NCBI RefSeq assembly: GCF_013371465.1 | Contig: NZ_JABWDU010000010.1 | Location: 186,001-250,000 of the forward strand | DNA length: 64,000 nt | Origin: Ensifer oleiphilus | Lineage (GTDB): Bacteria > Pseudomonadota > Alphaproteobacteria > Rhizobiales > Rhizobiaceae | Reading direction: 5' to 3' | Part shown: positions 1 through 64,000 of the stretch, one piece after another | Numbering within the stretch: position 1 is the first letter of the stretch | How the letters are laid out: each line of letters opens with the position of its first letter | Made by a program: the position numbers and the translations under genes | The notes under the pieces: generated by a model | What the model saw: the letters and a program-made list of their open reading frames with translations, nothing else | The model's database searches: none | Told to the model about the DNA's origin: nothing

Positions 1-914
1 TAGCTGAACTGTTCGATAACGCCCTCGAGACCGTCGCCCTGCCTGGCGAGCTCGACCCTCTCCGGCCGCACCGACACCCAAAAGCGTCCATTGGTGGAAA
101 CATGGTCCGCGGCGGTGGCAAAGACCGAACCGCCCGCCTCTGCACTTTCGACGGCCAGGTCGTTGCCCGAACGTCTGGTCGCGCCACCTTCGAACACGTT
201 GGCCTCACCGAGGAATTTCGCGACATAGCGGGAGACCGGTGTTTCGTAGACTTCGGCAGGCGATCCGATCTGCAGCACCTTGCCCTGCCGCATGATCGCT
301 ATACGCGATGACACTGTCATGGCCTCATGCTGGTCGTGGGTGACGATGATGAACGTCAACCCTAACTCACGCTGAAGCCTGACCAGTTCGTGCTGCGTTT
401 CCGTGCGAAGGTTCTTGTCCAGCGCACCGAGCGGCTCGTCCAACAACAGCACCTTCGGTCGCTTGACCAATGCCCGTGCCAAAGCGACCCGTTGCCTTTG
501 CCCGCCGGACAGCTGTTGCGGCTTGCGATCGAGCAACGCGGTCAGTTGCAGCTTTTCGGCCACATCACTGACGCGCTGCCGGATCTCAGCCCTTGCCAGC
601 CGGTCCTGCGCAAGGCCGAAGGCAATGTTCTTGCCCACCGTCAAATGGGGAAACAGGGCATAGGATTGAAACATCATGTTGGTTGGCCGGCGATGGGCCG
701 GGACGTCCGTGACCTCTTCCCCATCAAGCCGGACGGCACCGGATGTGGGCGTTTCGAAGCCGGCGATCATGCGCAGCAAGGTCGACTTGCCGCATCCGGA
801 TGGACCAAGAAGCGAGAAGAACTCCCCCTTCCCGATGCCGATAGAAACGTCGTCAACGGCAGTGAAGAAGCCGAATGATTTGGAGAGGTTCTCGATGGAT
901 ACGTAAGATTGCAA
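1..914 (-). CDS. Polyamine-type ABC transporter ATP-binding protein (PotA-like), 3' end outside window
   Basis: ATPase that would energise import of a polyamine or similar cation together with the PotD-like protein just upstream. The reading frame on the minus strand shows Walker A GPSGCGKST, the signature LSGGQRQRVALARAL, Walker B VLLLDEP and the H-loop THD, then the start of the C-terminal TOBE region (SVRPE). The start is a TTG at 914, chosen because AAGGA lies 8 nt before it and no ATG or GTG precedes the ABC domain. The gene runs off the left edge, so the last part of the regulatory domain is not seen. It is 39 nt downstream of the binding-protein gene and is probably in one operon with it; the permeases must lie outside. 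Family certain, substrate inferred. Confidence 0.9.
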   Translation of the reverse strand, partial: MQSYVSIENLSKSFGFFTAVDDVSIGIGKGEFFSLLGPSGCGKSTLLRMIAGFETPTSGAVRLDGEEVTDVPAHRRPTNMMFQSYALFPHLTVGKNIAFGLAQDRLARAEIRQRVSDVAEKLQLTALLDRKPQQLSGGQRQRVALARALVKRPKVLLLDEPLGALDKNLRTETQHELVRLQRELGLTFIIVTHDQHEAMTVSSRIAIMRQGKVLQIGSPAEVYETPVSRYVAKFLGEANVFEGGATRRSGNDLAVESAEAGGSVFATAADHVSTNGRFWVSVRPERVELARQGDGLEGVIEQFS

Positions 915-953
915 TGCGAGTGTCCTTCTACTTCCGCTTCTCAGGCGACGTGC

Positions 954-2060
954 TCAGCTGCCGGCCCTGAACGCGGTCCATACCCGTGTCCTCTCGCGCG
1001 CCTGGCGCGGCGGCAGTGACTTGTCTACGAAGAGCTTGGAGCGGACTTCAGCGGGCGGATAAACGTTCGGATCCGTGCGGATCGCCTCGTCGACGAGAGG
1101 AGTCGCTGCGGCGTTTGCATTTGCGTAGAATACGTGATTGCTGATGTCGGCGACGGTCCTCGGCTCCAGAACGTAGTCGATGAAGGCCATGGCTTGCTCG
1201 GGATCGGGCGCATCGGCAGGCACGGCCATCGTGTCGAAGGATATGATCGTGCCTTCCTTCGGGATCGAATAGCTGACCGCGACACCATTGTTGGCTTCGC
1301 CTGCACGGGCTGCAGCGATGCCCGCGTCGCCGCTCCACATCATCGCCAGGCAAAGCTGGCCGGATGCCATATCCGCCACCAGTTGACCGCTCTGCATGTG
1401 CCGGATGTACGGGCGCAACGTCAGGAGCAGATCCTTGGCCTTGTCGAGATCTTCCTGCTTTGTCGAATAGGGATCGAGACCGAGGTAGTTCAGGGCGATC
1501 GGGATCACTTCGTTGGGCGCATCGACGATGCCGATGCCGCAATCTTGAAACTTCTGCGCCAGTTCCGGCTTGAAGAACATGTCGAGGCTGTTCGTCGGTG
1601 CGTTGCCCACCCGCTCTTCGACGAGCTTCAGATTGTAGGCGATCCCTGTCGTCAGCCACATGTACGGAACGAGGTACTGATTGCCGGGGTCGTGTTCGGC
1701 AACGAGCTTCAGGAGGTCCTTGTCCAGGTTGTCATAGTTCTTGAGGCTGGAGGTATCGATCGGCTTCAGGGCACCCGATTGGATGAGCCGCTCGCCGACG
1801 GTCGCGCTCGGAAAGGCAACGTCGAAACCACTTCCGCCTGCCAGCAGGCGCGTCTCCAGCACTTCCAGCGAATCGAAGAAATCCACACGGGCGTCCACGC
1901 CCGTTTTCTTGGAGAAATTCGAAACCGTATCCTCGGCGAAATAGTCGGAGAAATTATAGATAAACAGCTTCTCACCGGCCTTCGCTCCCCCCTGCCCATA
2001 GAGCAAGGCGATCGAGGCGATGGCAACCGAGTGCAACAGCGAACGGCACGTACCAGACAT
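954..2060 (-). CDS. Spermidine/putrescine-type ABC transporter substrate-binding protein (PotD/PotF-like)
   Basis: Periplasmic polyamine-family binding protein, 368 residues, the usual size. A signal peptide occupies about residues 1-28 (hydrophobic VAIASIALLYG, then GAKAG). The mature start LFIYNFSDYFAEDTVSNF is characteristic of the PotD/PotF family (IYNWSDY in homologues), and a GDAGIAAARAGEAN stretch near residue 240 matches the family hinge/ligand region. The ATG at 2060 was chosen because GGGAGG lies 4 nt before it; a TTG twelve bases upstream overlaps that SD. First gene of an operon with the PotA-like ATPase. Exact ligand (putrescine, spermidine or another amine) cannot be read from the sequence. 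Confidence 0.9.
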   Translation of the reverse strand: MSGTCRSLLHSVAIASIALLYGQGGAKAGEKLFIYNFSDYFAEDTVSNFSKKTGVDARVDFFDSLEVLETRLLAGGSGFDVAFPSATVGERLIQSGALKPIDTSSLKNYDNLDKDLLKLVAEHDPGNQYLVPYMWLTTGIAYNLKLVEERVGNAPTNSLDMFFKPELAQKFQDCGIGIVDAPNEVIPIALNYLGLDPYSTKQEDLDKAKDLLLTLRPYIRHMQSGQLVADMASGQLCLAMMWSGDAGIAAARAGEANNGVAVSYSIPKEGTIISFDTMAVPADAPDPEQAMAFIDYVLEPRTVADISNHVFYANANAAATPLVDEAIRTDPNVYPPAEVRSKLFVDKSLPPRQARERTRVWTAFRAGS

Positions 2061-2352
2061 GTTCCCTCCCAAGGCAGAATAGCCTTTGTTTTCGGGAAAA
2101 CCTGCTGGGGTAACGGGGAAGGGTCAACACTCCCTTTGGCTAGGCTGGGCAGCGGTTCGGTGGCGCAGCACATGACCCGAGGCACTAAAAATAGCCATAT
2201 TCCCAAGTCTCTTAGTACAACCATACCGCGTCGAATAGTGGCACATGTTAGGAGGCTTTCACTCGAAGCCTAGGTTGCCTGCGGGTTAGATTTGCACCTG
2301 TTGGCAACGGCGCGGTAATGGCTTATACAAACCGCGCCAAGGGCAATTTCCG

Positions 2353-2889
2353 ATGAAAAAACTGAGCCTATTTGTTTCCCTGGCATTCACGATTGCGCCG
2401 CCGGTGGCATCTGCCGAAGCCAAACCCTGCCCGCGGGAAGAGGCAATCTACGCCTACGATTGGGAAGACGAGGATGCAACCCGGACAGTATTCAAGCTGC
2501 AGGTAGCGCAGCGATCGGAACTCCCCCCTCGCGCGCAGGAAATCAGCTTTGAAACATGGCGCAAAGACAAGCTCGTCTGGTCGGTCGACGGCGAAATTTC
2601 TTGTTCTGATGTCGTGCCGATGTGCAATCTGAAGCTCGACAGAACCGCACACTCGAGCACCGATGAAGAAAGCGACCAATGCGCCGCCTTCCCTCTTGCT
2701 GTCGAGTAAATCAGGGAGCAGGGCGAGGTCACCCATACCGTATTTGGAGGCCTCACGGCCTATTCTTTGAGCTGCGCAGAAGGCCTGGCAATCCGTGTCG
2801 CGAACGAAGACGCTCTGACCTCCTTCGAGCGAACAGAGAAGTACTTTGTGCTGCCAGCCTATGTTCGGTTTGAATCCTGCAAGGATTGA
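2353..2889 (+). pseudogene. Small exported hypothetical protein interrupted by an in-frame TAA
   Basis: The frame opens with ATG at 2353 and a clear signal peptide (KKLSLFVSLAFTIAPPVASA). It reads 118 codons to a TAA at 2707-2709. Beyond that stop the same frame stays open for another 59 codons to TGA at 2887-2889. The continuation looks like real coding sequence (SLSCAEGLAIRVANEDAL, then YFVLPAYVRFESC). The joined product would be about 178 residues with six cysteines, four before and two after the stop, as expected for a disulfide-bonded periplasmic protein. I do not recognise the family. Either a recent nonsense mutation, a sequencing error, or a truncated 118-residue product that is still made. 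Its 3' end overlaps the convergent PfkB gene by 31 nt. Confidence 0.6.
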
Positions 2890-3887
2890 GGTTTGCAGAG
2901 TTGCGATCGTGCCCGCTCTTCGCTCGGGCCTGCTCTTTCAAGCCCGTTGCCACTGTCGACACCAATTAGTGCCATCACATCCGCCAGCGCGGGCATCGAC
3001 GTCCCTGCTCCCTGGCGCGTCACCGCAACGGCTCCAAAGGCGTTGGCAAGCCGACAGCATTCGGAGCCGGACAAACCCGACACACGACCGATGATATGGC
3101 CTGCCGCAAAAGCGTCGCCGGCGCCTGTCGTATCAACGGCATCGACGGAGAACCACGGCGCGCTTTCAACCCCAGATTTTTGGTAGAGCGACGATCCCGC
3201 GACATCGTGTTTGAGAGCGATGCGTTTTACGCCCTGATGCAGGAGGGACCTTATTGCCTCTTCCGCCGGCATGGCGGTGCCTCCGCCCGCCAACGGCGCA
3301 AGATCGGTTCGGCCCAGCACGATCATGTCGAGTTTCGGCAGCAGATTGCGCACATGCGGGGCAACCATCACGGCAACGCCGGCCGGAACGTCCAGGGTGA
3401 CGGGCACCTGGAACTGCTGCGCCAGTTCGATTGCTCTCATCGCCGCGTCGGATTGCGGGCTTTGCAGCAGGGCATAGCCGGAGAGATGGAAAAGCGCCGC
3501 CCCCTCGAACACATCGTCTGAGATGAAGGTCGGTGACAACTGGGCATTGGCCCCGCGATAGGCAAACATCGTCCGCTCACCGCTCTTGCCGACCGTCACG
3601 ATGTTGGTTTGCGTCGGCTCGATAGGGTCCCGCCCGATCCACGCCGTCGAAACGCCGGTCGCTGCAAGCGACGACAGTGCCTGTTGTCCCCATGCGTCCT
3701 GCCCCACCCTGCCGATCAGCCGGCAGTCGTGGCCGGCGCGCGACAGCGCGATGGCCGTATTGGTGGCGGAGCCGCCCAGCATGTGCCGCTGGGCGGTTGC
3801 GATAGCCTCTTCTCCCTCGAGGGGATACTCGGGAATATCAAGAACCAAGTCGATATTGATATCGCCAAGGAGGACGATCGCTGCCAT
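2859..3887 (-). CDS. PfkB-family (ribokinase-like) sugar kinase
   Basis: Cytosolic carbohydrate kinase of 342 residues. The N-terminal signature GGSATNTAIALSRAG lies at about residues 39-52, and the C-terminal PfkB signature DTTGAGDAF at 252-260 holds the catalytic Asp258. It is the last gene of the minus-strand operon, 10 nt after the PLP enzyme, so it likely phosphorylates the sugar taken up by the ABC transporter or a sugar released from it. The C-terminus (about the last 25 residues, rich in Arg and Ser) extends beyond the usual fold and overlaps the convergent broken gene. Family sure; whether it acts on a ribose-, fructose- or keto-acid-type substrate is open. Confidence 0.9.
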   Translation of the reverse strand: MAAIVLLGDINIDLVLDIPEYPLEGEEAIATAQRHMLGGSATNTAIALSRAGHDCRLIGRVGQDAWGQQALSSLAATGVSTAWIGRDPIEPTQTNIVTVGKSGERTMFAYRGANAQLSPTFISDDVFEGAALFHLSGYALLQSPQSDAAMRAIELAQQFQVPVTLDVPAGVAVMVAPHVRNLLPKLDMIVLGRTDLAPLAGGGTAMPAEEAIRSLLHQGVKRIALKHDVAGSSLYQKSGVESAPWFSVDAVDTTGAGDAFAAGHIIGRVSGLSGSECCRLANAFGAVAVTRQGAGTSMPALADVMALIGVDSGNGLERAGPSEERARSQLCKPQSLQDSNRT

Positions 3888-3897
3888 TTCGCAATCC

Positions 3898-5100
3898 CTA
3901 GAGGTCGATGTGCATCTGTTCGATTGCCTGATCTACGTCGGCGATGATGTCGTCAACATGTTCGATGCCGACAGAGAAACGCACTAGTCCATCGACCACG
4001 CCCATCGCCTCGCGCTCCTGGCTGGGGATATCCAGAAAGGCCATGGTCGCCGGCATCTGCGTCGTTGTGCGCAGTCCGCCGAGGCTTGCCGCAAACGAGC
4101 CAAGCTTCAGCCGCTTCAGAAGGCGCACGCCAGAAGCCTCGTCCTCGACGCAGAATGACAGCATGGCGCCTCCGCCGCGCAACTGCTCGCTGGCCGAGGC
4201 ATGATTGGGATGAGAAGGCAGCCCCGGATAGAAGACGCGCTTGACCTTCGGATGAGCTTGGAGATGTTTGGCAAGCGCCAGCGCATTGGCGCACTGCTTT
4301 TCCAGCCGCAGCGCCAGCGTCTGCGCGCCGCGCAGCAACAGCCAGGCATTGAACGGCGACAGCGGCGCGCCGAGCTTGTTGAGTGTGTTCCAACGCACGT
4401 CTTCCAGCCAATCGGCCGGCAGGATGTCGGACTTCAGCGTGATGACCCCGCCAACCGCATCATTGTGGCCGCCGATGAACTTGGTGGCGCTTTCGACCAC
4501 GACGTCGACGCCGAACTCGTGCGGACGGCACACGGCCGGAGAGGCGAACGTGTTGTCGCAGATCACCACGATGCCACGCGAGTGGGCGAGTTCCACCAGC
4601 GCTTTCAGCGGCGGAACCTTCATGGTCGGGTTGGCGATCGCCTCGACATAGAGAACCTTGGTCTCATCGGTGAACGCGTTTTCGACCGCCCGGACATCGG
4701 TGCAGTCGACTAGGCTGACCTTCAGCCCGAAATCGCCGGCGCGGTGATCGAAGAACTCGTGCGTGCTCGAATAGGTCGTGAGATCGGCGACGATATGGTC
4801 GCCGGCTTTGAGGATGCCGAACAACGCATGCGAGATCGCCGCCATTCCCGATGCCGTCGCCAGGCAGGCCGTACCGCCAGTCAACTGGGCGATGTGCTCC
4901 TCGAACTTGTATTCCGTCGGGTTACCGCAGCGCGAATAGATATTCACTTCCTTGCGCGCGCCGGCGACGATCTGGTCGTAGATGTCGCCGCCATACTGGA
5001 AGTTCGCCGACATGTAGATCGGGTAGCTGATCGATTGGGAATGCTCTTCCGGCGTATAGAAGACTGCCCGGCTGGCAAAATCGAGCTCTTTAGGCGACAT
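3898..5100 (-). CDS. PLP-dependent Cys/Met metabolism enzyme (cystathionine gamma-lyase / methionine gamma-lyase family)
   Basis: Fold-type I PLP enzyme of the trans-sulfuration family, 400 residues. The start ATG at 5100 follows AGGAG with a 7-nt gap; an open frame upstream has no coding support. Visible motifs: YSRCGNPTEYKFEEHIAQL near residues 47-65, ATASGMAAIS in the cofactor region, DNTFASP, and the PLP-lysine motif SATKFIGGHNDAVGG. Members cleave or form C-S bonds at the gamma or beta carbon of amino acids. It is embedded between a sugar ABC permease and a PfkB kinase, an unusual place for methionine metabolism. It may process a sulfur- or amine-linked sugar conjugate, but that is inference. 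A second family member (MetC) lies near 19 kb. Confidence 0.88.
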   Translation of the reverse strand: MSPKELDFASRAVFYTPEEHSQSISYPIYMSANFQYGGDIYDQIVAGARKEVNIYSRCGNPTEYKFEEHIAQLTGGTACLATASGMAAISHALFGILKAGDHIVADLTTYSSTHEFFDHRAGDFGLKVSLVDCTDVRAVENAFTDETKVLYVEAIANPTMKVPPLKALVELAHSRGIVVICDNTFASPAVCRPHEFGVDVVVESATKFIGGHNDAVGGVITLKSDILPADWLEDVRWNTLNKLGAPLSPFNAWLLLRGAQTLALRLEKQCANALALAKHLQAHPKVKRVFYPGLPSHPNHASASEQLRGGGAMLSFCVEDEASGVRLLKRLKLGSFAASLGGLRTTTQMPATMAFLDIPSQEREAMGVVDGLVRFSVGIEHVDDIIADVDQAIEQMHIDL

Positions 5101-5147
5101 GAAAATTCTCCTGCATTGGACGCGGGCTTGAGCCCGGTCATTAACGG

Positions 5148-5984
5148 CTATTCCTTGACGGCACCGCCGAGCAAAGCGGCGGTGATCTGGCGTTCGAAAA
5201 AGATGAAGAGGACAAGCGGTGCGATGGCGGCGATCAGGATGGCCGCCAGCATCACCGGGTAGTTGGTGATGTGCTCGCCGACGAAATCCGTAAGCCCCAC
5301 GGGGAGCGTCTTGCGCGCCGGATTGTTGATGAAGACGACGGGAAACAAGAAATCGTTCCAGACCCAGATCATGTTGACGATGGCCGCGGTGAACATCGCC
5401 GGGCGCGCGATCGGCAGCGCTACCTTGGCGAAGATTGACCATTCGGAGGCACCGTCCATGCGCGCCGCGTCGAAGAGTTCGCGGGGCAGCGTGTTGAAGA
5501 AGGCCTGCATGATGAAGATGGTGACCGGCACGTTGAAGGCGGCGGTCGGCAGCACGACGCCCATATGGGTGTCGAGCAGCCCGGCGCCGCGGAGCATCAC
5601 CACCAATGGTACAAGCGCGACATAGGCGGGGATTGCCATGGCCGCCGTCAGGCTGAGTTCGACCGCCGGCATCCAGCGGGGCCGATAGACCGAAAGGGCA
5701 TAACCCGCCAGGGTCGCGACGGCCACAGTGAGAACAGTCGCCCCCGCCATGATCAGCAGCGAATTGACCGCGTAGCCGCCAAGCGCACCGCCGCTCCAGG
5801 CGCCGACATAGGCATCAAGCGAGAAACTGGTGGGGAACGACCAGACCGAGCGCATGAACTCCTTGTTGGTCTTGAAGGTGCTGTAGATCATCCAGATAAA
5901 CGGGAAGATGACCAACAGCACGTGCAGGGTCAGGAGAAAGAGCACCACCGTGTTGGTGGCTGTCCAGCGGCGAACGGCTGCCAT
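5148..5984 (-). CDS. Sugar ABC transporter permease, MalG family
   Basis: Inner-membrane permease of 278 residues with about six hydrophobic segments, the usual size for the MalG/CUT1 group. The EAA-loop, which docks to the ATPase, reads ELFDAARMDGASEWSIFAKV around residue 180. It starts 3 nt after the MalF-like gene stops, so the two are translated together. It precedes the PLP enzyme by 47 nt. The operon has no ATPase gene, so this permease pair must use an ATPase encoded elsewhere; the UgpC-type protein at 50.3 kb is one candidate. Confidence 0.92.
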   Translation of the reverse strand: MAAVRRWTATNTVVLFLLTLHVLLVIFPFIWMIYSTFKTNKEFMRSVWSFPTSFSLDAYVGAWSGGALGGYAVNSLLIMAGATVLTVAVATLAGYALSVYRPRWMPAVELSLTAAMAIPAYVALVPLVVMLRGAGLLDTHMGVVLPTAAFNVPVTIFIMQAFFNTLPRELFDAARMDGASEWSIFAKVALPIARPAMFTAAIVNMIWVWNDFLFPVVFINNPARKTLPVGLTDFVGEHITNYPVMLAAILIAAIAPLVLFIFFERQITAALLGGAVKE

Positions 5985-5987
5985 TGC

Positions 5988-6890
5988 TTACGTTCTCCCG
6001 CCGACGCCGGTTCTTTTCAGATACCGGAAGACCAGCCACGCGCCGATTGCCGTGAGCATCATCTGCGTGAAACCGATGGTGGCTGCGTACCCCATCTCGA
6101 AGCTGCCGAACCCCATCTTGTAGAGGTAAGTGGAGACCACCTCGCTCGCGTGGTTCGGGCCACCATTGGTCAGCACAAAGACCAGCGAGAAAGTCTTGAG
6201 CGAGCCGATGATCGCCAGAAGCGAATTGGCGCGCACCGCGTCCCCGACCATGGGAATGGTGATCGAGAAGAACTTGGTGAAATGGCCGGCGCCGTCGATC
6301 TCGGCGGCCTCGTAGACGCTTTCGGGCACGCTTCTCACTGCGGCCACGAAAAGCAGGACGTAAAGGCCGAGATAGGTGAAGCTCATCACCACCACCACGG
6401 CCGAAAAGGCGGTACCGGATTCGCCCAGCCAACCACGCTTCAGGCCGTCCAGACCCAACGCGCCAAATGCCGCGTTCACCAGGCCGAAATAGGGATTGTA
6501 CATGAAGCGCCAGAGCAACCCGATGCAGATCTCGCTGACCATCACCGGCACGAGATAGAAGAACAGTAAGATCCGGCTGAAGGCGGGCACGATGCGCACC
6601 AGGCAATAGGCGATGCAGAGCGCCAGAAACACCTGAAACACCATCGCCGAAAGCGCGACGAGGAGATTGCGGCCAAGAGCCCGCCAGAAGATCGGGTCGC
6701 CGGCAAGACGCACGAAGTTACCAGCCCCCTCGAACACCGGCGCCGACGCCCCGTCCCAACGGAAAAGCGAAAGCCAGCCAGCATAGATGACGGGATAGGC
6801 GACGAAGGCGGCAAGTAGCAGAAATGCTGGCGACAGAAACAGGAACGCCGCTCTGTTGTGGCTGTTGGCAAAGCCTTTGCTGGTACTCAT
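5988..6890 (-). CDS. Sugar ABC transporter permease, MalF family
   Basis: Inner-membrane permease of 300 residues. It has a first hydrophobic segment at about residues 14-32 (FLFLSPAFLLLAAFVAYPVI), a WRALGRNLLVAL segment entering the core, and an EAA-loop reading SVYEAAEIDGAGHFTKFFSI near residue 205. It pairs with the MalG-like protein that follows at 3 nt. Downstream of the binding-protein gene and separated from it by a strong hairpin (6912-6942), an arrangement common where binding protein is made in excess of permease. Substrate unknown. Confidence 0.92.
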   Translation of the reverse strand: MSTSKGFANSHNRAAFLFLSPAFLLLAAFVAYPVIYAGWLSLFRWDGASAPVFEGAGNFVRLAGDPIFWRALGRNLLVALSAMVFQVFLALCIAYCLVRIVPAFSRILLFFYLVPVMVSEICIGLLWRFMYNPYFGLVNAAFGALGLDGLKRGWLGESGTAFSAVVVVMSFTYLGLYVLLFVAAVRSVPESVYEAAEIDGAGHFTKFFSITIPMVGDAVRANSLLAIIGSLKTFSLVFVLTNGGPNHASEVVSTYLYKMGFGSFEMGYAATIGFTQMMLTAIGAWLVFRYLKRTGVGGRT

Positions 6891-6911
6891 CGTTCTCGGG
6901 CTCCATGGAGG

Positions 6912-6942
6912 GTTTGCGCGGCGAGCGGCTTGCCGCGCAAAC
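6912..6942 (-). terminator. Intercistronic hairpin after the sugar binding-protein gene
   Basis: Eleven-base perfect stem GTTTGCGCGGC / GCCGCGCAAAC with a 9-nt loop, between the binding-protein stop and the MalF-like start. There is no U-tract, so it more likely stabilises the upstream mRNA or terminates only partly. Confidence 0.6.
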
Positions 6943-6963
6943 GGGTCATGTTGCTAGGGTCTG

Positions 6964-8217
6964 CTACTTGTCGGCCCGCAGCGCATCCTCGAGGCGCTTG
7001 GCCGCATCGGCCGGCGGCACGGAACCGTCGAGCACGCCCTGGAGCGAGGTGTAGTAGATATTGGTCGCGGCCGGCGGCATCGCCGTGTCGTAGAAGGGAT
7101 CGAGGTGGCCTGCCTCCGCCATCAGCTTGCTGCTGATATCGAACAGGACCGGGCCCGCAGCCGCCTCGGTCGTGGCGTCCTTCACCGTCACCATCGTCTT
7201 TCGCAGCTCGACATACTTGGTCATGACCTGGCTCGACGTCAGGAACTTGAGCAAGGTCACGGCATCGGCCTTGTTCTCGGCTTTCTCAGAGATGCCGAAC
7301 GTAGCGGCGACACCGGCCAGCACGTCGGACTGGTCCCCTGCTCCACCGGCAACAGTCGGGAAGGCGAAGTAGCCGAGCTCGAAACCTTCCGGCGCATCGG
7401 CGGACGCGCCGATCTGCCAGGTGCCGTTCAGCATCATCGCCGCCTGGCCGTTGAGGAAGAGCATGTTGGCTTCCTGGTCGCCCATGCCGTTGAAGCCGAT
7501 CGGGAAGTAGCCCTTGCTCGAAAGCGCGGCCACATGTTCCAGCGCCTTGGTGCCCTCGTCGCCAAGCGCGGCTTTGGCATCCTTGTTGACGAAGGCAGAG
7601 ACGACGCCGGAGCCCTTCAGGCGCATTTCGAGGTACTGGAACCAGAACGTCGCCGGCCAGGCATCCTTGTTGCCGAGCGCAAACGGGACGATGCCCTCAC
7701 CCTTGATCTTTTCGGCCAGCGCCAGAAGCTCGTCGTAGCTCGACGGCACTGCCCAGCCATTCTCCGCAAAGAGCGCCTTGTCGTACCAGAACACGACGGA
7801 ATCGACATCGACGGGAACGGCGTAGGCATGCCCATCCTTACTTGTCTGCGCGAGCGCGCTTTCAAGGAAGCTGGCGCCCCAGCCGTCCTTGGCCAGATCC
7901 GCATCGAGCGCGTACATCTGCCCGCCGTTGACGAAGGCGTTCAGGAAACCTCCAGGCAGCGTGTAGAAGACGTCTGGCGGATTGCCGGATGCCATGGCGG
8001 TATTGAGCTTGGCCTTATAGGCCGACTGTTCGGCCGCAACGACATCCAGCTTAATGTCGGGATGGGCCTTGGCAAATTCATCCAACGCGAAGTTGATGAA
8101 ATCGACCTTGTCCTGCTGGCCGGCATAAGCGTGCCAGAAAGAGAGTTCACCGGCCGCGGCCGGAAGAGCGGTCAGCACCATGGCCGCACCGGCAATCAAC
8201 AAACGCTTCAATCCCAT
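6964..8217 (-). CDS. Sugar ABC transporter substrate-binding protein (extracellular solute-binding family 1)
   Basis: Periplasmic binding protein of 417 residues with a signal peptide ending near residue 22 (AAMVLTALPAAAG). The mature protein begins LSFWHAYAGQQDKVDFIN, typical of family 1 sugar-binding proteins, and later shows LFLNGQAAMMLNGTWQIG, the conserved mid-protein motif of the group. The start ATG at 8217 has GGGAGG 5 nt upstream. First gene of the operon running to the PfkB kinase, divergent from an RpiR regulator that probably controls it. The ligand is not readable; the downstream enzymes suggest a modified sugar. Confidence 0.92.
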   Translation of the reverse strand: MGLKRLLIAGAAMVLTALPAAAGELSFWHAYAGQQDKVDFINFALDEFAKAHPDIKLDVVAAEQSAYKAKLNTAMASGNPPDVFYTLPGGFLNAFVNGGQMYALDADLAKDGWGASFLESALAQTSKDGHAYAVPVDVDSVVFWYDKALFAENGWAVPSSYDELLALAEKIKGEGIVPFALGNKDAWPATFWFQYLEMRLKGSGVVSAFVNKDAKAALGDEGTKALEHVAALSSKGYFPIGFNGMGDQEANMLFLNGQAAMMLNGTWQIGASADAPEGFELGYFAFPTVAGGAGDQSDVLAGVAATFGISEKAENKADAVTLLKFLTSSQVMTKYVELRKTMVTVKDATTEAAAGPVLFDISSKLMAEAGHLDPFYDTAMPPAATNIYYTSLQGVLDGSVPPADAAKRLEDALRADK

Positions 8218-8285
8218 GACATCCTCCCAGAAGTCCAGCAGCGCATCTCTTCGCGTTCATGCAGTGATGCCACATCATACAAAGC

Positions 8286-8301
8286 GTGTCTATAGTGACA
8301 C
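8286..8301. promoter_or_regulatory. Candidate operator palindrome in the divergent sugar-operon/RpiR promoter region
   Basis: Perfect inverted repeat GTGTC-TATAGT-GACAC in the 147-nt gap between the divergent binding-protein and RpiR starts. A second, weaker one, TGATG-CCA-CATCA, lies at 8265-8277. Placement suits the RpiR protein as ligand. Inferred from symmetry and position only. Confidence 0.45.
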
Positions 8302-8364
8302 CACAACATGATTGTGCTAGCCTCTTCGCCGAGGCTCACCGCAAACCTGAAGAAAGCCCCGTCA

Positions 8365-9222
8365 ATGACCAATGATGCGCGAGCCAACAACAGCACCCCA
8401 GCCAGCAGCCGGCTTCGAAGCGTGCTGCCGAAATTGTCCGATTCCGAGCGTCGCGTGGCGCTCTGGATGCTAGACAACAGCGACAGCGCCATCCGCCAGT
8501 CGATGTCGGCCATCGCCCAGGCCACGGATGTCAGCGATACGACCGTGCTGCGCATGTGCCGCACCGCCGGCTTTGAAGGGTTCACAGATCTGAAATTGGC
8601 GTTGGCCCAGGAACCACGCACCGTCCAAACCGCGACATCGACCGAACCGCAAACAAGTGATCTGCAAGCAGCCACCCGATTGTTTCGCGCCATCGGCCAG
8701 GCTTTGACCGATACGCTCGGCGTTCTCAACGAAAGAATCCTCGCCGAGGCGATCGATCTGATGGCCGGCGCCAGCCACATCTTGGTCGGCGGCGTCGGCG
8801 GATCCGGTATCGTCGCACAGGCGTTTTACCAGCGCTGTATCCGGCTGGGACTTCGTTGCGATGCGCCGGTCGATTCCCAGCTGCAGATCATGCATGCGGC
8901 CCTGACCGGACCAGGCGATCTCGTGGTCGCCATTTCCTATTCGGGCATCACCAGCGATCCGGTTCTCGTACTGCAGGAAGCCAAGTCACGTGGCGCCTCG
9001 ACGATCTGTATCACCGGAAATAGCAGCTCACCCCTGGCCCGCCTCGCTGACGTCGTGCTTGTCAGTGTCTCGCATGAGCAAGGCAGCGAACCGATGGCAG
9101 CCCAGATTGCGCAGATGACATTGGTCGATGCGCTCTATTCGGTTTTTGCGGCACGCAATGCCGAACGCGTTCAACTCACCGAGGAGCGCATGGTCAAAGC
9201 GATCCTTCCGAAATCAATCTAG
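8365..9222 (+). CDS. RpiR-family transcriptional regulator (HTH + SIS domain)
   Basis: Cytosolic sugar-phosphate-responsive regulator, about 285 residues from this start. The N-terminal HTH_6 domain contains LSDSERRVALWMLDN and ATDVSDTTVLRMCRTAGFEG. The C-terminal SIS domain has GGVGGSGIVAQAF and the loop VVAISYSGITSDPVLVL, which binds phosphosugars in this family. ATG 8365 was preferred over ATG 8308 because the latter would put the 8286-8301 palindrome where its ribosome site should be; neither has a strong SD. Divergent from the sugar ABC operon and 20 nt before the TrpF-like gene, so it probably represses both units until a phosphosugar made by the PfkB kinase appears. Confidence 0.9.
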   Translation: MTNDARANNSTPASSRLRSVLPKLSDSERRVALWMLDNSDSAIRQSMSAIAQATDVSDTTVLRMCRTAGFEGFTDLKLALAQEPRTVQTATSTEPQTSDLQAATRLFRAIGQALTDTLGVLNERILAEAIDLMAGASHILVGGVGGSGIVAQAFYQRCIRLGLRCDAPVDSQLQIMHAALTGPGDLVVAISYSGITSDPVLVLQEAKSRGASTICITGNSSSPLARLADVVLVSVSHEQGSEPMAAQIAQMTLVDALYSVFAARNAERVQLTEERMVKAILPKSI

Positions 9223-9242
9223 CGAAAACAACGAGCAAGGCA

Positions 9243-9920
9243 TTGAAAACACAAATCTATACCATGCAGACGGTCGCCGAGGCCATTGCTGCGGCCGGGG
9301 TCGGCGTCGACTATCTCGGTGTCACGCCTTCGAACCGAGGCCTGCCCGGCGAGATCTCGTTCGCCAAGGCACGCGAGATCACGGATGCCCTCAAGGGCAA
9401 GGCAAAACGGGTGGCGCTGTCGGTTGAGAGTGATCTCGAGGCGATCGTTGAGATGGTTGACGCGGTTCAGCCCGACGTGCTGCACCTGTGTGGCGATATC
9501 GAGCTCGTGACGCCGGAACACGTCAAGACGCTGCGCACCAGACTGCTGGCGAAGCATCCCGACCTGCAGATCCTCCAGGCCATTCCGATGACAGGTCCTG
9601 AAGCGCTAGACCACGCCGCTCGCTTCGAGCCGTTTGCGGACATTTTCATCCTCGATTCCGTCGCCGCCCATATCGGCGGCATTGGTGCGGCCGGCGTCAC
9701 TCATGACTGGTCTCTCAGCCGCGAGATCGTCAAACGCAGCAAGCGGCCGGTGATCCTGGCGGGCGGCCTCAAGCCTGAGAACGTCTTAGCTGCGATCGAG
9801 GCTGTGCGCCCCTGGGCGGTGGACTCGCTTACCCATACGAACTTCCCTCTCCCGGAAGGCGGCTTTCGCAAGGACATCGACAAGATCGCCGCGTTTGTGG
9901 CAGCGGCAACGCGCGCCTGA
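9243..9920 (+). CDS. TrpF-like (phosphoribosylanthranilate isomerase fold) protein lacking the catalytic cysteine
   Basis: Beta/alpha-barrel protein of 225 residues. TrpF landmarks can be followed: the N-terminal strand QIYT where TrpF has KICG, LHLCGD (TrpF QLHGD) at 81-85, ILDS at 136-139 (the general-acid Asp of TrpF would be Asp138), GGIG...HDWSL at 145-158, and ILAGGLKPENV at 171-181. The catalytic cysteine of TrpF is Tyr6 here, and the SSGVE phosphate loop is changed to SLTHTN. It sits behind an RpiR regulator rather than in a trp operon. It may catalyse a related Amadori-type rearrangement on a different phosphosugar, or be a non-enzymatic relative. The TTG start is needed to keep the first barrel strand; AAGG is only 2 nt before it. 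Confidence 0.78.
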   Translation: MKTQIYTMQTVAEAIAAAGVGVDYLGVTPSNRGLPGEISFAKAREITDALKGKAKRVALSVESDLEAIVEMVDAVQPDVLHLCGDIELVTPEHVKTLRTRLLAKHPDLQILQAIPMTGPEALDHAARFEPFADIFILDSVAAHIGGIGAAGVTHDWSLSREIVKRSKRPVILAGGLKPENVLAAIEAVRPWAVDSLTHTNFPLPEGGFRKDIDKIAAFVAAATRA

Positions 9921-9941
9921 GCTTACGGTCAAATGCTTTCC

Positions 9942-9964
9942 GGCGCGCAACCGCGTTGCGCGCC
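9942..9964 (+). terminator. Hairpin after the TrpF-like gene
   Basis: Nine-base perfect stem GGCGCGCAA / TTGCGCGCC with loop CCGCG, 22 nt after the TrpF-like stop. No T-tract follows, so termination is inferred. The rest of the gap to 10199 holds no gene I can support. Confidence 0.5.
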
Positions 9965-10199
9965 GTCGGCCGACACCCTTCGGCCTTGACGTCATCTTTT
10001 GTCTTCCACCTCGCCACGGCCGAAATGCCTGAGCCGACCGCTTGGGCTGTGCCGTTCTCTCAACGGACGAATGGCCGGGCTCCAACGCCGGGCGTGAAGT
10101 GACCGAGTTCATTTGCTGTTCGCGGCCGTTCTTCCTGACGATTGCAGCCAACCGTGCTTTAGCAAGGCTGGCGGTGCACGGCGCATCGCAAGCAGAGTT

Positions 10200-11210
10200 C
10201 TACGCCAGCTCTCTCTCGACAATGGAAACTCCGGCGTGCTCGGTCATCCCGTCGGCGGTCCCGGATCCGAAATGCCGATGAAGAGGATGGCGCGGATCAT
10301 CGTGCGGGCGGAACAAGAAACGTCGGGCGACGTCGAGATAGCCGTCGTAGACCAGGCCACCGTTGACAGCGATGAGGGCGTCCCTGTCTCGGCGGTAGAG
10401 CATTGGTATCCGATACCAGGGAACTCCAGGCCGCTTGTGATGCAGCACATGGAGATTGTTGTAGAGAAACAGGAGCCCGAACAATGGGCTGTTTTCGACG
10501 ATCGCCGTGCGCTCGTCGTGGTGGTCGGCATAGCGATGCTCGGCATAGGAACGCAGCCTGGTGAGCGCCGCTCCGACATAGACGAAACCGAAGACGTAGA
10601 GCCACGGCGGCATGCCGCAAACTTCGCTCACCCAGACGAGGATGACGGCAACACCGAGCGCATGTCGCAACCAGATTACCGCCCGCCGTCGGTCACGGTT
10701 GAGCACCAGCGCCGCTTCCTGTGCCAGGAAGCTGGCAATCATGACGATCGGCCCGAGGGTCAGCCGACCCAGTAACGTGGTATTCCAGGCTGCCAGCAAC
10801 CGGCCGATGCCTCCCATGCGCTCCCAGGCGGCTTGGGTGAAATAGGACGATTCCGGATCCTCGATCGGATCGGTCAGGTGCTCGTCGCGGTGATGGGTCA
10901 AGTGCCCTTCGCGATAGATAGCATAGGGGAGCCAGAGCGACAGCGGCGGCCAGCCGATCGCATCATTGACGAAGCGGTTGCGGGTGGGATGCCCGTGAAT
11001 GACCTCATGCTGGAGCGATCCGTGCCAGGCGATCAGCCAACCGCCGAGACCGATCACAGCCACTACGGGCAGCGATTGCCAAAACCAAGTCAGGGCAAGA
11101 AAACCGCCGTAGATGATGATCGACAGGGTGACCGTTTGCCATTCGACACGGGAGGTTGCGGAAATTGTGGATTTTAGGGGAAGCGTGTCGTCCGGCTTGT
11201 GATTGATCAT
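10200..11210 (-). CDS. Membrane fatty acid desaturase
   Basis: Integral membrane di-iron desaturase, 336 residues from the chosen start. The three histidine boxes are present: HEVIHG (about residue 67), HLTHH (about residue 103) and HVLHH (about residue 254), separated by hydrophobic segments. They ligate the two irons that activate O2 for double-bond insertion into an acyl chain. The ATG at 11210 (MINHKPDD) was chosen because the 30 residues upstream are basic and have no family support. Stands alone; its upstream region shares the ATTCTATGCA element with the promoter of the PhnD-like gene. Acyl position and substrate are not readable. Confidence 0.9.
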   Translation of the reverse strand: MINHKPDDTLPLKSTISATSRVEWQTVTLSIIIYGGFLALTWFWQSLPVVAVIGLGGWLIAWHGSLQHEVIHGHPTRNRFVNDAIGWPPLSLWLPYAIYREGHLTHHRDEHLTDPIEDPESSYFTQAAWERMGGIGRLLAAWNTTLLGRLTLGPIVMIASFLAQEAALVLNRDRRRAVIWLRHALGVAVILVWVSEVCGMPPWLYVFGFVYVGAALTRLRSYAEHRYADHHDERTAIVENSPLFGLLFLYNNLHVLHHKRPGVPWYRIPMLYRRDRDALIAVNGGLVYDGYLDVARRFLFRPHDDPRHPLHRHFGSGTADGMTEHAGVSIVERELA

Positions 11211-11343
11211 GAAACGAATTCCAGGAAGAAAGCGAATGGATGCATGCCGCCAATATAAAATCCGGGTACGGCAAAGCGCGCCGCACCGCTTTGCAAGCAA
11301 ACGGGAATATGGAAAACCCGGTTGCGTAAACAGCCGTGATTAG

Positions 11344-11370
11344 AGAATATATATTCTATGCACTTTGTAG
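11344..11370. promoter_or_regulatory. Palindromic AT-rich element upstream of the desaturase gene
   Basis: Contains the perfect palindrome AGAATATATATTCT (11344-11357) followed by CTATGCAC...GTAG. The 10-mer ATTCTATGCA at 11353-11362 recurs in inverted form at 12341-12350 before the PhnD-like gene, suggesting a shared regulator. Confidence 0.4.
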
Positions 11371-11495
11371 ATTATTGACCCGATGGCCATAGGGGTGCTT
11401 TGACCCCGCGCGAGCTGCCGGATACCGGCTCTGCAAGCTCTGTTCGCACGCCTCCTATGCCACTTCCCGCCTCCAGGGAAACAGGCCGCCCTGCC

Positions 11496-12302
11496 TCACC
11501 CGATTGCCGGGTAACCTTGGCGCGCAGCATCGCGATCGAAGTCCGCCAGCACCTCGTAGTCGGCATCGCCGAGCAAGCTGATGCCCTGCAGCGAGAGCGT
11601 GTCGCAGACTTCGGCCAGCTCCGGATCGGCTATCGTTTCCGACAGGGCCCGGCGCAGGATCACCAGGTTCTTTGCCGGCGTCGACATGGCGGTGATGAAA
11701 GGCAGGCCCGGCCCTTTGGCCGTTTCAGCCAGCACGCGTAAGCCAGCGACGCGATCGGGGTCGAAGCGCAGGGTGTTGCCGAAAGTCACGCAGTCGATCG
11801 CCGCCACATTGGCCGCCCCACTCGACACGGCATCCATGCTTGCCAGGTGGCCGCCGGTCTCCAGCACGCTTGAGAAGAACCGGCCATCGACGGCATGAGG
11901 CGCCACAAAGGCGCGAAACAGGTTGTATCCGGAATTGCTGCCGACCTCGTTGATCGCTGCGCGCCCACCGCGCAGATCTTCGATCGACGTCGCGGACGAC
12001 TGAGCATTGATCACGATGAAACTGCACTTGAGTGGACCGTCACAGCCAGGAAGCCGATAGACGGGCGATGCGACCAGCTGCACCTTGCCTCGCAGATGCT
12101 GGACATAGGGATATCCGCAGGTCTGGCTGAACAGCAAGTCCGGACGTATCCACGCCTCGTTGTAACGGATGTCTTCGTCAAGCACTTCCGGCGCCTCCAG
12201 CCCGTAGGCCCGGATGCGCTCGCCGAGTGCGCGCCAGAACAGCCGCGTCGCCTCCGCGACCGGCGGCGGGCTGGCATACATTGCGAGGCTGGCGAGAGAC
12301 AT
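11496..12302 (-). CDS. PhnD-like phosphate/phosphite/phosphonate-type binding protein without signal peptide
   Basis: Two-domain binding-protein fold, 268 residues. It starts directly with the first strand (SLASLAMYASPPPVAEATR). Family motifs are LLFSQTCGYPYV near residue 57, LRGGRAAINEVGSNSGYNLFR near 110-130, and AAIDCVTFGN near 165. The ATG at 12302 has CCGGAG 7 nt before it and the open frame extends only seven codons further, so a signal peptide is truly missing and the protein should stay in the cytosol. No transporter genes adjoin it. Standalone cytosolic members of this family are usually of unknown role; ligand sensing is a possibility. Confidence 0.8.
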   Translation of the reverse strand: MSLASLAMYASPPPVAEATRLFWRALGERIRAYGLEAPEVLDEDIRYNEAWIRPDLLFSQTCGYPYVQHLRGKVQLVASPVYRLPGCDGPLKCSFIVINAQSSATSIEDLRGGRAAINEVGSNSGYNLFRAFVAPHAVDGRFFSSVLETGGHLASMDAVSSGAANVAAIDCVTFGNTLRFDPDRVAGLRVLAETAKGPGLPFITAMSTPAKNLVILRRALSETIADPELAEVCDTLSLQGISLLGDADYEVLADFDRDAARQGYPAIG

Positions 12303-12332
12303 GGCAGAACTCCGGAAAAGCACGTCAAAAAC

Positions 12333-12347
12333 CTATGCAATGCATAG
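12333..12347. promoter_or_regulatory. 15-bp palindrome upstream of the PhnD-like gene
   Basis: CTATGCA-A-TGCATAG, perfectly symmetric, 31 nt before the start codon. A related but imperfect copy (CTATGCAC...GTAG) occurs at 11356-11370 before the desaturase gene. Confidence 0.45.
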
Positions 12348-12535
12348 AATAAAATCGCAATGCGGTTTCTGCGGCGAAAGCCGTCTGGCGGGCCTTTCCG
12401 TCGCCGGCAAACGCATCCCTCGGGAGATCGGAAATGCGGCAGACCTTCCGCGGCTTATCAAGGCGTTCAGGCGACGCCGCGGGTAATGACGGGTAGGCTT
12501 CATACCATGTGCAAGCGCGTTCGTTCTCGCAGCCG

Positions 12536-12563
12536 AATAGCCTGCTCGGGAAAGCAGGCTATT
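12536..12563 (-). terminator. Hairpin at the end of the TRAP/SsuD-like operon
   Basis: Eleven-base perfect stem AATAGCCTGCT / AGCAGGCTATT with loop CGGGAA, 50 nt after the TRAP binding-protein stop. No clear U-tract. Confidence 0.6.
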
Positions 12564-12612
12564 GCTGTCAGCAGCATCTCGGGCTTCCGCCGTGACCGGC
12601 CGTGCGACCAGA

Positions 12613-13614
12613 TTAGGAAACGGCCTGCACGGACTTGATCTTCTCGATGCCTCCAACGATTGGGGCAAACTCGTCCCAAACGCCGTGCGCACCCTTCTGC
12701 CACTCGTCCAGTGCTTCCGGCTTCAGGACTTTTCCGCCGTTCTGAATGGCAAGCTCGATCGACTTTGCTTCGTCTTCGACGATCAACTGGTTGAAGTAAG
12801 CCGCCCCCTCCTTCGAAGCCTGTTCAAAAACGGACTTCTGTTCATCGTTGAGGCGACTCCAGAAATCGGAGGAATAGTAGACGACGCCCGATGCCCAGAT
12901 GTGACCGGTTTCGGTCAGGTAAGGCACCACTTCGTAGAGCTTGAAGCCGGCATAGGCCGACTTGGTGAGGTCCATGGCATCGGCGACGCCGGTTGCAAGT
13001 GCGTTGTAGGTCTCGGTGATCGGAATGCCGATCGGCGTCGTGCCGAAGGCGCTCCAGAGCTTGGTGTGAAGCGGACTTTGAATGACCCGAATGCGCTTAC
13101 CTTGGAGCTGTTCGGGCTTCATCACCGGCTCTTTGGTCAGCAGATGACGGGCACCATAGTTGATGAAGTCGGCGACGACGAAATTCTGCGCCAGCAGTTT
13201 CTGCTTGAGGTCGACGCCGATCTCGCCATCAACGCTCTTGCGGACATGGTCGGCATCGCGAAACAGAAACGGCAGGTCGAGCAATTGCAGCTCCGGTGCC
13301 CAACCGGACAGCGAAGACACCGTCGAAAGGCTGGCCTGGACCGAGCCAAGGCGGACACCTTCGGCGACTTCCTTCTCACCGCCGAGCGCGCCGCTCTTGA
13401 CAATGTTGAAGCGGAACTGTCCGGGCAGCCTAGCTTCGACCAGTTCGCTGATCTTCAGCCAGATCTTCGTCTCCGGCTTGTCGTCGCCGAAGAGCGAGGC
13501 GATCGTGATCGCCGTGGTCCGGGCCTGGGCGGGGCGCAGCACGGCGGGCGACGCAAGCGCGGCACCGGCAAGGGCGGTCGTCTTTAGGAAGGCACGTCTG
13601 TTGAAAGCGTTCAT
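12613..13614 (-). CDS. TRAP transporter substrate-binding protein (DctP family), Tat signal
   Basis: Periplasmic DctP-type binding protein, 333 residues. The N-terminus NRRAFLKTTALAGAALASPA carries a twin-arginine export motif. Family features include KRIRVIQSPLHTKLWSAFGTTP near residue 155 and FLTKSAYAGFKLYEVVPYLT-like sequence near 200. The arginine in KRIRVIQ is the carboxylate-binding residue of the family, so the ligand is probably an organic acid or sulfonate. ATG 13614 has AGGA 9 nt upstream. It starts 17 nt after the fused permease stops and is the last gene of the operon that begins with the SsuA-like gene. Confidence 0.92.
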   Translation of the reverse strand: MNAFNRRAFLKTTALAGAALASPAVLRPAQARTTAITIASLFGDDKPETKIWLKISELVEARLPGQFRFNIVKSGALGGEKEVAEGVRLGSVQASLSTVSSLSGWAPELQLLDLPFLFRDADHVRKSVDGEIGVDLKQKLLAQNFVVADFINYGARHLLTKEPVMKPEQLQGKRIRVIQSPLHTKLWSAFGTTPIGIPITETYNALATGVADAMDLTKSAYAGFKLYEVVPYLTETGHIWASGVVYYSSDFWSRLNDEQKSVFEQASKEGAAYFNQLIVEDEAKSIELAIQNGGKVLKPEALDEWQKGAHGVWDEFAPIVGGIEKIKSVQAVS

Positions 13615-13631
13615 GACGAAGATCCTGTTGG

Positions 13632-15461
13632 TTAGAAAATAATTGCCCAGGCGCAAAGGATCGCGAGGGAGACAAGAAGTGCGAGGAGATAGGGAACCAC
13701 CGCCTTGAAGAGTGCGGGGGCCGGTATTGCAGTGACGCCACTGACGACGAAGATCAGCATGCCAAGCGGCGGCGTCAGCCCATGGATCATCAAGTTGACG
13801 ACGATGATGACGCCAAAGTGGATCGGATCGATGCCGGCGGCGACGGCTGCGGGTAAGAGGATAGGGCCGAAAAGCAGGATCGCCGCACCGATATCGAGCA
13901 CCAGACCAACGACCAGAAGAATGATGTTGGAAAGCAGAAGTACTGCAAGCGCGCTACCCCCGAGCAGCATCGTCAGGTTGGACACCAGGCCGGCGACGTC
14001 ATCGACGGCAAGCAGGAAGGCAAAGGGGCCGGCTGTTCCGATCAAGAGCCCGATCGCGGCCGCTTCGGTCGCTGCCTGGCGGAACGCCGCATAGAACGAA
14101 CGGATTCCGAACCGCGCGGCAAGTCCGAGAAACAGCGTGTAGAGCGCAGCCAATGCCGCAGCTTCCGTCGTGGTGACGATGCCAAAGCGAATGCCGAGAA
14201 CGACGATGATGCCGAGGCCGAAGGCGGGAATGGCTTGTCTCGCCGATTGCCAGCGTTGCGCGCTGGTCGCACGGGCTTGCGGCACTTGTTCGCGCACGGT
14301 CAGATGGATCGCAACCGCAAGGCAGATCGCCATCAGACCGCCGGCGAAGAAGCCACCGACCAGCAGGGAGCCGACCGAGAGATTGGTCGCGGTGGCGAGG
14401 ATCAGGAACGCGATCGATGGCGGGATGACATTGTCGAGCACCGACGTGGACGCGATGATGGCTGCGGCCTGTGCCGGCGGATAGCCATGCTTGACGAGTT
14501 CCGGCTGGAACGTCGAGGCACCGAAGGCGGCGTTGGCAACGGAAGAGCCCGAAGCGCCAGAGAAAAGCACGCTTGTCAGAAGTGTGGTCTGGGCGAGGCC
14601 CGCGCGCCGATGACCGACGATAGAAGCCGCAAAGCGCACGAGCTGGTTGGCGACGCCCGATGCGGTCAGCAAGCCACCGGCCAGCAGGAAGAAGGGTATT
14701 GCGAGAAGAAGGAACTTGGAGATCCCGGTTACCGTCGAGGAGACGATCGCTGGCTCCGGAAGACTGCTGCCAAAGGCGATGGCAACGTAGGCTGCGGCAA
14801 GAAAGGCGTGCGGCAGCGGCGCGGCCAGCACCAGCCCCAGGGCGGCCACGAGACCGAGAACGATGCTTGGGGGCCAGTCGACCTCGACGGCAACATGCGG
14901 AATTCCGGCATAGATCGCAGCGCCGATCACAACGGAAAGCAGGCCTTGCAGGGTTCTGCCTTCGCCGACGCGCTGCAGGATGAGCACAAGGAGGATCAGC
15001 AAACCGCCACCGCCAAGGAAGCCGAACCGGTACCATTCCGGTACCCCGAGCGTTGGCGAGATGCCGCCGAGCATGCTCATGATCTCACGGCCGCCGAACG
15101 CCAGCACCAACGCGGTGACGACCGTGAAGGCATCGGCCCCCACTTGCGTTGCCGGATAGAGCCGCGACGGCAGCATCTTGGCAAAGACATCAAGGCGCAT
15201 GGCCAGCGCGCTGTTGAGGCTCAACGGTGCGCCGATTGCAATCAGCGCCACGTGCAGCCAAATCCCCAGGTCCTCTGCGCCGACAAGGCCGGTGTTGAAG
15301 AAGTAGCGCATGCAGACGCTCGAAAGAACGACGGCAAGAAGGACGGCGAGCACCGATGCTGCCGCGATGCCCAGGCTCGCTTCTATCCCCTTGAGTATGC
15401 GTTGCACGAACAGGCGCCCGCTGGAGGCCGCTTCGGTCGGGTGGATTTCGGTGATGGCCAC
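13632..15461 (-). CDS. TRAP transporter fused small-large permease (DctQM)
   Basis: Inner-membrane protein of 609 residues. The first 165 or so residues form a DctQ-type unit of four helices (AEDLGIWLHVALIAIGAPLS is its conserved loop). The remainder is a DctM-type unit with LFSGASGSSVANAAFGAST and VLDNVIPPSIAFLILA near residues 310-360, and a C-terminal LTPPLGMLIFVVSG. Together with DctP it makes a Na+- or proton-driven importer. The start is GTG at 15461 with AAGG 9 nt before it. It lies 25 nt after the SsuD-like gene, so uptake and monooxygenation are probably linked. Confidence 0.93.
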   Translation of the reverse strand: MAITEIHPTEAASSGRLFVQRILKGIEASLGIAAASVLAVLLAVVLSSVCMRYFFNTGLVGAEDLGIWLHVALIAIGAPLSLNSALAMRLDVFAKMLPSRLYPATQVGADAFTVVTALVLAFGGREIMSMLGGISPTLGVPEWYRFGFLGGGGLLILLVLILQRVGEGRTLQGLLSVVIGAAIYAGIPHVAVEVDWPPSIVLGLVAALGLVLAAPLPHAFLAAAYVAIAFGSSLPEPAIVSSTVTGISKFLLLAIPFFLLAGGLLTASGVANQLVRFAASIVGHRRAGLAQTTLLTSVLFSGASGSSVANAAFGASTFQPELVKHGYPPAQAAAIIASTSVLDNVIPPSIAFLILATATNLSVGSLLVGGFFAGGLMAICLAVAIHLTVREQVPQARATSAQRWQSARQAIPAFGLGIIVVLGIRFGIVTTTEAAALAALYTLFLGLAARFGIRSFYAAFRQAATEAAAIGLLIGTAGPFAFLLAVDDVAGLVSNLTMLLGGSALAVLLLSNIILLVVGLVLDIGAAILLFGPILLPAAVAAGIDPIHFGVIIVVNLMIHGLTPPLGMLIFVVSGVTAIPAPALFKAVVPYLLALLVSLAILCAWAIIF

Positions 15462-15486
15462 ACAAACATACCTTATGACGAGAGGC

Positions 15487-16617
15487 TCACGTGCTCTTCA
15501 CGGTGGACAGATCGCGGTCGAACAGGGTGGACCAGGTGAAGTTGCGCGCCGGTGCCACATCCCGCTGAACATCAAGGCGCGGCAGAACCTTTTCCCCGAA
15601 GCGGTATGCCTCTTCCAGCAGTGGCATGCCAGATAGGATGAACGTCTCTACGCCGGCCTGCTGATAGGCTTCGAGGGTGCGAAGGACAGTATCTGGAGAG
15701 CCGACGATCGCCGTGCCCGGACCTGGTCTTACCAGCCCGATGCCCGCCCAGAGATTGGGAGCGACTTCAAGATCGCGCAGATTGTCCGGCTTCAGCCCGC
15801 CGTGCATGGCCGTCATGCGCTGTTGACCGACGGAATCACTTTTCGCGACGAAGCGTTGATTGGCGGCGATCGCGGCGTCGTCCATGCGCGAATAGAGATC
15901 GGCTGCCGCCTCCCAGGCTTTTTCATCGGTGTCGCGCACGATGACATACAGCCGGATACCGTATTGGAGTTCGCGGCCGTATGTGGCGGCCCGGATTTTC
16001 ACCGCCTCGATCTTGTGCCTGATCTGCTCGGGCGTCTCGCCCCAGGACAGATAAGTATCGACGTGCTTGGCCGCGACATCGATCGCCTTGTCCGAGGAGC
16101 CGCCGAACCAAAGGGGCGGCGGCGCGATCGTCTCACTGACGGGCAATGCGAGCTTGGCGCCCTCGGTCGAGAAATACTTGCCCTTGTGGGTGACGCTTTC
16201 GCCGGCGAAAAGCCGATGCCAGAGCTGCAGATACTCATCCGCCATGTCGTAGCGCTCGTCATGCGGCAGCATCATTCCGTAGGCGCCGAGCATCTTGGCG
16301 TCGCCGGAGACGATATTGATCAGCAGGCGGTCGCGCGAAAACTCCTGGAAGGTGGCCGCCATCTTGGCGAGCAATGTCGGGGCGACCAGCCCCGGATGGA
16401 TCGCGACCAGGAAGCGAAGGCGCTCGGTATGGGAGAGCAGCGCACTCGCCAGCACCCAGACATCGTGGGCACCCGTTGCAAACAAGGTGCCGGTATAGCC
16501 GAGATGATCGTAGGCTTGTGCCAGTTGCTTGTAATAGCCGTAATCGACCTTGCGCGAACCCTCCGGCTGCCAGGGATAAGCGCCGTCGGGCGCGCACATA
16601 TACCAGAATACGTTCAC
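15487..16617 (-). CDS. SsuD-like FMNH2-dependent (luciferase-family) monooxygenase
   Basis: Cytosolic flavin monooxygenase of the bacterial luciferase fold, 376 residues, matching alkanesulfonate monooxygenase in length. Motifs: SRDRLLINIVSGDAKMLGAYG near residue 95, YDMADEYLQLWHRLFAG near 125, PPPLWFGGSSDKAIDVAAKHVDTYLSWGET near 165-195 (read here in parts), and VGSPDTVLRTLEAYQQAGVETFILSG near 305. Enzymes of this group cleave C-S bonds of sulfonates with O2 and reduced FMN supplied by a separate reductase, which is not in the window. Operon position between an SsuA-like protein and a TRAP permease is atypical, since SsuD usually accompanies an ABC importer. Confidence 0.88.
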   Translation of the reverse strand: MNVFWYMCAPDGAYPWQPEGSRKVDYGYYKQLAQAYDHLGYTGTLFATGAHDVWVLASALLSHTERLRFLVAIHPGLVAPTLLAKMAATFQEFSRDRLLINIVSGDAKMLGAYGMMLPHDERYDMADEYLQLWHRLFAGESVTHKGKYFSTEGAKLALPVSETIAPPPLWFGGSSDKAIDVAAKHVDTYLSWGETPEQIRHKIEAVKIRAATYGRELQYGIRLYVIVRDTDEKAWEAAADLYSRMDDAAIAANQRFVAKSDSVGQQRMTAMHGGLKPDNLRDLEVAPNLWAGIGLVRPGPGTAIVGSPDTVLRTLEAYQQAGVETFILSGMPLLEEAYRFGEKVLPRLDVQRDVAPARNFTWSTLFDRDLSTVKST

Positions 16618-16627
16618 GTTCAGATCC

Positions 16628-17473
16628 TCAATAGGCTGTCTTCAGCGGTTGGGCGACCGCGATGGAATGATGAAAGTGGCCGTGGCGATACAGCGTGTCG
16701 GCTTCCTCCTGCTGCTCGGCAAGAACGGCGCTATCGATCGGACCGACGGTAAAATCGCGCGAACGCACGACCCGCTCCCACACGTCGACGTGCGTCCCGA
16801 TGCGGTCATCGGCGGCGAGCAGGTGTGCAGCGGCCTTCGGATCGGCGGCAATCTCGCGGCCGATCCGGTTGAGCTCGGCTGCGATTGCCGCAAGCTCGCC
16901 GGATGAAAGCCCCGTCCGCCGCAGCGTCCAGAACAGGGAACGGTTCGGGATTGCCGCCCCGCAGCGCAGAAGCAGACGCAGATCGCTTCGCTCGATCGCT
17001 TTTTCGAGGCGCGGCGACATCGCCACCCAGGCATCGACACGGCCTTCCAGCAACTCCGTCAACGAATCGCGGGTGCCGCTCTCGACGCGCTCGACATCGG
17101 ACAGCGCAAAGCCTTGCCCTTCCAGGCTGCGAGCCAGCAGATAGGTGTGAAAGGAGCCGTCGATCAACGAGACCCTGCGCCCGACCAGATCGGCGACCGA
17201 TGCGATGTCGCTCGCCGCGCGCACGAAGATCGCACCATTTGCGGGACGCGGGGCCGAGGCAGCGATGTATTCCACCCCAAGACCACGGGCGTCCGCCTCC
17301 AGCGGCGGCGTGGAGCCGGTGCCGCCGAAATCGATAGCGCCCTGATCGATCAGCGCGGCCGTATCCCGCCCCTCGCCGTAGGAAATAAATTCCGGATCGA
17401 GTTCAGCAAACGCGCCGGGCCATAGACCTGCCAAACGCAGATGCAGGTTGTTGGGGTGAACGCCAATCCTCAT
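16628..17473 (-). CDS. SsuA-like (aliphatic sulfonate/nitrate/taurine type) binding protein without signal peptide
   Basis: Binding-protein fold of 281 residues. It begins at the first strand (MRIGVHPNNLHLRLAG) and continues with ALIDQGAIDFGGTGSTPPLEA near residues 42-60 and LVGRRVSLIDGSFHTYLLARS near 98-118, the order seen in SsuA proteins. The frame extends only two codons upstream, so no export signal is possible and the protein should be cytosolic. First gene of the operon with the SsuD-like enzyme (10 nt downstream). It might deliver or buffer substrate, act as a sensor, or be an enzyme related to THI5/NMT1-type proteins of the same fold. Function not established. Confidence 0.78.
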   Translation of the reverse strand: MRIGVHPNNLHLRLAGLWPGAFAELDPEFISYGEGRDTAALIDQGAIDFGGTGSTPPLEADARGLGVEYIAASAPRPANGAIFVRAASDIASVADLVGRRVSLIDGSFHTYLLARSLEGQGFALSDVERVESGTRDSLTELLEGRVDAWVAMSPRLEKAIERSDLRLLLRCGAAIPNRSLFWTLRRTGLSSGELAAIAAELNRIGREIAADPKAAAHLLAADDRIGTHVDVWERVVRSRDFTVGPIDSAVLAEQQEEADTLYRHGHFHHSIAVAQPLKTAY

Positions 17474-17515
17474 GACCATTCCAATCGAAGTCTTGCAGTG
17501 TCAGTGCGATCAATC

Positions 17516-17526
17516 TACTTTTTTAT
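17516..17526. promoter_or_regulatory. Candidate ArsR operator, copy 1
   Basis: TACTTTTTTAT, followed by AAAATGAATGCGAGA, 43 nt from the SsuA-like start. An exact 11-nt copy in the same orientation lies at 17666-17676, 18 nt before the ArsR start, also followed by a GCGAGA-containing stretch. The pair flanks the divergent promoter region; binding by the ArsR protein is inference. Confidence 0.4.
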
Positions 17527-17665
17527 AAAATGAATGCGAGAAAGGTCGTGCCCTTGCCGATTGCTTGTCGAGATAATTAATCTACAAATTCTACCGACAT
17601 TAAAATGTTCTGCCGCAAAGGCCTTTCGTATCGGTCTGCGCATTGAAATCCACCGAATCTCACTT

Positions 17666-17676
17666 TACTTTTTTAT
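17666..17676. promoter_or_regulatory. Candidate ArsR operator, copy 2
   Basis: Second TACTTTTTTAT, followed by GAAGCGAGAG, immediately before the ArsR ribosome-binding site. Position suggests autoregulation. Confidence 0.4.
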
Positions 17677-17694
17677 GAAGCGAGAGAGGCATTC

Positions 17695-18060
17695 ATGACG
17701 AAACCGGCACCGACAAAGGTCTGTCGCAGCGTTGGCGAGGCCAGCGAATTGTTGAAATTGATCGCGAACTCCAATCGCCTGGCAATCGTGTGCTATCTCA
17801 TGGAAACGGAGGCATCGGTCTCAGTGCTGGAAACCGAGCTCGGCATACGCCAGCCGACACTGTCGCAACAACTCGCTGAGTTGCGCGAGGCCGGCATTAT
17901 CGAGGGGCGGCGTGACGGCAAGGCTATTGTTTACAGGGTCGTCGATCCACGCGTGGAAACGGTCGTTCATGCCTTGCGCAAGATGTTTGACGGGCTCGAC
18001 GATATCACCGGCCGCTTCGGCATGGCGAAATTGCCGGTCGACGAACTGATGTTCGATTGA
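17695..18060 (+). CDS. ArsR-family winged-helix regulator
   Basis: Small dimeric repressor-type protein of 121 residues. The wHTH reads LLKLIANSNRLAIVCYLME (18-36) then ETELGIRQPTLSQQLAELRE (recognition helix, about 47-66) and a wing with GRRDGKAIVYRV. It has two cysteines, Cys10 and Cys33. Cys33 sits in the alpha2 position used by persulfide-sensing ArsR proteins of the BigR/SqrR type, but the second, C-terminal cysteine of that group is absent, so the sensing chemistry may differ. GAGAGG lies 5 nt before ATG 17695. Divergent from the SsuA-like/SsuD-like/TRAP operon and 7 nt before the GST gene, so control by a sulfur signal is plausible. Confidence 0.9.
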   Translation: MTKPAPTKVCRSVGEASELLKLIANSNRLAIVCYLMETEASVSVLETELGIRQPTLSQQLAELREAGIIEGRRDGKAIVYRVVDPRVETVVHALRKMFDGLDDITGRFGMAKLPVDELMFD

Positions 18061-18067
18061 GCGCCAG

Positions 18068-18697
18068 ATGATTGATTTTTACACCTGGATCACGCCAAAC
18101 GGGCTGAAGATCGCGATCGCCCTTGAGGAGTTCGGTCTGGACTATCGAGCGCATGCCATCGACATTAGCAAGGGTGCGCAATTCTCACCGGATTTTCTGG
18201 CGATCAATCCAGGCGGCAAGATACCGGCGATCACCGACCACGCCACCGGCATCACTCTGTCGGAGTCCGGCGCCATTCTCATTTATCTCGCAGAAAAGAC
18301 CGGCCGCTTCCTTCCAGCGAGCGGCGCTGCAAGGCACCATACGATCGAGTGGTCAATGTGGCAGGCGGCAAGCTTTGGTCCAACGCTCGGCCACGCCCAC
18401 AATTTCCTGACCTACAATGTCGGCATGGCACCCTTTGCCGAAGAGACCTTCCGCAGGGACACGCAGCGGCTATACGAAACGCTGAATGCCCGTCTTGAAG
18501 GCCGCGACTACCTGGTCGACGACTACTCGATTGCCGACATGGCGACCTGGCCCTGGGTCTCGCGCTATGCACGGCACAAGATCGACCTTGCCGATTATCC
18601 GAATGTCCGGTCTTGGTATCTGCGGCTTGCGCTTCGCCCGGCCGTCAAGCGCGGCTATGAAGTGCCCCATGTCACCGGCGCCATCCCCCTGCCCTGA
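18068..18697 (+). CDS. Glutathione S-transferase, Nu-class/YfcG-like
   Basis: Cytosolic GST-fold protein of 209 residues. The N-terminal thioredoxin domain begins MIDFYTWITPNGLKIAIALEE, close to the YfcG/YghU pattern in which Thr and Asn in TPNG contact glutathione disulfide instead of a catalytic Tyr or Ser. LSESGAILIYLAEKTGRFLP near residues 60-80 is the glutathione-binding SNAIL-type segment. The helical domain ends with YSIADMATWPWVSRY. Members show disulfide-bond reductase activity. It follows the ArsR gene by 7 nt and is probably in one transcript with it. Confidence 0.9.
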   Translation: MIDFYTWITPNGLKIAIALEEFGLDYRAHAIDISKGAQFSPDFLAINPGGKIPAITDHATGITLSESGAILIYLAEKTGRFLPASGAARHHTIEWSMWQAASFGPTLGHAHNFLTYNVGMAPFAEETFRRDTQRLYETLNARLEGRDYLVDDYSIADMATWPWVSRYARHKIDLADYPNVRSWYLRLALRPAVKRGYEVPHVTGAIPLP

Positions 18698-18748
18698 TCG
18701 ACGGCAGGGTCAGGGAGGAAACCTTTGAACGGTACCTGCAGCAGCCGC

Positions 18749-19939
18749 TCAGATTGCAGTGGCTGCCGCGAAAGCGCGCTCAAGATCGGCCTTTAAGTCC
18801 CCGACGTCTTCGAGGCCGATGTGAAGCCGCAGCACCGGCCCCTCGGTCGGCGCCGTCAGGATGCGCCGATCCGCGAGATCGACATGAAGCGCGAGGCTCG
18901 CAAACCCGCCCCAGGAATACCCGAGCCCGAAGAGCGACAGACCGTCCAGGAATGCCTGGGCCCTTGCTTTGTACTCATCACGTCGTGCGACGTTCAACAC
19001 GAAGGAAAAGACGCCGCTCGCACCTTTGAAATCCCGCTTCCAGACGGCGTGGCCAGGAAAACTCGCAAGTGCTGGATAGAGCACACGCGCGACATCGCCG
19101 CGCGTTTCGAGCCATTCGGCGATCTCAAGCGCGCTCGCCTGATGGCGTTCGAGACGCACGCCCATCGTGCGCAGTCCACGCAGCGCCTGATAGGCGTCAT
19201 CCGGTGCGCCACATATTCCGAGCGCGCCATTCATATGCCTGAGGCGCGGCCAATATTGCGCATTGGCAGAGACGGTGCCCATCAAGATGTCCGAATTGCC
19301 CGTCGGGTACTTGGTTGCCGCCTGGATCGAGACGTCCACGCCAAAATCGAGCGGCCTGAAGAACAGCGGCGTCGCCCAGGCGTTGTCCATCGTCACGACA
19401 GCCGAAATGCGGTGCGCGGCGGCGGTGATCGCGGGCACGTCCTGCATCTCGAACGTGTTGGAGCCTGGTGCCTCGAGGTGAACGAGCTTGGTGTTCGGCT
19501 TGAACAGGGTCTCGATCGCAGCACCGATACCGGGATCGTAGTATTCGACCTCGATGCCGAAGCGGGCCAGCATGGTGTCGCAGAAATGACGGACGTTGCC
19601 GTAGACGGAATCGACGATCAGCGCATGGTCCCCCGGAGACAGCAGCGCCAGGAACGCGAGCGTGACCGCTGCAAGCCCTGACGGTACCAGGAGGGTACCG
19701 GCCGCCCCTTCAAGCTCGTTAAGGGCCTCGCAAAGAGCATCCGTCGTCGGCGTGCCGCGTGTACCGTAGGTGTATTTCTGGTCGTGGCTCTCCATCGCCT
19801 TGGCGTTCGGGAAGAGCACCGTTGAGGCGCGCACCGTTGGCGGGTTGATGAAGCCGTGATAGTCGAACGGATCGTATCCCGCCCGCGAAAGCTTCGTGTT
19901 GGTTCCGAGTTTCTTCGAGATGTCATCGTTGTCGTTCAT
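18749..19939 (-). CDS. metC: Cystathionine beta-lyase
   Basis: Fold-type I PLP enzyme, 396 residues, that cleaves cystathionine to homocysteine, pyruvate and ammonia. Features: YGTRGTPTTDALCEALNELE near residues 58-77, VPSGLAAVTLAFLALL, DNAWATPLFFRPLDFGVD and the PLP-lysine motif QAATKYPTGNSDILMG near residue 205. The overall pattern (RAGYDPFDYHGFINPPTVRAST at the start) is that of MetC rather than gamma-lyases. ATG 19939 was chosen, with AGGA just upstream; a TTG four codons earlier overlaps the SD. It ends against the convergent GST gene. It may also cleave cystine or djenkolate, fitting the neighbouring amino-acid binding protein. Confidence 0.9.
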   Translation of the reverse strand: MNDNDDISKKLGTNTKLSRAGYDPFDYHGFINPPTVRASTVLFPNAKAMESHDQKYTYGTRGTPTTDALCEALNELEGAAGTLLVPSGLAAVTLAFLALLSPGDHALIVDSVYGNVRHFCDTMLARFGIEVEYYDPGIGAAIETLFKPNTKLVHLEAPGSNTFEMQDVPAITAAAHRISAVVTMDNAWATPLFFRPLDFGVDVSIQAATKYPTGNSDILMGTVSANAQYWPRLRHMNGALGICGAPDDAYQALRGLRTMGVRLERHQASALEIAEWLETRGDVARVLYPALASFPGHAVWKRDFKGASGVFSFVLNVARRDEYKARAQAFLDGLSLFGLGYSWGGFASLALHVDLADRRILTAPTEGPVLRLHIGLEDVGDLKADLERAFAAATAI

Positions 19940-19995
19940 GAAATCCTGCAATTCCCAGCCGAGGCAGCCCCGGCTTTCCTAGATGGTGCACATGC

Positions 19996-20023
19996 GAAAA
20001 GCCGGCGCTGTAGCGCGCCGGCT
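19996..20023 (-). terminator. Rho-independent terminator after the amino-acid binding-protein gene
   Basis: Nine-base stem AGCCGGCGC / GCGCCGGCT (20000-20023) with a 6-nt loop. On the minus strand it is followed by TTTCGC. It separates the binding-protein gene from metC. Confidence 0.7.
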
Positions 20024-20045
20024 CGATGTTGCACTGCTCAGCGTT

Positions 20046-20993
20046 TTACGAGCCGCTCTTCGGCAGGCCGGGCGGATTGGTCTGGGCTTTCTCGATCGCT
20101 TCGGGACCGAGTTTCCAGGTCTCCAGAATTTTGCGATAATCGCCGCTTGCTATCAGATCATTGATGACGCCGGTCAACGGTTCGGCAAGGCCGCTGCCCT
20201 TACGGGTCGTAACAGCAATTTCGGCCGAGATCGGCCAACCGCCACTGACTGTGCCGACGAGCTTGGTCTTGCCGTTGATTGCTGCGGAATAGGCCTGCGT
20301 CGCGTTGACACTGAACACCACGTCCGCCCGCCCGGACTGAACCGCCAGATCCTTGACGGCGTCATCGTCATAGTACTGCACCTCGATTGCCGACAGGCCG
20401 GCGGCGAGGTTTTGCCTGTCCCATTCGAGCAGGATCTTTTCCTGATTGGTTCCGGCATCGGTAATCACCTTCAGACCGGCGATGTCCTTCGGCGCCTTGA
20501 TCGCCTGGATGCTGCTGTCGGCCTTCACATAGAAACCGAGTTCATCCTTACGATACGTGGAAAAGTCGAACTTCTCCTTGCGCTCTTCCGTTACCGTGAC
20601 GTTGGAGATCACGGCGTCGAACTTGCCGGACACCAACCCAAGCGGCCAATCCGCCCAGGCGACGGAAACCAGTTGCAGATCGCGCCCGAGGCTGTCGGCA
20701 AGCGCTTGCGCCAGATCGACGTCATAACCGATGACCGTCTTGCTGTCGGACGCGTAGTCGTGCAGCGGAAGATGGCCACTGGTGCTGATGCCGATTGTCA
20801 GCGCGCCGTCCTGGACAAACTTAAAGTCCGCAGGGACCTCTGCGATGCGCTTGTCGTTCTTTTCCACCCGCAACCGGTTTGTCTGCTCGGGGCTGAGATC
20901 GAAAGCGTCGGCCGCAAACGTCGCCGATGCACCAAACACCATGGCGGCCATCGCGCCGGCTGCCAGAAGTTTTCTATTTTGGAGAATGCCCAT
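20046..20993 (-). CDS. Polar amino-acid ABC transporter substrate-binding protein
   Basis: Periplasmic family 3 binding protein, 315 residues, with a signal peptide (LLAAGAMAAMVFGASATFA) cleaved near residue 28. The core shows VIGYDVDLAQALADSLGRDL near residues 90-110, WPLGLVSGKFDAVISNVTVTEERKEKFDFS (read in parts) near 120-150, and a final SGDYRKILETW. These are the canonical positions of the cystine/glutamine-type family. No permease or ATPase genes adjoin. Placement beside metC suggests a sulfur amino acid such as cystine, but that is inference. ATG 20993 starts the signal peptide; the upstream ten codons are not typical. Confidence 0.85.
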   Translation of the reverse strand: MGILQNRKLLAAGAMAAMVFGASATFAADAFDLSPEQTNRLRVEKNDKRIAEVPADFKFVQDGALTIGISTSGHLPLHDYASDSKTVIGYDVDLAQALADSLGRDLQLVSVAWADWPLGLVSGKFDAVISNVTVTEERKEKFDFSTYRKDELGFYVKADSSIQAIKAPKDIAGLKVITDAGTNQEKILLEWDRQNLAAGLSAIEVQYYDDDAVKDLAVQSGRADVVFSVNATQAYSAAINGKTKLVGTVSGGWPISAEIAVTTRKGSGLAEPLTGVINDLIASGDYRKILETWKLGPEAIEKAQTNPPGLPKSGS

Positions 20994-21483
20994 TCTGCCC
21001 GTCCCTTCATCTCTCGGTTTCAAGCCAGGTGCTAGACCTGATCTGATACGAACTATTGTCTATTAAAATAGTAGACAAAAGAAATGATTGATCGTCATTC
21101 TGTCGGAGTGGGAAAAATCCGTTCGGGATTCGCCGAAGAACTTTCGAAACCAATATGTCAAACAGCTATCATACAAGATTGTATTTATTGCCTTCTTTGT
21201 GCTTTAGATTGAACACACGCGGCTTGCGATCGATCAAAACGGCCAGCCGTCAGCTGCTCGATATCCATGAGGCCTTCGTTGGCGAAACCGACATCGCCGA
21301 TCAAACGCGGTTCTTCATCAACGATGGATCCCAGACGCAGATCAGCGGACACGACAAGTCCCGGGCGGACCATCTCGACATCTCGTCGCTATGCGTCGGC
21401 GCAGAGGAAGTGACCTTCAGGACGCGGCTTTGTTCCACTTTCGAAGTGGCCTATAGCGGTCATTGTGCACAAGGACGAAGACC
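20994..21483. other. Intergenic stretch between two divergent genes
   Basis: Carries the 21056-21078 palindrome and, presumably, promoters for both flanking genes. Open frames exist on both strands at 21155-21532 and 21185-21373, but I cannot match them to any family and treat them as chance. Confidence 0.5.
21056..21078. promoter_or_regulatory. Nested palindrome upstream of the amino-acid binding-protein gene
   Basis: Outer arms TTGTCTA and TAGACAA enclose an inner palindrome CTATT-AA-AATAG, 63 nt before the start codon on the minus strand. The symmetry suggests an operator overlapping the promoter. The binding protein is unknown. Confidence 0.45.
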
Positions 21484-22296
21484 ATGGCCAACGGCAACCG
21501 CTTCAGTACCTATATCGACCGTTGGGCGCTGACGCCCGATGGGGATCCGATTGTCACGCATTCAAGCCGCCTCCTTCCGGTGCTTTGCAGCGGCGCGCCT
21601 GCCATGCTGAAGGTTGCGACGGCGCCGGAGGAGAAATGGGGTGCTGGCCTCATGTTATGGTGGGGCGGGGTCGGCGCTGCGCGCGTGATCGCGCATGATG
21701 ACGACGCCATCCTGCTTGAGCGCGCGGTCGGTGTCCGGTCGCTCGCAGAAATGGCCGCGAATGGCGCCGACGACGAAGCCAGCCTCATCATCTGCAACGC
21801 CGTTGCGTCTCTGCACAAACCACGCACGGCACCAGAGCCTTGCCTCACCCCGCTCGCTGAGCGCTTTGAGGCGCTCACGACGGCACCGGAGGGCGAGCGG
21901 TTGGAGCGATCCGCCGAAGCGGCGCGCTTCCTTCTTTCCGACCCCCGTGACGTCGTCCCCCTTCACGGCGACATTCACCACGGCAACATTCTCGATTTCG
22001 CGGATCGGGGCTGGCTCGCTATCGATCCGAAACGGCTGAAGGGTGAACGTGGATTCGACTACGCCAACCTCTTCTGCAATCCAGACCATCCAATCGCCAC
22101 GGCTCCCGGTCGCCTGGCAAGGCAGGTGGCAGTGGTGGCTCAGGCCGCACAGCTGGAGCGCAAGCGCCTGTTGCAATGGATACTCGCCTGGGCGGGCCTT
22201 TCAGCGGCATGGCACATCGAGGATGGAGAGGTGCAGCATATTGTGCCAACCCTGCAAATCGCTGACATCGCCGCAGCCGAAATCGACAAAGTCTGA
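21484..22296 (+). CDS. Aminoglycoside O-phosphotransferase, APH(6)/hydroxyurea-phosphotransferase family
   Basis: Cytosolic small-molecule kinase of 270 residues. The catalytic loop HGDIHHGNILDFADRGWLAI lies near residues 160-180, and the metal-binding motif is IDPKRLKGERGFDYANLF. These match the streptomycin 6-kinase family. The start ATG 21484 follows AAGGA by 8 nt. It stands alone and shows no sign of a mobile element or odd composition, so it is more likely an intrinsic chromosomal kinase than an acquired resistance gene. Whether it inactivates streptomycin is not known. Confidence 0.87.
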   Translation: MANGNRFSTYIDRWALTPDGDPIVTHSSRLLPVLCSGAPAMLKVATAPEEKWGAGLMLWWGGVGAARVIAHDDDAILLERAVGVRSLAEMAANGADDEASLIICNAVASLHKPRTAPEPCLTPLAERFEALTTAPEGERLERSAEAARFLLSDPRDVVPLHGDIHHGNILDFADRGWLAIDPKRLKGERGFDYANLFCNPDHPIATAPGRLARQVAVVAQAAQLERKRLLQWILAWAGLSAAWHIEDGEVQHIVPTLQIADIAAAEIDKV

Positions 22297-22695
22297 AGCC
22301 GCACGCCGGTCAGGGGGATTGAGGTCGTGCCCGGCCTGCGCCTTTTCGCGGCCGGCGCGCGAACCACCGCATTCCTCACCTGATCGTGCTCTTCACGGCT
22401 ATTGAACCAACCGCATGGCGTTCGTGTTCATTCTTTTCATCGCCCTATCGAAAGCTGGTGAAGAACGCGCAACGAGCCGCATGCGGAGGCCACGTGCGCT
22501 ACCCGCAATTTCTATCGGCATTGGCGGTTCTTGGGCATCGAATTCTGACCAATCTCGGCAACGCCCGGTTGACAGCACAGCGACCGTGCCTCAGAAATTA
22601 TGAAAATCATTTTCAGACTCACTCTCACGCACTGTGCCGTGGGGACGGTGACAATCGGCCAATTTGACAACGCGATACCGCGAGGAGCAATGCGC
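22297..22695. other. Intergenic stretch before the MFS gene
   Basis: Same-strand gap. I see no supported gene, no long hairpin with a T-tract and no clear promoter consensus. Confidence 0.5.
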
Positions 22696-23859
22696 ATGAC
22701 CAGTCAACGACTCATCATGCTGATCTTTTTCCTGCAGCCGATTGCCTTCGGCGCCTGGCTGCCGCGCATTCCCGACATTCAGCAGAAGCTCGGCCTCGGA
22801 CCGGCGGACCTGGCAATCGCACTGCTGGGAATGCCCGCCGGCATCCTGCTGACCCTGCCCTTCGCTGGCCGCTTCGTCGCTCGCATCGGCGGCCGCGCCA
22901 CCATTCTCTACGGTTTTGTGGTCTTCCTGGGTCTGGTGTGGCTGCCGACATGGGCGCCAAGCATCGAGATGCTTTTCGCAACACTCGCTGTTGTCGGAGT
23001 GGCGCTGGCGACATTGGAGTTGGGTCTCAACGTCGAAGCCGACGCGATCGAGAAGCGATCCGGCCAATTGATCATGAGCACCTGTCATGGCTTCTGGAGT
23101 CTCGGCATCATGGCGGGCAGCCTGGTCGGCATTGGTCTGGCGGCGATCGGCGTATCGCCCGAATGGGCCGTATTGACAACGGCAGCGGCGATGTTGCCTA
23201 TCAGCCTGCTGGCGGCTAGGACACTACCCGATCTTCGTACCACGGAAAGGCCCGATGCGCCTCTCGCTGGCGCAAGGCGCCGCGGGCCAAGCCGGGCGTT
23301 GCTCGGCATCTGCTTCTTCGTCTTCGGCATTACAATGACAGAAGGCGCGGTGGCGGACTGGTCGGCGGTCTACCTGCGTGACGTGTTCGGACTCACCGGC
23401 GCTGGCGCAGGCTTCGGCTATTCGATCTTCGCATTCATGGTTGCCGCAGGACGCTTTGGGGGCGACCGCCTCAAGGCCAACTATGGACCGATTGCAGTTT
23501 CCCGCGCCTGTGGCGTTGCGAGTATCGCAGGGCTGGCCCTCGTCGCCACGAGCCCAGCGGCCTGGGTGGCTCTCGTCGGCTTCGCAGCCATGGGCTTCGG
23601 CGTCTCGGTCGGTTTCCCGCTTGCGGTCACGGCCGCCGCCGACCAGAACGACCGGCCGGCGGCAGCCAGTGTCGCCATCCTGTCGTTCGTGGCACTTCTC
23701 GGCTTCCTGATTGGACCGCCGATGATCGGCCTGGTCGCGGAGCACAGCGACATGCGCTTGGGCCTCGGCATGCTCATTCCATTCCTCGCCCTGAGCCTTG
23801 TGTTGACCGGCAGGCTGAAACCAGCCACGAGCGCAGTTCCCGCGCCGGCGTCGACCTAA
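22696..23859 (+). CDS. MFS transporter (YbjJ-like)
   Basis: Major facilitator with about 12 hydrophobic segments in 387 residues. The first helix has FFLQPIAFGAWLPRIPDIQQ, typical of the YbjJ group. The GRFVARIGGR loop is the inter-helix 2-3 motif. The mid-protein loop (TLPDLRTTERPDAPLAGARR) separates the halves. ATG 22696 was chosen because GGAG lies 8 nt upstream; the ATG at 22690 is too close to the SD. Probably an efflux or uptake carrier of small molecules; substrate unknown. Confidence 0.88.
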   Translation: MTSQRLIMLIFFLQPIAFGAWLPRIPDIQQKLGLGPADLAIALLGMPAGILLTLPFAGRFVARIGGRATILYGFVVFLGLVWLPTWAPSIEMLFATLAVVGVALATLELGLNVEADAIEKRSGQLIMSTCHGFWSLGIMAGSLVGIGLAAIGVSPEWAVLTTAAAMLPISLLAARTLPDLRTTERPDAPLAGARRRGPSRALLGICFFVFGITMTEGAVADWSAVYLRDVFGLTGAGAGFGYSIFAFMVAAGRFGGDRLKANYGPIAVSRACGVASIAGLALVATSPAAWVALVGFAAMGFGVSVGFPLAVTAAADQNDRPAAASVAILSFVALLGFLIGPPMIGLVAEHSDMRLGLGMLIPFLALSLVLTGRLKPATSAVPAPAST

Positions 23860-24136
23860 AGTCGCAAACGCCTGCGGGCCCGCTCAATGGGCTGCGTTCG
23901 ACTGCCCGCTCGCCCCGGCAGCGGAGCCGTTTGACAGAACAAGCCGCCGAAACTCGTCGCGACAACATCCAATTACTACAGACAGCCGCCGTGGCGGGAG
24001 GGGCTATCCTTTGCAATTGTTGCGCAGCGATTTGCTCCGGCGAAATTCACGATCGAACGACGGGTCCCATTTCGAAACCAAAAATCGTCAGGAATGGGTA
24101 GTCTTCAAGCCGTCAAACCATTGGGGAGGAAAACCA

Positions 24137-25252
24137 ATGCAAAACGTGCTGAATCTGCGTCGTGAAGTGACCGGCGCTACCACCCTCGATGTCACCGACA
24201 TTACGGCGGAAGCCACAGCCCTGCCCGGCTTCGACGGCCACGAGCAGGTCTGGCTGGGCCGCGACACCGAGCGTGGCCTGGAGGCAATCGTCGCCGTTCA
24301 CACGACGGTCCTCGGCCCGGCATTGGGAGGTACGCGCATTTGGCCGCACGTTAGCTTCGCGGCCGGCGTTACCGATGCGCTGCGCCTTTCACGCGGCATG
24401 AGCTTCAAATCGGCCATTGCCGGTCTGGCGCTTGGCGGCGGCAAGGCAGTCATCATCGCCGACCCGAAAAAGGACAAGACGCCGGCAATGCTCGAGGCCT
24501 ACGCAGAGATGCTGAACGCCCTCGTCGGCCAATATATCACGGCCGAAGATGTCGGCATGACGCTTGCGGACGCGGATTTTCTTGCCGAGCGCACACCGAA
24601 TGTCAGCGGAACGACCCGTGGCGGCAGCGGCAATCCATCGCCCTTTACCGCATTGGGCACATTCCTCGGCCTCAAGGCTGCGTTGCGTCATCGCACCGGC
24701 AGCGACGACCTGAAGGGCATTTGCGTGGCGATACAGGGACTCGGTTCGGTCGGTTGGGGGCTCGCCCAAAGGCTCCAAGCCGAAGGCGCCACGCTGGTTG
24801 TCTCCGATCTCGACCCGGCACGCACCGAACGTGCTGCTGAAGAATTCGGCGCAACAGTCGTCGAGGGTCAGGAGATCATTGCTGCGGATGTCGAGGTATT
24901 CGCGCCTTGCGCGCTCGGTGGCGTCCTATCAGCCGCCACGATCCCGCTGCTGCAAGCCAGGATCGTTGCCGGAGCCGCCAACAATCAGCTTGCCACGGTC
25001 ACCGACGGCGAACGTCTGCGGGAAAGAGACATCCTCTATGCGCCTGACTACGTGATCAACGCAGGCGGCGTCATCAACGTCGCTGCGGAAATTGGAAGCG
25101 GCCGCTATAACCTGGACCACGTGATGGCCCGCGTCAGCCAGATCCCCTCGACGTTGACGCGCATCTTCGAGCGCGCCGCGCAAGAAGGCCGCACAACCGA
25201 CGACGTGGCTGAAACCATGGCCCGGGAGATCATCGAGGCAGCTCGACGGTAA
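24137..25252 (+). CDS. Glu/Leu/Phe/Val dehydrogenase
   Basis: NAD(P)-dependent amino-acid dehydrogenase, 371 residues, that deaminates an L-amino acid to its 2-oxo acid. The N-terminal domain carries ALGGTRIWPH near 56 and the catalytic-lysine motif GLALGGGKAVIIADPKKDKT near 95-113. The Rossmann domain begins with VAIQGLGSVGWGLAQRL near 195. NAGGVINVAAEIG near 310 is conserved. ATG 24137 follows GGGAGGA by 6 nt. The Leu/Phe/Val-type length (shorter than GDH) suggests a branched-chain or aromatic substrate. Confidence 0.88.
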   Translation: MQNVLNLRREVTGATTLDVTDITAEATALPGFDGHEQVWLGRDTERGLEAIVAVHTTVLGPALGGTRIWPHVSFAAGVTDALRLSRGMSFKSAIAGLALGGGKAVIIADPKKDKTPAMLEAYAEMLNALVGQYITAEDVGMTLADADFLAERTPNVSGTTRGGSGNPSPFTALGTFLGLKAALRHRTGSDDLKGICVAIQGLGSVGWGLAQRLQAEGATLVVSDLDPARTERAAEEFGATVVEGQEIIAADVEVFAPCALGGVLSAATIPLLQARIVAGAANNQLATVTDGERLRERDILYAPDYVINAGGVINVAAEIGSGRYNLDHVMARVSQIPSTLTRIFERAAQEGRTTDDVAETMAREIIEAARR

Positions 25253-25374
25253 GCCGGGAAATAGGCTCCCCAACCGTGGAGGTGCTCTTTCGGGCGGCTT
25301 GCAAACGCGCGAACGCACCTTGAACACACGGACGGCCTGGCGGACTGGGGCAAAGGGGGTTCGCTGTTCGCTCT

Positions 25375-25629
25375 TCAGCGCGGCCCCGCCCCTCGGCCCG
25401 TCAGCAGCCACGAGAGGCTGACACTCAAGACGCCGGCAATCATCGCCAGGCGATTGGCGCGTGGAGCGGCGCGGTCATTTTCCCAGTCGAACCACGTTTT
25501 CGTCTCCACGCCAACGATCTTGGCAGCGCTTTGTGCCGAGACATTCAGCGCGTCGCGCGCGAGTGACATGCGGCCGCCGATCGTATCGTCCTGTACGCAG
25601 GCCACGTTTTCCCAATTGTTGAAGTTCAT
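25375..25629 (-). CDS. Small XRE-type helix-turn-helix protein
   Basis: 84-residue protein; ATG 25629 has AAGGGA 6 nt upstream. The helix-turn-helix is SLARDALNVSAQSAAKIVGVETKTWFDWEN (read as two helices near 22-51), followed by RLAMIAGVLSVSLSWLLTG. The pattern RANRLAMIAGVLSVSLSWLL is the usual end of the cI/Xre fold. It lies 82 nt downstream of the glycine-betaine binding-protein gene on the same strand and might be co-transcribed and regulate it. Confidence 0.8.
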   Translation of the reverse strand: MNFNNWENVACVQDDTIGGRMSLARDALNVSAQSAAKIVGVETKTWFDWENDRAAPRANRLAMIAGVLSVSLSWLLTGRGAGPR

Positions 25630-25711
25630 CGGTATCCCTTTCCATTCCCGTGCCAACGGTGCGGCCGGCGTCCTCTTGCAGACGCCGGCTGATCTTCAGC
25701 GGATGGTCGGC

Positions 25712-26578
25712 TTAGCTTCCGATCCAGACCTTCACCTGATCGGGATGATCCGCGATGTATTTCTCGACCGCGGCGTCGTACGAGGTCTGCTGCGCCTCGA
25801 ACATCGCGGCTTCCAGATCGCCGATCGGCAGCTTCATTCGGGTAAGGAAGGCTGCGACCTCGGGATTGTCCTGCTTGAACCCCTGCCGCGCCAGCACATC
25901 GACATGCTCGGCCTCACCAAGCGAGCTCTTCGGATCGGCGATATAGCGAAGCTCGTACTTGCCGAACATCCAATGGGGGCTCCACGACGTTGCAACGAAC
26001 CACTTCTCGGTCCTGACCGCGCGGTCGACCGAGGTCAGCATGCCGGCCTCGCTGGAGATCTGAAGCTTATAGTCCTCAAGTCCGTAGTCCTTGAGCGCCT
26101 TTTCCGAAAGCCGCGTCAGGCCCGCGCCGGGGTCGATGCCCTGAACCGTCGAGCCAAGCTTCTGCCTGATTTCGGGCTTCTGCAGATCCTCGATCGAGTT
26201 GAGCTCGCTTTCGGGAATATAGGCTGGAACAACCCATCCGAGCTTGGCGCCTTCGTAGACGGTGCCCAGCGTCTCGACCTTGTCTTTCACCTTGCCGTAA
26301 TAGTCGGCATGGGTCTGCGGCAGCCAGGCCATCATCATCGCATCGAGATCGCCGCGGCTCACGCCTTGATAGAGCGGCGCCACGTCGGTCTGCACGAGTT
26401 CGACCTCCCGCCCCAATTCGTCCTTGATGATCTTTGCTGCGAGCTTGGTGACGAATTCCGCGTCGGACCAGGCGGCCCAGCCGATTTTCACGGGCTTTGC
26501 CTCCTTGGCAAAGCTGGCGCCTGCCGGACCGGCAACAAGCATGGCTGCAAGGCCGATGGTTGTGATTGTCTTGAACAT
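25712..26578 (-). CDS. Glycine betaine/proline-type ABC transporter substrate-binding protein
   Basis: Periplasmic OpuAC/ProX-family binding protein, 288 residues, with signal peptide FKTITTIGLAAMLVAGPAGA. The mature protein begins KPVKIGWAAWSDAEFVTKLA and has WFVATSWSPHWMFGKYELRY near residue 195. Tryptophans in WAAW, AWLPQTH and WSPHW are the expected aromatic-box residues that bind quaternary amines. ATG 26578 follows AAGGA by 6 nt. Third gene of a V-W-X ordered operon. The ligand could be glycine betaine, proline betaine or histidine-type compounds. Confidence 0.92.
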   Translation of the reverse strand: MFKTITTIGLAAMLVAGPAGASFAKEAKPVKIGWAAWSDAEFVTKLAAKIIKDELGREVELVQTDVAPLYQGVSRGDLDAMMMAWLPQTHADYYGKVKDKVETLGTVYEGAKLGWVVPAYIPESELNSIEDLQKPEIRQKLGSTVQGIDPGAGLTRLSEKALKDYGLEDYKLQISSEAGMLTSVDRAVRTEKWFVATSWSPHWMFGKYELRYIADPKSSLGEAEHVDVLARQGFKQDNPEVAAFLTRMKLPIGDLEAAMFEAQQTSYDAAVEKYIADHPDQVKVWIGS

Positions 26579-26640
26579 ATCAATCCTTCCTATGCATTTC
26601 GGACGACGGCGGGCACGGCCCGCGGCAGAGAGGATGGCAC

Positions 26641-27519
26641 TCAAACCGTCTTTGCCTCAGGGTGGCGCATGGCGAGTTTCACAAACGGCAGGCGCCAGGT
26701 GGCCCCCTTCTTTCCGAGGCTCTGGGTGAGGCGATCGAGAATGACGGCGAGGATGACCACCGCCAGACCGCCTTCGAAACCAGTGCCGACATCGAGCCGT
26801 TGGATGCCCGTCAGCACCGTGTTGCCTAGGCCACCGGCGCCGATCATCGAGGCGATGACCACCATGGACAGCGACAGCATGATTGTCTGGTTGATGCCCG
26901 CCATGATCGATGGCATGGCATTGGGGAGTTGGACCTTGAGGAGAAGCTGGGTTGGCGTGCAACCAAAGGCGTTGCCGGCCTCGACGAATTCCAAATCCAC
27001 CTGGCGGATGCCGAGATTGGTCAGGCGCACGACTGGAGGCATCGAAAAGATGACGGTTGCGATGGTTCCCGGAACGGCGCCGAGCCCGAAAAACATTGCC
27101 GCCGGGATGAGGTAGACGAAGGCCGGCATTGTCTGCATCAGGTCGAGCGCCGGGCGGATGACCGCCGCGACGCTATCGCGGCGGGCCATGGCGACGCCGA
27201 GCGGCAGGCCGACGATCATCGCGATGACCGTCGAAGCAATGACCAGAGACAACGTCTCCATCATCGCGGCCCACAGCCCCATCTGTCCAACCAGCGCGAG
27301 CGACAGGCTAGCAAAGACCGCGAAGCCGAACGAGACGCGCCACAGGGCGAGAAGAGCGAAAATCGCGATACCGACCGGCATTGGAATTGCGAGCAGGCCG
27401 CTTTGCAACCCGGTCGTGACGAACCCGATCGACGCGGCGGTGAGATCGAGCGCTGGTGAAAAGTTGTCGAGGATGTAATTGACGGCCGAATCGATGCCGT
27501 CTCCGATGTCGAAGCTCAT
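26641..27519 (-). CDS. Glycine betaine-type ABC transporter permease (ProW-like)
   Basis: Inner-membrane permease of 292 residues with an N-terminal extension, then five to six helices. The binding-protein-dependent permease core includes MARRDSVAAVIRPALDLMQTM and the EAA-like loop ATPTQLLLKVQLPNAMPSIMAG-type segment (VEAGNAFGCTPTQLLLKVQL) near residue 190. GINQTIMLSLSMVVIASMIG is a ProW hallmark. ATG 27519 was chosen over a TTG four codons earlier. It lies 26 nt after the ATPase gene. Confidence 0.92.
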   Translation of the reverse strand: MSFDIGDGIDSAVNYILDNFSPALDLTAASIGFVTTGLQSGLLAIPMPVGIAIFALLALWRVSFGFAVFASLSLALVGQMGLWAAMMETLSLVIASTVIAMIVGLPLGVAMARRDSVAAVIRPALDLMQTMPAFVYLIPAAMFFGLGAVPGTIATVIFSMPPVVRLTNLGIRQVDLEFVEAGNAFGCTPTQLLLKVQLPNAMPSIMAGINQTIMLSLSMVVIASMIGAGGLGNTVLTGIQRLDVGTGFEGGLAVVILAVILDRLTQSLGKKGATWRLPFVKLAMRHPEAKTV

Positions 27520-27545
27520 GGTTTTATCCAATTGGCTGGGAAGGT

Positions 27546-28778
27546 TCAGTTGGCGCGGTCGAGCGTCTCAAGCAGCGCCGACTTGCTGATGGCGCCGACA
27601 TAGCGATGCTGGTCGTCGACAACGGGAACCGGCCACGCGCTTGCCGCCACCTGCCCAAGAACTCCAGAGAGTTGTTCGCCGGCATGGATCGGCGCCGCGT
27701 CCGCGAGAAACGCCTTGCGGTATGGGTCTTCCGCCTTTGAACGGATCTTCTCCATCAACGACGTCTGGCTGACCATGCCATGGTATTTCATGTCGCGGCC
27801 GACGATGATCGCAAACTCCCGGTCGCGGCTCTTCATCTGCTCCAATGCCGCAGCAGCGGAAACTCCCTGTCGGTCTATGATGGTAATCTGATTCCGTCGG
27901 GCCACGTCGCCGGCCTTGAAAACCTGGGAGACGTCGACATTGCGGAAAAACGACCGGATGTAGTCGTTGGCCGGATTGACGACGATTTCGTCCGGCGTGC
28001 CCACCTGAACGACATTGCCATTCTGCATGATGCAGATACGGTCACCGATGCGCATCGCCTCGTCGAGATCATGGCTGACGAAGACGATCGTGCGGCTTCG
28101 TTCGGATTGCAGCCGCACAAGCTCGTCCTGCATTTCCGTCCGGATGAGCGGATCAAGTGCAGAAAAGGCCTCGTCCATTAGCAAGATCGACGGCTCGCTT
28201 GCCAGCGCCCGGGCAAGGCCGACGCGCTGCTTCATGCCGCCTGAAAGCTCGTCCGGGCGGCTTTCGCCATAGCCCTCGAGCCCGACGGCTTTCAGCGCCG
28301 CCATGGCCTTGGCTTTGCGCTCGACGTCCCCGACGCCAGCCACTTCCAAGCCGAAGGCGGCATTGTTCACAACATTCCGGTTTGGGAGAAGCGCGAAGGA
28401 CTGGAACACCATGCTGATGTCCCGGCGACGGAGGTCGATCAGCGCCTTGGGCGACATATTGGTGATGTCCTGGCCATCGATCTCAATCGAGCCTGAGGTC
28501 GGCTCGATCAATCTGTTGAGCAAGCGAAGAAGCGTGGATTTTCCGCAGCCGGACAGGCCCATGATCACAAAGATCTCTCCCGCCTTGATGTCGAAACTGG
28601 CATTGTTGACGCCAATGGAGCAACCGGTTTCTCTGTGAATGTCTGCCTTGCTCTTGCCGGAGCGAAGTAGCTTTAGGCCATCATCGGGATGTTCACCGAA
28701 AATCTTGTAGACGTTCTTCAACCGGATCTTCGTCGACCTCTCGGAAGAGCCATTCTCATATTCAGTCATAAAAGCCAT
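27546..28778 (-). CDS. Glycine betaine-type ABC transporter ATP-binding protein (ProV-like, with CBS pair)
   Basis: ATPase of about 410 residues. An N-terminal KNVYKIFG segment leads into Walker A GLSGCGKST, signature LSGGMKQRVGLARAL and Walker B ILLMDEAFSALDP. The last 110 or so residues form two CBS modules (DREFAIIVGRDMKYHGMVSQ and WPVPVVDDQHRYVGAISKSA), the ionic-strength sensor of osmoregulatory ProV/OpuAA proteins. Start choice between ATG 28778 and 28769 is uncertain since neither has a good SD. First gene of the operon. Osmotic or betaine control is expected but no site is evident. Confidence 0.92.
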   Translation of the reverse strand: MAFMTEYENGSSERSTKIRLKNVYKIFGEHPDDGLKLLRSGKSKADIHRETGCSIGVNNASFDIKAGEIFVIMGLSGCGKSTLLRLLNRLIEPTSGSIEIDGQDITNMSPKALIDLRRRDISMVFQSFALLPNRNVVNNAAFGLEVAGVGDVERKAKAMAALKAVGLEGYGESRPDELSGGMKQRVGLARALASEPSILLMDEAFSALDPLIRTEMQDELVRLQSERSRTIVFVSHDLDEAMRIGDRICIMQNGNVVQVGTPDEIVVNPANDYIRSFFRNVDVSQVFKAGDVARRNQITIIDRQGVSAAAALEQMKSRDREFAIIVGRDMKYHGMVSQTSLMEKIRSKAEDPYRKAFLADAAPIHAGEQLSGVLGQVAASAWPVPVVDDQHRYVGAISKSALLETLDRAN

Positions 28779-29219
28779 AAAAACTTGCCGCCTGCTCAAT
28801 AGCTGACGCACTCTCCTTGTTTGTGATTTTCAACACTCCTCAAGCAAACACCGCTCAAGAAAGCGCCTTCTATAGATATGAACCCCGAGTATCGGGGGGG
28901 CCACTAAGTCAATCTTCGGCAATCGTCAGATGAGTATCATTATAACGATACGAGCTGCGTCGATTGGCGCGGAGAAACTGCGCTTTTACAATGGCTGATG
29001 ACGGCCGAGGCGCAAACGGTTGCCTTTATTACGACGCGGAGTTCCCAATGTCCATTGAAAATTCTATTCTTTTCGCAATCGAGACGCGTCGACGCAACTC
29101 AACGACGTACACCGGATAGCCGAACCCCCTGCAAAAGCACGCTTGTGCGGGCCCTCTTTGTCGCCGCGCCGATGGGGGCTTTCCGGCGATGAATGACAAC
29201 GTTTCGGGAAGGCTGACGG
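28779..29219. other. Intergenic stretch upstream of the betaine operon
   Basis: Holds a short hairpin CCCCGA-GTA-TCGGGG at 28883-28897 and AT-rich DNA around 28930-28950, presumably the promoter of the ProV-like gene. No gene can be supported. Confidence 0.5.
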
Positions 29220-29771
29220 TTAGCCAATGACCTCATTGCGATAGACGCCCCATAAATCCACTTGCCTGACATATCCGACGAGACCATGTCGCCTGACTGT
29301 GACTTCGCACCAGGTTCCGTCGCAACGATCAAGCCTGACGAGCACGCCGCCCTGCAGGCGGGCACGTTCGGATGCTGCCGTTGCAGGCGCGGTTCGCAGC
29401 GCGGCGTTCGTTTCCAGCCAGCTGCCGACGGTGGCCATTCTTTGACCGGAGAGCAACGCCGCCGACATCCAGCCGGTTGCTCCGTCCGCGTCGCGGACCA
29501 TTCGCCAATTGCCGGACTCTTCCATGACCTCAAGCGGCAGACCAGGTGTGACGTAGAGCCAGATGATCGGATAATCGGTGGACGGCCCTATCCGGAGTCT
29601 GGCAGCGCCACTTTTCAGGGAGACGAAACGAGGGATTGCAAGGCCGGTGGCGCGCCCAACGCTCCTTGCATCGGCGAGCGGCTCCGCCACGCTCTTCCCG
29701 CTCCCTTCGCAACTCTCGAACGCAAGCCACGACAGTAGCGCGCAGGACATCTGGACGATCAGCGAGGCCAT
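29220..29771 (-). CDS. Bacterial SH3-domain protein
   Basis: 183-residue protein with a hydrophobic N-terminus (ASLIVQMSCALLSWLAFESC), likely a signal or anchor. Two SH3b modules follow. The first is VSLKSGAARLRIGPSTDYPI to WRMVRDADGATGWMSAALL (about residues 50-108), the second NAALRTAPATAASERARLQG to WCEVTVRRHGLVGYVRQVDL (about 121-175). Such domains bind peptidoglycan or peptides in the envelope. It follows the IalB-like gene by 12 nt, so the pair is probably one operon of envelope proteins. Confidence 0.85.
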   Translation of the reverse strand: MASLIVQMSCALLSWLAFESCEGSGKSVAEPLADARSVGRATGLAIPRFVSLKSGAARLRIGPSTDYPIIWLYVTPGLPLEVMEESGNWRMVRDADGATGWMSAALLSGQRMATVGSWLETNAALRTAPATAASERARLQGGVLVRLDRCDGTWCEVTVRRHGLVGYVRQVDLWGVYRNEVIG

Positions 29772-29783
29772 CTGGCGCCCAAC

Positions 29784-30284
29784 TCATCGTGCGCAGCGGG
29801 CAGCACCCTTGAGCGCCGCGGTCATGCCTTTCAGCGAGAACGAGTAGCTCGTTTCCGTGCCGCGGCGCGAGCGTGCATTCAACGTCATCGTCGCCCCCGC
29901 CTTCATCGCCGCAACGAGTTCGGCGTCGCGTGCCTCGCGCCGCGTCCATGCGGCCCGGCCCTGCGAAGCCAAGGTGAAAGCCTTGTCACCGACCGTAGCG
30001 GTCAGGGTCGAACCGGGCTCGAGGTCGTAGCCCATGATCGCTTGCGGCACGTATTCGCTGGTCAGCCGCGGTGACGGCGCGACAAGGAAGAAGTTCTCGC
30101 CGTGGTCGACGTGATCGGGCTTCATCGTCGTTGGAATCGAGAGAATATAGCAGGTGTCGCGGCCATCGTTTTTATAGGAGTACACGCCCCAGGCGCCGAA
30201 GGAATTGAGCTTCACGGGCTGTGCCTGTGCAACGGCGCAGGTGGTCAAAAGGATCGCGCAAGCAGCAATAGATCTGGATTTCAT
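29784..30284 (-). CDS. Invasion-associated locus B (IalB)-like exported protein
   Basis: 166-residue periplasmic protein with signal peptide KSRSIAACAILLTTCAVAQA. The mature start FGAWGVYSYKNDGRDTCYIL resembles the IalB family pattern FGDW...CYI. Later family features are FTLASQGRAAWTRREARDAE and a last ATMTLNARSRRGTETSYSFS beta pair. IalB proteins of alphaproteobacteria are periplasmic; their function outside Bartonella is unclear. First gene of a pair with the SH3 protein. Confidence 0.85.
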   Translation of the reverse strand: MKSRSIAACAILLTTCAVAQAQPVKLNSFGAWGVYSYKNDGRDTCYILSIPTTMKPDHVDHGENFFLVAPSPRLTSEYVPQAIMGYDLEPGSTLTATVGDKAFTLASQGRAAWTRREARDAELVAAMKAGATMTLNARSRRGTETSYSFSLKGMTAALKGAARCAR

Positions 30285-30575
30285 CTTGTTTCCTTTAGCA
30301 TGGAGGGGTCAGGCGGCGCGTCTCGACCGCGCACAAGATGCGCCATTCGCGGTCGCAATCGTTGTCAAAACGTTAACGAAAAGCACCGGAAAAAATACAT
30401 TATCACCAACGACCGAGGCCGAAGCCCAGCGCTCCTGATCTCGCCGGCGAATGCGGGGCGGATAAAAATATCGTGACCCGATTGTGTTCGCCTGACGGGT
30501 CGACACCCCGTCGTTTGGCAGCCAACATGAACGGGAGATGAACGGATATTTGACCAATACCTGGAGCTACCGCCT

Positions 30576-30824
30576 ATGTTCGGCTTAACATTCACGTCGC
30601 ACACTACGTCGCAACGCTTTGACATTGCTGGTGTAATGGCGGTGACCACCGCAATTGCCTATTGCGGCAACCTGACGGAAACTGATATTTCGGTGACGCA
30701 TGAACGCGGATTGATCTACCTGGACGGCGTTGTCTCCTCCATGGCGGTGCGGGAGGAGGCTCAGAAGGTCGCCAACGAAGTTACCGGCTCACCAATCCGA
30801 AACCGGCTCCGAGTAGCCAGTTGA
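30576..30824 (+). CDS. BON-domain-like small protein
   Basis: 82-residue protein without signal peptide. The segment DISVTHERGLIYLDGVVSSM followed by AVREEAQKVANEVTGSP and IRNRLRV matches the alpha-beta BON pattern, in which a strand pair carries the GVVSS turn. GGAG lies 9 nt before ATG 30576. BON domains often bind phospholipids or polysaccharide. Alone, between a divergent IalB-like gene and a methyltransferase. Role unknown. Confidence 0.7.
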   Translation: MFGLTFTSHTTSQRFDIAGVMAVTTAIAYCGNLTETDISVTHERGLIYLDGVVSSMAVREEAQKVANEVTGSPIRNRLRVAS

Positions 30825-31022
30825 CTGATCGTTTAGAAAAACGAGAGCTTCGGAATTGCCCGCGCCACCTGACAGTCAGGCGCTTTGCGCTGACCTCGAC
30901 ACGGGCGAACGTTCCGGCCCTACCGCGATAGGAGCGGACAGGCGTCGCCGTTGAACCCAACGGGTTAACGCGATCGAAAGTCGATGCTGCTAGCACTGCT
31001 GGGTTGAATCAGGAGACCCGAA

Positions 31023-31808
31023 ATGCTGCCTGCAATATGGAAGCCGATCGAAGCAGGTGGCCTGATCCGGCTCGGATCTCCGCGTGACGGAGGCTATATC
31101 GTTCCCAGGCGCGCCGTGCTTGCCTCCAAATTCCTGATCAGCATGGGATTGAACGACGATTGGCAATTCGAGAAGGCGTTTCGGCGACTTGCAGATGTGC
31201 ATATCGTTTGTTTCGATCACTCTGTCACCTGGAAGTTTTGGCTCCGGTACTATGCCGAACAGGTTTTGCGCCTTCGTTGGCTCAGGTTGGGGCGCTACCT
31301 GGATTATCGTTTGTTCTTCAGTCGGCCGGGCGTCGAGCACCGGCAGATCAGGATCGGCTATGATCAACCGGGCGAAGTTAACGTCCCGAGCCTGCTGAAG
31401 GAATTTTCGGGCAGCAACATCTTCCTGAAAATCGATATCGAGGGATCCGAGTACAGAATCCTCGATCACATAGCGATGAATTCGAGCCGCTTTACTTGCG
31501 TCGTCATCGAATTTCACGATGTCGACCTCCATCGAGATCGGATTCTTCGATTTATCGAGGGAATGACGAATTTTTCAATCGTCTTTCTTCATCCCAACAA
31601 TTTTGCCGGCACTGATGACCAGGGCGACCCGCTGGTTCTGGAAATGTGCCTCGTCCGGGGCGACCTGCTCGACCCCTCGACGCCTGGCGAAGCGAGGCCG
31701 GAACTGCCAGCCAACACGTCACGCCGTGCTGATATTGAGTTGCGATACGCGCCAGCGGGTCCGAAGCCGCCCGAGTTTCGCCGCGACCGCGCGGCTGGAG
31801 CTGAGTGA
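31023..31808 (+). CDS. FkbM-type methyltransferase family protein
   Basis: 261-residue protein with a SAM-methyltransferase-like layout: SMGLNDDWQFEKAFRR near residue 40, VHIVCFDHS (end of strand 2) near 59, then NIFLKIDIEGSEYRILDHI near 138-156. KIDIEGSE is the hallmark of the FkbM domain. The C-terminus (about residue 215 on) is Pro/Arg-rich and poorly ordered. The canonical glycine-rich SAM loop is weak, so catalysis is not certain. FkbM enzymes methylate sugars or polyketides. No glycan genes adjoin. Confidence 0.75.
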   Translation: MLPAIWKPIEAGGLIRLGSPRDGGYIVPRRAVLASKFLISMGLNDDWQFEKAFRRLADVHIVCFDHSVTWKFWLRYYAEQVLRLRWLRLGRYLDYRLFFSRPGVEHRQIRIGYDQPGEVNVPSLLKEFSGSNIFLKIDIEGSEYRILDHIAMNSSRFTCVVIEFHDVDLHRDRILRFIEGMTNFSIVFLHPNNFAGTDDQGDPLVLEMCLVRGDLLDPSTPGEARPELPANTSRRADIELRYAPAGPKPPEFRRDRAAGAE

Positions 31809-31977
31809 CCTCGGCGCGGAAAACATCATGCCAACAGCATTGCGCCGGGAGCGACGCGCGCTGACTAGCTGGGATCCGTATCGAGCGATGCGATCGAAGA
31901 GGAGAAGCTGACGCACACGCCCATCCGGCGGCAAGCTGGATGAGGAAGCGCGAGGTGGGTTTAGCACTCAACCTCCG

Positions 31978-32010
31978 GCAGCCATCAGGGCTAGTGCCCC
32001 TGATGGCTGC
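31978..32010 (-). terminator. Hairpin after the DUF4168 gene
   Basis: Thirteen-base perfect stem GCAGCCATCAGGG / CCCTGATGGCTGC with a 7-nt loop, 15 nt past the DUF4168 stop. No U-tract on the minus strand. It may act for both convergent genes. Confidence 0.65.
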
Positions 32011-32025
32011 GTTGGCGCGCTCTGA

Positions 32026-32451
32026 TTATTGCCGAGCCGGCGCCCCGGCTTGAAGTTTTTCCTGGATCTTCTTGGCAACAGCCGGGTCGGCCTGTGCGGC
32101 TGACAGAATGGACGAGTATTCCTCCACTGAAATGGCGGGAGACGATTCTACAGCCTCGACCATCTCCTTGCTCGCTTCGGCCTCCAGCTTTTCCTTTGCT
32201 GCGGCGTCAGTCGTCGCGTCGATTTTCGCCGAATATTCCTGCCTGACCTTGTCGACCTGGAGATAGGCGACCGCGAAGGCCTGGATTTTCTGGTCGCTGA
32301 TGGGCGCGCCTGCCCCCTTGCTGTCAGCTTGATCCTGCGTCGGCTGCGCCGCTTGCGACTGGGCAGTTTCGAATGCGGATGCCGGGCTGAAGCCCGCAAC
32401 ACTGAGGAATGCTACGGTCAGCGATGCAACGAGTTTGTGGCGAGTAATCAT
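32026..32451 (-). CDS. DUF4168 exported protein
   Basis: 141-residue protein with signal peptide (RHKLVASLTVAFLSVAGFSPASA), a Gln/Ala-rich linker, then the DUF4168 domain (QKIQAFAVAYLQVDKVRQEY near 55-74 to ISVEEYSSILSAAQADPAVA near 107-126), mostly helical. AAAGGA lies 7 nt before ATG 32451. The much longer open frame upstream has no coding support. Domain function is unknown; members are periplasmic and common in rhizobia. Confidence 0.88.
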   Translation of the reverse strand: MITRHKLVASLTVAFLSVAGFSPASAFETAQSQAAQPTQDQADSKGAGAPISDQKIQAFAVAYLQVDKVRQEYSAKIDATTDAAAKEKLEAEASKEMVEAVESSPAISVEEYSSILSAAQADPAVAKKIQEKLQAGAPARQ

Positions 32452-32781
32452 GTCTATTCCTTTGTGACGTGTTCGGCAGCGATCGACCGCCGTGCTCAAT
32501 TGCTCCTTCAAAGGGGATGCATGTGGAACGTCACGTACAATGGAGCCCTCGAAAGGGACGGGTGCGGCAGCGGTAGGGTAATTTGCTGACCATTGAGCGG
32601 CGGCTTTGTGGCTCCCACCGAGGCCCGCCGCCGACATCGGAGAACGTGGTCCGGCGATGAAGGGACATGCAAAACAGAGGCGTCAGCCGCGGAACAGCCG
32701 ATCCGATTTTATTCCGCGAACTTAGATCCGCCCGAACGACCGTCGAATGATAACCACCCGAACAGAGACCCGGCTTGCCGT
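32452..32781. other. Intergenic stretch between DUF4168 and SDR genes
   Basis: Presumably the promoter of the DUF4168 gene and 3' region of the SDR gene. I see no gene or strong structure in it. Confidence 0.5.
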
Positions 32782-33537
32782 CTAGTGGGCAGTATAGGCT
32801 CCATCGACCAGGTGGTAGCTACCGGAGATAAAGCTGGCCTGTTCGGACAGCAGAAAACAGACGAGCGCTGCAACTTCGTCCGGTGTTCCCCGTCGGCCCA
32901 TTGGCTGAAGCGCTTCCAAACGTCGGTTGCTCGCCAGATCGGATCGTTCGGACACCAAAGGTGTTTCGATCCAGCCGGGGCCGACCGCGTTGATGCGGAT
33001 GCCTCGTCTTGCATATTCGATTGCTGCGACCTTGGTCAGACCGACGATACCATGTTTGGCGGCCGTATACGCGGATGCCATGGGCAAGCCGACCGACCCC
33101 AGGATGGACGACATGTTGACGATCGCGCCACCGCCCTGCCCGAGCATCGCGGTGATCTGGTACTTCATGCAGTAGAACACGCCATTTAAATTGACGTCTA
33201 GCAGCCTCTGCCAATCGTCAATCGCATAATCCGCCGTCACTTTTCGCACGCCGTCTACACCTGCGTTGTTGACCGCCAGATGAAGGCCACCGCATACCCT
33301 GACAACGGAAGCGATCAATTCCTCCACCGCAGCAGCGTCGGCGACGTCGACCTCAAAGGGATAAGCTGTACCCCCGGACGAACAGATTTCAGCCGCCACC
33401 TCACGCGCGGCCTCGGCATTGACGTCTGCCACAGCCACCGTCGCCCCTTCCTCGCTCAGTTGGCGAGAAATGGCTGCACCTATTCCGGAGCCCGCTCCGG
33501 TGACAAGTGCGACTTTCGTGGCGAAGCCAAGCTTCAT
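32782..33537 (-). CDS. SDR-family oxidoreductase (glucose-1-dehydrogenase-like)
   Basis: Classical short-chain dehydrogenase of 251 residues. Cofactor motif TGAGSGIG at about 13-20, with Asp at the end of strand 2 (AVADVN), favouring NAD. NNAGVDG near 90, catalytic Ser in SSILGSVG near 143 and YTAAK near 156. The C-terminal segment SGSYHLVDGAYTAH resembles the usual SGxxxxVDGGxT end. Start ATG 33537 has GAGGA 8 nt upstream. Stands alone. Substrate not readable. Confidence 0.9.
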   Translation of the reverse strand: MKLGFATKVALVTGAGSGIGAAISRQLSEEGATVAVADVNAEAAREVAAEICSSGGTAYPFEVDVADAAAVEELIASVVRVCGGLHLAVNNAGVDGVRKVTADYAIDDWQRLLDVNLNGVFYCMKYQITAMLGQGGGAIVNMSSILGSVGLPMASAYTAAKHGIVGLTKVAAIEYARRGIRINAVGPGWIETPLVSERSDLASNRRLEALQPMGRRGTPDEVAALVCFLLSEQASFISGSYHLVDGAYTAH

Positions 33538-33771
33538 TCTATGCATCCTCGTTGCCGACTCTAATCGACCAGAGACAGACACAGGCTGCAAGAAGTTTCA
33601 TCGGATGTCATGGATTTTGTCAGGCGGCCTCGCGCCCCTCCAAGTCCAATCTCCCTGATGCACCCGTATTACCGGGCGCCATCCACCACGGGACCAAGCA
33701 TAGCATCTTGGCCGAAGGACACATGAGTGTTAAAGACGAAACAGTGCTCACCGATTTACTAGCAGGTGGAT

Positions 33772-34362
33772 ATGGACAGTCGCGGCGTTACCCGCCGAGC
33801 GATTCTGCTCGGCAGCTTGGCATTAACGGCATCTGGGTGCACATCAACGGCAGAACGGTATGGCGGGCCAATTCTTTCTGCCTTCGGCGGCGGACCGTCG
33901 TATCGCTATCGACGTCGAACTGTTGGTTATGACGGAAACGAACCGCCTGGGACAATCGTCGTCAACACATCCGAGCGTTATCTCTACCTCGTCGAGGGCG
34001 GCGGACGGGCCATTCGCTATGGCATTGCCGTTGGAGAAGATGGCCGTACGCTCAAGGGGCCGGCCTCGATCGGCCGCAAGGCCGAGTGGCCGTCGTGGAC
34101 GCCGACCGAAAGCATGATGGAGCGCAAACCGCACTTGCGACAATACGCCGGCGGCGTCAGCGGCGGGCCGCATAATCCACTTGGAGCAGCAGCTCTCTAT
34201 CTCTACCGGGGCGGCCAGGATTCCATGTTCAGGTTGCACGGAACAAATGAACCCTGGACGATCGGCCAGGCAGTATCGAGCGGCTGTGTCCGGTTGACGA
34301 ACGACGATATCGTCGATCTGTACAACCGCACTCCTGTCGGAACGAAGGTTCTCGTCATTTGA
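33772..34362 (+). CDS. L,D-transpeptidase (YkuD domain), lipoprotein-type signal
   Basis: 196-residue envelope protein. N-terminus TRRAILLGSLALTASGC has twin arginines and a lipobox (ASGC). The YkuD domain starts at GTIVVNTSERYLYLVEGGGR near 62 and ends with HGTNEPWTIGQAVSSGCVRL (catalytic His and Cys, about 159-178). These enzymes form 3-3 peptidoglycan cross-links or attach proteins to it, a cell-wall route common in Rhizobiales. ATG 33772 has AGG at 6 nt; a GTG at 33766 is the alternative. Confidence 0.92.
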   Translation: MDSRGVTRRAILLGSLALTASGCTSTAERYGGPILSAFGGGPSYRYRRRTVGYDGNEPPGTIVVNTSERYLYLVEGGGRAIRYGIAVGEDGRTLKGPASIGRKAEWPSWTPTESMMERKPHLRQYAGGVSGGPHNPLGAAALYLYRGGQDSMFRLHGTNEPWTIGQAVSSGCVRLTNDDIVDLYNRTPVGTKVLVI

Positions 34363-34486
34363 ACACGCTTTTATGTCGGACGATGCAAAATGTGTTCTTT
34401 TTGCACTAGGCGTAAGCGTAGAACGCCCTATTAATATAAGCGTTGCCTTCGATAAACCGATTCCATTGTAAGGAGAGGATGTCTTG

Positions 34487-34618
34487 ATGAGCAGAAACCT
34501 AATCGTAATCGTTACCTTGCTTTCCGTCGTGAGCCTTAGCGGCTGCGATACTATTGGCAAAGGCAAAGGCAAGGCGCCGCCGCCGGTAGCCGCCGAGCCG
34601 GCACCTGTCTACAAGTAA
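34487..34618 (+). CDS. Small lipoprotein, 43 residues
   Basis: Short gene: MSRNLIVIVTLLSVVSLSGC is a complete lipoprotein signal with lipobox LSGC, then a Lys/Gly/Pro/Ala-rich tail (DTIGKGKGKAPPPVAAEPAP) ending in VYK. AGAGGA lies 7 nt before the ATG, and a strong terminator hairpin follows at 34635-34660, so it is a complete transcription unit. Mature lipopeptide would be about 24 residues. No family is recognised. The Lys/Pro-rich tail is the sort that contacts the envelope surface. Confidence 0.8.
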   Translation: MSRNLIVIVTLLSVVSLSGCDTIGKGKGKAPPPVAAEPAPVYK

Positions 34619-34634
34619 CTTGAACTTCGGATGG

Positions 34635-34660
34635 GTGGGAAGGACGAACGTCCTTCCCAC
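34635..34660 (+). terminator. Terminator hairpin after the small lipoprotein gene
   Basis: Eleven-base perfect stem GTGGGAAGGAC / GTCCTTCCCAC with loop GAAC, 16 nt past the stop, followed by GTCATTCT. Confidence 0.75.
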
Positions 34661-34740
34661 GTCATTCTGGCCGGGCGGATCAACTTTGACGTTGTCGGCC
34701 AGTAGAAGTGTGCTCATCGGAGTTCAGGAGATAGCGCATA

Positions 34741-35328
34741 GTGATGCCGCTTTTGAGAGGCCGACTAATGCTGATGGCAGTGCTCGCATTTGCGATTGCT
34801 GGCTGTCAGTCAGAAGATCAGAAGCCACAACCGCGTTTCGTCTCAAGTAGCAGCAGTGCACCTGCTGTGACCGCAGGTGCGGTCCGCGAAAGCGGTTATT
34901 TCATCGAATTTAGATCCCGCTACGCCCTCAGCTACGGCCATACCTACGTCGTTTTCGGACGCACGAACAGTAGCGGCGGAATGATCAACCCCGAAGTGGC
35001 CGGGCTTGCACCGGCAACCCCCAGCGCAACACCCTATGTCATCGGCCACTTCCTGCCCGTACCTGCAGAAACCGGAGCGAGCGACGGCGACCTCGAGGAG
35101 GAATACAGGTCGGCAAGCTGGCGCGTGATGCTGACCGAGGCCGAGTACAACAAGACGGTCGCCTTTATCAGGCAGCTCAAGGCCAAATCGAAATTCTGGC
35201 AGGCGTCGGTTTACAACTGCAATGCATTCGTCGCGGACATTGCCCGTTCGATGGGATATAAGACGCCCGGTATCTGGCTAAGGCCACAGGAATTCGTTAC
35301 CAAGCTTAGGCAGATGAATGCAGGCTAA
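34741..35328 (+). CDS. Lipoprotein with a possible permuted papain-like (NlpC/P60-like) domain
   Basis: 195-residue lipoprotein; signal LMLMAVLAFAIAGC with lipid Cys22. The mature part has SYGHTYVVFGR with His67 and, near the end, SVYNCNAFVADIARSMGY with Cys160 at the start of a helix. His before Cys, with Cys leading a helix in a CNxFVADIA context, is the order of circularly permuted NlpC/P60 (YaeF/YiiX-type) amidases or peptidases. I infer the fold; no annotation comes to mind. The start is GTG 34741, with AGGAG 10 nt before. Located between a small lipoprotein and a lipid-modification trio. Could act on cell wall peptides or lipids. Confidence 0.65.
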   Translation: MMPLLRGRLMLMAVLAFAIAGCQSEDQKPQPRFVSSSSSAPAVTAGAVRESGYFIEFRSRYALSYGHTYVVFGRTNSSGGMINPEVAGLAPATPSATPYVIGHFLPVPAETGASDGDLEEEYRSASWRVMLTEAEYNKTVAFIRQLKAKSKFWQASVYNCNAFVADIARSMGYKTPGIWLRPQEFVTKLRQMNAG

Positions 35329-35405
35329 GGCGATCAATCCAGAGCTTTGCGTCCAATGAGTTGTAGATCGCAGAAGGGCTTCGGTGATTTGAAGTGATCG
35401 TATCG

Positions 35406-35987
35406 ATGGCCACCCTGGGCAAGATCGTGTGGGTGATCGGCATCATCGCATGGTACTTTATTCGCGTACCATTCGAACGCCGCGCAAAGCGCGTTAACGT
35501 CGTCAGCAACCGCCGCTCGCCCGTGGACATGTTTGGGCTCGCATCGGGGCTGATCGGCCTTGCAATCGTTCCCGCCTTATATGTCGCAACCGGCTTTCCA
35601 CAGGCTGCCGACCGTTCCGCCAGTGCGTGGTCCGTGATCGCCGGGGCGGTCGTTTTCTTCTTCGCCCTTTGGGTCTTTCGCAAGACTCATAAGGAACTCG
35701 GCCGTAACTGGTCCATCACCCTTGAGATCCGCGACAAGCACGAATTGATCTCCGGTGGTCCCTACGCCTTCGTTCGCCACCCGATGTATACCTCCTTCAT
35801 GTTGATGGGTGTCGGCCAGGCCTTGCTGTTGCCCAACTGGGTGGCGGGGCTCGCGGGCCTGCTCGGTTTCGCGGTACTTTTCTTTCTGAGGGTCGACAAG
35901 GAGGAGCGTATGATGCTGGAGATTTTCGGTATTCAGTACCGTGACTACATGCAGCGGACCAAGCGCATCGTCCCCTACCTTTACTAA
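35406..35987 (+). CDS. Isoprenylcysteine carboxyl methyltransferase-like (PEMT/ICMT) membrane protein
   Basis: 193-residue integral membrane protein with several hydrophobic segments. The domain signature is the segment GGPYAFVRHPMYTSFMLMGV near 121-140, and a late DKEERMMLEIFGIQYRDYMQ near 165-184 has the EE...Y pattern common to ICMT/PEMT methyltransferases. Members methylate lipids or prenylated compounds with SAM. First of three closely packed genes (10 nt to the next). The start is uncertain: ATG 35406 or GTG 35394, with only GAAG nearby. Confidence 0.82.
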   Translation: MATLGKIVWVIGIIAWYFIRVPFERRAKRVNVVSNRRSPVDMFGLASGLIGLAIVPALYVATGFPQAADRSASAWSVIAGAVVFFFALWVFRKTHKELGRNWSITLEIRDKHELISGGPYAFVRHPMYTSFMLMGVGQALLLPNWVAGLAGLLGFAVLFFLRVDKEERMMLEIFGIQYRDYMQRTKRIVPYLY

Positions 35988-35997
35988 AGGCGATATC

Positions 35998-36768
35998 ATG
36001 CGAGGCCGAGCCATCAAGCTTTCGGTGCCAAGGCGCCTTGTCTGCGACCTGATGCGGTTTTCGATCGGGATTCCGCGCGTGACCGTGCAGCGGCAGATGA
36101 ACCTCGACCCGCTGCAGAGGGCCAGATTGGCGCAGTCGAACAGGCCGTCCTGGACCGTCCTGTTCCTGAAGGGCTATGCGCTTCTTTGCCGGGAGACACC
36201 GGAGTTCCGGCGTGCATACGTAAAACTTCCGTGGCCCCAGCTCTACGAATATCCGGAAAGCGTAGCCTCCATCGCTCATGAGCGCGAGTACGAGGGGGAG
36301 CGGGTCGTCCTGCTGAGCAAGATCAAATGTCCGGAACGCCGGGCTATCCCTGAACTTGCCGCGTTGATCGACGACGCGCGGTCGCGACCGGTCACAGAAA
36401 TCAAGGAATTCCGACGCGCCCTGAAGATCGCGCGCGCACCTGGGCCAATCCGCTGGCTGCTCATGTGGCTTGGGCTCAATATGGGGTCACGGCGAGCGCA
36501 TTATTTCGGCACGTTCCAGCTATCGGTCTATTCCGGTCTCGGCGCAGAATCACTCAATCCACTGACGCCCCTCACGACCCTTTTCAATTACGGCCGCATC
36601 GCTGAGGACGGCACAGTGACAGTGCGCATCCATTACGACCACCGGGTCATGGACGGCGCCAATGTGGCGCGCGCGCTCGAACGATTCGAAGCGATCCTCA
36701 ATGGTGATATCGCTGAGGAATTGTCGAGCCAAGAGCTCGGCGCAGCGGTACCTGCGGCGGCACTTTGA
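35998..36768 (+). CDS. Stand-alone 2-oxoacid dehydrogenase E2-like acyltransferase domain protein
   Basis: 256-residue protein with only the catalytic acyltransferase domain. HYDHRVMDGANVARALERFE near 218-237 carries the His and Asp of the HxxxDG site of E2/CAT-like enzymes. There is no lipoyl or subunit-binding domain, and the N-terminal part is basic. Start ATG 35998 follows AAAGG by 7 nt. It lies between an ICMT-like enzyme and an SDR whose ATG overlaps its stop by one base, so all three should be one transcript. An acyl-transfer step on a lipid or other substrate is possible; the substrate is unknown. Confidence 0.82.
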   Translation: MRGRAIKLSVPRRLVCDLMRFSIGIPRVTVQRQMNLDPLQRARLAQSNRPSWTVLFLKGYALLCRETPEFRRAYVKLPWPQLYEYPESVASIAHEREYEGERVVLLSKIKCPERRAIPELAALIDDARSRPVTEIKEFRRALKIARAPGPIRWLLMWLGLNMGSRRAHYFGTFQLSVYSGLGAESLNPLTPLTTLFNYGRIAEDGTVTVRIHYDHRVMDGANVARALERFEAILNGDIAEELSSQELGAAVPAAAL

Positions 36769-37670
36769 TGGAAGACCACATGAAGGCACTGGATGAATTC
36801 CGTCTGGCAATCGTGGTCGTCGGAGCCTCGCGCGGTATTGGCAGGGCGATCGCCAAAGTCGCTGCGCGCGACGGGGCCCCGATCGTTCTGGTTGCACGCT
36901 CCCTTGACGATCTGGCGGCAGCGGCGAGCGAAATTCGCGAGGCCGGCGGCGAAGCCTTCACACTTGAGCTCGATCTCTTCTCAGTCGACGCTTCCGTGCG
37001 TCTGGCGGGCTTCCTGAGCGCAAACAAACTGTCATGCGATGTGCTCGTCAACAGCGCCGGCTATGGTTTGCGTGGAGGCGCAACGACGCTCCCCATCCCC
37101 GAACAACTGGGGATCATTGATCTCAACATACGCGCCCTCACCGACTTGTCGCTTTACTTCCTGCCGGCAATGGTGGCGCGGGGCCGAGGCGGCGTTCTCA
37201 ACCTCGGATCCATTGCCGGGTTCATGCCCGGGCCCGGCATGGCACTCTATTACGCTAGCAAGAGTTACGTACGGTCTTTCTCGTTCGCTCTTCACCAGGA
37301 GTTGCGCCGCACCGGCGTCACGGTGACATGCGTTGCTCCCGGACCGGTCGCGACAGAATTCCTCCGTCGCTCCGGCGCGGATCACGTAACGCTTTTCAAA
37401 GTGTTACCAAGGGTCGATGCGGATTATGTTGCCGAGCGGGCCTGGCGCGGCTTCAAGGCGGGACGACGACTGGTTATCCCCGGGATCTCCGCCAAACTGG
37501 CAGCGTTCGCAGCAGCATGGCTGCCATCGGCAATCATGTTGCCGCTGATCGGTCGATTGCAGCGACGCAGCAGCGACCTTTGCCCTTGCGGTTCAGGACT
37601 GAAGTTCAGGGATTGCTGCGGGAGCCGCTCGCGCCGTTCCGCGTTGCAGCAAAGTCCCGGAAACCACTGA
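36768..37670 (+). CDS. SDR oxidoreductase with C-terminal SEC-C zinc motif
   Basis: 300-residue protein. Rossmann motif GASRGIG near 19-25, NSAGYG near 95, catalytic Ser in LGSIAG near 148 and YYASK near 161, with a hydrophobic segment LAAFAAAWLPSAIMLPLIG near 246-264 that may bind the membrane. The last 35 residues contain SSDLCPCGSGLKFRDCCG, a textbook SEC-C metal-binding motif normally found at the end of SecA and small chaperone-related proteins. Its presence on an SDR is unusual. ATG 36768 overlaps the stop of the acyltransferase gene by one base. Function unknown; acyl-chain or ketone reduction in a lipid pathway is possible. Confidence 0.85.
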   Translation: MEDHMKALDEFRLAIVVVGASRGIGRAIAKVAARDGAPIVLVARSLDDLAAAASEIREAGGEAFTLELDLFSVDASVRLAGFLSANKLSCDVLVNSAGYGLRGGATTLPIPEQLGIIDLNIRALTDLSLYFLPAMVARGRGGVLNLGSIAGFMPGPGMALYYASKSYVRSFSFALHQELRRTGVTVTCVAPGPVATEFLRRSGADHVTLFKVLPRVDADYVAERAWRGFKAGRRLVIPGISAKLAAFAAAWLPSAIMLPLIGRLQRRSSDLCPCGSGLKFRDCCGSRSRRSALQQSPGNH

Positions 37671-37724
37671 AACGATTAGCAATCGTCGACGCAGAAAAAA
37701 GTTACGGCGAGACCCTTGAAGTCC

Positions 37725-37833
37725 GACCAGCGCCCTCCCACCTAGCGAACAACCCGCTGGTCCGGGCCCCTCTGGCGAGAGCTACCGGCGCTCTTGCGAT
37801 GTCGGACCTTATCCGACATCTGCGCCGGCGGAG
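37725..37833 (+). promoter_or_regulatory. Structured leader of the TerC gene, possible manganese (yybP-ykoY-like) control
   Basis: Stem GACCAGCG (37725-37732) pairs with CGCTGGTC (37755-37762). Then CCTCTGGCGAGAGCTACCGG, similar to the 3' conserved strand of yybP-ykoY leaders, which often precede TerC/Alx genes. A two-part hairpin follows: CCGGCGC (37785-37791) with GCGCCGG (37822-37828), enclosing GATGTCGGA-CCTTA-TCCGACATC (37798-37820). It ends two bases before the GGAG ribosome site at 37830-37833. The 5' strand of that riboswitch (GGGGAGTAG) is not found, so class assignment is tentative. Confidence 0.4.
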
Positions 37834-37842
37834 CTTTATTCC

Positions 37843-38829
37843 GTGGATACTTCCCTGTTGTTTATCGATTGGCTGGGTAAGCCAATCTGGATGTGGCTCA
37901 GCTTCATCACTCTGGTCATCGCCATTCTCTCCTTCGACCTTGGCGTTCTGCACAAGAAAAACAAGGAAATCGAAGTTGGCGAGAGCATCAAGCTCTCGGC
38001 GCTCTACATCTCGCTTGGCCTCGCCTTCGGCGGCTGGGTCTGGTGGTACCTGGGTGCAGATGCCGGCCTTGCCTATATGACCGGCTTCGTTGTCGAAAAG
38101 ACGCTCGCGCTCGACAACGTCTTCGTCATCGCATTGATCTTCTCGTTCTTCGCCGTTCCCCGGCTTTACCAGCATCGGGTGCTTTTCTGGGGCATCCTCG
38201 GCGTGATCGTCCTGCGGGCCATCATGATCGGCGTCGGTGCGACGCTTGTCGCCGAGTTCTCGTGGCTGCTCTATATCTTCGCAGCCTTCCTCGTCGTGAC
38301 CGGTCTGAAGATGCTGTTCATGAAGGAAGCGGAACCGGACATTTCCAACAATGCCCTGGTCCGCTTCATGCGCCGCCGCTTCAACGTGACGGAGGGCCAC
38401 CACGGCGAACACTTCTTCGTCAAGCAGGCGCATCCGAAGACCGGCAAGCTGGTCTGGTTCATCACGCCGCTGTTCATGGCGCTGGTGCTTATCGAAGTCG
38501 CGGACGTGATCTTCGCCGTCGATTCGGTACCTGCAATCTTCGCGATTACCACCGACCCGTTCATCGTCTACACCTCGAACATCTTCGCTATCCTCGGCCT
38601 TCGTGCGCTCTACTTTGCACTGGCTGCGATGATCCACCGCTTCCGCTACCTGAAGCCGGCGCTTGCCGTGGTCCTGATCTTCATCGGTTCGAAGGTCTTC
38701 GTTGCCGATCTCATTGGTCTGGCAAAATTCCCGGCGGCGCTGTCGCTCGGCATCACCTTTGCGATCATCGCAAGCGGCGTGATCTGGAGCCTGGTCAAAA
38801 CGCGCGGGGAGCGCGTTCCTGCCGAATAA
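37843..38829 (+). CDS. TerC/Alx-family membrane protein
   Basis: 328-residue membrane protein with about nine helices. Family sequences: ILSFDLGVLHKKNKEIEVGE near 30-49, VVEKTLALDNVFVIALIFSF near 83-102 and IEVADVIFAVDSVPAIFAIT near 215-235. The acidic residues in helices (FDLG, LDNVF, DVIFAVDS) are the conserved metal-binding positions of TerC/Alx. Such proteins export Mn2+ or help metallate exported proteins. The GTG start at 37843 has GGAG 9 nt upstream, right against the leader hairpin, so translational control is likely. Confidence 0.93.
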   Translation: MDTSLLFIDWLGKPIWMWLSFITLVIAILSFDLGVLHKKNKEIEVGESIKLSALYISLGLAFGGWVWWYLGADAGLAYMTGFVVEKTLALDNVFVIALIFSFFAVPRLYQHRVLFWGILGVIVLRAIMIGVGATLVAEFSWLLYIFAAFLVVTGLKMLFMKEAEPDISNNALVRFMRRRFNVTEGHHGEHFFVKQAHPKTGKLVWFITPLFMALVLIEVADVIFAVDSVPAIFAITTDPFIVYTSNIFAILGLRALYFALAAMIHRFRYLKPALAVVLIFIGSKVFVADLIGLAKFPAALSLGITFAIIASGVIWSLVKTRGERVPAE

Positions 38830-38928
38830 TCGCAAGAAGGCTGCCCAAACGGGCGGCCGATCCCCTCCACCGACAATCAATGGACAGCGGGTGCTTGAAA
38901 ATGCGCCCGCGGTTCGCGTTTATAGCCC

Positions 38929-39156
38929 TTATGTCTCGTCAACGGCCGCGGCGACCAAGGCGCGGATTTTCGTCGCCTTCTCGAAGTGGTCAAGTCGATG
39001 GGTCCTGATCCACCACTCCGCTGCTTCCATCAGCATCTCAGGATCATCGTTCCTGTTGGCAAAGAATGCATAGAACGAGACGCCGACATCCGGCCGTTTT
39101 GCTGCGATCTTCCGATCGCAAACCTCCAATATCTTCCGTTGCAAGGTGGCTCTCAT
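38929..39156 (-). CDS. Small conserved-type hypothetical protein, 75 residues
   Basis: ATG 39156 has GGAG 8 nt upstream. The protein is mostly helical (RATLQRKILEVCDRKIAAKR, then SFYAFFANRNDDPEMLMEAA and EWWIRTHRLDHFEKATKIRA), without signal or membrane segment. It has one Cys (13). I do not recognise the family. Convergent with TerC; a wobble-containing stem near 38839-38858 separates them. Confidence 0.65.
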   Translation of the reverse strand: MRATLQRKILEVCDRKIAAKRPDVGVSFYAFFANRNDDPEMLMEAAEWWIRTHRLDHFEKATKIRALVAAAVDET

Positions 39157-39361
39157 GGGCGGGCTCCGAATCGATTGGCTGATAGACCTCGATAAGGGCA
39201 TGCCTTCGGCTGTGGGCGCCAGAAGAGGCTCTCCCTTGTCGGCGAATTAGTCACAGGGAGTGAGACGGCGAAATCTTGATACCAGCGCTGCACAGATCAT
39301 CGGGCGCACTTGCGAATTGCGCTTGTTCCACGTTGCTTCAGTTCGCCGCAATCCGCCGCAC

Positions 39362-39393
39362 TTGACGTCACGATATTGCGTGTATATACACGC
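39362..39393 (+). promoter_or_regulatory. MarR promoter with overlapping operator palindrome
   Basis: -35 TTGACG (39362-39367), 17-nt spacer, -10 TATACA (39385-39390). The perfect 16-bp palindrome GCGTGTATATACACGC (39378-39393) covers the -10. Transcription would begin near 39397, which is the A of the MarR ATG, and no SD is present: a leaderless mRNA is predicted. Confidence 0.7.
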
Positions 39394-39396
39394 TTT

Positions 39397-39792
39397 ATGT
39401 CCCATTGTTATTGCATCCTCCTGCGGAAGGCCTCGAGGCGCGTGACGACGCTCTATGACGAAGCGCTCGCGCCGATCGGCGTCAATCTCGCGCAGTTCAG
39501 CCTGCTCAGAAATATCCAGCGGGCGGAACCCATCTCGCTGACGGATCTCGGTCAGCGTACCGAACTCGACCGCTCGACGGTCAGCCGGAACGTCAAGATC
39601 CTGGAAAAGATGGAGCTGGTCGCGATGACGAACGGCCAGGATCAAAGAGAAACGGCTGTCGAATTGTCCGACAAGGGGCGACGGGTCCTCAAGGACGGCG
39701 CCTCACTCTGGGACGGCGTCCAGACGCAAATCGAGGCCAAGCTCGGCAACGAAGCCTCCGCCCAATTGACGGCCTTGCTGCAGGCTCTCTGA
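39397..39792 (+). CDS. MarR-family transcriptional regulator
   Basis: 131-residue winged-helix protein. Domain order: helix 1-2 (RKASRRVTTLYDEALAPIG), LAQFSLLRNIQRAEPISLTD, recognition helix TELDRSTVSRNVKILEKMEL near 61-80, and a wing with NGQDQRETAVELSDKGR near 84-100. The start is 39397, without SD, immediately after the -10 palindrome. N-terminal SHCYCILL gives two cysteines (Cys4, Cys6) that could sense oxidants or electrophiles; MarR proteins often respond to aromatic or thiol-reactive compounds. It lies 38 nt before the MFS gene and most likely represses itself and that transporter. Confidence 0.9.
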   Translation: MSHCYCILLRKASRRVTTLYDEALAPIGVNLAQFSLLRNIQRAEPISLTDLGQRTELDRSTVSRNVKILEKMELVAMTNGQDQRETAVELSDKGRRVLKDGASLWDGVQTQIEAKLGNEASAQLTALLQAL

Positions 39793-39830
39793 CACATTCA
39801 ACACAATCGATCGATGGAAGGAAATGGCCG

Positions 39831-41126
39831 ATGTTCGGACCGGTGCTTGCGCGCTATCTCGCCAGACGCGACATCCATTATGGCTGGGCTATCGCGGCCG
39901 TCACATTCCTCGTCATGCTGGCGACTGCCGGCGCGATGGGGTCCGCCGGCGTTCTGATCAAACCGCTCGAAACCGAATTCGGTTGGTCGAATGCAGAGAT
40001 CTCGTTTGCGCTCGCCATCCGCCTCGTGCTGTTCGGCCTGTTGGGGCCGTTCGCGGCAGCCTTCATGAACCACTTCGGCGTGAGGAAAGTCGTCTCCTCG
40101 GCGCTCATTCTGATTGTCAGCGGCATCGTGGCATCGTTCTTCATGACCGAGCTGTGGCAGATGGTGGCCCTTTGGGGCGTGGTTCTGGGTGTCGGTACGG
40201 GCATGACCGCGCTGGTGCTCGGCGCAACGGTTGCAACCCGGTGGTTCGACAAGCGGCGCGGCCTCGTCATCGGCCTGATGACAGCGAGCAATGCCACCGG
40301 TCAATTAGTGTTCCTGCCTCTGCTCGCGTCCCTCACCGAAGCAATCGGCTGGCGCACGGCGCTGACCGTCGTCATCGCGGTTCTCACCTTCGCCTTCATC
40401 CTTGTGCTGCTTTTCATGCAGGATCGGCCAGCCGACGTCGGTCTGGCGCCTTATGGCGGCCGGACGATTGTGCCGGCCCCGGCGCAAAAGCAAAGCTTCG
40501 GAGCCCTGTTGCTTTCGCCTTTGAAGGCGCTGCGGGATGCCGCCCGGACGAACACGTTCTGGGTGCTGTTTGCCACCTTCTTCGTCTGCGGATTCAGCAC
40601 CAATGGCCTGATCCAGATGCACTGGGTGTCGATCTGCGGCGACGTCGGCATCGCCGCTGTCAGCGCGGCCGGTCTGCTGGCACTGATCGGCGTCTTCGAC
40701 CTGGTGGGCACGGTTTTCTCCGGCTGGCTTTCCGACCGCTACGACAATCGTTGGTTGCTCTTCTGGTTCTACGGGCTTCGGGGGCTGTCGCTGTTGTTTC
40801 TGCCGTTTAGCGGCTTCAATTTCTATACCCTGTCGATCTTCGCCATTTTCTACGGCCTCGATTGGGTCGCAACCGTGCCGCCAACGGTGAAACTTTCGGC
40901 CGAGCGTTTTGGCGCAGAACGGGCGGCCCTGGTCTTCGGCTGGGTGTTTACCGGTCACCAGCTCGGCGCTGCGAGCGCCGCGTTCCTCGCAGGTGCCAGC
41001 CGCACGTCGCTCGAAACATACACGCCGGCACTGATTGCTGCTGGGCTCTTGTGCATCATGGCCGCGCTTCTGGTCCTGAGCATCGGAAAGCGCGCGCCCG
41101 CGACCCTAATGCCGCAGGCTGCATGA
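39831..41126 (+). CDS. MFS transporter (oxalate/formate antiporter-like, OFA group)
   Basis: 431-residue major facilitator with 12 hydrophobic segments. The N-terminus RRDIHYGWAIAAVTFLVMLA and IKPLETEFGWSNAEISFALA are typical of the group that includes monocarboxylate and oxalate:formate carriers. Loop NHFGVRKVV is the motif between helices 2 and 3, and VATRWFDKRRGLVIGLMTAS near 135 is also conserved. GGAAGG precedes ATG 39831. Controlled by the upstream MarR gene, so export or uptake of an aromatic or small carboxylate is plausible. Confidence 0.9.
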   Translation: MFGPVLARYLARRDIHYGWAIAAVTFLVMLATAGAMGSAGVLIKPLETEFGWSNAEISFALAIRLVLFGLLGPFAAAFMNHFGVRKVVSSALILIVSGIVASFFMTELWQMVALWGVVLGVGTGMTALVLGATVATRWFDKRRGLVIGLMTASNATGQLVFLPLLASLTEAIGWRTALTVVIAVLTFAFILVLLFMQDRPADVGLAPYGGRTIVPAPAQKQSFGALLLSPLKALRDAARTNTFWVLFATFFVCGFSTNGLIQMHWVSICGDVGIAAVSAAGLLALIGVFDLVGTVFSGWLSDRYDNRWLLFWFYGLRGLSLLFLPFSGFNFYTLSIFAIFYGLDWVATVPPTVKLSAERFGAERAALVFGWVFTGHQLGAASAAFLAGASRTSLETYTPALIAAGLLCIMAALLVLSIGKRAPATLMPQAA

Positions 41127-41137
41127 CAGGCTTGTCC

Positions 41138-41170
41138 TTGCCGGCCGCGGTTTTCAACCGCGGCCGGCAA
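41138..41170. terminator. Bidirectional hairpin between the MFS and TRAP permease genes
   Basis: Fifteen-base perfect stem (TTGCCGGCCGCGGTT / AACCGCGGCCGGCAA) with a 3-nt loop, between two convergent stops. Confidence 0.75.
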
Positions 41171-41174
41171 TCTC

Positions 41175-42488
41175 CTATTGAACGGCAGTCGCCCCGTAGA
41201 CAAGGTTCGGCAGCCAGAGCGAAAGCTGCGGGAACATGCTGAGCATTACCAGCAGCACCATCATCATCGCGAGATAGGGCAGCACCTCGCGCGCATAGGC
41301 CATCATCGGCACCTTCAGAACCATCGACGAGATGTACATCAGGCCGCCGACCGGCGGCGTGATCCCGGCAATGGTCAGGTTGGTGATGAAGACAACGCCG
41401 AAATGCACGCGGTCAATGCCGACGCCATCGATGATCGGGATCAGCATCGGCGTTAGAATGATCAGCGCCGCCGAGCCCTCGATGGCAGTACCGATGACGA
41501 TCAGCAGCAGATTGATCAACAGCAGCATCAACAGCGGATTGTCGGTCGCAGCCCCGAGCCAGCCGGACATCGCCTGAGGCACCTGCTCCCAGGCGAGGTA
41601 GAAACCGAAAGCCGCCGCAGCGCATATCATGATCATGACGACGGCGGAATCGCGGACCGATTCCGCCAGCACTTCCGGGATCTGGCGGATGGTGAACTCG
41701 CGATAACCGAAGACGGCGACGAACAGCACGTAGACCACGACGACCGCACCGGCCTCCGTGGTGGTGAAAAGGCCGTAGCGGGTGCCGACAAAGATGACCA
41801 CCGGGATCGACAGGGCCCACAGGCCATCGACGAGCGCCTTCATCGCTTCGGCGCGGGTCGCTCGCTCCTTGCGCAACGGCTTGTAGCCGCGCTTTTTCGC
41901 GATGAAATAGGTGGTGATCATAAGGCCACCGGCAAGCACGAGGCCCGGCACCACGCCGGCGGCAAACAGCCGTCCGATCGAGGTTTCGGCAAGAAAGCCA
42001 TAGACGATGAGGCCGATCGACGGCGGGATCAGGCTGGTGATGATGGCGGCCGACGAGGTGATGACGGCGGCGAAAGCTCGGCTGTATCCCCGCTCCGACA
42101 TTTCGACGCCGAGCGTCTTTGCCAGCATTGCGGCATCGGCATTGGCCGACGCGGTGAGGCCGCCGAGCAGCGTGCCGAGAACCGTACACATCTGGGCGAG
42201 CGCCCCGGTCATGTGCCCGACGAGTACGTCGGCGAGATTGAGCAGCCGGCGGGTGATGCCCGAAGCGTTCATGATGCAGCCGGCAAGCACGAAGAGAGGC
42301 AGCGCCAGCAGCGAGACGGACTGGCTGCCTTCGGCCATTTCCTGCGCGAAATTCGCAAGTGGAATCATGTCCATGTTGATGAGGAAGAAGGCCAATGCAC
42401 CGATCGCCATCGCCCAGGTGATCGGGGTCGACAACAGGAAGAGCACGACGACGAGCAGGGAAGGTCCTGCAAGATGAAAGAAGGTCAT
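41175..42488 (-). CDS. TRAP transporter large permease (DctM)
   Basis: 437-residue inner-membrane protein with about 12 segments. Family markers are LLGGLTASANADAAMLAKTL near 105-124, SSAAIITSLIPPSIGLIVYG near 140-160, and TNLTIAGITPPVGGLMYISS near 370-390. ATG 42488 overlaps the stop of DctQ by four bases (ATGA), so the two are translated together. Completes a tripartite system with DctP and DctQ. Substrate unknown; given the neighbourhood a sugar acid is possible. Confidence 0.93.
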   Translation of the reverse strand: MTFFHLAGPSLLVVVLFLLSTPITWAMAIGALAFFLINMDMIPLANFAQEMAEGSQSVSLLALPLFVLAGCIMNASGITRRLLNLADVLVGHMTGALAQMCTVLGTLLGGLTASANADAAMLAKTLGVEMSERGYSRAFAAVITSSAAIITSLIPPSIGLIVYGFLAETSIGRLFAAGVVPGLVLAGGLMITTYFIAKKRGYKPLRKERATRAEAMKALVDGLWALSIPVVIFVGTRYGLFTTTEAGAVVVVYVLFVAVFGYREFTIRQIPEVLAESVRDSAVVMIMICAAAAFGFYLAWEQVPQAMSGWLGAATDNPLLMLLLINLLLIVIGTAIEGSAALIILTPMLIPIIDGVGIDRVHFGVVFITNLTIAGITPPVGGLMYISSMVLKVPMMAYAREVLPYLAMMMVLLVMLSMFPQLSLWLPNLVYGATAVQ

Positions 42489-42997
42489 ATCAGCGATTCC
42501 ACATTGCGGTGCACGCGGCCTGTCCACGGCCTCTCGACGATCAGGTGCTGGATGAACATACCGGCCGATGCCAGCGCCAGCGGGCCATAGGACAGGCTAC
42601 GCGAGAGATCGAGGGCGATGGTGTGAACCTGTCGCGACGTCCAGGCCTGCCAGGCAAACAGCACCGTCATCACCAGGAAAAAGACGGCAAGCAGCAGATA
42701 GTTGAACCAGGCAATCGCCTTCTGCCAGATGTTCGGCAATGCCGTGACCAGCACATCGATCGCCGCATGTGTTCCGAGCCGCACGCCGGCAACGGCGCCG
42801 AAGAAGACGAGATAGGCAAACGCCATGATCGCCAGCTCGTAGGTCCAGGCGGCCGGCTGCGGGAAGATGTAGCGGCTGACGACGCCCCAGAGGATGGAGA
42901 AGACGATAACGATAAGGGCGACAACGCCGATCGCCTCGTCGGCGCGGCGAAGGCTGAGAAGAGGAATGGTCTCTTCCTGAGGGTGTGAGGTTTCCAT
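42485..42997 (-). CDS. TRAP transporter small permease (DctQ)
   Basis: 170-residue four-helix membrane protein. Conserved DctQ features: SRYIFPQPAAWTYELAIMAF near 47-66 and GVRLGTHAAIDVLVTALPNI near 77-96. ATG 42997 was chosen because GAGG lies 6 nt upstream; an ATG at 43012 is possible. It lies 159 nt downstream of the DctP gene and overlaps DctM by four bases. Confidence 0.9.
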   Translation of the reverse strand: METSHPQEETIPLLSLRRADEAIGVVALIVIVFSILWGVVSRYIFPQPAAWTYELAIMAFAYLVFFGAVAGVRLGTHAAIDVLVTALPNIWQKAIAWFNYLLLAVFFLVMTVLFAWQAWTSRQVHTIALDLSRSLSYGPLALASAGMFIQHLIVERPWTGRVHRNVESLI

Positions 42998-43156
42998 TCT
43001 GGCCTCGGTCATTTGAAGAGAGGGGTCCGGGTGGCGTCGTGCGCCACCCATTTCGGTCGGGCTTTGCCGGTCTCACATTGCTACTGAGAGATCTGCCGAT
43101 CCGGCGGCGACCATCCGACCGACGCCTGGTTGGCGGCAAGGGGTGGGTTGCCCGCC

Positions 43157-44134
43157 TTACTCGGCCATCGCCTTCTGGACGCGATCGTAGATGCCAGGTG
43201 TGATGTTCGGTACCTTGTCGTAGGCCACCCGCGATGCCTCGACGAAGGCAGGCACATCGACGTCGGTGACGATCTCGACGCCGGAATCGGCGAGCTGCTT
43301 AGCATAGGCATCGTCGGTTTCGAGCGTCATCGCCGTCAGTTCCTTGGCGATCGTCTGCCCCTCCTCCAGAAGAATCGTCTGCAGATCCTCCGGCAGGCTG
43401 TTGAAGAACTGGCTCGATGCGACCCAGGCGGTGAACATGATCTGATGGCCGGTCTTGGAGACGACCTTGCGGGTCTCGTTCAGCTTCGCACCGGCGATCG
43501 AGCCGAACGGGCCCTCGGCGGCATCGACGACGCCGGTCTGCAGCGCGTTATAGACATCGCCCCAGGGCAATTCCGTCGGCCGCGCGCCGTAGCTGCTAAA
43601 GGTCGCCATCATGATCGGCGAGGACGGCACGCGGATGGTCACGCCGGCGAGATCGGCCGGGCTGCGCACTGGCTTGTTGGAGATGATATGGCGATAGCCG
43701 AAGAGGCCGTTCGGCATGATGATCTTGATGCCCTGCGCCTCGAGCTTGCCGGACAGCTCCTTGTAGAGATCCGATGCGAACAGCCGATCCGTGGCCTCGA
43801 GGCTTGGATAGACATAGGGGCCGGCAAGGATCGACATGTCGGGCACGAACTGGCCGAGCTGGCCGTAATCGGTGGCGCTGAGCAGGCTGGCGCCGCTCAT
43901 CACCATCTCGTTCACCTTCTTCTGCGCGCCGAGCTGGTCGCCGGTCATCACCGTGATCGCGATGCGCCCCTCCGAGCGCTTCTCGACCCGCTCGGAGAAG
44001 GTCTTCATCGCCTTAACGATCGGCTCGTTGGGATTCACCTGCGAGGTCGAGAACCGCAGGCTGTATTCCTGCGCATTGGCGCCACCGCAATAGGACAGAG
44101 CGGCCATGGCAGCCGCGAGCACGAATTTCTTCAT
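43157..44134 (-). CDS. TRAP transporter substrate-binding protein (DctP)
   Basis: 325-residue periplasmic protein with signal peptide KKFVLAAAMAALSYCGGANA. Mature start QEYSLRFSTSQVNPNEPIVK, middle ADLAGVTIRVPSSPIMMATF near 165-184 with the ligand-carboxylate Arg in TIRVP, and PWGDVYNALQTGVVDAAEGP near 195-214. Those are classical DctP positions. GGAGGA lies 6 nt before ATG 44134. First gene of the TRAP operon, with a 22-bp palindrome in its promoter region. Confidence 0.93.
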   Translation of the reverse strand: MKKFVLAAAMAALSYCGGANAQEYSLRFSTSQVNPNEPIVKAMKTFSERVEKRSEGRIAITVMTGDQLGAQKKVNEMVMSGASLLSATDYGQLGQFVPDMSILAGPYVYPSLEATDRLFASDLYKELSGKLEAQGIKIIMPNGLFGYRHIISNKPVRSPADLAGVTIRVPSSPIMMATFSSYGARPTELPWGDVYNALQTGVVDAAEGPFGSIAGAKLNETRKVVSKTGHQIMFTAWVASSQFFNSLPEDLQTILLEEGQTIAKELTAMTLETDDAYAKQLADSGVEIVTDVDVPAFVEASRVAYDKVPNITPGIYDRVQKAMAE

Positions 44135-44165
44135 TGGATCCTCCTGTTCCGGACTCCCCTCCGGA

Positions 44166-44187
44166 ATTCATTCATACGCGAATGAAT
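44166..44187. promoter_or_regulatory. Operator-like palindrome upstream of the TRAP operon
   Basis: Arms ATTCATTC and GAATGAAT around ATACGC, 32 nt before the DctP start; a further half-site CGAATGA lies at 44198-44204. No regulator gene is adjacent, so the binding protein is unknown. Confidence 0.5.
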
Positions 44188-44275
44188 AAGTTATTTACGA
44201 ATGAGTCGCGAGCGTCAAGCGGAATGTCGTACGCTGTGGCCGGCTAGGAGCCCACGGACTGCACAGCCGCAAGCG

Positions 44276-44323
44276 GAAATGAACAGAGCCGTCGCGGAAG
44301 GCCGCGACGGCTCTGTTCATTTC
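44276..44323 (-). terminator. Terminator hairpin at the end of the deoxy-sugar operon
   Basis: Perfect 22-bp stem (44276-44297 with 44302-44323) and a 4-nt AAGG loop, 44 nt past the fuconate dehydratase stop. The arms begin GAAATGAACAGAGCC. Very long and fully paired, so possibly also an RNase III target. Confidence 0.8.
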
Positions 44324-44367
44324 TTCTGAAACTATATCTTATATATGAATATGTCCGCTGCGAAACT

Positions 44368-45645
44368 TCAACCCTTGAAGGTGTAATCCTCAATCGATTG
44401 CGGCTTCATCTCGATCGAGAAGCCGGGACGCTGCGGCGGCATGTAGGCCGCATTGCGGATGTCACAGGGGTCGAGGAAGTGTTCGTGCAGGTGGTCGACA
44501 TATTCGATCACGCGCCCCTCCTTCGTTCCCGACACGGCGATGTAGTCGATCATCGAAAGGTGCTGGACATATTCGCAAAGGCCGACGCCACCGGCATGCG
44601 GCCATACCGGAAGTTCGTATTTCGCAGCCACAAGCAGCACAGCGAGCACCTCGTTCAGGCCGCCCATGCGGCAGGAGTCGATCTGCACGATGTCGATCGC
44701 GCCTTCGGCGATGAACTGCTTGAACATGATGCGGTTCTGGCACATCTCGCCGGTCGCGACCTTGACCGGGCCGATGGCCTCGCGGATCTTGCGATGGCCG
44801 GCGACATCGTCGGGGCTTGTCGGCTCCTCGATGAAGAACGGCTTGGCAAAGGCCAATTGCTTGACCCAGTCGATCGCTTCACCGACCTCCCACACCTGGT
44901 TTGCGTCGATCATCAGGTAGCGGTCAGGGCCGATCACTTCGCGCGCGATGGTCAGGCGCCGGATATCGTCGGCAAGATCGCGGCCGACCTTCATCTTGAC
45001 GTGGTTGAAGCCCTGGTCGATCGCCTCCTGCGCCAGTCGGCGCAGCTTGTCGTCGTCGTAGCCGAGCCAGCCGGCCGACGTCGTGTAGCAGGCATAGCCT
45101 TCGCTCTTCAGCGTCGCGATCCGCTCCGCCTTTCCGGCCTCGGCACGCTTGAGGATAGCGACGGCCTCGTCGCGGGTCAGAACGTCCGTCATGTAGCGAT
45201 AGTCGACGATGTCGGCGATCTCTTCCGGCGACATATCTGCGACCAGTTGCCAGACCGGCTTTCCGGCTTCCTTCGCCAGCAGATCCCAGATCGCGTTGAC
45301 GATGGCGCCGGTGGCGAGATGGATCGCGCCCTTCTCCGGGCCGATCCAGCGCAGCTGGCTGTCACTGGTGAGGTGTCGCCAGAACCGGCCGGGATTGGCG
45401 AGGATTTCCGCCGTATCCTTGCCGACGACCAGGTGCTGCATGGCCTTGATCGCCATGCAGCAGATGTCGTTGCCCCGCCCGATCGTGAACGTCAGGCCAT
45501 GACCCGCCAATCCGGGCTGATCGGTGTCGAGGATGACATAGGCCGCGGAATAATCGGGATCAGGGTTCATGGCATCGGAACCGTCAAGGCTCTGCGATGT
45601 GGGAAAGCGCAGATCGAAGACGCGCAGATCGGTGATGCGGGTCAT
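44368..45645 (-). CDS. L-fuconate dehydratase
   Basis: Enolase-superfamily sugar-acid dehydratase, 425 residues, the usual FucD length. N-terminal RFPTSQSLDGSDAMNPDPDY near 14-33, TTSAGWLGYDDDKLRRLAQE near 187-206, catalytic-base segment NHVKMKVG near 213-220, Mg ligands in MIDANQVW, IEEPTSPDD and ATGEMCQNR, and the general acid region PHAGGVGLCEYVQH near 350-363. This combination is specific to L-fuconate dehydratases, which convert L-fuconate to 2-keto-3-deoxy-L-fuconate. Last gene of the operon, just before its terminator. Assignment is confident; related 6-deoxy acids may also be used. Confidence 0.88.
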   Translation of the reverse strand: MTRITDLRVFDLRFPTSQSLDGSDAMNPDPDYSAAYVILDTDQPGLAGHGLTFTIGRGNDICCMAIKAMQHLVVGKDTAEILANPGRFWRHLTSDSQLRWIGPEKGAIHLATGAIVNAIWDLLAKEAGKPVWQLVADMSPEEIADIVDYRYMTDVLTRDEAVAILKRAEAGKAERIATLKSEGYACYTTSAGWLGYDDDKLRRLAQEAIDQGFNHVKMKVGRDLADDIRRLTIAREVIGPDRYLMIDANQVWEVGEAIDWVKQLAFAKPFFIEEPTSPDDVAGHRKIREAIGPVKVATGEMCQNRIMFKQFIAEGAIDIVQIDSCRMGGLNEVLAVLLVAAKYELPVWPHAGGVGLCEYVQHLSMIDYIAVSGTKEGRVIEYVDHLHEHFLDPCDIRNAAYMPPQRPGFSIEMKPQSIEDYTFKG

Positions 45646-45666
45646 GTTAGCTCCAATATGTATAAA

Positions 45667-46512
45667 TCAGTCGTCCGCGCGTACGGACTGCTTCTGGGTG
45701 CCGAGACCTTCGATGCCGAGTTCGACGACGTCGCCGGCCTTGAGATAGCGCGGCGGCTTCATGCCCATGCCGACGCCCGGCGGCGTACCGGTCGAGATGA
45801 TGTCGCCCGGCTGTAGCGACATGAACTGCGACAGGTAGGAGACGAGGTAGGCGACGCCATAGACCATGGTCTTGGACGAGCCGTTCTGCATCGTCTCGCC
45901 GTTGACCTTCAGCCACATCGGCAGGTTCTGCGGGTCCGGAATGTCGTCCTTCGTCACCAGCCACGGGCCGGTCGGCCCGAACGTGTCGCAGGACTTGCCC
46001 TTGGTCCACTGTCCCTGGCGCTCGATCTGGAACGCGCGCTCCGACACGTCGTGGATCGTGCAATAGCCGGCGACATAGTCAAGCGCTTCGGCTTCGCTGA
46101 CATACTTCGCCTTGCGGCCGATGACGATGCCGAGCTCGACTTCCCAGTCGGTCTTCTCGGACCCGCGCGGAATGACGAGGTCGTCGTTCGGGCCGACGAT
46201 GGCCGACGTCGCTTTCATGAAGATGATCGGCTCGGACGGAACGGTCGCGCCGGTTTCGGCCGCGTGGTCCGAATAGTTGAGGCCGATGCAGATGAACTTG
46301 CCTGTGCCGCTGACGCAGGGGCCAAGGCGCGGGCTGCCCGCAACGGCGGGAAGGCTGGCGAGATCAAGCTTGGCAAGTTCCGCCAGTTTGGCGGGGTCCA
46401 GAGCTGCGCCCGAGAAGTCGGCGACATGGCCCGAGAGATCGCGCAGCGTGCCGCCGGCGTCGATGATGCCGGGCTTTTCCTGTCCCGGTGCGCCGTATCG
46501 AAGAAGTTTCAT
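45667..46512 (-). CDS. FAH-family hydrolase (2,4-diketo-3-deoxy-L-fuconate hydrolase-like)
   Basis: 281-residue fumarylacetoacetate hydrolase-fold enzyme. Metal ligands appear in NYSDHAAE near 79, FMKATSAIVGPNDDLVIPRG near 96-115 and DWEVELGIVIGRKAKYV near 121-137. STGTPPGVGMGMKPPRYLKA near 240 is the usual C-terminal feature. In the non-phosphorylating L-fucose route such an enzyme splits 2,4-diketo-3-deoxy-fuconate to pyruvate and L-lactate. Situated 21 nt before FucD. Confidence 0.85.
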   Translation of the reverse strand: MKLLRYGAPGQEKPGIIDAGGTLRDLSGHVADFSGAALDPAKLAELAKLDLASLPAVAGSPRLGPCVSGTGKFICIGLNYSDHAAETGATVPSEPIIFMKATSAIVGPNDDLVIPRGSEKTDWEVELGIVIGRKAKYVSEAEALDYVAGYCTIHDVSERAFQIERQGQWTKGKSCDTFGPTGPWLVTKDDIPDPQNLPMWLKVNGETMQNGSSKTMVYGVAYLVSYLSQFMSLQPGDIISTGTPPGVGMGMKPPRYLKAGDVVELGIEGLGTQKQSVRADD

Positions 46513-46537
46513 GATGTTCTATCCCTGATGTGAGTGC

Positions 46538-47272
46538 TCAGATGGTCCAGCCGCCATCGATGGCATAGGCCTGCCCGGAGGTATAGGTGGCGCCCGCAAG
46601 GTAGAGTGCCAGATCGGCGATCTCTTCCGGCGTGCCGATCCGGCCCATCGGCTGGCGGGCGATGAACGCGGCTCTCGCGGTATCGTAATCGCCCTGCGCC
46701 CGCATGCGGTCCTGCAGCGATGGGCTCTCGACCGTGCCGGGGCAAATCGCGTTGCAGCGGATGCCATCGGCGACATAGTCGGCGGCGACGGATTTGGTCA
46801 GGCCGATGACGGCCGCCTTGGTCACGCCATAGGCGAAGCGGTTCGGCACGCCCTTGATGCTCGAGGCGACGGAAGCCATGTTGATGATCGAGCCGTCCTT
46901 GCGTGCAAGCATGCCCGGCAGAACGGCGCGGATGGTGCGGATCATCGCCTTGACGTTGAGGTCAAAGGCGAACTCGAGGTCCGCATCCTTCATGTCGAGG
47001 ATCGAGCCGGCGTGCACGAAACCGGCGCAATTGAAGAGCACGTCGACCTGGCCGATTTTGGCGACCAGCGCCTCGACGGCGCCGGCATCGAGAACGTCGA
47101 GCCGGTGCGTTTCAACTGGCGCCTCCGCAGCGAGTGCCGCCAGCGCTTCGACGTTGATATCGGAGGCATGCACCTTCGCGCCGGCCTGGGCAAAGGCAAG
47201 TGCCGTGGCGCGGCCGATGCCCTGCGCGGCGGCAGTGATCAGGACGACCCTACCCGAAAGACCCGTTGTCAT
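46538..47272 (-). CDS. SDR dehydrogenase (2-keto-3-deoxy-L-fuconate dehydrogenase-like)
   Basis: Short-chain dehydrogenase of 244 residues. Cofactor loop ITAAAQGIGRATALAFAQAG near 12-31, Asp of strand 2 in HASDIN, NCAGFV near 82, Ser in ASVASSI near 131, YGVTK near 147. SGQAYAIDGGWTI closes the protein. In this operon it would oxidise 2-keto-3-deoxy-L-fuconate at C4 with NAD. GAGGGG lies 8 nt before ATG 47272. It could also act as a sugar dehydrogenase at the start of the route. Confidence 0.85.
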   Translation of the reverse strand: MTTGLSGRVVLITAAAQGIGRATALAFAQAGAKVHASDINVEALAALAAEAPVETHRLDVLDAGAVEALVAKIGQVDVLFNCAGFVHAGSILDMKDADLEFAFDLNVKAMIRTIRAVLPGMLARKDGSIINMASVASSIKGVPNRFAYGVTKAAVIGLTKSVAADYVADGIRCNAICPGTVESPSLQDRMRAQGDYDTARAAFIARQPMGRIGTPEEIADLALYLAGATYTSGQAYAIDGGWTI

Positions 47273-47282
47273 AGTTGACCCC

Positions 47283-47729
47283 TCATGCTTTGCGTTCGAC
47301 GACCAGGATATGGTCGGCGGCAAGGACGACCTCGCCACGCTGGTTGATAACTTCGCACCGTTCAACGACACGCCCCGCCTTCGGCCGCTTGGGATCGTCC
47401 TCCTTAGCGGAGATCGTCACGCGGGTGCGGATGGTGTCGCCGATATGAACCGGACGCACGAACCGTAACCGATCATAGCCATAAGAAAAGGCGACCGGAT
47501 TGATCAGCGATGCGGTCAGGCCGACGCCGATCGAAAAGATCATGGTGCCGTGGGCGATCCGCTGCCCGCCGGGCAGGGTCTTTGCGAACTCCGCATCCAT
47601 GTGGTGCGGGAAGAAATCGCCCGTATGTCCGGCATGCACGACAAAGTCGGTCTCGGTGATCGTGCGTCCCGTGGTCAGCCTGACGTGGCCGAGTTCATAG
47701 TCTTCGAAATGGATCGTCTGTTCTGACAT
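47283..47729 (-). CDS. MaoC-like dehydratase/hydratase (copy 1)
   Basis: 148-residue single hot-dog domain. [40 protein letters not shown] near 30-50 (the D...H acid-base pair of the MaoC fold), then [20 protein letters not shown] near 77-96 and [11 protein letters not shown]. MaoC enzymes add or remove water at CoA thioesters. None of the known fucose-route steps needs it, so a CoA side branch is implied. A paralogue with the same SYGYDxLRFxxPVxxGDTI block is at 59039-59590. ATG 47729 follows a GTG at 47735 that overlaps the previous stop. Confidence 0.82.
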
Positions 47730-47731
47730 CG

Positions 47732-48811
47732 TCACCGTCCGGGAAGTGGCGCGATCGCGGTTGCGGGCCGCGCGCTCGATTGATAGGCCGCCTCGACCAG
47801 CGCCATGGTCTGCCAGGCGTCGTCGACGGAGCCGATCAACTCATCGTCTTCGCCGCTGACGAAGCGCTGCAGGTTGGCCATGCGATTGCCGAAGGCATCC
47901 GGGAACCATGCACCCTGAAGCGGAACTTCCACCCATTCGCTGCCGCCGACCGGGCGGATCCAGAGTTCGTCTGGCTCGCCACGCGGGTAATCGAGATTGA
48001 CGCCCAGCTTCACATAGGCAGCACCCTCTGTTCCCGAAATGCGGAACTCGCAGGCCTGGAACTTGCGGCCGAAATCATGGTCGTGATTGATCGACAGCAC
48101 GCAGCGCACACTGTCACCGTAGTCGAGGATTGCGGCCGTGCGGGTCTGCGCCACCGCATGATTAGGATGGCCGATCGTCTTGGCGTGAACACCTTCTGGG
48201 TTGCCGAGCAATCCGCGGATCAGGTCGAGATAATGGATCGAGTGCATCGCGATCTCGATGCGCGGCAGGCCTTTGAGGAACGGCCAGAGACCCCACGGGG
48301 TGGCGAGCGCGAGCCACGCGTCGAAATCAACGACCTTGCCGAGATGTCCCTTCGCAATCGCATCGCGTAGCGCCAGCATCATCGGCGCGAAGCGGAGCTG
48401 GAAATTGGCCGCCGCCTTCAATTGGCGGTCGCGGCAAATGTTGAGGATCTCCGTCGCAGTAGTGAGATCGCCGCCCATCGGCTTCTGGATCAGCGCGCCT
48501 GCACCGATCGGCAGCTTCGACAGGATTGCTGCGTGCGCGGCCGGCGGCGTCGCCAGATCGAAAATTGCGTCGGGAACCGCCAGCGCCTCAGCCTCGGTGG
48601 CAAATGCCGAAATGCCCCAAGTGGTTGCAAGTGCTGCCGCCTTCTCGACGTCGGGGTCGAAGATGCCGGCAACGGCAAAGCCTTGCTTGCGATAGGCCGG
48701 AAGATGCGCGTCGCCGACAATGCTGCCGGCGCCGAAGATGACGATCGGGCGCGGTTTTTCAGTGGTCGGCCAGGATTGCTGCAGAGTATTGGGATCGAAT
48801 AGCTCAGTCAT
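47732..48811 (-). CDS. Gfo/Idh/MocA-family oxidoreductase
   Basis: 359-residue NAD(P)-dependent sugar oxidoreductase. Rossmann motif [20 protein letters not shown] near 27-46, [13 protein letters not shown] near 109-121 (the conserved EKP-type Lys), and [12 protein letters not shown] near 190-201 with the catalytic His/Asp region. In a fucose operon without another aldose dehydrogenase it is the best candidate for oxidising the free sugar to the lactone, but the SDR could also do this. ATG 48811 overlaps the mutarotase 3' end by eight bases. Confidence 0.82.
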
Positions 48812-49133
48812 GGTGGAAAACATCTTCCATCATCGCCCACCACTCACCGTCCTTGCGCGTCTCAAGCGGCTTCTGGCAGGGCATGCAGACCGACCACCAC
48901 TCCTGGTTTTTCGGATGCGCGGCCATCTTCGCCATATCGGCTGCGAAATCCTCGCCGACATACTCCCAGTAGCCGAACAGCAGGTTTTCCGGCTCCTTCA
49001 GGAAGATCGAGTAATTCGTGACATTGCACTCCGAGATCAGCGCCAGGATCTCCGGCCAGACGGCGGCATGCAGTGCCTTGTACTCGGCGATCTTTTCCGG
49101 CTGCAGGCCGATCACCATTCCCATCCGTTGCAT
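48804..49133 (-). CDS. RhaM-family sugar mutarotase
   Basis: 109-residue dimeric alpha/beta protein. RMGMVIGLQPEKIAEYKALH near 3-22 with active-site His22, NVTNYSIFLKEPENLLFGYW near 37-56 with a conserved Tyr, and KNQEWWSVCMPCQKPLETRK near 75-94 carry the RhaM pattern, including the WW near the C-terminal. It interconverts anomers of 6-deoxy-sugars such as L-rhamnose or L-fucose, supporting a 6-deoxy-hexose substrate for the operon. Confidence 0.88.
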   Translation of the reverse strand: MQRMGMVIGLQPEKIAEYKALHAAVWPEILALISECNVTNYSIFLKEPENLLFGYWEYVGEDFAADMAKMAAHPKNQEWWSVCMPCQKPLETRKDGEWWAMMEDVFHHD

Positions 49134-49144
49134 AGCGACCTCCC

Positions 49145-50257
49145 CTACTTCGCAAATTCCCGGGTGAATTCGGCGATCGAGCGCGTTTTTACCGCATCCC
49201 AGTCCCAGGCGATGCCGATCCCGGCCTCCATCGGTGCGATGGCGCGGCCATCGCGGATCTCCATGCCCTTCTCGGTCAGTTCGTCGAGCTGCGGAATGTA
49301 CTCGACATACTTGCCGTTCGGCACGGCGCAGACGAGGCTGACATGCAGTTCCATCAGGAAGTGCGGACAGACCGGAATATCGAAGGCTTCGGCCGCATGC
49401 GCCACCTTCAGCCAGGGCGTGATACCGCCGATGCGGGCAACATCGACCTGGACGATCGAGCAGGCGCCCTTCTGCATGTACTCGCGGAAATGGCGGATGG
49501 AATACATGGATTCGCCGACGGCGATCGGCGTCGGGGTCGAGCGCGTCAGGCGAATGTGGCCATCGAGATCATCGGCCGGCAGCGGCTCCTCGATCCAGGC
49601 GAGATCCAGTTCCCGCAGCCGTGCGGCCCGGCGGATTGCTTCGTCGACGGTAAAGCCCTGGTTGCAGTCGGTCATGATCTCGAAGCCGTCGCCGAGCGCC
49701 TTACGCATCGCCGACAGGCGATCATAGTCCTCGGAGCCGTGCGGCTTGCCGATCTTGACCTTGGAGCCGGAAAAACCCTTGGCCTTCGCCTGGAGCGCGT
49801 CCTCGACGAGTGCTTCCTTTTCGATATGCAGCCAGCCGCCCTCGGTGGTGTAGAGCGGGCAATTATCCTTGGCACCGCCGGCAAGCTTCCACAGCGGCAG
49901 GTTCTGCTTTCTGGCGCGCAGATCCCAGAGCGCGACATCGACAGCAGCAAGCGCCAGCGCCGTGATCGGGCCGATGGTGGTGGCGTGCGTGGCAAATTCC
50001 ATCTTGTGCCAGATGGCCTCGATGCAGTCGGCGTCCTCCCCGATCAGGATCGGAACGAGGTGATCTGACAGTAGCCGCATGACGGAGGACCCGCCGGTGC
50101 CGATGGTGTAGCTGTAGCCGGTGCCGGTCGCGCCGTCGGAATCGGTGATCGTCACGATCGGCGTTTCCTGGCTGACGAAGCTCTGGATCGCGTCAGTCCG
50201 CTTCACCTTCGGCTGCAGATCGACCATGCGCAGTTCAATTTTCTCGATCCTTGCCAT
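49145..50257 (-). CDS. Enolase-superfamily (mandelate racemase/muconate lactonizing type) enzyme, second in operon
   Basis: 370-residue enzyme with the MR-group layout: TTEGGWLHIEKEALVEDALQ near 140, FSGSKVKIGKPHG near 163-174 (KxK catalytic pair), Mg ligands in MTDCNQGF near 198, IEEPLPADD near 224, VGESMYS near 249, and CPHFLMELH near 299. It is distinct from FucD, so it presumably dehydrates or epimerises another sugar acid. It directly follows the ATPase gene (1 nt). The exact reaction is not readable. Confidence 0.85.
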   Translation of the reverse strand: MARIEKIELRMVDLQPKVKRTDAIQSFVSQETPIVTITDSDGATGTGYSYTIGTGGSSVMRLLSDHLVPILIGEDADCIEAIWHKMEFATHATTIGPITALALAAVDVALWDLRARKQNLPLWKLAGGAKDNCPLYTTEGGWLHIEKEALVEDALQAKAKGFSGSKVKIGKPHGSEDYDRLSAMRKALGDGFEIMTDCNQGFTVDEAIRRAARLRELDLAWIEEPLPADDLDGHIRLTRSTPTPIAVGESMYSIRHFREYMQKGACSIVQVDVARIGGITPWLKVAHAAEAFDIPVCPHFLMELHVSLVCAVPNGKYVEYIPQLDELTEKGMEIRDGRAIAPMEAGIGIAWDWDAVKTRSIAEFTREFAK

Positions 50258-50258
50258 G

Positions 50259-51356
50259 TCAGCCTTCCAGAGCCTTTCCTGTGTCGATGTCGAAGAGATG
50301 GGCGCGGGAGAGATCGAAGCTCATACGCACGCTTTCGCCGGAGCGTAAGGGGCGCGGATTGAGCATGCGCGAAACCCAGTCGCGACCATTGAACTGAATG
50401 AACACCAGCGTCTCGTTGCCGAGCGGCTCGGTGATGGTGACCGGCAGATCGACCTCGTGCACGGCTGAGGCATCACCGGCGTGAAGTCCGTGGCCCGTCG
50501 GGTAGATATCATCCGGGCGCAGGCCGAACGTCACCTTCTGTCCGGCGCGAAGTGCACCGGCAAACCGCGGCGGGACTGGCAGACGGACGCCGCTTGCAAA
50601 CACCAGTTGGCCATTGTCGACGATGGCCTCGTCCATGTTCATCGGCGGCGAACCGATAAAGCCGGCAACGAACTTGGTCGAAGGCTTCTGGAACACTTCT
50701 TCCGGCGTTCCGACCTGCTCGATATGGCCGTCGCGCATGATGACGATGCGGTCGGACAGCGTCATTGCCTCGACCTGGTCATGCGTCACATAGATCATCG
50801 TCGCCTTCATGCGGGCATGCAGCTTCTTGATTTCGGTGCGCACCTGGGTGCGCAGCTTGGCGTCGAGGTTCGAGAGCGGCTCGTCGAACAGGAAGACGTC
50901 GGGCTGGCGCACGATCGCCCGGCCCATGGCCACGCGCTGGCGCTGGCCGCCGGACAGCTGCGAAGGGCGGCGCTCGAGCAGATGGCCGAGATCGAGGATC
51001 GCCGCGGCCTCATCAACGCGCGCCTTGATGTCTTCGGCGGAACGGCCGGCGATCTTCAGCGAGAAGCCCATGTTTTCGGCCACCGTCATATGCGGATAGA
51101 GCGCGTAGGACTGAAAGACCATCGAGATGTTGCGGGCGCGTGGCGGCAGATCGTTGACCGCGCGGCCGCCGATTTCGATGGCGCCGCCGCTGACGTCTTC
51201 GAGGCCGGCGATCATGCGCAGCGTCGTCGACTTGCCGCAACCGGATGGACCGACAAGTGCGATGAACTCGCGGTCCTTCACCTCGAGATCGATGCCGTGA
51301 ACGACTTCGAGCGCGCCATAGCGTTTGACAAGTTTCCTGAGGGTGACAGGAGCCAT
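50259..51356 (-). CDS. Sugar ABC transporter ATP-binding protein, UgpC/MalK type
   Basis: 365-residue ATPase. Walker A GPSGCGKSTTLRMIAGLEDV near 37-56, signature LSGGQRQRVAMGRAIVRQPD near 133-152, Walker B VFLFDEPLSNLDAKLRTQVR near 153-172, then the MalK-type regulatory TOBE repeats (FGLRPDDIYP near 274). It serves the two permeases upstream and could serve the ATPase-less sugar system near 6-8 kb, since MalK-type ATPases are often shared. ATG 51356 lies 3 nt after the permease stop. Confidence 0.95.
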   Translation of the reverse strand: MAPVTLRKLVKRYGALEVVHGIDLEVKDREFIALVGPSGCGKSTTLRMIAGLEDVSGGAIEIGGRAVNDLPPRARNISMVFQSYALYPHMTVAENMGFSLKIAGRSAEDIKARVDEAAAILDLGHLLERRPSQLSGGQRQRVAMGRAIVRQPDVFLFDEPLSNLDAKLRTQVRTEIKKLHARMKATMIYVTHDQVEAMTLSDRIVIMRDGHIEQVGTPEEVFQKPSTKFVAGFIGSPPMNMDEAIVDNGQLVFASGVRLPVPPRFAGALRAGQKVTFGLRPDDIYPTGHGLHAGDASAVHEVDLPVTITEPLGNETLVFIQFNGRDWVSRMLNPRPLRSGESVRMSFDLSRAHLFDIDTGKALEG

Positions 51357-51359
51357 GAT

Positions 51360-52226
51360 TTATCCTTTCACCGCGCCGAAGGTGAGGCCCGAAACGAGGT
51401 GCTTTTGAATGATGAAAGTGAGCGTGAGCGCCGGGACGATCATGACGACGGCAAGCGCGCACATGCCGCGCCAGTCGATCGTGAACTCGGCGGTATAGTC
51501 GAGCAGACCGACGGGCAGGGTTTTCGAGTTGACCGAGCGGGTGATCTGCGAGGCGAGCGCATATTCATTCCAGGACGTGAGGAAGGCGAAGATGCCGGCG
51601 GATGCAATGCCGGGGCCGGCAAGCGGAAACTCCACCTGCCAGAAGGCCTGCCAGGGCGTGCAGCCGTCGATCTGGGCGGCTTCGGCCAGATCCTTCGGTA
51701 CCTGACGGAAGAAGCCGTCGATCAGCCAGATGGTGAAGGGCACGTTCAGCGCAACGTAAGTAAGGATCAGAGAGAAATGCGTGTCGATGATGCCGGTACG
51801 GGCATAGATCATGAACAGCGGCAGCGACAGCGCGATCCCGGGAACGGCCCGTGTCAGCATGAAGCCGAGGAAGATCGCCGACTTCGCCTTGAAGCGATAG
51901 CGGGCAAAGGCATAACCGCCGGCCATGCCGATCGCTAATGCGATCACCGTCGACGTGACGGAGATGATCAGCGAATTGCGGAAGTAGTCCCAGACGGGAA
52001 CCCCGCCTTGGCCCGCGCCGGCGAACATGGCGCGATAAGCATCGAGCGAGATGCTTTCCGGGATCCAGACCGGCGGCTTGGCCATGATCTCGACGGTCGG
52101 GCGCAGCGAGGACAGCACGATCCAGAGGCCCGGCAGGCAGATTACCGCCATCGCGAGGAACAGACCGATCAGATGCGCCGTCTTCAGGAGACGCCGGCGC
52201 AGGCGATGCGAAGAATTGATATCCAT
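51360..52226 (-). CDS. Sugar ABC transporter permease, MalG family (deoxy-sugar operon)
   Basis: 288-residue permease with six helices. First segment TAHLIGLFLAMAVICLPGLW near 15-34, EAA loop DLAEAAQIDGCTPWQAFWQV near 188-207. The ATG at 52226 overlaps the stop of the MalF-like gene by one base (TAATG), so no longer upstream start is needed. Downstream is the ATPase. Confidence 0.93.
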   Translation of the reverse strand: MDINSSHRLRRRLLKTAHLIGLFLAMAVICLPGLWIVLSSLRPTVEIMAKPPVWIPESISLDAYRAMFAGAGQGGVPVWDYFRNSLIISVTSTVIALAIGMAGGYAFARYRFKAKSAIFLGFMLTRAVPGIALSLPLFMIYARTGIIDTHFSLILTYVALNVPFTIWLIDGFFRQVPKDLAEAAQIDGCTPWQAFWQVEFPLAGPGIASAGIFAFLTSWNEYALASQITRSVNSKTLPVGLLDYTAEFTIDWRGMCALAVVMIVPALTLTFIIQKHLVSGLTFGAVKG

Positions 52227-53122
52227 TACCACTCGGCTCCGATTTGCTGGCGCGCGGCGGCGAGCTTGCGGAAGAAATAGACGGTGAAGACGATCGATAG
52301 CAGGATGGCGACATAGGCCATGGCGTTTGCCATCCCCATGCGGGCATCGGCGTAGGCGGTGCGGCCGATCAGCGTCCACAGGAGTTCGGTGCGCTTGGCC
52401 GGGCCGCCGTCGGTCATGATCTTGACGATGTCATAGGCGCGGGCGACGTCGAGCGAGCGGATCGTCATGGCGATGAAGGCAAACGGCATGAGATAGGGCC
52501 AGGTGACGTAGCGGAAGGTCTGCCACGGCGTGCAGCCATCGACATGCGCCGCCTCGACCGGATCCTTCGGCATCGCCAGGAGACCGGCGAGAATGAGGAT
52601 CGCGAAGACCGCGGTCGACGACCAGACCTCGGCGATGATGATCGAGATCATCGCCAGATTGCCGTCGATCAGCCACGGGATGGCGCGGTCGGTCAGCCCG
52701 AGCGACTGCAGCGCATTGTTCACGAAGCCGATATTGTCGTTGAACATGAATTTGAACTGGAAGCCGACGAGAACAGGGGAGAACATCATCGGGAACATCA
52801 TGATGGTGCGCAGCAACCGCTGGCCGTGCGTTGCCTTGTTGACGAGCAGCGCCAGCCCGAGGCCGAGCAGCATTTCGGTGTTGAGCGCCACGGTGAGAAG
52901 AAGGACCGTGCGACCAAAGGCGACCCAGAAATCCCAGTTGCTCAACACGGTGATGTAGTTGCGCAGGCCGACGAAGATCCAGAGCGTTTCGGGCTTGGTC
53001 AGCCGGAACGGCGTGAAGCTCGAATAGAACGAGAAGAGCAATGGCATCACGATGACCGCTGCCAGCACGACAAAGGCCGGCAGGAGCAGAAGGACCGGTG
53101 CGGACAGTTTCTTGAGCTTCAT
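52226..53122 (-). CDS. Sugar ABC transporter permease, MalF family (deoxy-sugar operon)
   Basis: 298-residue permease. First helix APVLLLLPAFVVLAAVIVMP near 8-27, EAA loop DPVEAAHVDGCTPWQTFRYV near 187-206. It pairs with the MalG-like protein by a TAATG overlap. The gap to the binding-protein gene contains the strong hairpin 53255-53290. Recruits a periplasmic protein loaded with a deoxy sugar or sugar acid, by inference from the catabolic genes. Confidence 0.93.
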   Translation of the reverse strand: MKLKKLSAPVLLLLPAFVVLAAVIVMPLLFSFYSSFTPFRLTKPETLWIFVGLRNYITVLSNWDFWVAFGRTVLLLTVALNTEMLLGLGLALLVNKATHGQRLLRTIMMFPMMFSPVLVGFQFKFMFNDNIGFVNNALQSLGLTDRAIPWLIDGNLAMISIIIAEVWSSTAVFAILILAGLLAMPKDPVEAAHVDGCTPWQTFRYVTWPYLMPFAFIAMTIRSLDVARAYDIVKIMTDGGPAKRTELLWTLIGRTAYADARMGMANAMAYVAILLSIVFTVYFFRKLAAARQQIGAEW

Positions 53123-53254
53123 CAGGCATTCCTGAAGGTGACATCGCAGCGTCGCGCATCAGACATGACACGCGAGACACGATACAAGGCTTTAAACTTG
53201 CTGCATAATTTGCCACCTATCACTTCTGATCGGGACGTTATGCAGTAAACGGCG

Positions 53255-53290
53255 AAGGCGGCGCCGACACCTTGGTATCGGCGCCGCCTT
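53255..53290 (-). terminator. Intercistronic hairpin after the deoxy-sugar binding-protein gene
   Basis: Thirteen-base stem AAGGCGGCGCCGA / TCGGCGCCGCCTT enclosing a further imperfect helix, 12 nt past the stop. As at 6912-6942, it separates a binding-protein gene from its permeases and may set their ratio. Confidence 0.7.
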
Positions 53291-53302
53291 CCTTACTTCA
53301 GA

Positions 53303-54622
53303 TCAGAGCTTGCCGGCGTCTTCCAGGATGCCGGTTGCCTTTTCGGCGGCGCTATCCAGCGCTTCCTTCGACGTCTTGTCGCCGAGGATGGCGGCCTGAA
53401 GTTCCGGATAGACGGCGTTGGAGATTTCGATCCACTCGGCCGTTTGCGGAACCGGGAAGGCATGCTTTGCCGCTTCCTGGAAAGCCTGCAACACCTCAGT
53501 CTTGTAGGCGTCGCCTTCGGCGGCCTTGATGTTGTATTCCCAGACGGCGGTCCGGGTCGGCAGCGGACCCGGTGCCGATTCCAGCTTCTGGCTGTCCTCG
53601 TTGGTCAGCCACCAGACGAGCGAGGCCGCCGCTTCCTTGTTGGCGCAATCCTCGGTGACCGAGAAGCCGTGGTGACCGGACCAACCGGTACGCTTGCCCG
53701 AAGAGCCGGCCGGCTGAACCTTGACGCCGACATTGCCGGCAACCTTCGACGACTTCGGGTCGTTGAAGAAGCTTGCCCAACCAGGCCAGTCGAGGTTGAC
53801 GGCGATCGAGCCGGAGGCGAAGCCCTGGCCGAGATCGTCCCAGAGATAGTTGGTCGTGCCCGGGGGAACGGCCTTGTCCTTATAGAGCTTGACGAACCAG
53901 TCGAGGGCCTTGATGCCCGCTTCGGAATTGAAGGCCGGACGGCCGTCCTTGTCGAGGTACTCGCCGCCCTCTGCGACCAGCATTTCATAGAAGCGGCCGT
54001 TGATCGCCTCTTCCTTGCCGGCAAACTGCGTGCCGTAGAAATTCGGCGGCGCGGCAAAAAACTCTGCCTGGTCGCTGACCTGGGCCCAGGTATCCGGCGG
54101 CGTCAGGTCGTAGCCGTATTTCTCCTTGAAGGCTGCCTTCTTGGCGTCGTCCTGGTAGAGGCTCTTTTGATAATAAAGCGCCGAGACGTCGAACTGCGCA
54201 CGGGGAAGCATCACAAGCTTGCCGCCGAGCGTCGAGGCATCGATGACGGCAGGCACGAACTTCGCGATCTCTTCCGGCGGCAGCAGAGCCAGGAGATCCG
54301 TGTAGATATCGGGGTACTGAGGCGCGAAGGACGAGTGGTTCGAGCCGACGCACCAGCTGATGCCGCCCGTGGCGATATCCGACTTGATCTCCTTGTCGAG
54401 CTCGAAGTGATTCTTCTTCGACAGGATGTTGACCTTGGCGCCGGTCTCTTTTTCCCACTCCGCGATCCGCTCATAGAGCTTTTCGTATTGCTGTCCGCCG
54501 ATCAGCTTGGCGTCGATGGTGACGCCTTCGAACTTGCCGGGCAGGTCCGCGGCATTTGCCGCGCCCACTGCGCAGGCAAGCATGATGACTCCGGCCGATA
54601 CGCCGGAAAGCAGCCTGTTCAT
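53303..54622 (-). CDS. Sugar ABC transporter substrate-binding protein (deoxy-sugar operon)
   Basis: 439-residue periplasmic family 1 binding protein with signal NRLLSGVSAGVIMLACAVGAANA. Mature portion DLPGKFEGVTIDAKLIGGQQ near 25-44, PDTWAQVSDQAEFFAAPPNF near 160-180 and FASGSIAVNLDWPGWASFFN near 265-285. ATG 54622 follows GGAGGA. First gene of an 11-gene operon; its promoter region, shared with the divergent IclR gene, has the palindrome TTCTCATTTGTGAGAA. The catabolic genes point to L-fucose or a similar sugar as ligand. Confidence 0.92.
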   Translation of the reverse strand: MNRLLSGVSAGVIMLACAVGAANAADLPGKFEGVTIDAKLIGGQQYEKLYERIAEWEKETGAKVNILSKKNHFELDKEIKSDIATGGISWCVGSNHSSFAPQYPDIYTDLLALLPPEEIAKFVPAVIDASTLGGKLVMLPRAQFDVSALYYQKSLYQDDAKKAAFKEKYGYDLTPPDTWAQVSDQAEFFAAPPNFYGTQFAGKEEAINGRFYEMLVAEGGEYLDKDGRPAFNSEAGIKALDWFVKLYKDKAVPPGTTNYLWDDLGQGFASGSIAVNLDWPGWASFFNDPKSSKVAGNVGVKVQPAGSSGKRTGWSGHHGFSVTEDCANKEAAASLVWWLTNEDSQKLESAPGPLPTRTAVWEYNIKAAEGDAYKTEVLQAFQEAAKHAFPVPQTAEWIEISNAVYPELQAAILGDKTSKEALDSAAEKATGILEDAGKL

Positions 54623-54664
54623 AACTTCTCCTCCACTGAAGCGCGCCCTCATCCCGGCCCGCAT

Positions 54665-54680
54665 TTCTCATTTGTGAGAA
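54665..54680. promoter_or_regulatory. IclR operator candidate, site A
   Basis: TTCTCATTTGTGAGAA, perfectly symmetric (TTCTCA-TTTG-TGAGAA), in the divergent gap 43 nt before the binding-protein start. Related sites at 55635-55667 and 59699-59715 share the consensus TTCTYATYTG. Confidence 0.6.
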
Positions 54681-54789
54681 ACTAATTCATATACAAACAA
54701 CAATTTTATCACCCGTCAAGGGTCAACTTTCTTTTGTCGGCGGCTTTCTCTGCGTATATGGATATTCATATTCACTAAGGAGGACGCTC

Positions 54790-55578
54790 ATGGACACCGA
54801 AGAGTCCGATCGCTACCGCGCCCCCGCGCTCGACAAGGGACTTGATATTCTCGAACTGCTGGCAAGCGTCGATGGCGGTTTGACGCAGGCGGAGATTTCG
54901 AAGCGGCTCAACCGCAGCCCGAACGAATTCTACCGGATGCTCGACCGGCTCGTGCGTCGCGGCTATGTCACGCGCATCGATGGCGACCGCTACTCGCTGA
55001 CGCTGAAACTGTTCGGCCTCGCCCAGCTTCATGCGCCAGTGCGGCGTCTCGCATCCTATGCGACGCCGCTGATGCGCGATCTCGCACAGCGCTCGAAGCA
55101 GGCCAATCAGTTGGCCGTGTTCGATCGCGGCTCCGCCGTGGTCATCGCCCAGCAGGAAGCACCGGATTACTGGGGAATCTCGATCCGGGTCGGTTCCCAT
55201 ATCAGCTTGTTCGACACCGGCTCCGGTCACATACTGCTTGCATTCCGCACGCCGGATGAGCGCGAAATGATGATCGCCGAGCATGCGCGCAGCAAGGACG
55301 AGATTTCGCTAGGTCCGGAATTCTATGCGCGGCTCGACCAGATCCGTGAGCGTGGCTACGAAATGATGGCGAGCGCCCAGACGGCCGGCGTCTACAACCT
55401 CTCGGCCCCCATTCTTGGGCCCGACGGACGTGGCATCGCGGCACTGACCATCCCTTATATCGCATTGGTCAACGCGCCGTCCGCGCCCGATATCACCGAG
55501 ACAATCTCGCTCCTGCGGAGTGCGGCGACCCAACTTTCCGTGCTTGCGGGCTCTGATGTGGCGCAATCGATAGAATGA
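54790..55578 (+). CDS. IclR-family transcriptional regulator
   Basis: 262-residue regulator. N-terminal wHTH LDKGLDILELLASVDGGLTQ near 15-34, recognition region AEISKRLNRSPNEFYRMLDR near 35-54, wing GYVTRIDGDRYSLTLKLFGL. The C-terminal effector domain spans about 85-250 (IAQQEAPDYWGISIRVGSHI, PILGPDGRGIAALTIPYIAL). AAGGAGG lies 6 nt before ATG 54790. Divergent from the deoxy-sugar operon, which it likely controls with a pathway intermediate as effector; the shared palindromic motif also places the amidohydrolase and MaoC units in its reach. Confidence 0.92.
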   Translation: MDTEESDRYRAPALDKGLDILELLASVDGGLTQAEISKRLNRSPNEFYRMLDRLVRRGYVTRIDGDRYSLTLKLFGLAQLHAPVRRLASYATPLMRDLAQRSKQANQLAVFDRGSAVVIAQQEAPDYWGISIRVGSHISLFDTGSGHILLAFRTPDEREMMIAEHARSKDEISLGPEFYARLDQIRERGYEMMASAQTAGVYNLSAPILGPDGRGIAALTIPYIALVNAPSAPDITETISLLRSAATQLSVLAGSDVAQSIE

Positions 55579-55634
55579 AAACGGTGTCGGCGGCGGCCGG
55601 CATCAGACTGTCGAGATCGTTTCTCGACGCATAT

Positions 55635-55667
55635 TTCTTATTTGAATGATCTCTTCTCATGTGAGAG
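55635..55667. promoter_or_regulatory. IclR operator candidates, site B pair
   Basis: TTCTTATTTGAATGAT (55635-55650) is followed closely by TTCTCATGTGAGAG (55654-55667), whose half-sites equal those of site A with two bases less between them. It lies 28 nt before the amidohydrolase start. Confidence 0.55.
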
Positions 55668-55694
55668 TGTGAGGCATACGGAGGAGACCGCATC

Positions 55695-56531
55695 GTGATC
55701 GTCGATACCCATCTGCATATCATCAACAAGTCCGCCCTCACCTATCCCTGGCTGGCGGGCGTGCCGGCATTGGATCGGGATTTCCTTTATTCGACCTACG
55801 AAACGGAAGCGCGTCGTGTCGGGATCGAGGCGGCCCTGCACATGGAAGTGGATGTCGATCCCGGAGAGATGGAGCTGGAGACGTCGGAAGTCCGGCAACT
55901 CTCGCAAAAACCTGACAGTCTGCTCAAGGGCGCAATTGCCGCATGTCGCCCGGAGGAGGATGGCTTTGCCGCCTATCTGGAAAGCCAGCAAAGCAATCCC
56001 TTCGTTAAAGGATTTCGCCGCGTCCTGCACGTTATGCCGGACGAACTGTCAGAAGGCGCCGTCTTCCGCGAGAACATCAGACGGCTTTCAGGCAGCCGCT
56101 TCACCTTCGACCTCTGCGTCCTGCCGCACCAGATCCAGAAGGCGATTGCCCTGGCCGATCTCGTGCCCGATCTGCAGTTCGTGCTCGACCATTGCGGAGT
56201 CCCCGATATCCGAAGCGGCGCCGAGCATCCGTGGCGTGACCATATGAACGAGATTGCAAAACGACCGAATGTGGTTGCCAAGATATCCGGCGTCGTCGCC
56301 TATGCCGATGAAAGCTGGACTGTCGAAACGCTTCGGCCCTATGTCGAGCATACGACTGCGGCCTTCGGTTGGGATCGGGTCGTCTGGGGCAGCGATTGGC
56401 CCGTATGCACACTCGGCGGCAATCTTTCGACCTGGGTTGCAACCACCCACGCGCTGATCAAGGGCTGTAGCCCGCAAGAGCAGACGAAGCTGCTTTCGGC
56501 GAACGCACGAAGGATCTGGAATCTTTCGTAA
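55695..56531 (+). CDS. Amidohydrolase-2 family lactonase (L-fuconolactonase-like)
   Basis: 278-residue TIM-barrel hydrolase of the COG3618 type. N-terminal metal motif DTHLHI with His6 and His8, FVLDHCGVPD near 160-169, VVAKISGVVAY near 192-202, and the catalytic Asp in VVWGSDWPVC near 230-240. COG3618 proteins of sugar operons hydrolyse L-fucono- or L-rhamnono-lactones. It is opposite in direction to the fucose operon but next to its IclR gene and has the same operator motif, so it supplies the lactonase step missing there. The start is GTG 55695, with GGAGGA 9 nt upstream. Confidence 0.88.
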   Translation: MIVDTHLHIINKSALTYPWLAGVPALDRDFLYSTYETEARRVGIEAALHMEVDVDPGEMELETSEVRQLSQKPDSLLKGAIAACRPEEDGFAAYLESQQSNPFVKGFRRVLHVMPDELSEGAVFRENIRRLSGSRFTFDLCVLPHQIQKAIALADLVPDLQFVLDHCGVPDIRSGAEHPWRDHMNEIAKRPNVVAKISGVVAYADESWTVETLRPYVEHTTAAFGWDRVVWGSDWPVCTLGGNLSTWVATTHALIKGCSPQEQTKLLSANARRIWNLS

Positions 56532-56621
56532 GGGCGCCGCGCATGAGGACCGCCCACCTGCTCCACCTACAAACCGCGTGCCTTTTCAGACGCGAAACAA
56601 TCACTGTCACGCTTTGAAGTG

Positions 56622-56665
56622 CTGCATGTTTGCGTAAATCGAATGCGATCTACGCAAACATGCAG
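56622..56665. terminator. Long hairpin between convergent amidohydrolase and binding-protein-like genes
   Basis: Fifteen-base stem CTGCATGTTTGCGTA / TACGCAAACATGCAG, a single mismatch, then ATCG/CGAT around loop AATG. No T-tract on either side. It may be a bidirectional terminator or another structured element. Confidence 0.5.
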
Positions 56666-56695
56666 TGGCCCGGCCCGCTGGCGGACAATTTGCTG

Positions 56696-56732
56696 AAGCC
56701 CGGAGATGCGCCCATCGCCCATCTCCGGGCTT
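56696..56732 (-). terminator. Hairpin at the end of the MaoC/CaiB/binding-protein operon
   Basis: Thirteen-base perfect stem AAGCCCGGAGATG / CATCTCCGGGCTT with an 11-nt loop, 4 nt past the stop of the binding-protein-like gene. Confidence 0.7.
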
Positions 56733-56736
56733 ATCT

Positions 56737-57873
56737 TTATGCCGTTGCGAAGCTTTCTGCGAAGAGCCGGTTGAGGTCGTTGACCACGTCCCTTGCCTTC
56801 TCCTTGCGCAGGAGCCCCTCGTTAATGCGATCGGATGCCGCCTGCTGAAACGGCATGTAGCCATCGTGTCGTGGCCGCACCCAAGCGGCTTCGAGGGTCT
56901 GACGGGTGGCGCGATAAAAGTCTGCCGTCGCCGCGTTCACGGCGTCATCGTCCCAGGCGTCGCCGTGTCCCGGCTGGCCGCCGCCAAAGGCATAGGCTCG
57001 GCGCTGGACTTCGCCGCTTGCAACCCAATAGGCAAAGTCGGTCGCGGCCGCGAAATTCGAGGAGAAGGCGGAAACGGCGATGCCCGTGCCCCCCAGCGCG
57101 GAACCGCTCGGGCCGCGGCTGCCTGCGACCGGGATATCGCCAAACCGCACAAGCGATGGCCGGAAGCCGGAGACCGAGTAGCTGACATAGCCGTAGATCA
57201 GTGGGGCGCAGACGGCTGTCGCCTCCGGGGCGGACATGGCCTCGAGGACCGCAATCGGATCCATCGCGAAGCAGTCGGGATCGATCAGCGAGACGAGTTC
57301 GCGAAGCATTTCGAAGGCAGCGATGCCCCCGTCGACATCGACAAGGTCTGCTCGTCCTTCCACACTGCAAGCGTGTCCGAGATTGCCGCAGAGCGTGTAA
57401 AAACTCATCAGCGAATGTGGAGGCCGCATCGGCAGCAGGACTTTTCCCTTGCGTGCGAGATCCACCATATCGGACCACGCTGAAACGCGCTCGCCAAGAT
57501 CTGGGCGCCAAGCCTGAACCTGCGTCGCCGCATCGATCGGGAAGGCCCATTGGCGGCCATTCCAGGCATAGCTCGGATAGGATTGCCCGACGGAGCCTGC
57601 GGCAAGTGCTGAGCGTTCCGCCTCCCGGCCGGCCACATCGAGCGGGGCAAGACATCCCTCGTTGGTGATCTGGCCGACATGCGGGTGATCGATGACGATC
57701 AGATCGTAAGCCCTTGCAAGCTCCTCGACCGGAAAGGCCTCGAAGTCCTGCAGCGAGCGCTTCTCCCAATGAACGGTGACGCCAGTCTTGTCCCGCCAAA
57801 GCTTCGAGCATTCCACCATCGGATCGTAGCCGCGCGGATGGCTCCAGGTCATGCCCTTGAGAGTAACGCTCAT
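56737..57873 (-). CDS. Family 1 solute-binding-protein homologue without signal peptide
   Basis: 378-residue protein with the fold of sugar binding proteins: LKGMTWSHPRGYDPMVECSK near 5-24, YDLIVIDHPHVGQITNEGCL near 55-75, YAWNGRQWAFPIDAATQVQA near 100-119, and the late hinge NFAAATDFAYWVASGEVQRR near 280. Its ATG overlaps the CaiB/BaiF stop by four bases (ATGA), fixing the start, and the first strand begins at residue 4, so there is no export signal. It is therefore cytosolic, unlike every working ABC binding protein. It may bind or carry a CoA-pathway substrate, or sense it. No permease belongs to this operon. Confidence 0.82.
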   Translation of the reverse strand: MSVTLKGMTWSHPRGYDPMVECSKLWRDKTGVTVHWEKRSLQDFEAFPVEELARAYDLIVIDHPHVGQITNEGCLAPLDVAGREAERSALAAGSVGQSYPSYAWNGRQWAFPIDAATQVQAWRPDLGERVSAWSDMVDLARKGKVLLPMRPPHSLMSFYTLCGNLGHACSVEGRADLVDVDGGIAAFEMLRELVSLIDPDCFAMDPIAVLEAMSAPEATAVCAPLIYGYVSYSVSGFRPSLVRFGDIPVAGSRGPSGSALGGTGIAVSAFSSNFAAATDFAYWVASGEVQRRAYAFGGGQPGHGDAWDDDAVNAATADFYRATRQTLEAAWVRPRHDGYMPFQQAASDRINEGLLRKEKARDVVNDLNRLFAESFATA

Positions 57874-59036
57874 AGACCGAACTCCGCGCGGATAGCGGCA
57901 CTGTGTTCGCCGATCCTCGGCGCGGCGCGGTCGACCTGCGCACGCCGGCCATTGACCCGAAGCGGCGAACGCGTCGTCAGGATCGAGACGTTGTCCTCAC
58001 GGCTGACCGTTTGCAGCATGTCGAGCATGCGGAAGCCGTCGCTCTCCAGTAGTTCGTTCCAGTTGAGCACGCGCGCACACCAGATGTCGGCCGGCTCGAG
58101 CACAGCCAGCCAATGGTCCACCGCACCCTCGCTGATGCGCTCGGCAATCAGCGCCTTGATCTCGTCGCGCGCCGAGAACCAGGAAGACGGGTCGTCGCAA
58201 TAGGGTGCGAGCTGCGGCATCTCCAACAATTGTGCAAGTTTAGAGATCGGCGTCATGGCAATAGCGAGATAGCCGTCCTTGGCCGGATAGACGCCATAGG
58301 GAGCCGACAGATAGGCGTGCGCACTGCGGAAATCGGAACGCTTGGGCAGACGCCTGCCGTCGTTGAGGTGGGTGGTCAACACCTCGAACTGGAAATCGAC
58401 CAGCACTTCGAGCAGGCTGGTTTCGATCAGGCTGCCCTTGCCGGAGATGCCGCGGCGGACAAGCGCGGCGAGAATGCCTTGGGCGGCGGCGGCCCCCGCC
58501 AGCATGTCGCCGATCGCAAGGCCGAAGGGAACCGGCCCTTGCGCCTCGTCACCATTCAGCCACATGACCCCGGAACGCGCCTGCGCCAGCAGGTCCTGGC
58601 CCGGTCGCTTGACCCAGGGCCCCTCCTCACCGTAGCCGCTGATCGAAGCGTAGACGATGCGTGGGTTGATCGCGCGCACGGCTTCGTAATCGAGTCCGAG
58701 GCGTTGAATAACGCCGGGGCGAAAATTCTGGATCAGCACGTCGGCCTTGGCGAGAAGAGCCTTCAGCGCCGCCACGTCGGCCTCGTTCTTCAGGTCGATT
58801 GCGAGGCTCTCCTTGGCGCGATTGATCGCGTGGAAGATCGTGGAATCGCCACCGATCTCGGTGTCGCTCAAATAGAGACGGCGCGACAAATCCCCGCCAT
58901 CCGGGCGTTCGATCTTGATGACGCGCGCGCCGAGGTCCATCAACCTCAGGGAACAATAGGGGCCGGAGAGAAACTGGCTCGTGTCGACGACGACAAGACC
59001 GGCAAGTGGCAGTTCGTTTTCCTCGTGCATCGTCAT
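57870..59036 (-). CDS. CaiB/BaiF-family CoA-transferase
   Basis: 388-residue family III CoA-transferase. LAGLVVVDTSQFLSGPYCSL near 10-29 then MDLGARVIKIERPDGGDLSR near 31-50, the Asp-containing AKADVLIQNFRPGVIQRLGL near 89-108 (catalytic-Asp region), ISGYGEEGPWVKRPGQDLLA near 126-145, and the GGDMLAG-like segment LAIGDMLAGAAAAQGILAAL near 167-186. It moves CoA between carboxylic acids, so an acid is activated here. It follows the MaoC gene by 2 nt. Substrate unknown; together with MaoC it could dehydrate or hydrate an acyl-CoA. Confidence 0.9.
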   Translation of the reverse strand: MTMHEENELPLAGLVVVDTSQFLSGPYCSLRLMDLGARVIKIERPDGGDLSRRLYLSDTEIGGDSTIFHAINRAKESLAIDLKNEADVAALKALLAKADVLIQNFRPGVIQRLGLDYEAVRAINPRIVYASISGYGEEGPWVKRPGQDLLAQARSGVMWLNGDEAQGPVPFGLAIGDMLAGAAAAQGILAALVRRGISGKGSLIETSLLEVLVDFQFEVLTTHLNDGRRLPKRSDFRSAHAYLSAPYGVYPAKDGYLAIAMTPISKLAQLLEMPQLAPYCDDPSSWFSARDEIKALIAERISEGAVDHWLAVLEPADIWCARVLNWNELLESDGFRMLDMLQTVSREDNVSILTTRSPLRVNGRRAQVDRAAPRIGEHSAAIRAEFGL

Positions 59037-59038
59037 TC

Positions 59039-59590
59039 TTATTTCTCTGTCTTGCCGACGAAATCCGCCGGATTGTTGTATTTCACCGTCTGCAGGTGCT
59101 CGCAGTAGAGCACTAGCTCGCCCTCGTTCTTGAAGACCTGATAGCTCGCCCGGATCAGGCCCAACTCCCTGTAGCGCGGCGTTTTGTCCATGTTGGTGCG
59201 GATGGTGTAGATCGTGTCGCCGAGGAAGACTGGCTTGATGAAGCGCAGCTTGTCGTAGCCATAGGAGAAGGCGTTGACGCAGTTCGTGGCGACAAGCCCG
59301 AGGCCGGCGGAAAAGACGAAGGCGCCGGCCACCAGACGGCGGCCGAAGATGCCTTCCCGTTCCGCAAACATCTGATCCTGAACGTAAGGGTGGATATCGA
59401 CGACCAGCGTATTGAACAGATGGCTGTCGCTCTCCGAGATCGTGCGGCGCAGCGAGCGGATGCGCTGGCCGACCGGCCAATCCTCGTAGAACCAGTTTTC
59501 AGCGTTCCACACCGGCAGGGCTGCGTGATCTTCCGGCATGTCCGCGGGGAACGTCGTGGAGACTCCCACCGTTGGCGAGAATTCACTCAT
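59039..59590 (-). CDS. MaoC-like dehydratase/hydratase (copy 2)
   Basis: 183-residue hot-dog fold protein. [20 protein letters not shown] near 29-48, [20 protein letters not shown] near 50-70 (acid-base region), [20 protein letters not shown] near 103-122 and [12 protein letters not shown]. The block [19 protein letters not shown] equals that of copy 1 at 47283-47729 apart from conservative changes, so the two are paralogues. First gene of a three-gene operon with CaiB/BaiF and a cytosolic binding-protein homologue; its upstream region carries IclR site C. Confidence 0.88.
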
Positions 59591-59698
59591 GGAATGATCC
59601 TGCGCCGATTCGCGTCAGTGTGGGTGACCCGCCATCGCGGCTGGCGGCTGGGACGCATATTTCTCGACGGTCGTCGGGCATAATTTCCTCCATGAGTG

Positions 59699-59715
59699 TT
59701 CTTATCTGAAGATAA
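59699..59715. promoter_or_regulatory. IclR operator candidate, site C
   Basis: TTCTTATCTGAAGATAA, containing the perfect palindrome TTATCT-GA-AGATAA (59702-59715). It lies 109 nt upstream of the MaoC copy 2 start. Confidence 0.5.
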
Positions 59716-59751
59716 TGTTCACATATGCAGGAAATTTGCAAGGCGCAATAG

Positions 59752-59781
59752 GTCGGCCGCCATCGCGAGATGGCGGCCGAC
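59752..59781 (-). terminator. Hairpin after the MgtC gene
   Basis: Thirteen-base stem GTCGGCCGCCATC / GATGGCGGCCGAC with a GCGA (GNRA-type) loop, 86 nt past the MgtC stop on the minus strand. No U-tract is evident. Confidence 0.6.
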
Positions 59782-59867
59782 AACGTGCGTTGCGGAAGAG
59801 GTATAAGCGGATGGAGCCATCCGCAGTCGAAGCGGGCATGGCGGGGGGCGCGAAATGGAAATCGAGT

Positions 59868-60416
59868 CTAGCGAGCGACGTTGGGGGAGGTGGCGGCTTC
59901 GCCGCCAGGCTTGGCTGCCTCGGATCCAGCGTCCGTTCTTGCTTCACCCTTGGACGCCGCTGCGAACCAGCCGACAACGGTAAGAACGAAGAAGGCAGAA
60001 CCCGCCGCAAAGATGGCGATGATCCAATGGCCGAAGCCGAGTGAAAGGCCGATAGCGCCGGCCAGCCAGAGGCTGCTGCCGGTGGTCAGGCCCTGGACGC
60101 GCCCACGCGACAGGACGATGGTGCCGGCAGCCAGAAAGGCAACTCCCGCGGTCACAGCTTCAACGACACGCAACGGGTCGATCTGGACCCGCTGGTCGAA
60201 GAAGGCCTTCATGTAGACGCTTTCAAGCGAGATGATCGAGAAGGTACATGCGGCAAGGGATACGAGCATGTGGGTCTTCAGTCCGGCCGGCCGCGATTTC
60301 GCCTCGCGCTCGAAGCCGATGAGCGCGCCCATCATCAGGGCTGCGAGCATGCGCGCGAAGATGACCTGATATGGGATGTGGGACGGGGGAAACATGTCTG
60401 CGATGATCTGATCCAT
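59868..60416 (-). CDS. MgtC/SapB-family membrane protein
   Basis: 182-residue membrane protein. IPYQVIFARMLAALMMGALI near 14-33, IGFEREAKSRPAGLKTHMLV near 33-52 (the conserved GxERE...AGLRTH loop of MgtC), TAGVAFLAAGTIVLSRGRVQ near 90-109 and GLTTGSSLWLAGAIGLSLGF near 110-129. The last 35 residues are a polar Ala/Gly/Lys tail. MgtC proteins are linked to low Mg2+, F-ATPase and phosphate uptake. The longer open frame upstream has no coding support. Confidence 0.9.
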   Translation of the reverse strand: MDQIIADMFPPSHIPYQVIFARMLAALMMGALIGFEREAKSRPAGLKTHMLVSLAACTFSIISLESVYMKAFFDQRVQIDPLRVVEAVTAGVAFLAAGTIVLSRGRVQGLTTGSSLWLAGAIGLSLGFGHWIIAIFAAGSAFFVLTVVGWFAAASKGEARTDAGSEAAKPGGEAATSPNVAR

Positions 60417-60532
60417 GCGGAACCAACGCGAACGTGTCGCATTGGTTCCACCTGATGGCGCCGCCTTCCGCCCCGTTAAGCGGCGCCTTCGAGCGGCCTG
60501 TCCCTGCCCGCCCGTTTCAGCAAGTCTCGGCG

Positions 60533-61788
<1,256 letters not shown>

Positions 61789-62016
61789 GGCCGTGACCAG
61801 ATGCAATGAAGGAAACCAGCACCGGCACTCTGTCTCGGCCAATGCTTTGGGCGCTGCCACGCCCAAGCCAGCAGATGTCTCGCCAGGACCAACCTCTTCA
61901 CCTTCGGGACCGAATGAACCACAGCGCTTTCGGTCCCGATGATGTCGGCGCCGGTCCGTCGACTGCCATCGGCGAACCGGCATTTTCTCCCTCCACGCGA
62001 ATAGAAAGAGAAAACC

Positions 62017-62565
62017 ATGAGCAGAATTAGTCTAGTTGACCCCAAGTCGGCAACCGGTGACAGCGCCGAACTGCTGGGCAACATCCACGCCGCCTTCGGC
62101 GCGACGCCGAACATGTTCAAGGCGGTGGCCAATTCACCGGCGGCACTTGCGAGCATGTGGGGTTCGTTCGGCGCGCTCGGTAGTGGCCGGCTCGGCGCCA
62201 AGCTCGGCGAGCAGATCGCCGTTGCCGTCGCTGACCGCAACGATTGCCACTATTGCCTCGCCGCCCACACCGCGCTCGGTCGCAAGGCGGGCGCCACCGC
62301 ACAGGAGATGGCCGACGCCCAACGCGGCCAATCCAGCGACCCGAACACGGCGGCGGTGCTCTCGTTTGTGCGTACACTGGTAGAAAAGCGCGGCCAGGCT
62401 TCGGACGCGGACGTCAAGACATTGCGCGATAAAGGCTTTGACGATCAGGACATCGTCGAGATCATCGCCCATGTCGCGCTCAATCTTTTCACCAACTACA
62501 TCAATGTGGCGCTCGCCGTTCCCGTCGACTTCCCGGGCGTCAAGCTCGTGCGCGAAGCTGCCTGA
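62017..62565 (+). CDS. Carboxymuconolactone decarboxylase/AhpD-like protein
   Basis: 182-residue all-helical protein. FGATPNMFKAVANSPAALAS near 27-46, then the redox site GEQIAVAVADRNDCHYCLAA near 64-83, followed by His84: Glu65, Cys77, Cys80 and His84 match the AhpD ExxxxCxxCxxxH pattern. Such proteins act as alkylhydroperoxidases or disulfide oxidoreductases. Upstream is a non-coding 228-nt stretch; downstream the redox operon continues after 51 nt. Confidence 0.9.
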   Translation: MSRISLVDPKSATGDSAELLGNIHAAFGATPNMFKAVANSPAALASMWGSFGALGSGRLGAKLGEQIAVAVADRNDCHYCLAAHTALGRKAGATAQEMADAQRGQSSDPNTAAVLSFVRTLVEKRGQASDADVKTLRDKGFDDQDIVEIIAHVALNLFTNYINVALAVPVDFPGVKLVREAA

Positions 62566-62616
62566 GAACCCGCCGGGCAGCCTTGTCTGCCCGGCACTTC
62601 CCGAAGGAATGGCCCC

Positions 62617-63186
62617 ATGACAACAGATACCCCAAATCAGGCGCCGGAACTGGAAGTCGCAAGCTGGTTCAACACCACCGCGCCGCTCAGCCTCGGCATG
62701 CTGCGCGGACGCGTCGTCTTCATCCATGCCTTTCAGATGCTTTGCCCAGCTTGCGTCTCACACGGGCTGCCGCAAACCCAGCGCGTGCAACGCCTGTTTC
62801 GCGACACGGACCTACAGGTGATCGGGCTGCACACGGTCTTTGAACACCATGCGGCGATGGGTCCCGAGGCTCTCAAGGCGTTCATCCACGAATACCGGCT
62901 GACCTTCCCGATCGGTGTCGACGCCGCTTCGGTGGATATGCCGATACCGCGCACGATGCAGCGCTACGGCATGCGCGGCACGCCGACCACCATTATCATC
63001 GGACGCGACGGTACAGTGCGCCACCATCGCTTCGGCATCGAGGACGACCTGCTCGTCGGTGCATGGCTGGCGAACGCGCTCGACGAGCCACTGCCAACAA
63101 CGCTTCGGGATCTCGCTGGCTGCAGCACGGACGGCTGCGCGATCCCTGATGAGAGCTTACGTCGGTTGGAGACAAAGACGCGATGA
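62617..63186 (+). CDS. TlpA/redoxin-like thioredoxin-fold protein
   Basis: 189-residue protein without signal peptide. RGRVVFIHAFQMLCPACVSH near 30-49 carries the CPAC active site (Cys43, Cys46). The cis-Pro segment is RGTPTTIIIGRDGTVRHHRF near 124-143. The end has two more cysteines in AGCSTDGCAIPDES near 168-182. A cytosolic thiol peroxidase or disulfide reductase. Its stop overlaps the start of the amidotransferase gene by four bases (ATGA). Confidence 0.87.
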   Translation: MTTDTPNQAPELEVASWFNTTAPLSLGMLRGRVVFIHAFQMLCPACVSHGLPQTQRVQRLFRDTDLQVIGLHTVFEHHAAMGPEALKAFIHEYRLTFPIGVDAASVDMPIPRTMQRYGMRGTPTTIIIGRDGTVRHHRFGIEDDLLVGAWLANALDEPLPTTLRDLAGCSTDGCAIPDESLRRLETKTR

Positions 63187-63893
63187 CACTGAAATCGGCC
63201 CTGGTGATCAGGCACGTTCACTTCGAAGATCTTGGCACCTTTGACGCTCCCCTTCGTCGTGCCGGCTACGGGATTGAATACCGCGACGTCGGATCCTCGA
63301 ACTTTCTGGACTTCGCACCGGAGGCTGCCGATCTCCTGGTGGTCCTCGGCGGGCCGATAGGCGCCTACGAGGATTCGGCCTATCCGTTCCTGCAGCGGGA
63401 GGTCGAGGTCGTGACTGCCCGCTTGAAGACAGGACGTCCAACCCTTGGCATCTGCCTTGGCGCGCAACTGATGGCCCGTGCGAGCGGCGCGCGGGTCTTC
63501 CCATCGGGCATCAAGGAGATCGGTTTCGAGCCGATCAGCCTTACCGAAGTTGGTCGCGTTTCTCCCCTCCGCCATCTGGACGGGGTGCCGATGCTGCACT
63601 GGCACGGCGATACCTACGACCTTCCCGTCGGTGCGACCTTGCTGGCGTCCACCTCCAGGAACATCCAGCAGGCGTTCTCCATCGGCAGCAACATACTCGG
63701 GCTTCAGTTTCACCCCGAGGCGGATGCGGGACCGGCGTTCGAACGGTGGCTGGTCGGCCACGCCTGTGAGCTGGCAGCAGCGAAAATCGATATCGCAAAA
63801 CTCCGAAACGACACCGCTGATTTCGGCGCCGCGCTGGCGGTGGCCGCCGACGCAATGATCACGGAATGGCTGGAGCAGGTGCATGCGGACTGA
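63183..63893 (+). CDS. Class I glutamine amidotransferase-like protein
   Basis: 236-residue protein of the GuaA-N type. VVLGGPIGAYEDSAYPFLQR near 54-73, nucleophile elbow LGICLGAQLMARAS near 90-103 with Cys93, and HPEADAGP near 177-184 with the His-Glu of the triad. Such free-standing proteins may release ammonia from glutamine or act as gamma-glutamyl hydrolases. It overlaps both neighbours (4 nt upstream, 11 nt downstream), so it belongs to the redox operon; its partner is not obvious. Confidence 0.87.
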   Translation: MTLKSALVIRHVHFEDLGTFDAPLRRAGYGIEYRDVGSSNFLDFAPEAADLLVVLGGPIGAYEDSAYPFLQREVEVVTARLKTGRPTLGICLGAQLMARASGARVFPSGIKEIGFEPISLTEVGRVSPLRHLDGVPMLHWHGDTYDLPVGATLLASTSRNIQQAFSIGSNILGLQFHPEADAGPAFERWLVGHACELAAAKIDIAKLRNDTADFGAALAVAADAMITEWLEQVHAD

Positions 63894-64000
63894 TCAAGCA
63901 CAACCAATCGCCCTCAACGCCTTGCTTGTGGGCGACCTGACCGCCATCGACGAACGCGGGACGCCAAGCGGCATCGACAAGAAACCGGTTGCCGGGTCTT
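63883..64000 (+). CDS. MOSC-domain protein (YiiM-like), 5' end only
   Basis: ATG 63883 lies 11 nt inside the amidotransferase gene. The 39 residues visible begin MRTDQAQPIALNALLVGDLT and include RGTPSGIDKKPVAG, the opening motif of MOSC/YiiM proteins, which transfer sulfur or work with molybdenum cofactor in N-hydroxylated-compound reduction. The rest of the gene lies outside the window. Confidence 0.75.
   Translation, partial: MRTDQAQPIALNALLVGDLTAIDERGTPSGIDKKPVAGS

Follow-up and report, generated by a model that had tools for sequence, protein, structure and literature searches.

A signal-less SsuA-like protein paired with an SsuD-like monooxygenase and exchangeable importers: a putative sulfur-scavenging cassette in Ensifer oleiphilus and relatives

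What does a relative of the importer receptor SsuA do when it has no signal peptide and is encoded next to an SsuD-like monooxygenase and a TRAP importer? The question is raised by an operon in a 64,000-nt stretch of Ensifer oleiphilus DNA (GCF_013371465.1, NZ_JABWDU010000010.1, positions 186,001 to 250,000 of the forward strand), referred to here as the window. A preliminary description had reported four minus-strand genes with gaps of 10, 25, and 17 nt, which the open reading frame (ORF) coordinates reproduce exactly, and profile searches bore out the identities assigned to them: SsuA-like protein, SsuD-like monooxygenase, fused DctQM, and DctP with a twin-arginine leader (Table 1). DctP (PF03480, 211 bits), DctQ, and DctM all scored above their Pfam cut-offs within the one operon, the latter two (PF04290 and PF06808) in a single chain. 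The SsuA-like ORF can begin at its first ATG or at a second one at 17473 (281 aa), and the latter codon is also ATG in 29 of the 34 loci found in a scan over GTDB species. The DctP ORF would reach 13656 from a TTG start; the twin-arginine motif NRRAFLK in its translation is preceded by an ATG that sets the start at 13614, and the 17-nt gap follows from counting from there. The same four-gene layout was found in 31 of the 34 scan loci, so gene order is conserved in relatives and the arrangement is not a matter of chance. Membership of a PhnD-like gene (11496-12323) as a fifth part of the operon is not supported: 289 nt separate it from the operon on the downstream side, and no copy was found in the vicinity of the operon in G006.

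Table 1. Features of the locus, in positions of the window
Feature	Position	Strand	Remarks
DctP, TRAP solute receptor with twin-arginine leader	12613..13614	-	ATG start; PF03480
DctQM, fused TRAP small and large membrane subunits	13632..15461	-	609 aa, GTG start; PF04290, PF06808
SsuD-like FMNH2-dependent monooxygenase, RPGP clade	15487..16617	-	376 aa, GTG start; TIGR03565
Signal-less SsuA-like protein, first gene of the operon	16628..17479	-	283 aa; NMT1 PF09084
19-bp box preceding the SsuA-like gene, probable ArsR operator	17511..17529	-	conserved in relatives
Second 19-bp box, preceding the ArsR gene	17661..17679	-	conserved in relatives
ArsR-family regulator, BigR-like	17695..18060	+	PF01022; NF040642 below cut-off
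Glutathione S-transferase (GST)	18068..18697	+	GST_N/GST_C; nearest NCBIfam model NF010579, below cut-off

The SsuA-like and SsuD-like proteins occurred together throughout our samples. Among 394 genomes from the family, the same 19 held both proteins, with adjacent genes in all 19, and the other 375 held neither at the thresholds used. Because at most 5 or 6 candidates were scored per genome in these searches, some pair members may have been missed; the two draws of 394 genomes were taken as identical, as their listed part is. On plasmids, the six records with an SsuD-like protein of at least 71% identity were the same six that held an SsuA-like protein of at least 47% identity, and the next SsuD stood at 51%. 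The pair is rare more broadly, being found in 1 of 385 genomes of a class-level sample (E. oleiphilus itself) and in 3 of 398 at the phylum level (E. oleiphilus and two genomes of the same family). In 58 loci drawn from several collections, in which a genome may have been counted twice (possible duplicates are L032/G004, L033/G003, and L034/G006), the gap between the two genes ranged from -4 nt (an overlap) to +41 nt. By these comparisons, the two genes form an inseparable pair of neighbors. Such co-occurrence is evidence for a common pathway, not for physical contact, and the obligate pairing strongly supports the earlier suggestion that the SsuA-like protein is an intracellular partner.

The importer, in contrast to the pair, is exchangeable. 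Six loci carry SsuC, SsuB, and a secreted SsuA-family receptor with the pair (the two such receptors that were tested pass the SsuA_fam cut-off), and in two others the pair is accompanied by a TonB receptor and an MFS protein. TRAP can thus not be the defining part of the system. Of the four families, the two of the pair are the inseparable ones, and the joining of TRAP to the SsuD-like enzyme, on which the preliminary description had laid emphasis, is real but replaceable; the novelty therefore lies in the pairing of a cytosolic SsuA-like protein with the monooxygenase. Since the importer type varies around a constant pair, the signal-less protein does not serve as the receptor for import. 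The ABC loci point the same way, because there the signal-less protein persists alongside a receptor bearing a signal sequence and the two fall into separate clades (see below).

The genes that flank the cassette vary between lineages. A 1-Cys peroxiredoxin gene follows DctP in six Rhizobium loci, a GGT gene follows in Thioclava, in Terrarubrum NIPSNAP separates the pair from the TRAP genes, and opine-type genes lie near a copy of the cassette on a pTi plasmid.

The absence of a signal peptide from the SsuA-like protein was confirmed by a survey of upstream starts. Upstream of the second ATG, the window offers no in-frame start codon beyond a distance of 2 residues; 49 of the 58 loci lack any in-frame start 15 or more residues upstream, and in the other 9, the possible N-terminal extensions were judged by eye to be unlike signal peptides. 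We therefore discarded a mis-called start that masks a signal peptide. The protein matches NMT1 (PF09084) above the cut-off (63.8 bits) and SsuA_fam (TIGR01728) below it (91.4 bits; cut-off, 163.5). Its AlphaFold model (pLDDT, 89.2) has a predicted SsuA fold, with SsuA chains (3ksx, 3ksj, 2x26, and 3e4r) as the best five Foldseek matches (TM, 0.80 to 0.84). In the part of PMC3839906 available to us, the sulfonate contacts of Xanthomonas citri SsuA are Q36, G68, G86, and S141, and W185 stacks on the ligand. The two glycines alone are retained (G37 and G55; 41 of 41 sequences); Q36 is replaced by H8 (41/41), S141 by F110 (40/41), and W185 by M154 (40/41). Thirty-six residues are invariant across the 41 sequences, among them H8, G37, G55, S109, and R180, a pattern that indicates selection on the ligand pocket.

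In the tree of substrate-binding proteins (SBPs), the signal-less proteins form a single clade (support, 99/98) that spans Alphaproteobacteria to Streptomyces, separate from the secreted SsuA-family receptors (99/93); the branching does not settle the position of the clade among canonical SsuA proteins. Descent from SsuA, a lost signal peptide, and TRAP genes in place of SsuBC might suggest an ordinary Ssu system that lost its ABC importer, replaced it, and kept the SsuA-like protein as a decaying remnant. This is very improbable: conservation of 36 residues already contradicts decay, the single signal-less clade coexists with secreted SsuA in the ABC loci, and the E. oleiphilus genome also retains a canonical SsuD (C1:252280).

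That canonical SsuD scores 622 bits against TIGR03565, while the monooxygenase of the window, which passes the cut-off of Bac_luciferase (PF00296), reaches 421 bits, below the equivalog cut-off of 518.2. The Trp/Arg/Arg triad that binds sulfonate (W195, R225, and R296 in MsuD) is retained in all 41 SsuD-like sequences, whereas both SfnG rows of the alignment have N/N/N. MsuD with these residues mutated had no measurable activity, according to the portion of PMC8234197 consulted. The triad by itself is no proof of sulfonate use, since it is also present in a distant Novosphingobium relative that adjoins glycerol-catabolism genes. The sulfonate-binding lid loop reads RPGP instead of RGGA in all 41 aligned sequences and all 58 loci (of eight rows labeled canonical SsuD, seven have RGGA and Kovacikia has RSGA), which places a proline, in 41 of 41, at the residue whose backbone NH holds the sulfonate in MsuD. 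Every one of the 41 sequences lacks His11 and Cys54, and His228 and Tyr331 are changed in 40 and 41, respectively. The altered lid loop argues against a plain SsuD substrate range. In a 32-row tree, which has long branches for Novosph_H54, RhizN741_H56, and L071 and no DszA row, the RPGP clade (100/99) joins six canonical SsuD proteins (98/95), apart from SfnG and other relatives. The canonical six alone have support of 83/83, so a strict sister status is likely, not certain. A non-sulfur luciferase-like enzyme, the outcome that would have spoken against the original proposal, is made unlikely by this position, and the monooxygenase is best described, on tree and alignment, as a distinct clade beside SsuD.

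Upstream of the pair, all 34 scan loci have the ArsR gene as a divergent neighbor, and the GST gene, 7 nt behind it in a common operon, is next to it in 29 of the 34. The regulator's best NCBIfam model by E-value is NF040642 (BigR), at 91.1 bits (cut-off, 155). Both boxes, 149 to 151 bp apart, recur in 27 of 35 loci; the box pattern matched nowhere else in the 64 kb and in none of 100 shuffles, and because it was built from the two boxes themselves, their conservation in relatives is the only independent evidence for them. It is not obvious what part the GST would play in C-S cleavage. The operon of the window has no reductase gene, and the E. oleiphilus genome, in which a Flavin_Reduct gene adjoins the canonical SsuD, yielded no MsuE above the cut-off; in one genus, an MsuE-type FMN reductase above the cut-off follows the GST gene.

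As a rule, ArsR regulators bind the effector themselves, and this counts against reading the SsuA-like protein as a cytosolic ligand sensor that signals the imported compound to a regulator. The closest known precedent for such a sensor is NasS, in the available part of PMC3795266 a nitrate-binding protein without a signal sequence that restrains the regulator NasT; NasS, too, is a signal-less member of an importer receptor family acting in the cytosol, and the constant ArsR of the scan loci would fit. However, the surroundings of the pair that were read in Terrarubrum, Streptomyces, and G699 gave no ArsR-like match, no NasT-like gene was noticed as a direct neighbor of the pair, and the constant neighbor in 58 of 58 loci is the monooxygenase gene, not one for an ANTAR protein. 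We regard a sensor as unlikely. The SsuA-like protein likely works with the monooxygenase rather than with the importer or a regulator.

The substrate is likely an organosulfonate or a close relative. The changed SsuA contacts, including the Met at W185, mean that it could be another anion, and the cassette might use a sulfur-free one, its two proteins being no more than descendants of sulfonate proteins. Carboxylates are the cargo of many TRAP receptors, every aligned member has an altered lid loop and changes at several pocket positions, and neighboring genes differ among lineages. Against this reading, which we consider doubtful, stand the retained triad and the position in the SsuD branch, the SsuABC-like importers with SsuA-family receptors, the MsuE reductase in one genus, and the BigR-like regulator. 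The earlier proposal that an organosulfur compound is imported and opened thus gains indirect support from the triad, from SsuABC-like importers replacing TRAP, and from MsuE; we infer that triad, SsuD branch, MsuE, and 1-Cys peroxiredoxin favor sulfonate chemistry.

A pair of similar shape is known from the dibenzothiophene 4S pathway, in which the flavin monooxygenase DszA, also a member of the luciferase-like superfamily, works with DszB, a cytosolic desulfinase of SBP fold. By this precedent, the monooxygenase would yield a sulfinate that the SsuA-like protein hydrolyzes to sulfite, and hhalign gave a remote similarity to DszB (probability, 88). That match is limited to residues 77 to 225, outside the N-terminal region of Cys27, which we take to be the catalytic cysteine of DszB; Cys27 has no counterpart, C173 being the sole cysteine of the window protein. 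DszB was also absent from a PDB-sequence profile search up to an E value of 10 and from the best 50 fold-search matches listed, the monooxygenase belongs to the SsuD branch, and the retained triad favors sulfonate cleavage, which itself yields sulfite. The absent cysteine and the partial match weaken the case for a DszB-type desulfinase to the point that we think it quite improbable.

Our preferred reading is that the cassette probably scavenges sulfur and that its cytosolic SsuA-like protein assists the monooxygenase, either by carrying substrate or as a partner in catalysis. An organosulfur anion, with a sulfonate the most likely candidate, would be captured by DctP and imported via DctQM. 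With FMNH2 from a separate reductase, the SsuD-like enzyme would oxidize the carbon adjoining the sulfur and free sulfite for assimilation. The SsuA-like protein may bind the imported substrate or the product in its re-tooled pocket and pass it on, or it may perform an adjoining chemical step; carrier and catalyst are roughly equal in our estimate. The ArsR/BigR-like repressor would detect a sulfur species and open both operons.

Known systems share parts of this layout. SsuEADCB of Escherichia coli and others combines an SsuD-related FMNH2-dependent monooxygenase, an SsuA-related protein, and an importer like the SsuBC of some loci here; in our loci, however, the SsuA relative has no signal peptide and is tied to the RPGP clade, the importer is TRAP, ABC, or MFS, and most loci have the divergent ArsR-GST operon. 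The methanesulfonate system MsuD/MsuE shares the Trp/Arg/Arg site and, in one genus' divergent operon, the reductase type; its loop is RGGA, not RPGP, and MsuD has, to our knowledge, no SBP partner. Import of a sulfonate by a TRAP system is not new in itself: in the accessible part of PMC6453916, an IseG-linked TRAP receptor binds isethionate. Those importers (IseKLM, and IseP, whose structure 8t9t was among our PDB matches) differ in being linked to the anaerobic glycyl-radical lyase IseG or to other pathways, and neither an SsuD-like enzyme nor a cytosolic SsuA appears in that part of PMC6453916.

Public records label the signal-less proteins "ABC transporter substrate-binding protein" or "ssuA." Such transporter labels mask a probable non-transport role and call for caution among annotators; similar masking was suspected for NasS by its authors, in the part of PMC3795266 available. 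One pair wired to three kinds of importer suggests an undescribed route for freeing sulfur from organic compounds. More tentatively, and at somewhat less than even chances, a former importer binding protein, relocated to the cytosol, may now be an obligate subunit or catalytic partner in an undescribed two-protein C-S-cleaving system, with TRAP, ABC, or MFS importers as plug-ins and with a class of organosulfur anions beyond the reach of SsuD and MsuD as substrates. Sulfonates and related compounds make up a large share of soil sulfur, and SsuD-type enzymes are their standard openers. That this clade beside SsuD was accompanied by a cytosolic SsuA relative wherever we met it points clearly to a novel way of handling substrate, in which a soluble receptor serves an enzyme and not a transporter, or to a new enzyme of SBP fold.

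Inspection of ORFs and translations confirmed exactly the four genes and the intergenic gaps of the preliminary description: a minus-strand operon encoding a signal-less SsuA-like protein, an SsuD-like monooxygenase, a fused DctQM, and a DctP with a twin-arginine leader. In the family profile search, the SsuA-like protein passed the cut-off of NMT1 (PF09084) but fell below that of SsuA_fam (TIGR01728; 91.4 versus 163.5 bits), while the SsuD-like protein passed PF00296 but fell below TIGR03565 (421 versus 518.2 bits); DctQM and DctP both passed their Pfam cut-offs. The genome, that of an Ensifer/Sinorhizobium-like rhizobium (6.76 Mb), also has a canonical SsuD (622 bits to TIGR03565) slightly outside the window, adjoined by a Flavin_Reduct gene. 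Because of this canonical SsuD, we regard the cassette (the pair of SsuA-like and SsuD-like genes, the importer, and the divergent ArsR and GST genes) as a second, different system of the genome.

The SsuA-like protein was found in 4 of 16 genomes of the genus, and three congeners share a syntenic block of SBP3, cystathionine beta-lyase, GST, ArsR, SsuA-like, SsuD-like, DctQM, and DctP. A scan of GTDB species, which did not include the window's own genome, yielded 34 loci, all with a divergent ArsR gene and an SsuA-like gene followed by an SsuD-like gene. TRAP genes came next after the pair in 31 of these loci, so that the gene order of the preliminary description is conserved in relatives, and GST lay beside ArsR in 29. 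In a family sample of 394 genomes, the SsuA-like protein was present in 19 (E value of 1e-50 or better), and a separately run SsuD-like alignment search recovered the same 19 (1e-130 or better). Within 1.5-kb flanks (locus L099 stops at a contig edge), these 19 genomes had the SsuD-like gene adjacent in every case, TRAP genes in 14, ArsR in 17, and GST in 13. Five of the loci were TRAP-less, and the four examined further (all but G619) had an ABC importer.

Across 58 loci (the window, 40 scan and plasmid or other loci, and 17 from the family sample), the gap between the SsuA-like and SsuD-like genes ranged from -4 to +41 nt, with the Streptomyces gap counted from the first aligned codon (its annotated genes overlap by 4 nt), and the monooxygenase had an RPGP loop in 58/58. 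A search of 72,556 plasmid records gave the same six for SsuD-like identity of at least 71% and for SsuA-like identity of at least 47%; the next-best SsuD was canonical (51% identity), and a seventh, distant pair came from Streptomyces sp. SAT1 (36 to 37% and 48%). The pair is rare outside the family: in a phylum sample, 3 of 398 genomes carried it, each a member of the family and one of them the window's own. Across 41 loci, pairwise distances for one protein correlated with those for the other (r = 0.90), although shared descent alone would explain much of this. Co-occurrence and gene order show the two genes to be an inseparable pair.

By the same comparison, the importer is an exchangeable part of the cassette. 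In six loci (L061, L067, and L112 to L115), TRAP is replaced by an SsuC-like protein, an SsuB-like protein, and a secreted SsuA-family receptor; signal sequences of these receptors were judged by eye, and the two receptors tested (L112 and L115) scored above the SsuA_fam cut-off (189.5 and 182.5 versus 163.5). The pair is accompanied by a TonB-dependent receptor and an MFS carrier in Gluconobacter and Acetobacter, by an ABC importer and two additional receptors in Streptomyces, and by TRAP genes plus an upstream ABC importer in Terrarubrum; in the pTiQ15/94 copy, a permease alone remains directly behind the pair. In a receptor tree of 41 rows, the 17 signal-less proteins formed one clade (99/98) with Streptomyces within it, and those secreted in the six ABC loci grouped apart from them (99/93), together with one Streptomyces receptor. 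The importer swaps and the separate receptor clades therefore tie the signal-less protein to the monooxygenase and show that it does not serve as the receptor for import.

Several neighboring genes were also observed (see the table). The signal-less PF12974 gene of the window has counterparts of 92 to 93% identity at the corresponding position in two genomes (G003 and G004), and none was found near the operon in a third (G006). The Ti plasmid locus also has an octopine/nopaline-dehydrogenase-family gene and ABC genes as neighbors. In Terrarubrum, the DctP match is split into two overlapping pieces with no gene listed there, so this copy may be disrupted or contain a sequencing error. The Thioclava gamma-glutamyltransferase-family gene shares one base with the end of the DctP gene and may hint at a gamma-glutamyl or glutathione-like substrate. 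Six Rhizobium loci (L039, L041, L042, L043, L045, and L046) have a 1-Cys peroxiredoxin gene downstream of DctP, whose product resembles LsfA-type proteins of sulfonate regulons.

Coordinates of features in the window, its genome, and compared loci
Feature	Sequence	Coordinates	Strand	Remark
Box before SsuA-like gene	window	17511-17529		19 bp, AT-rich
Box before ArsR gene	window	17661-17679		19 bp, AT-rich
Second signal-less binding-protein-fold gene (Phosphonate-bd, PF12974)	window	11496-12323	-	289 nt downstream of DctP
SBP_bac_3 receptor gene, then cystathionine beta-lyase gene	window	18749-21023	-	convergent with GST
ORF of second Cys/Met-metabolism PLP enzyme	window	3898-5442	-	enzyme at residues 132-507
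Permease ORF	window	5148-5984		other frame than 3898-5442
Canonical SsuD	own genome, C1	252280
Flavin_Reduct gene	own genome, C1	253622
Pair with ArsR gene and lone SsuC-like permease	L068, pTiQ15/94	123618-144415		Ti plasmid
Gamma-glutamyltransferase-family gene	L066, Thioclava	14950-16542
DctP match	L070, Terrarubrum	14280-15172

The ArsR and GST genes, 7 nt apart, are divergent from the operon, and conserved boxes, probable ArsR operators, stand before both operons. The box pattern, derived from those same two boxes, matched nowhere else in the 64 kb, nor in any of 100 shuffles. Of 35 loci compared (the window plus the 34 of the scan), 27 have both boxes, 149 to 151 bp apart, and all 27 are of the TRAP-with-GST type; three further loci of this type have one copy, and five GST-less loci have none. 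Among NCBIfam models, the ArsR regulator matched that of BigR, a sulfite sensor, best, with a score under the cut-off. One genus has an MsuE-type FMN reductase gene after GST: it is full length in L116 from genome G518 (226.6 bits versus a cut-off of 212.5), its first part lies at the locus edge in six genomes including G518, and the seventh genome stops at a contig edge. This arrangement suggests that flavin supply in that genus is under the same control as the cassette. Near GST in the window, the cystathionine beta-lyase passed its cut-off (NF004626; 700.8 bits) and is syntenic in three congeners; no ABC membrane or ATPase gene was noticed adjoining it or the SBP_bac_3 gene. The true start of the second PLP enzyme is probably internal, because approximately the first hundred residues of its ORF overlap the permease ORF.

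In a 32-row tree, the monooxygenases of the pair formed a single clade (100/99), which joined six canonical SsuD at 98/95, with SfnG and four other relatives outside. The monooxygenase thus groups with SsuD, which makes a non-sulfur luciferase-family enzyme unlikely. A strict sister relationship to canonical SsuD is likely but not certain, because the six canonical SsuD by themselves reach just 83/83. In MsuD, W195, R225, and R296 bind methanesulfonate, and mutants lack measurable activity (PMC8234197); the final residue of the RGGA loop donates a backbone NH to the sulfonate. Counterparts of W195, R225, and R296 are kept in 41/41 pair monooxygenases and in a distant Novosphingobium relative, while the two SfnG rows have N/N/N; RGGA has become RPGP in 41/41. 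In E. coli numbering, His11 and Cys54 are lost in 41/41, His228 is Tyr in 40/41, and Tyr331 is Met in 40/41 and Asn in 1/41. The active site still looks suited to an oxyanion, probably a sulfonate, and looks not to be made for the SsuD substrate range.

A confident AlphaFold model of the SsuA-like protein (pLDDT of 89.2) had SsuA as its nearest solved folds (TM of 0.80 to 0.84), followed by TauA, Thi5, and others. A profile search of PDB sequences found SsuA 2x26 at 1e-39, and DszB was absent up to an E value of 10. DszB-type catalysis is unlikely, since the catalytic cysteine of DszB has no counterpart in the SsuA-like protein. In Xanthomonas citri SsuA, Q36, G68, G86, and S141 hold the sulfonate and W185 stacks on the ligand (PMC3839906). 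Mapped through sequence alignments, the two glycines are kept in 41/41 SsuA-like proteins, Q36 is His8 in 41/41, S141 is Phe110 in 40/41, and W185 is Met154 in 40/41. Because the pocket is altered yet strictly conserved, it points to a specific ligand and not to decay.

Among the papers listed in literature searches, with subscription journals mostly outside them, neither an SsuD-type gene beside a TRAP importer nor an SsuA located in the cytosol was described, a negative that is weak evidence; PMC5395668, PMC6453916, PMC10516948, and PMC7822408 use both kinds of term, and their passages on these do not present the two kinds of gene as one locus.

By its sequence, the SsuA-like protein is cytosolic. 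In the proposed working of the cassette, the substrate would be of the sulfonate class, sulfite would be released, ArsR would sense a sulfur species, and the SsuA-like protein would act as a partner of the monooxygenase, either as carrier or as catalyst. By elimination, a partnership with the monooxygenase would fit best, because the importer and the regulator are replaceable or not found in some loci and the monooxygenase is always present.
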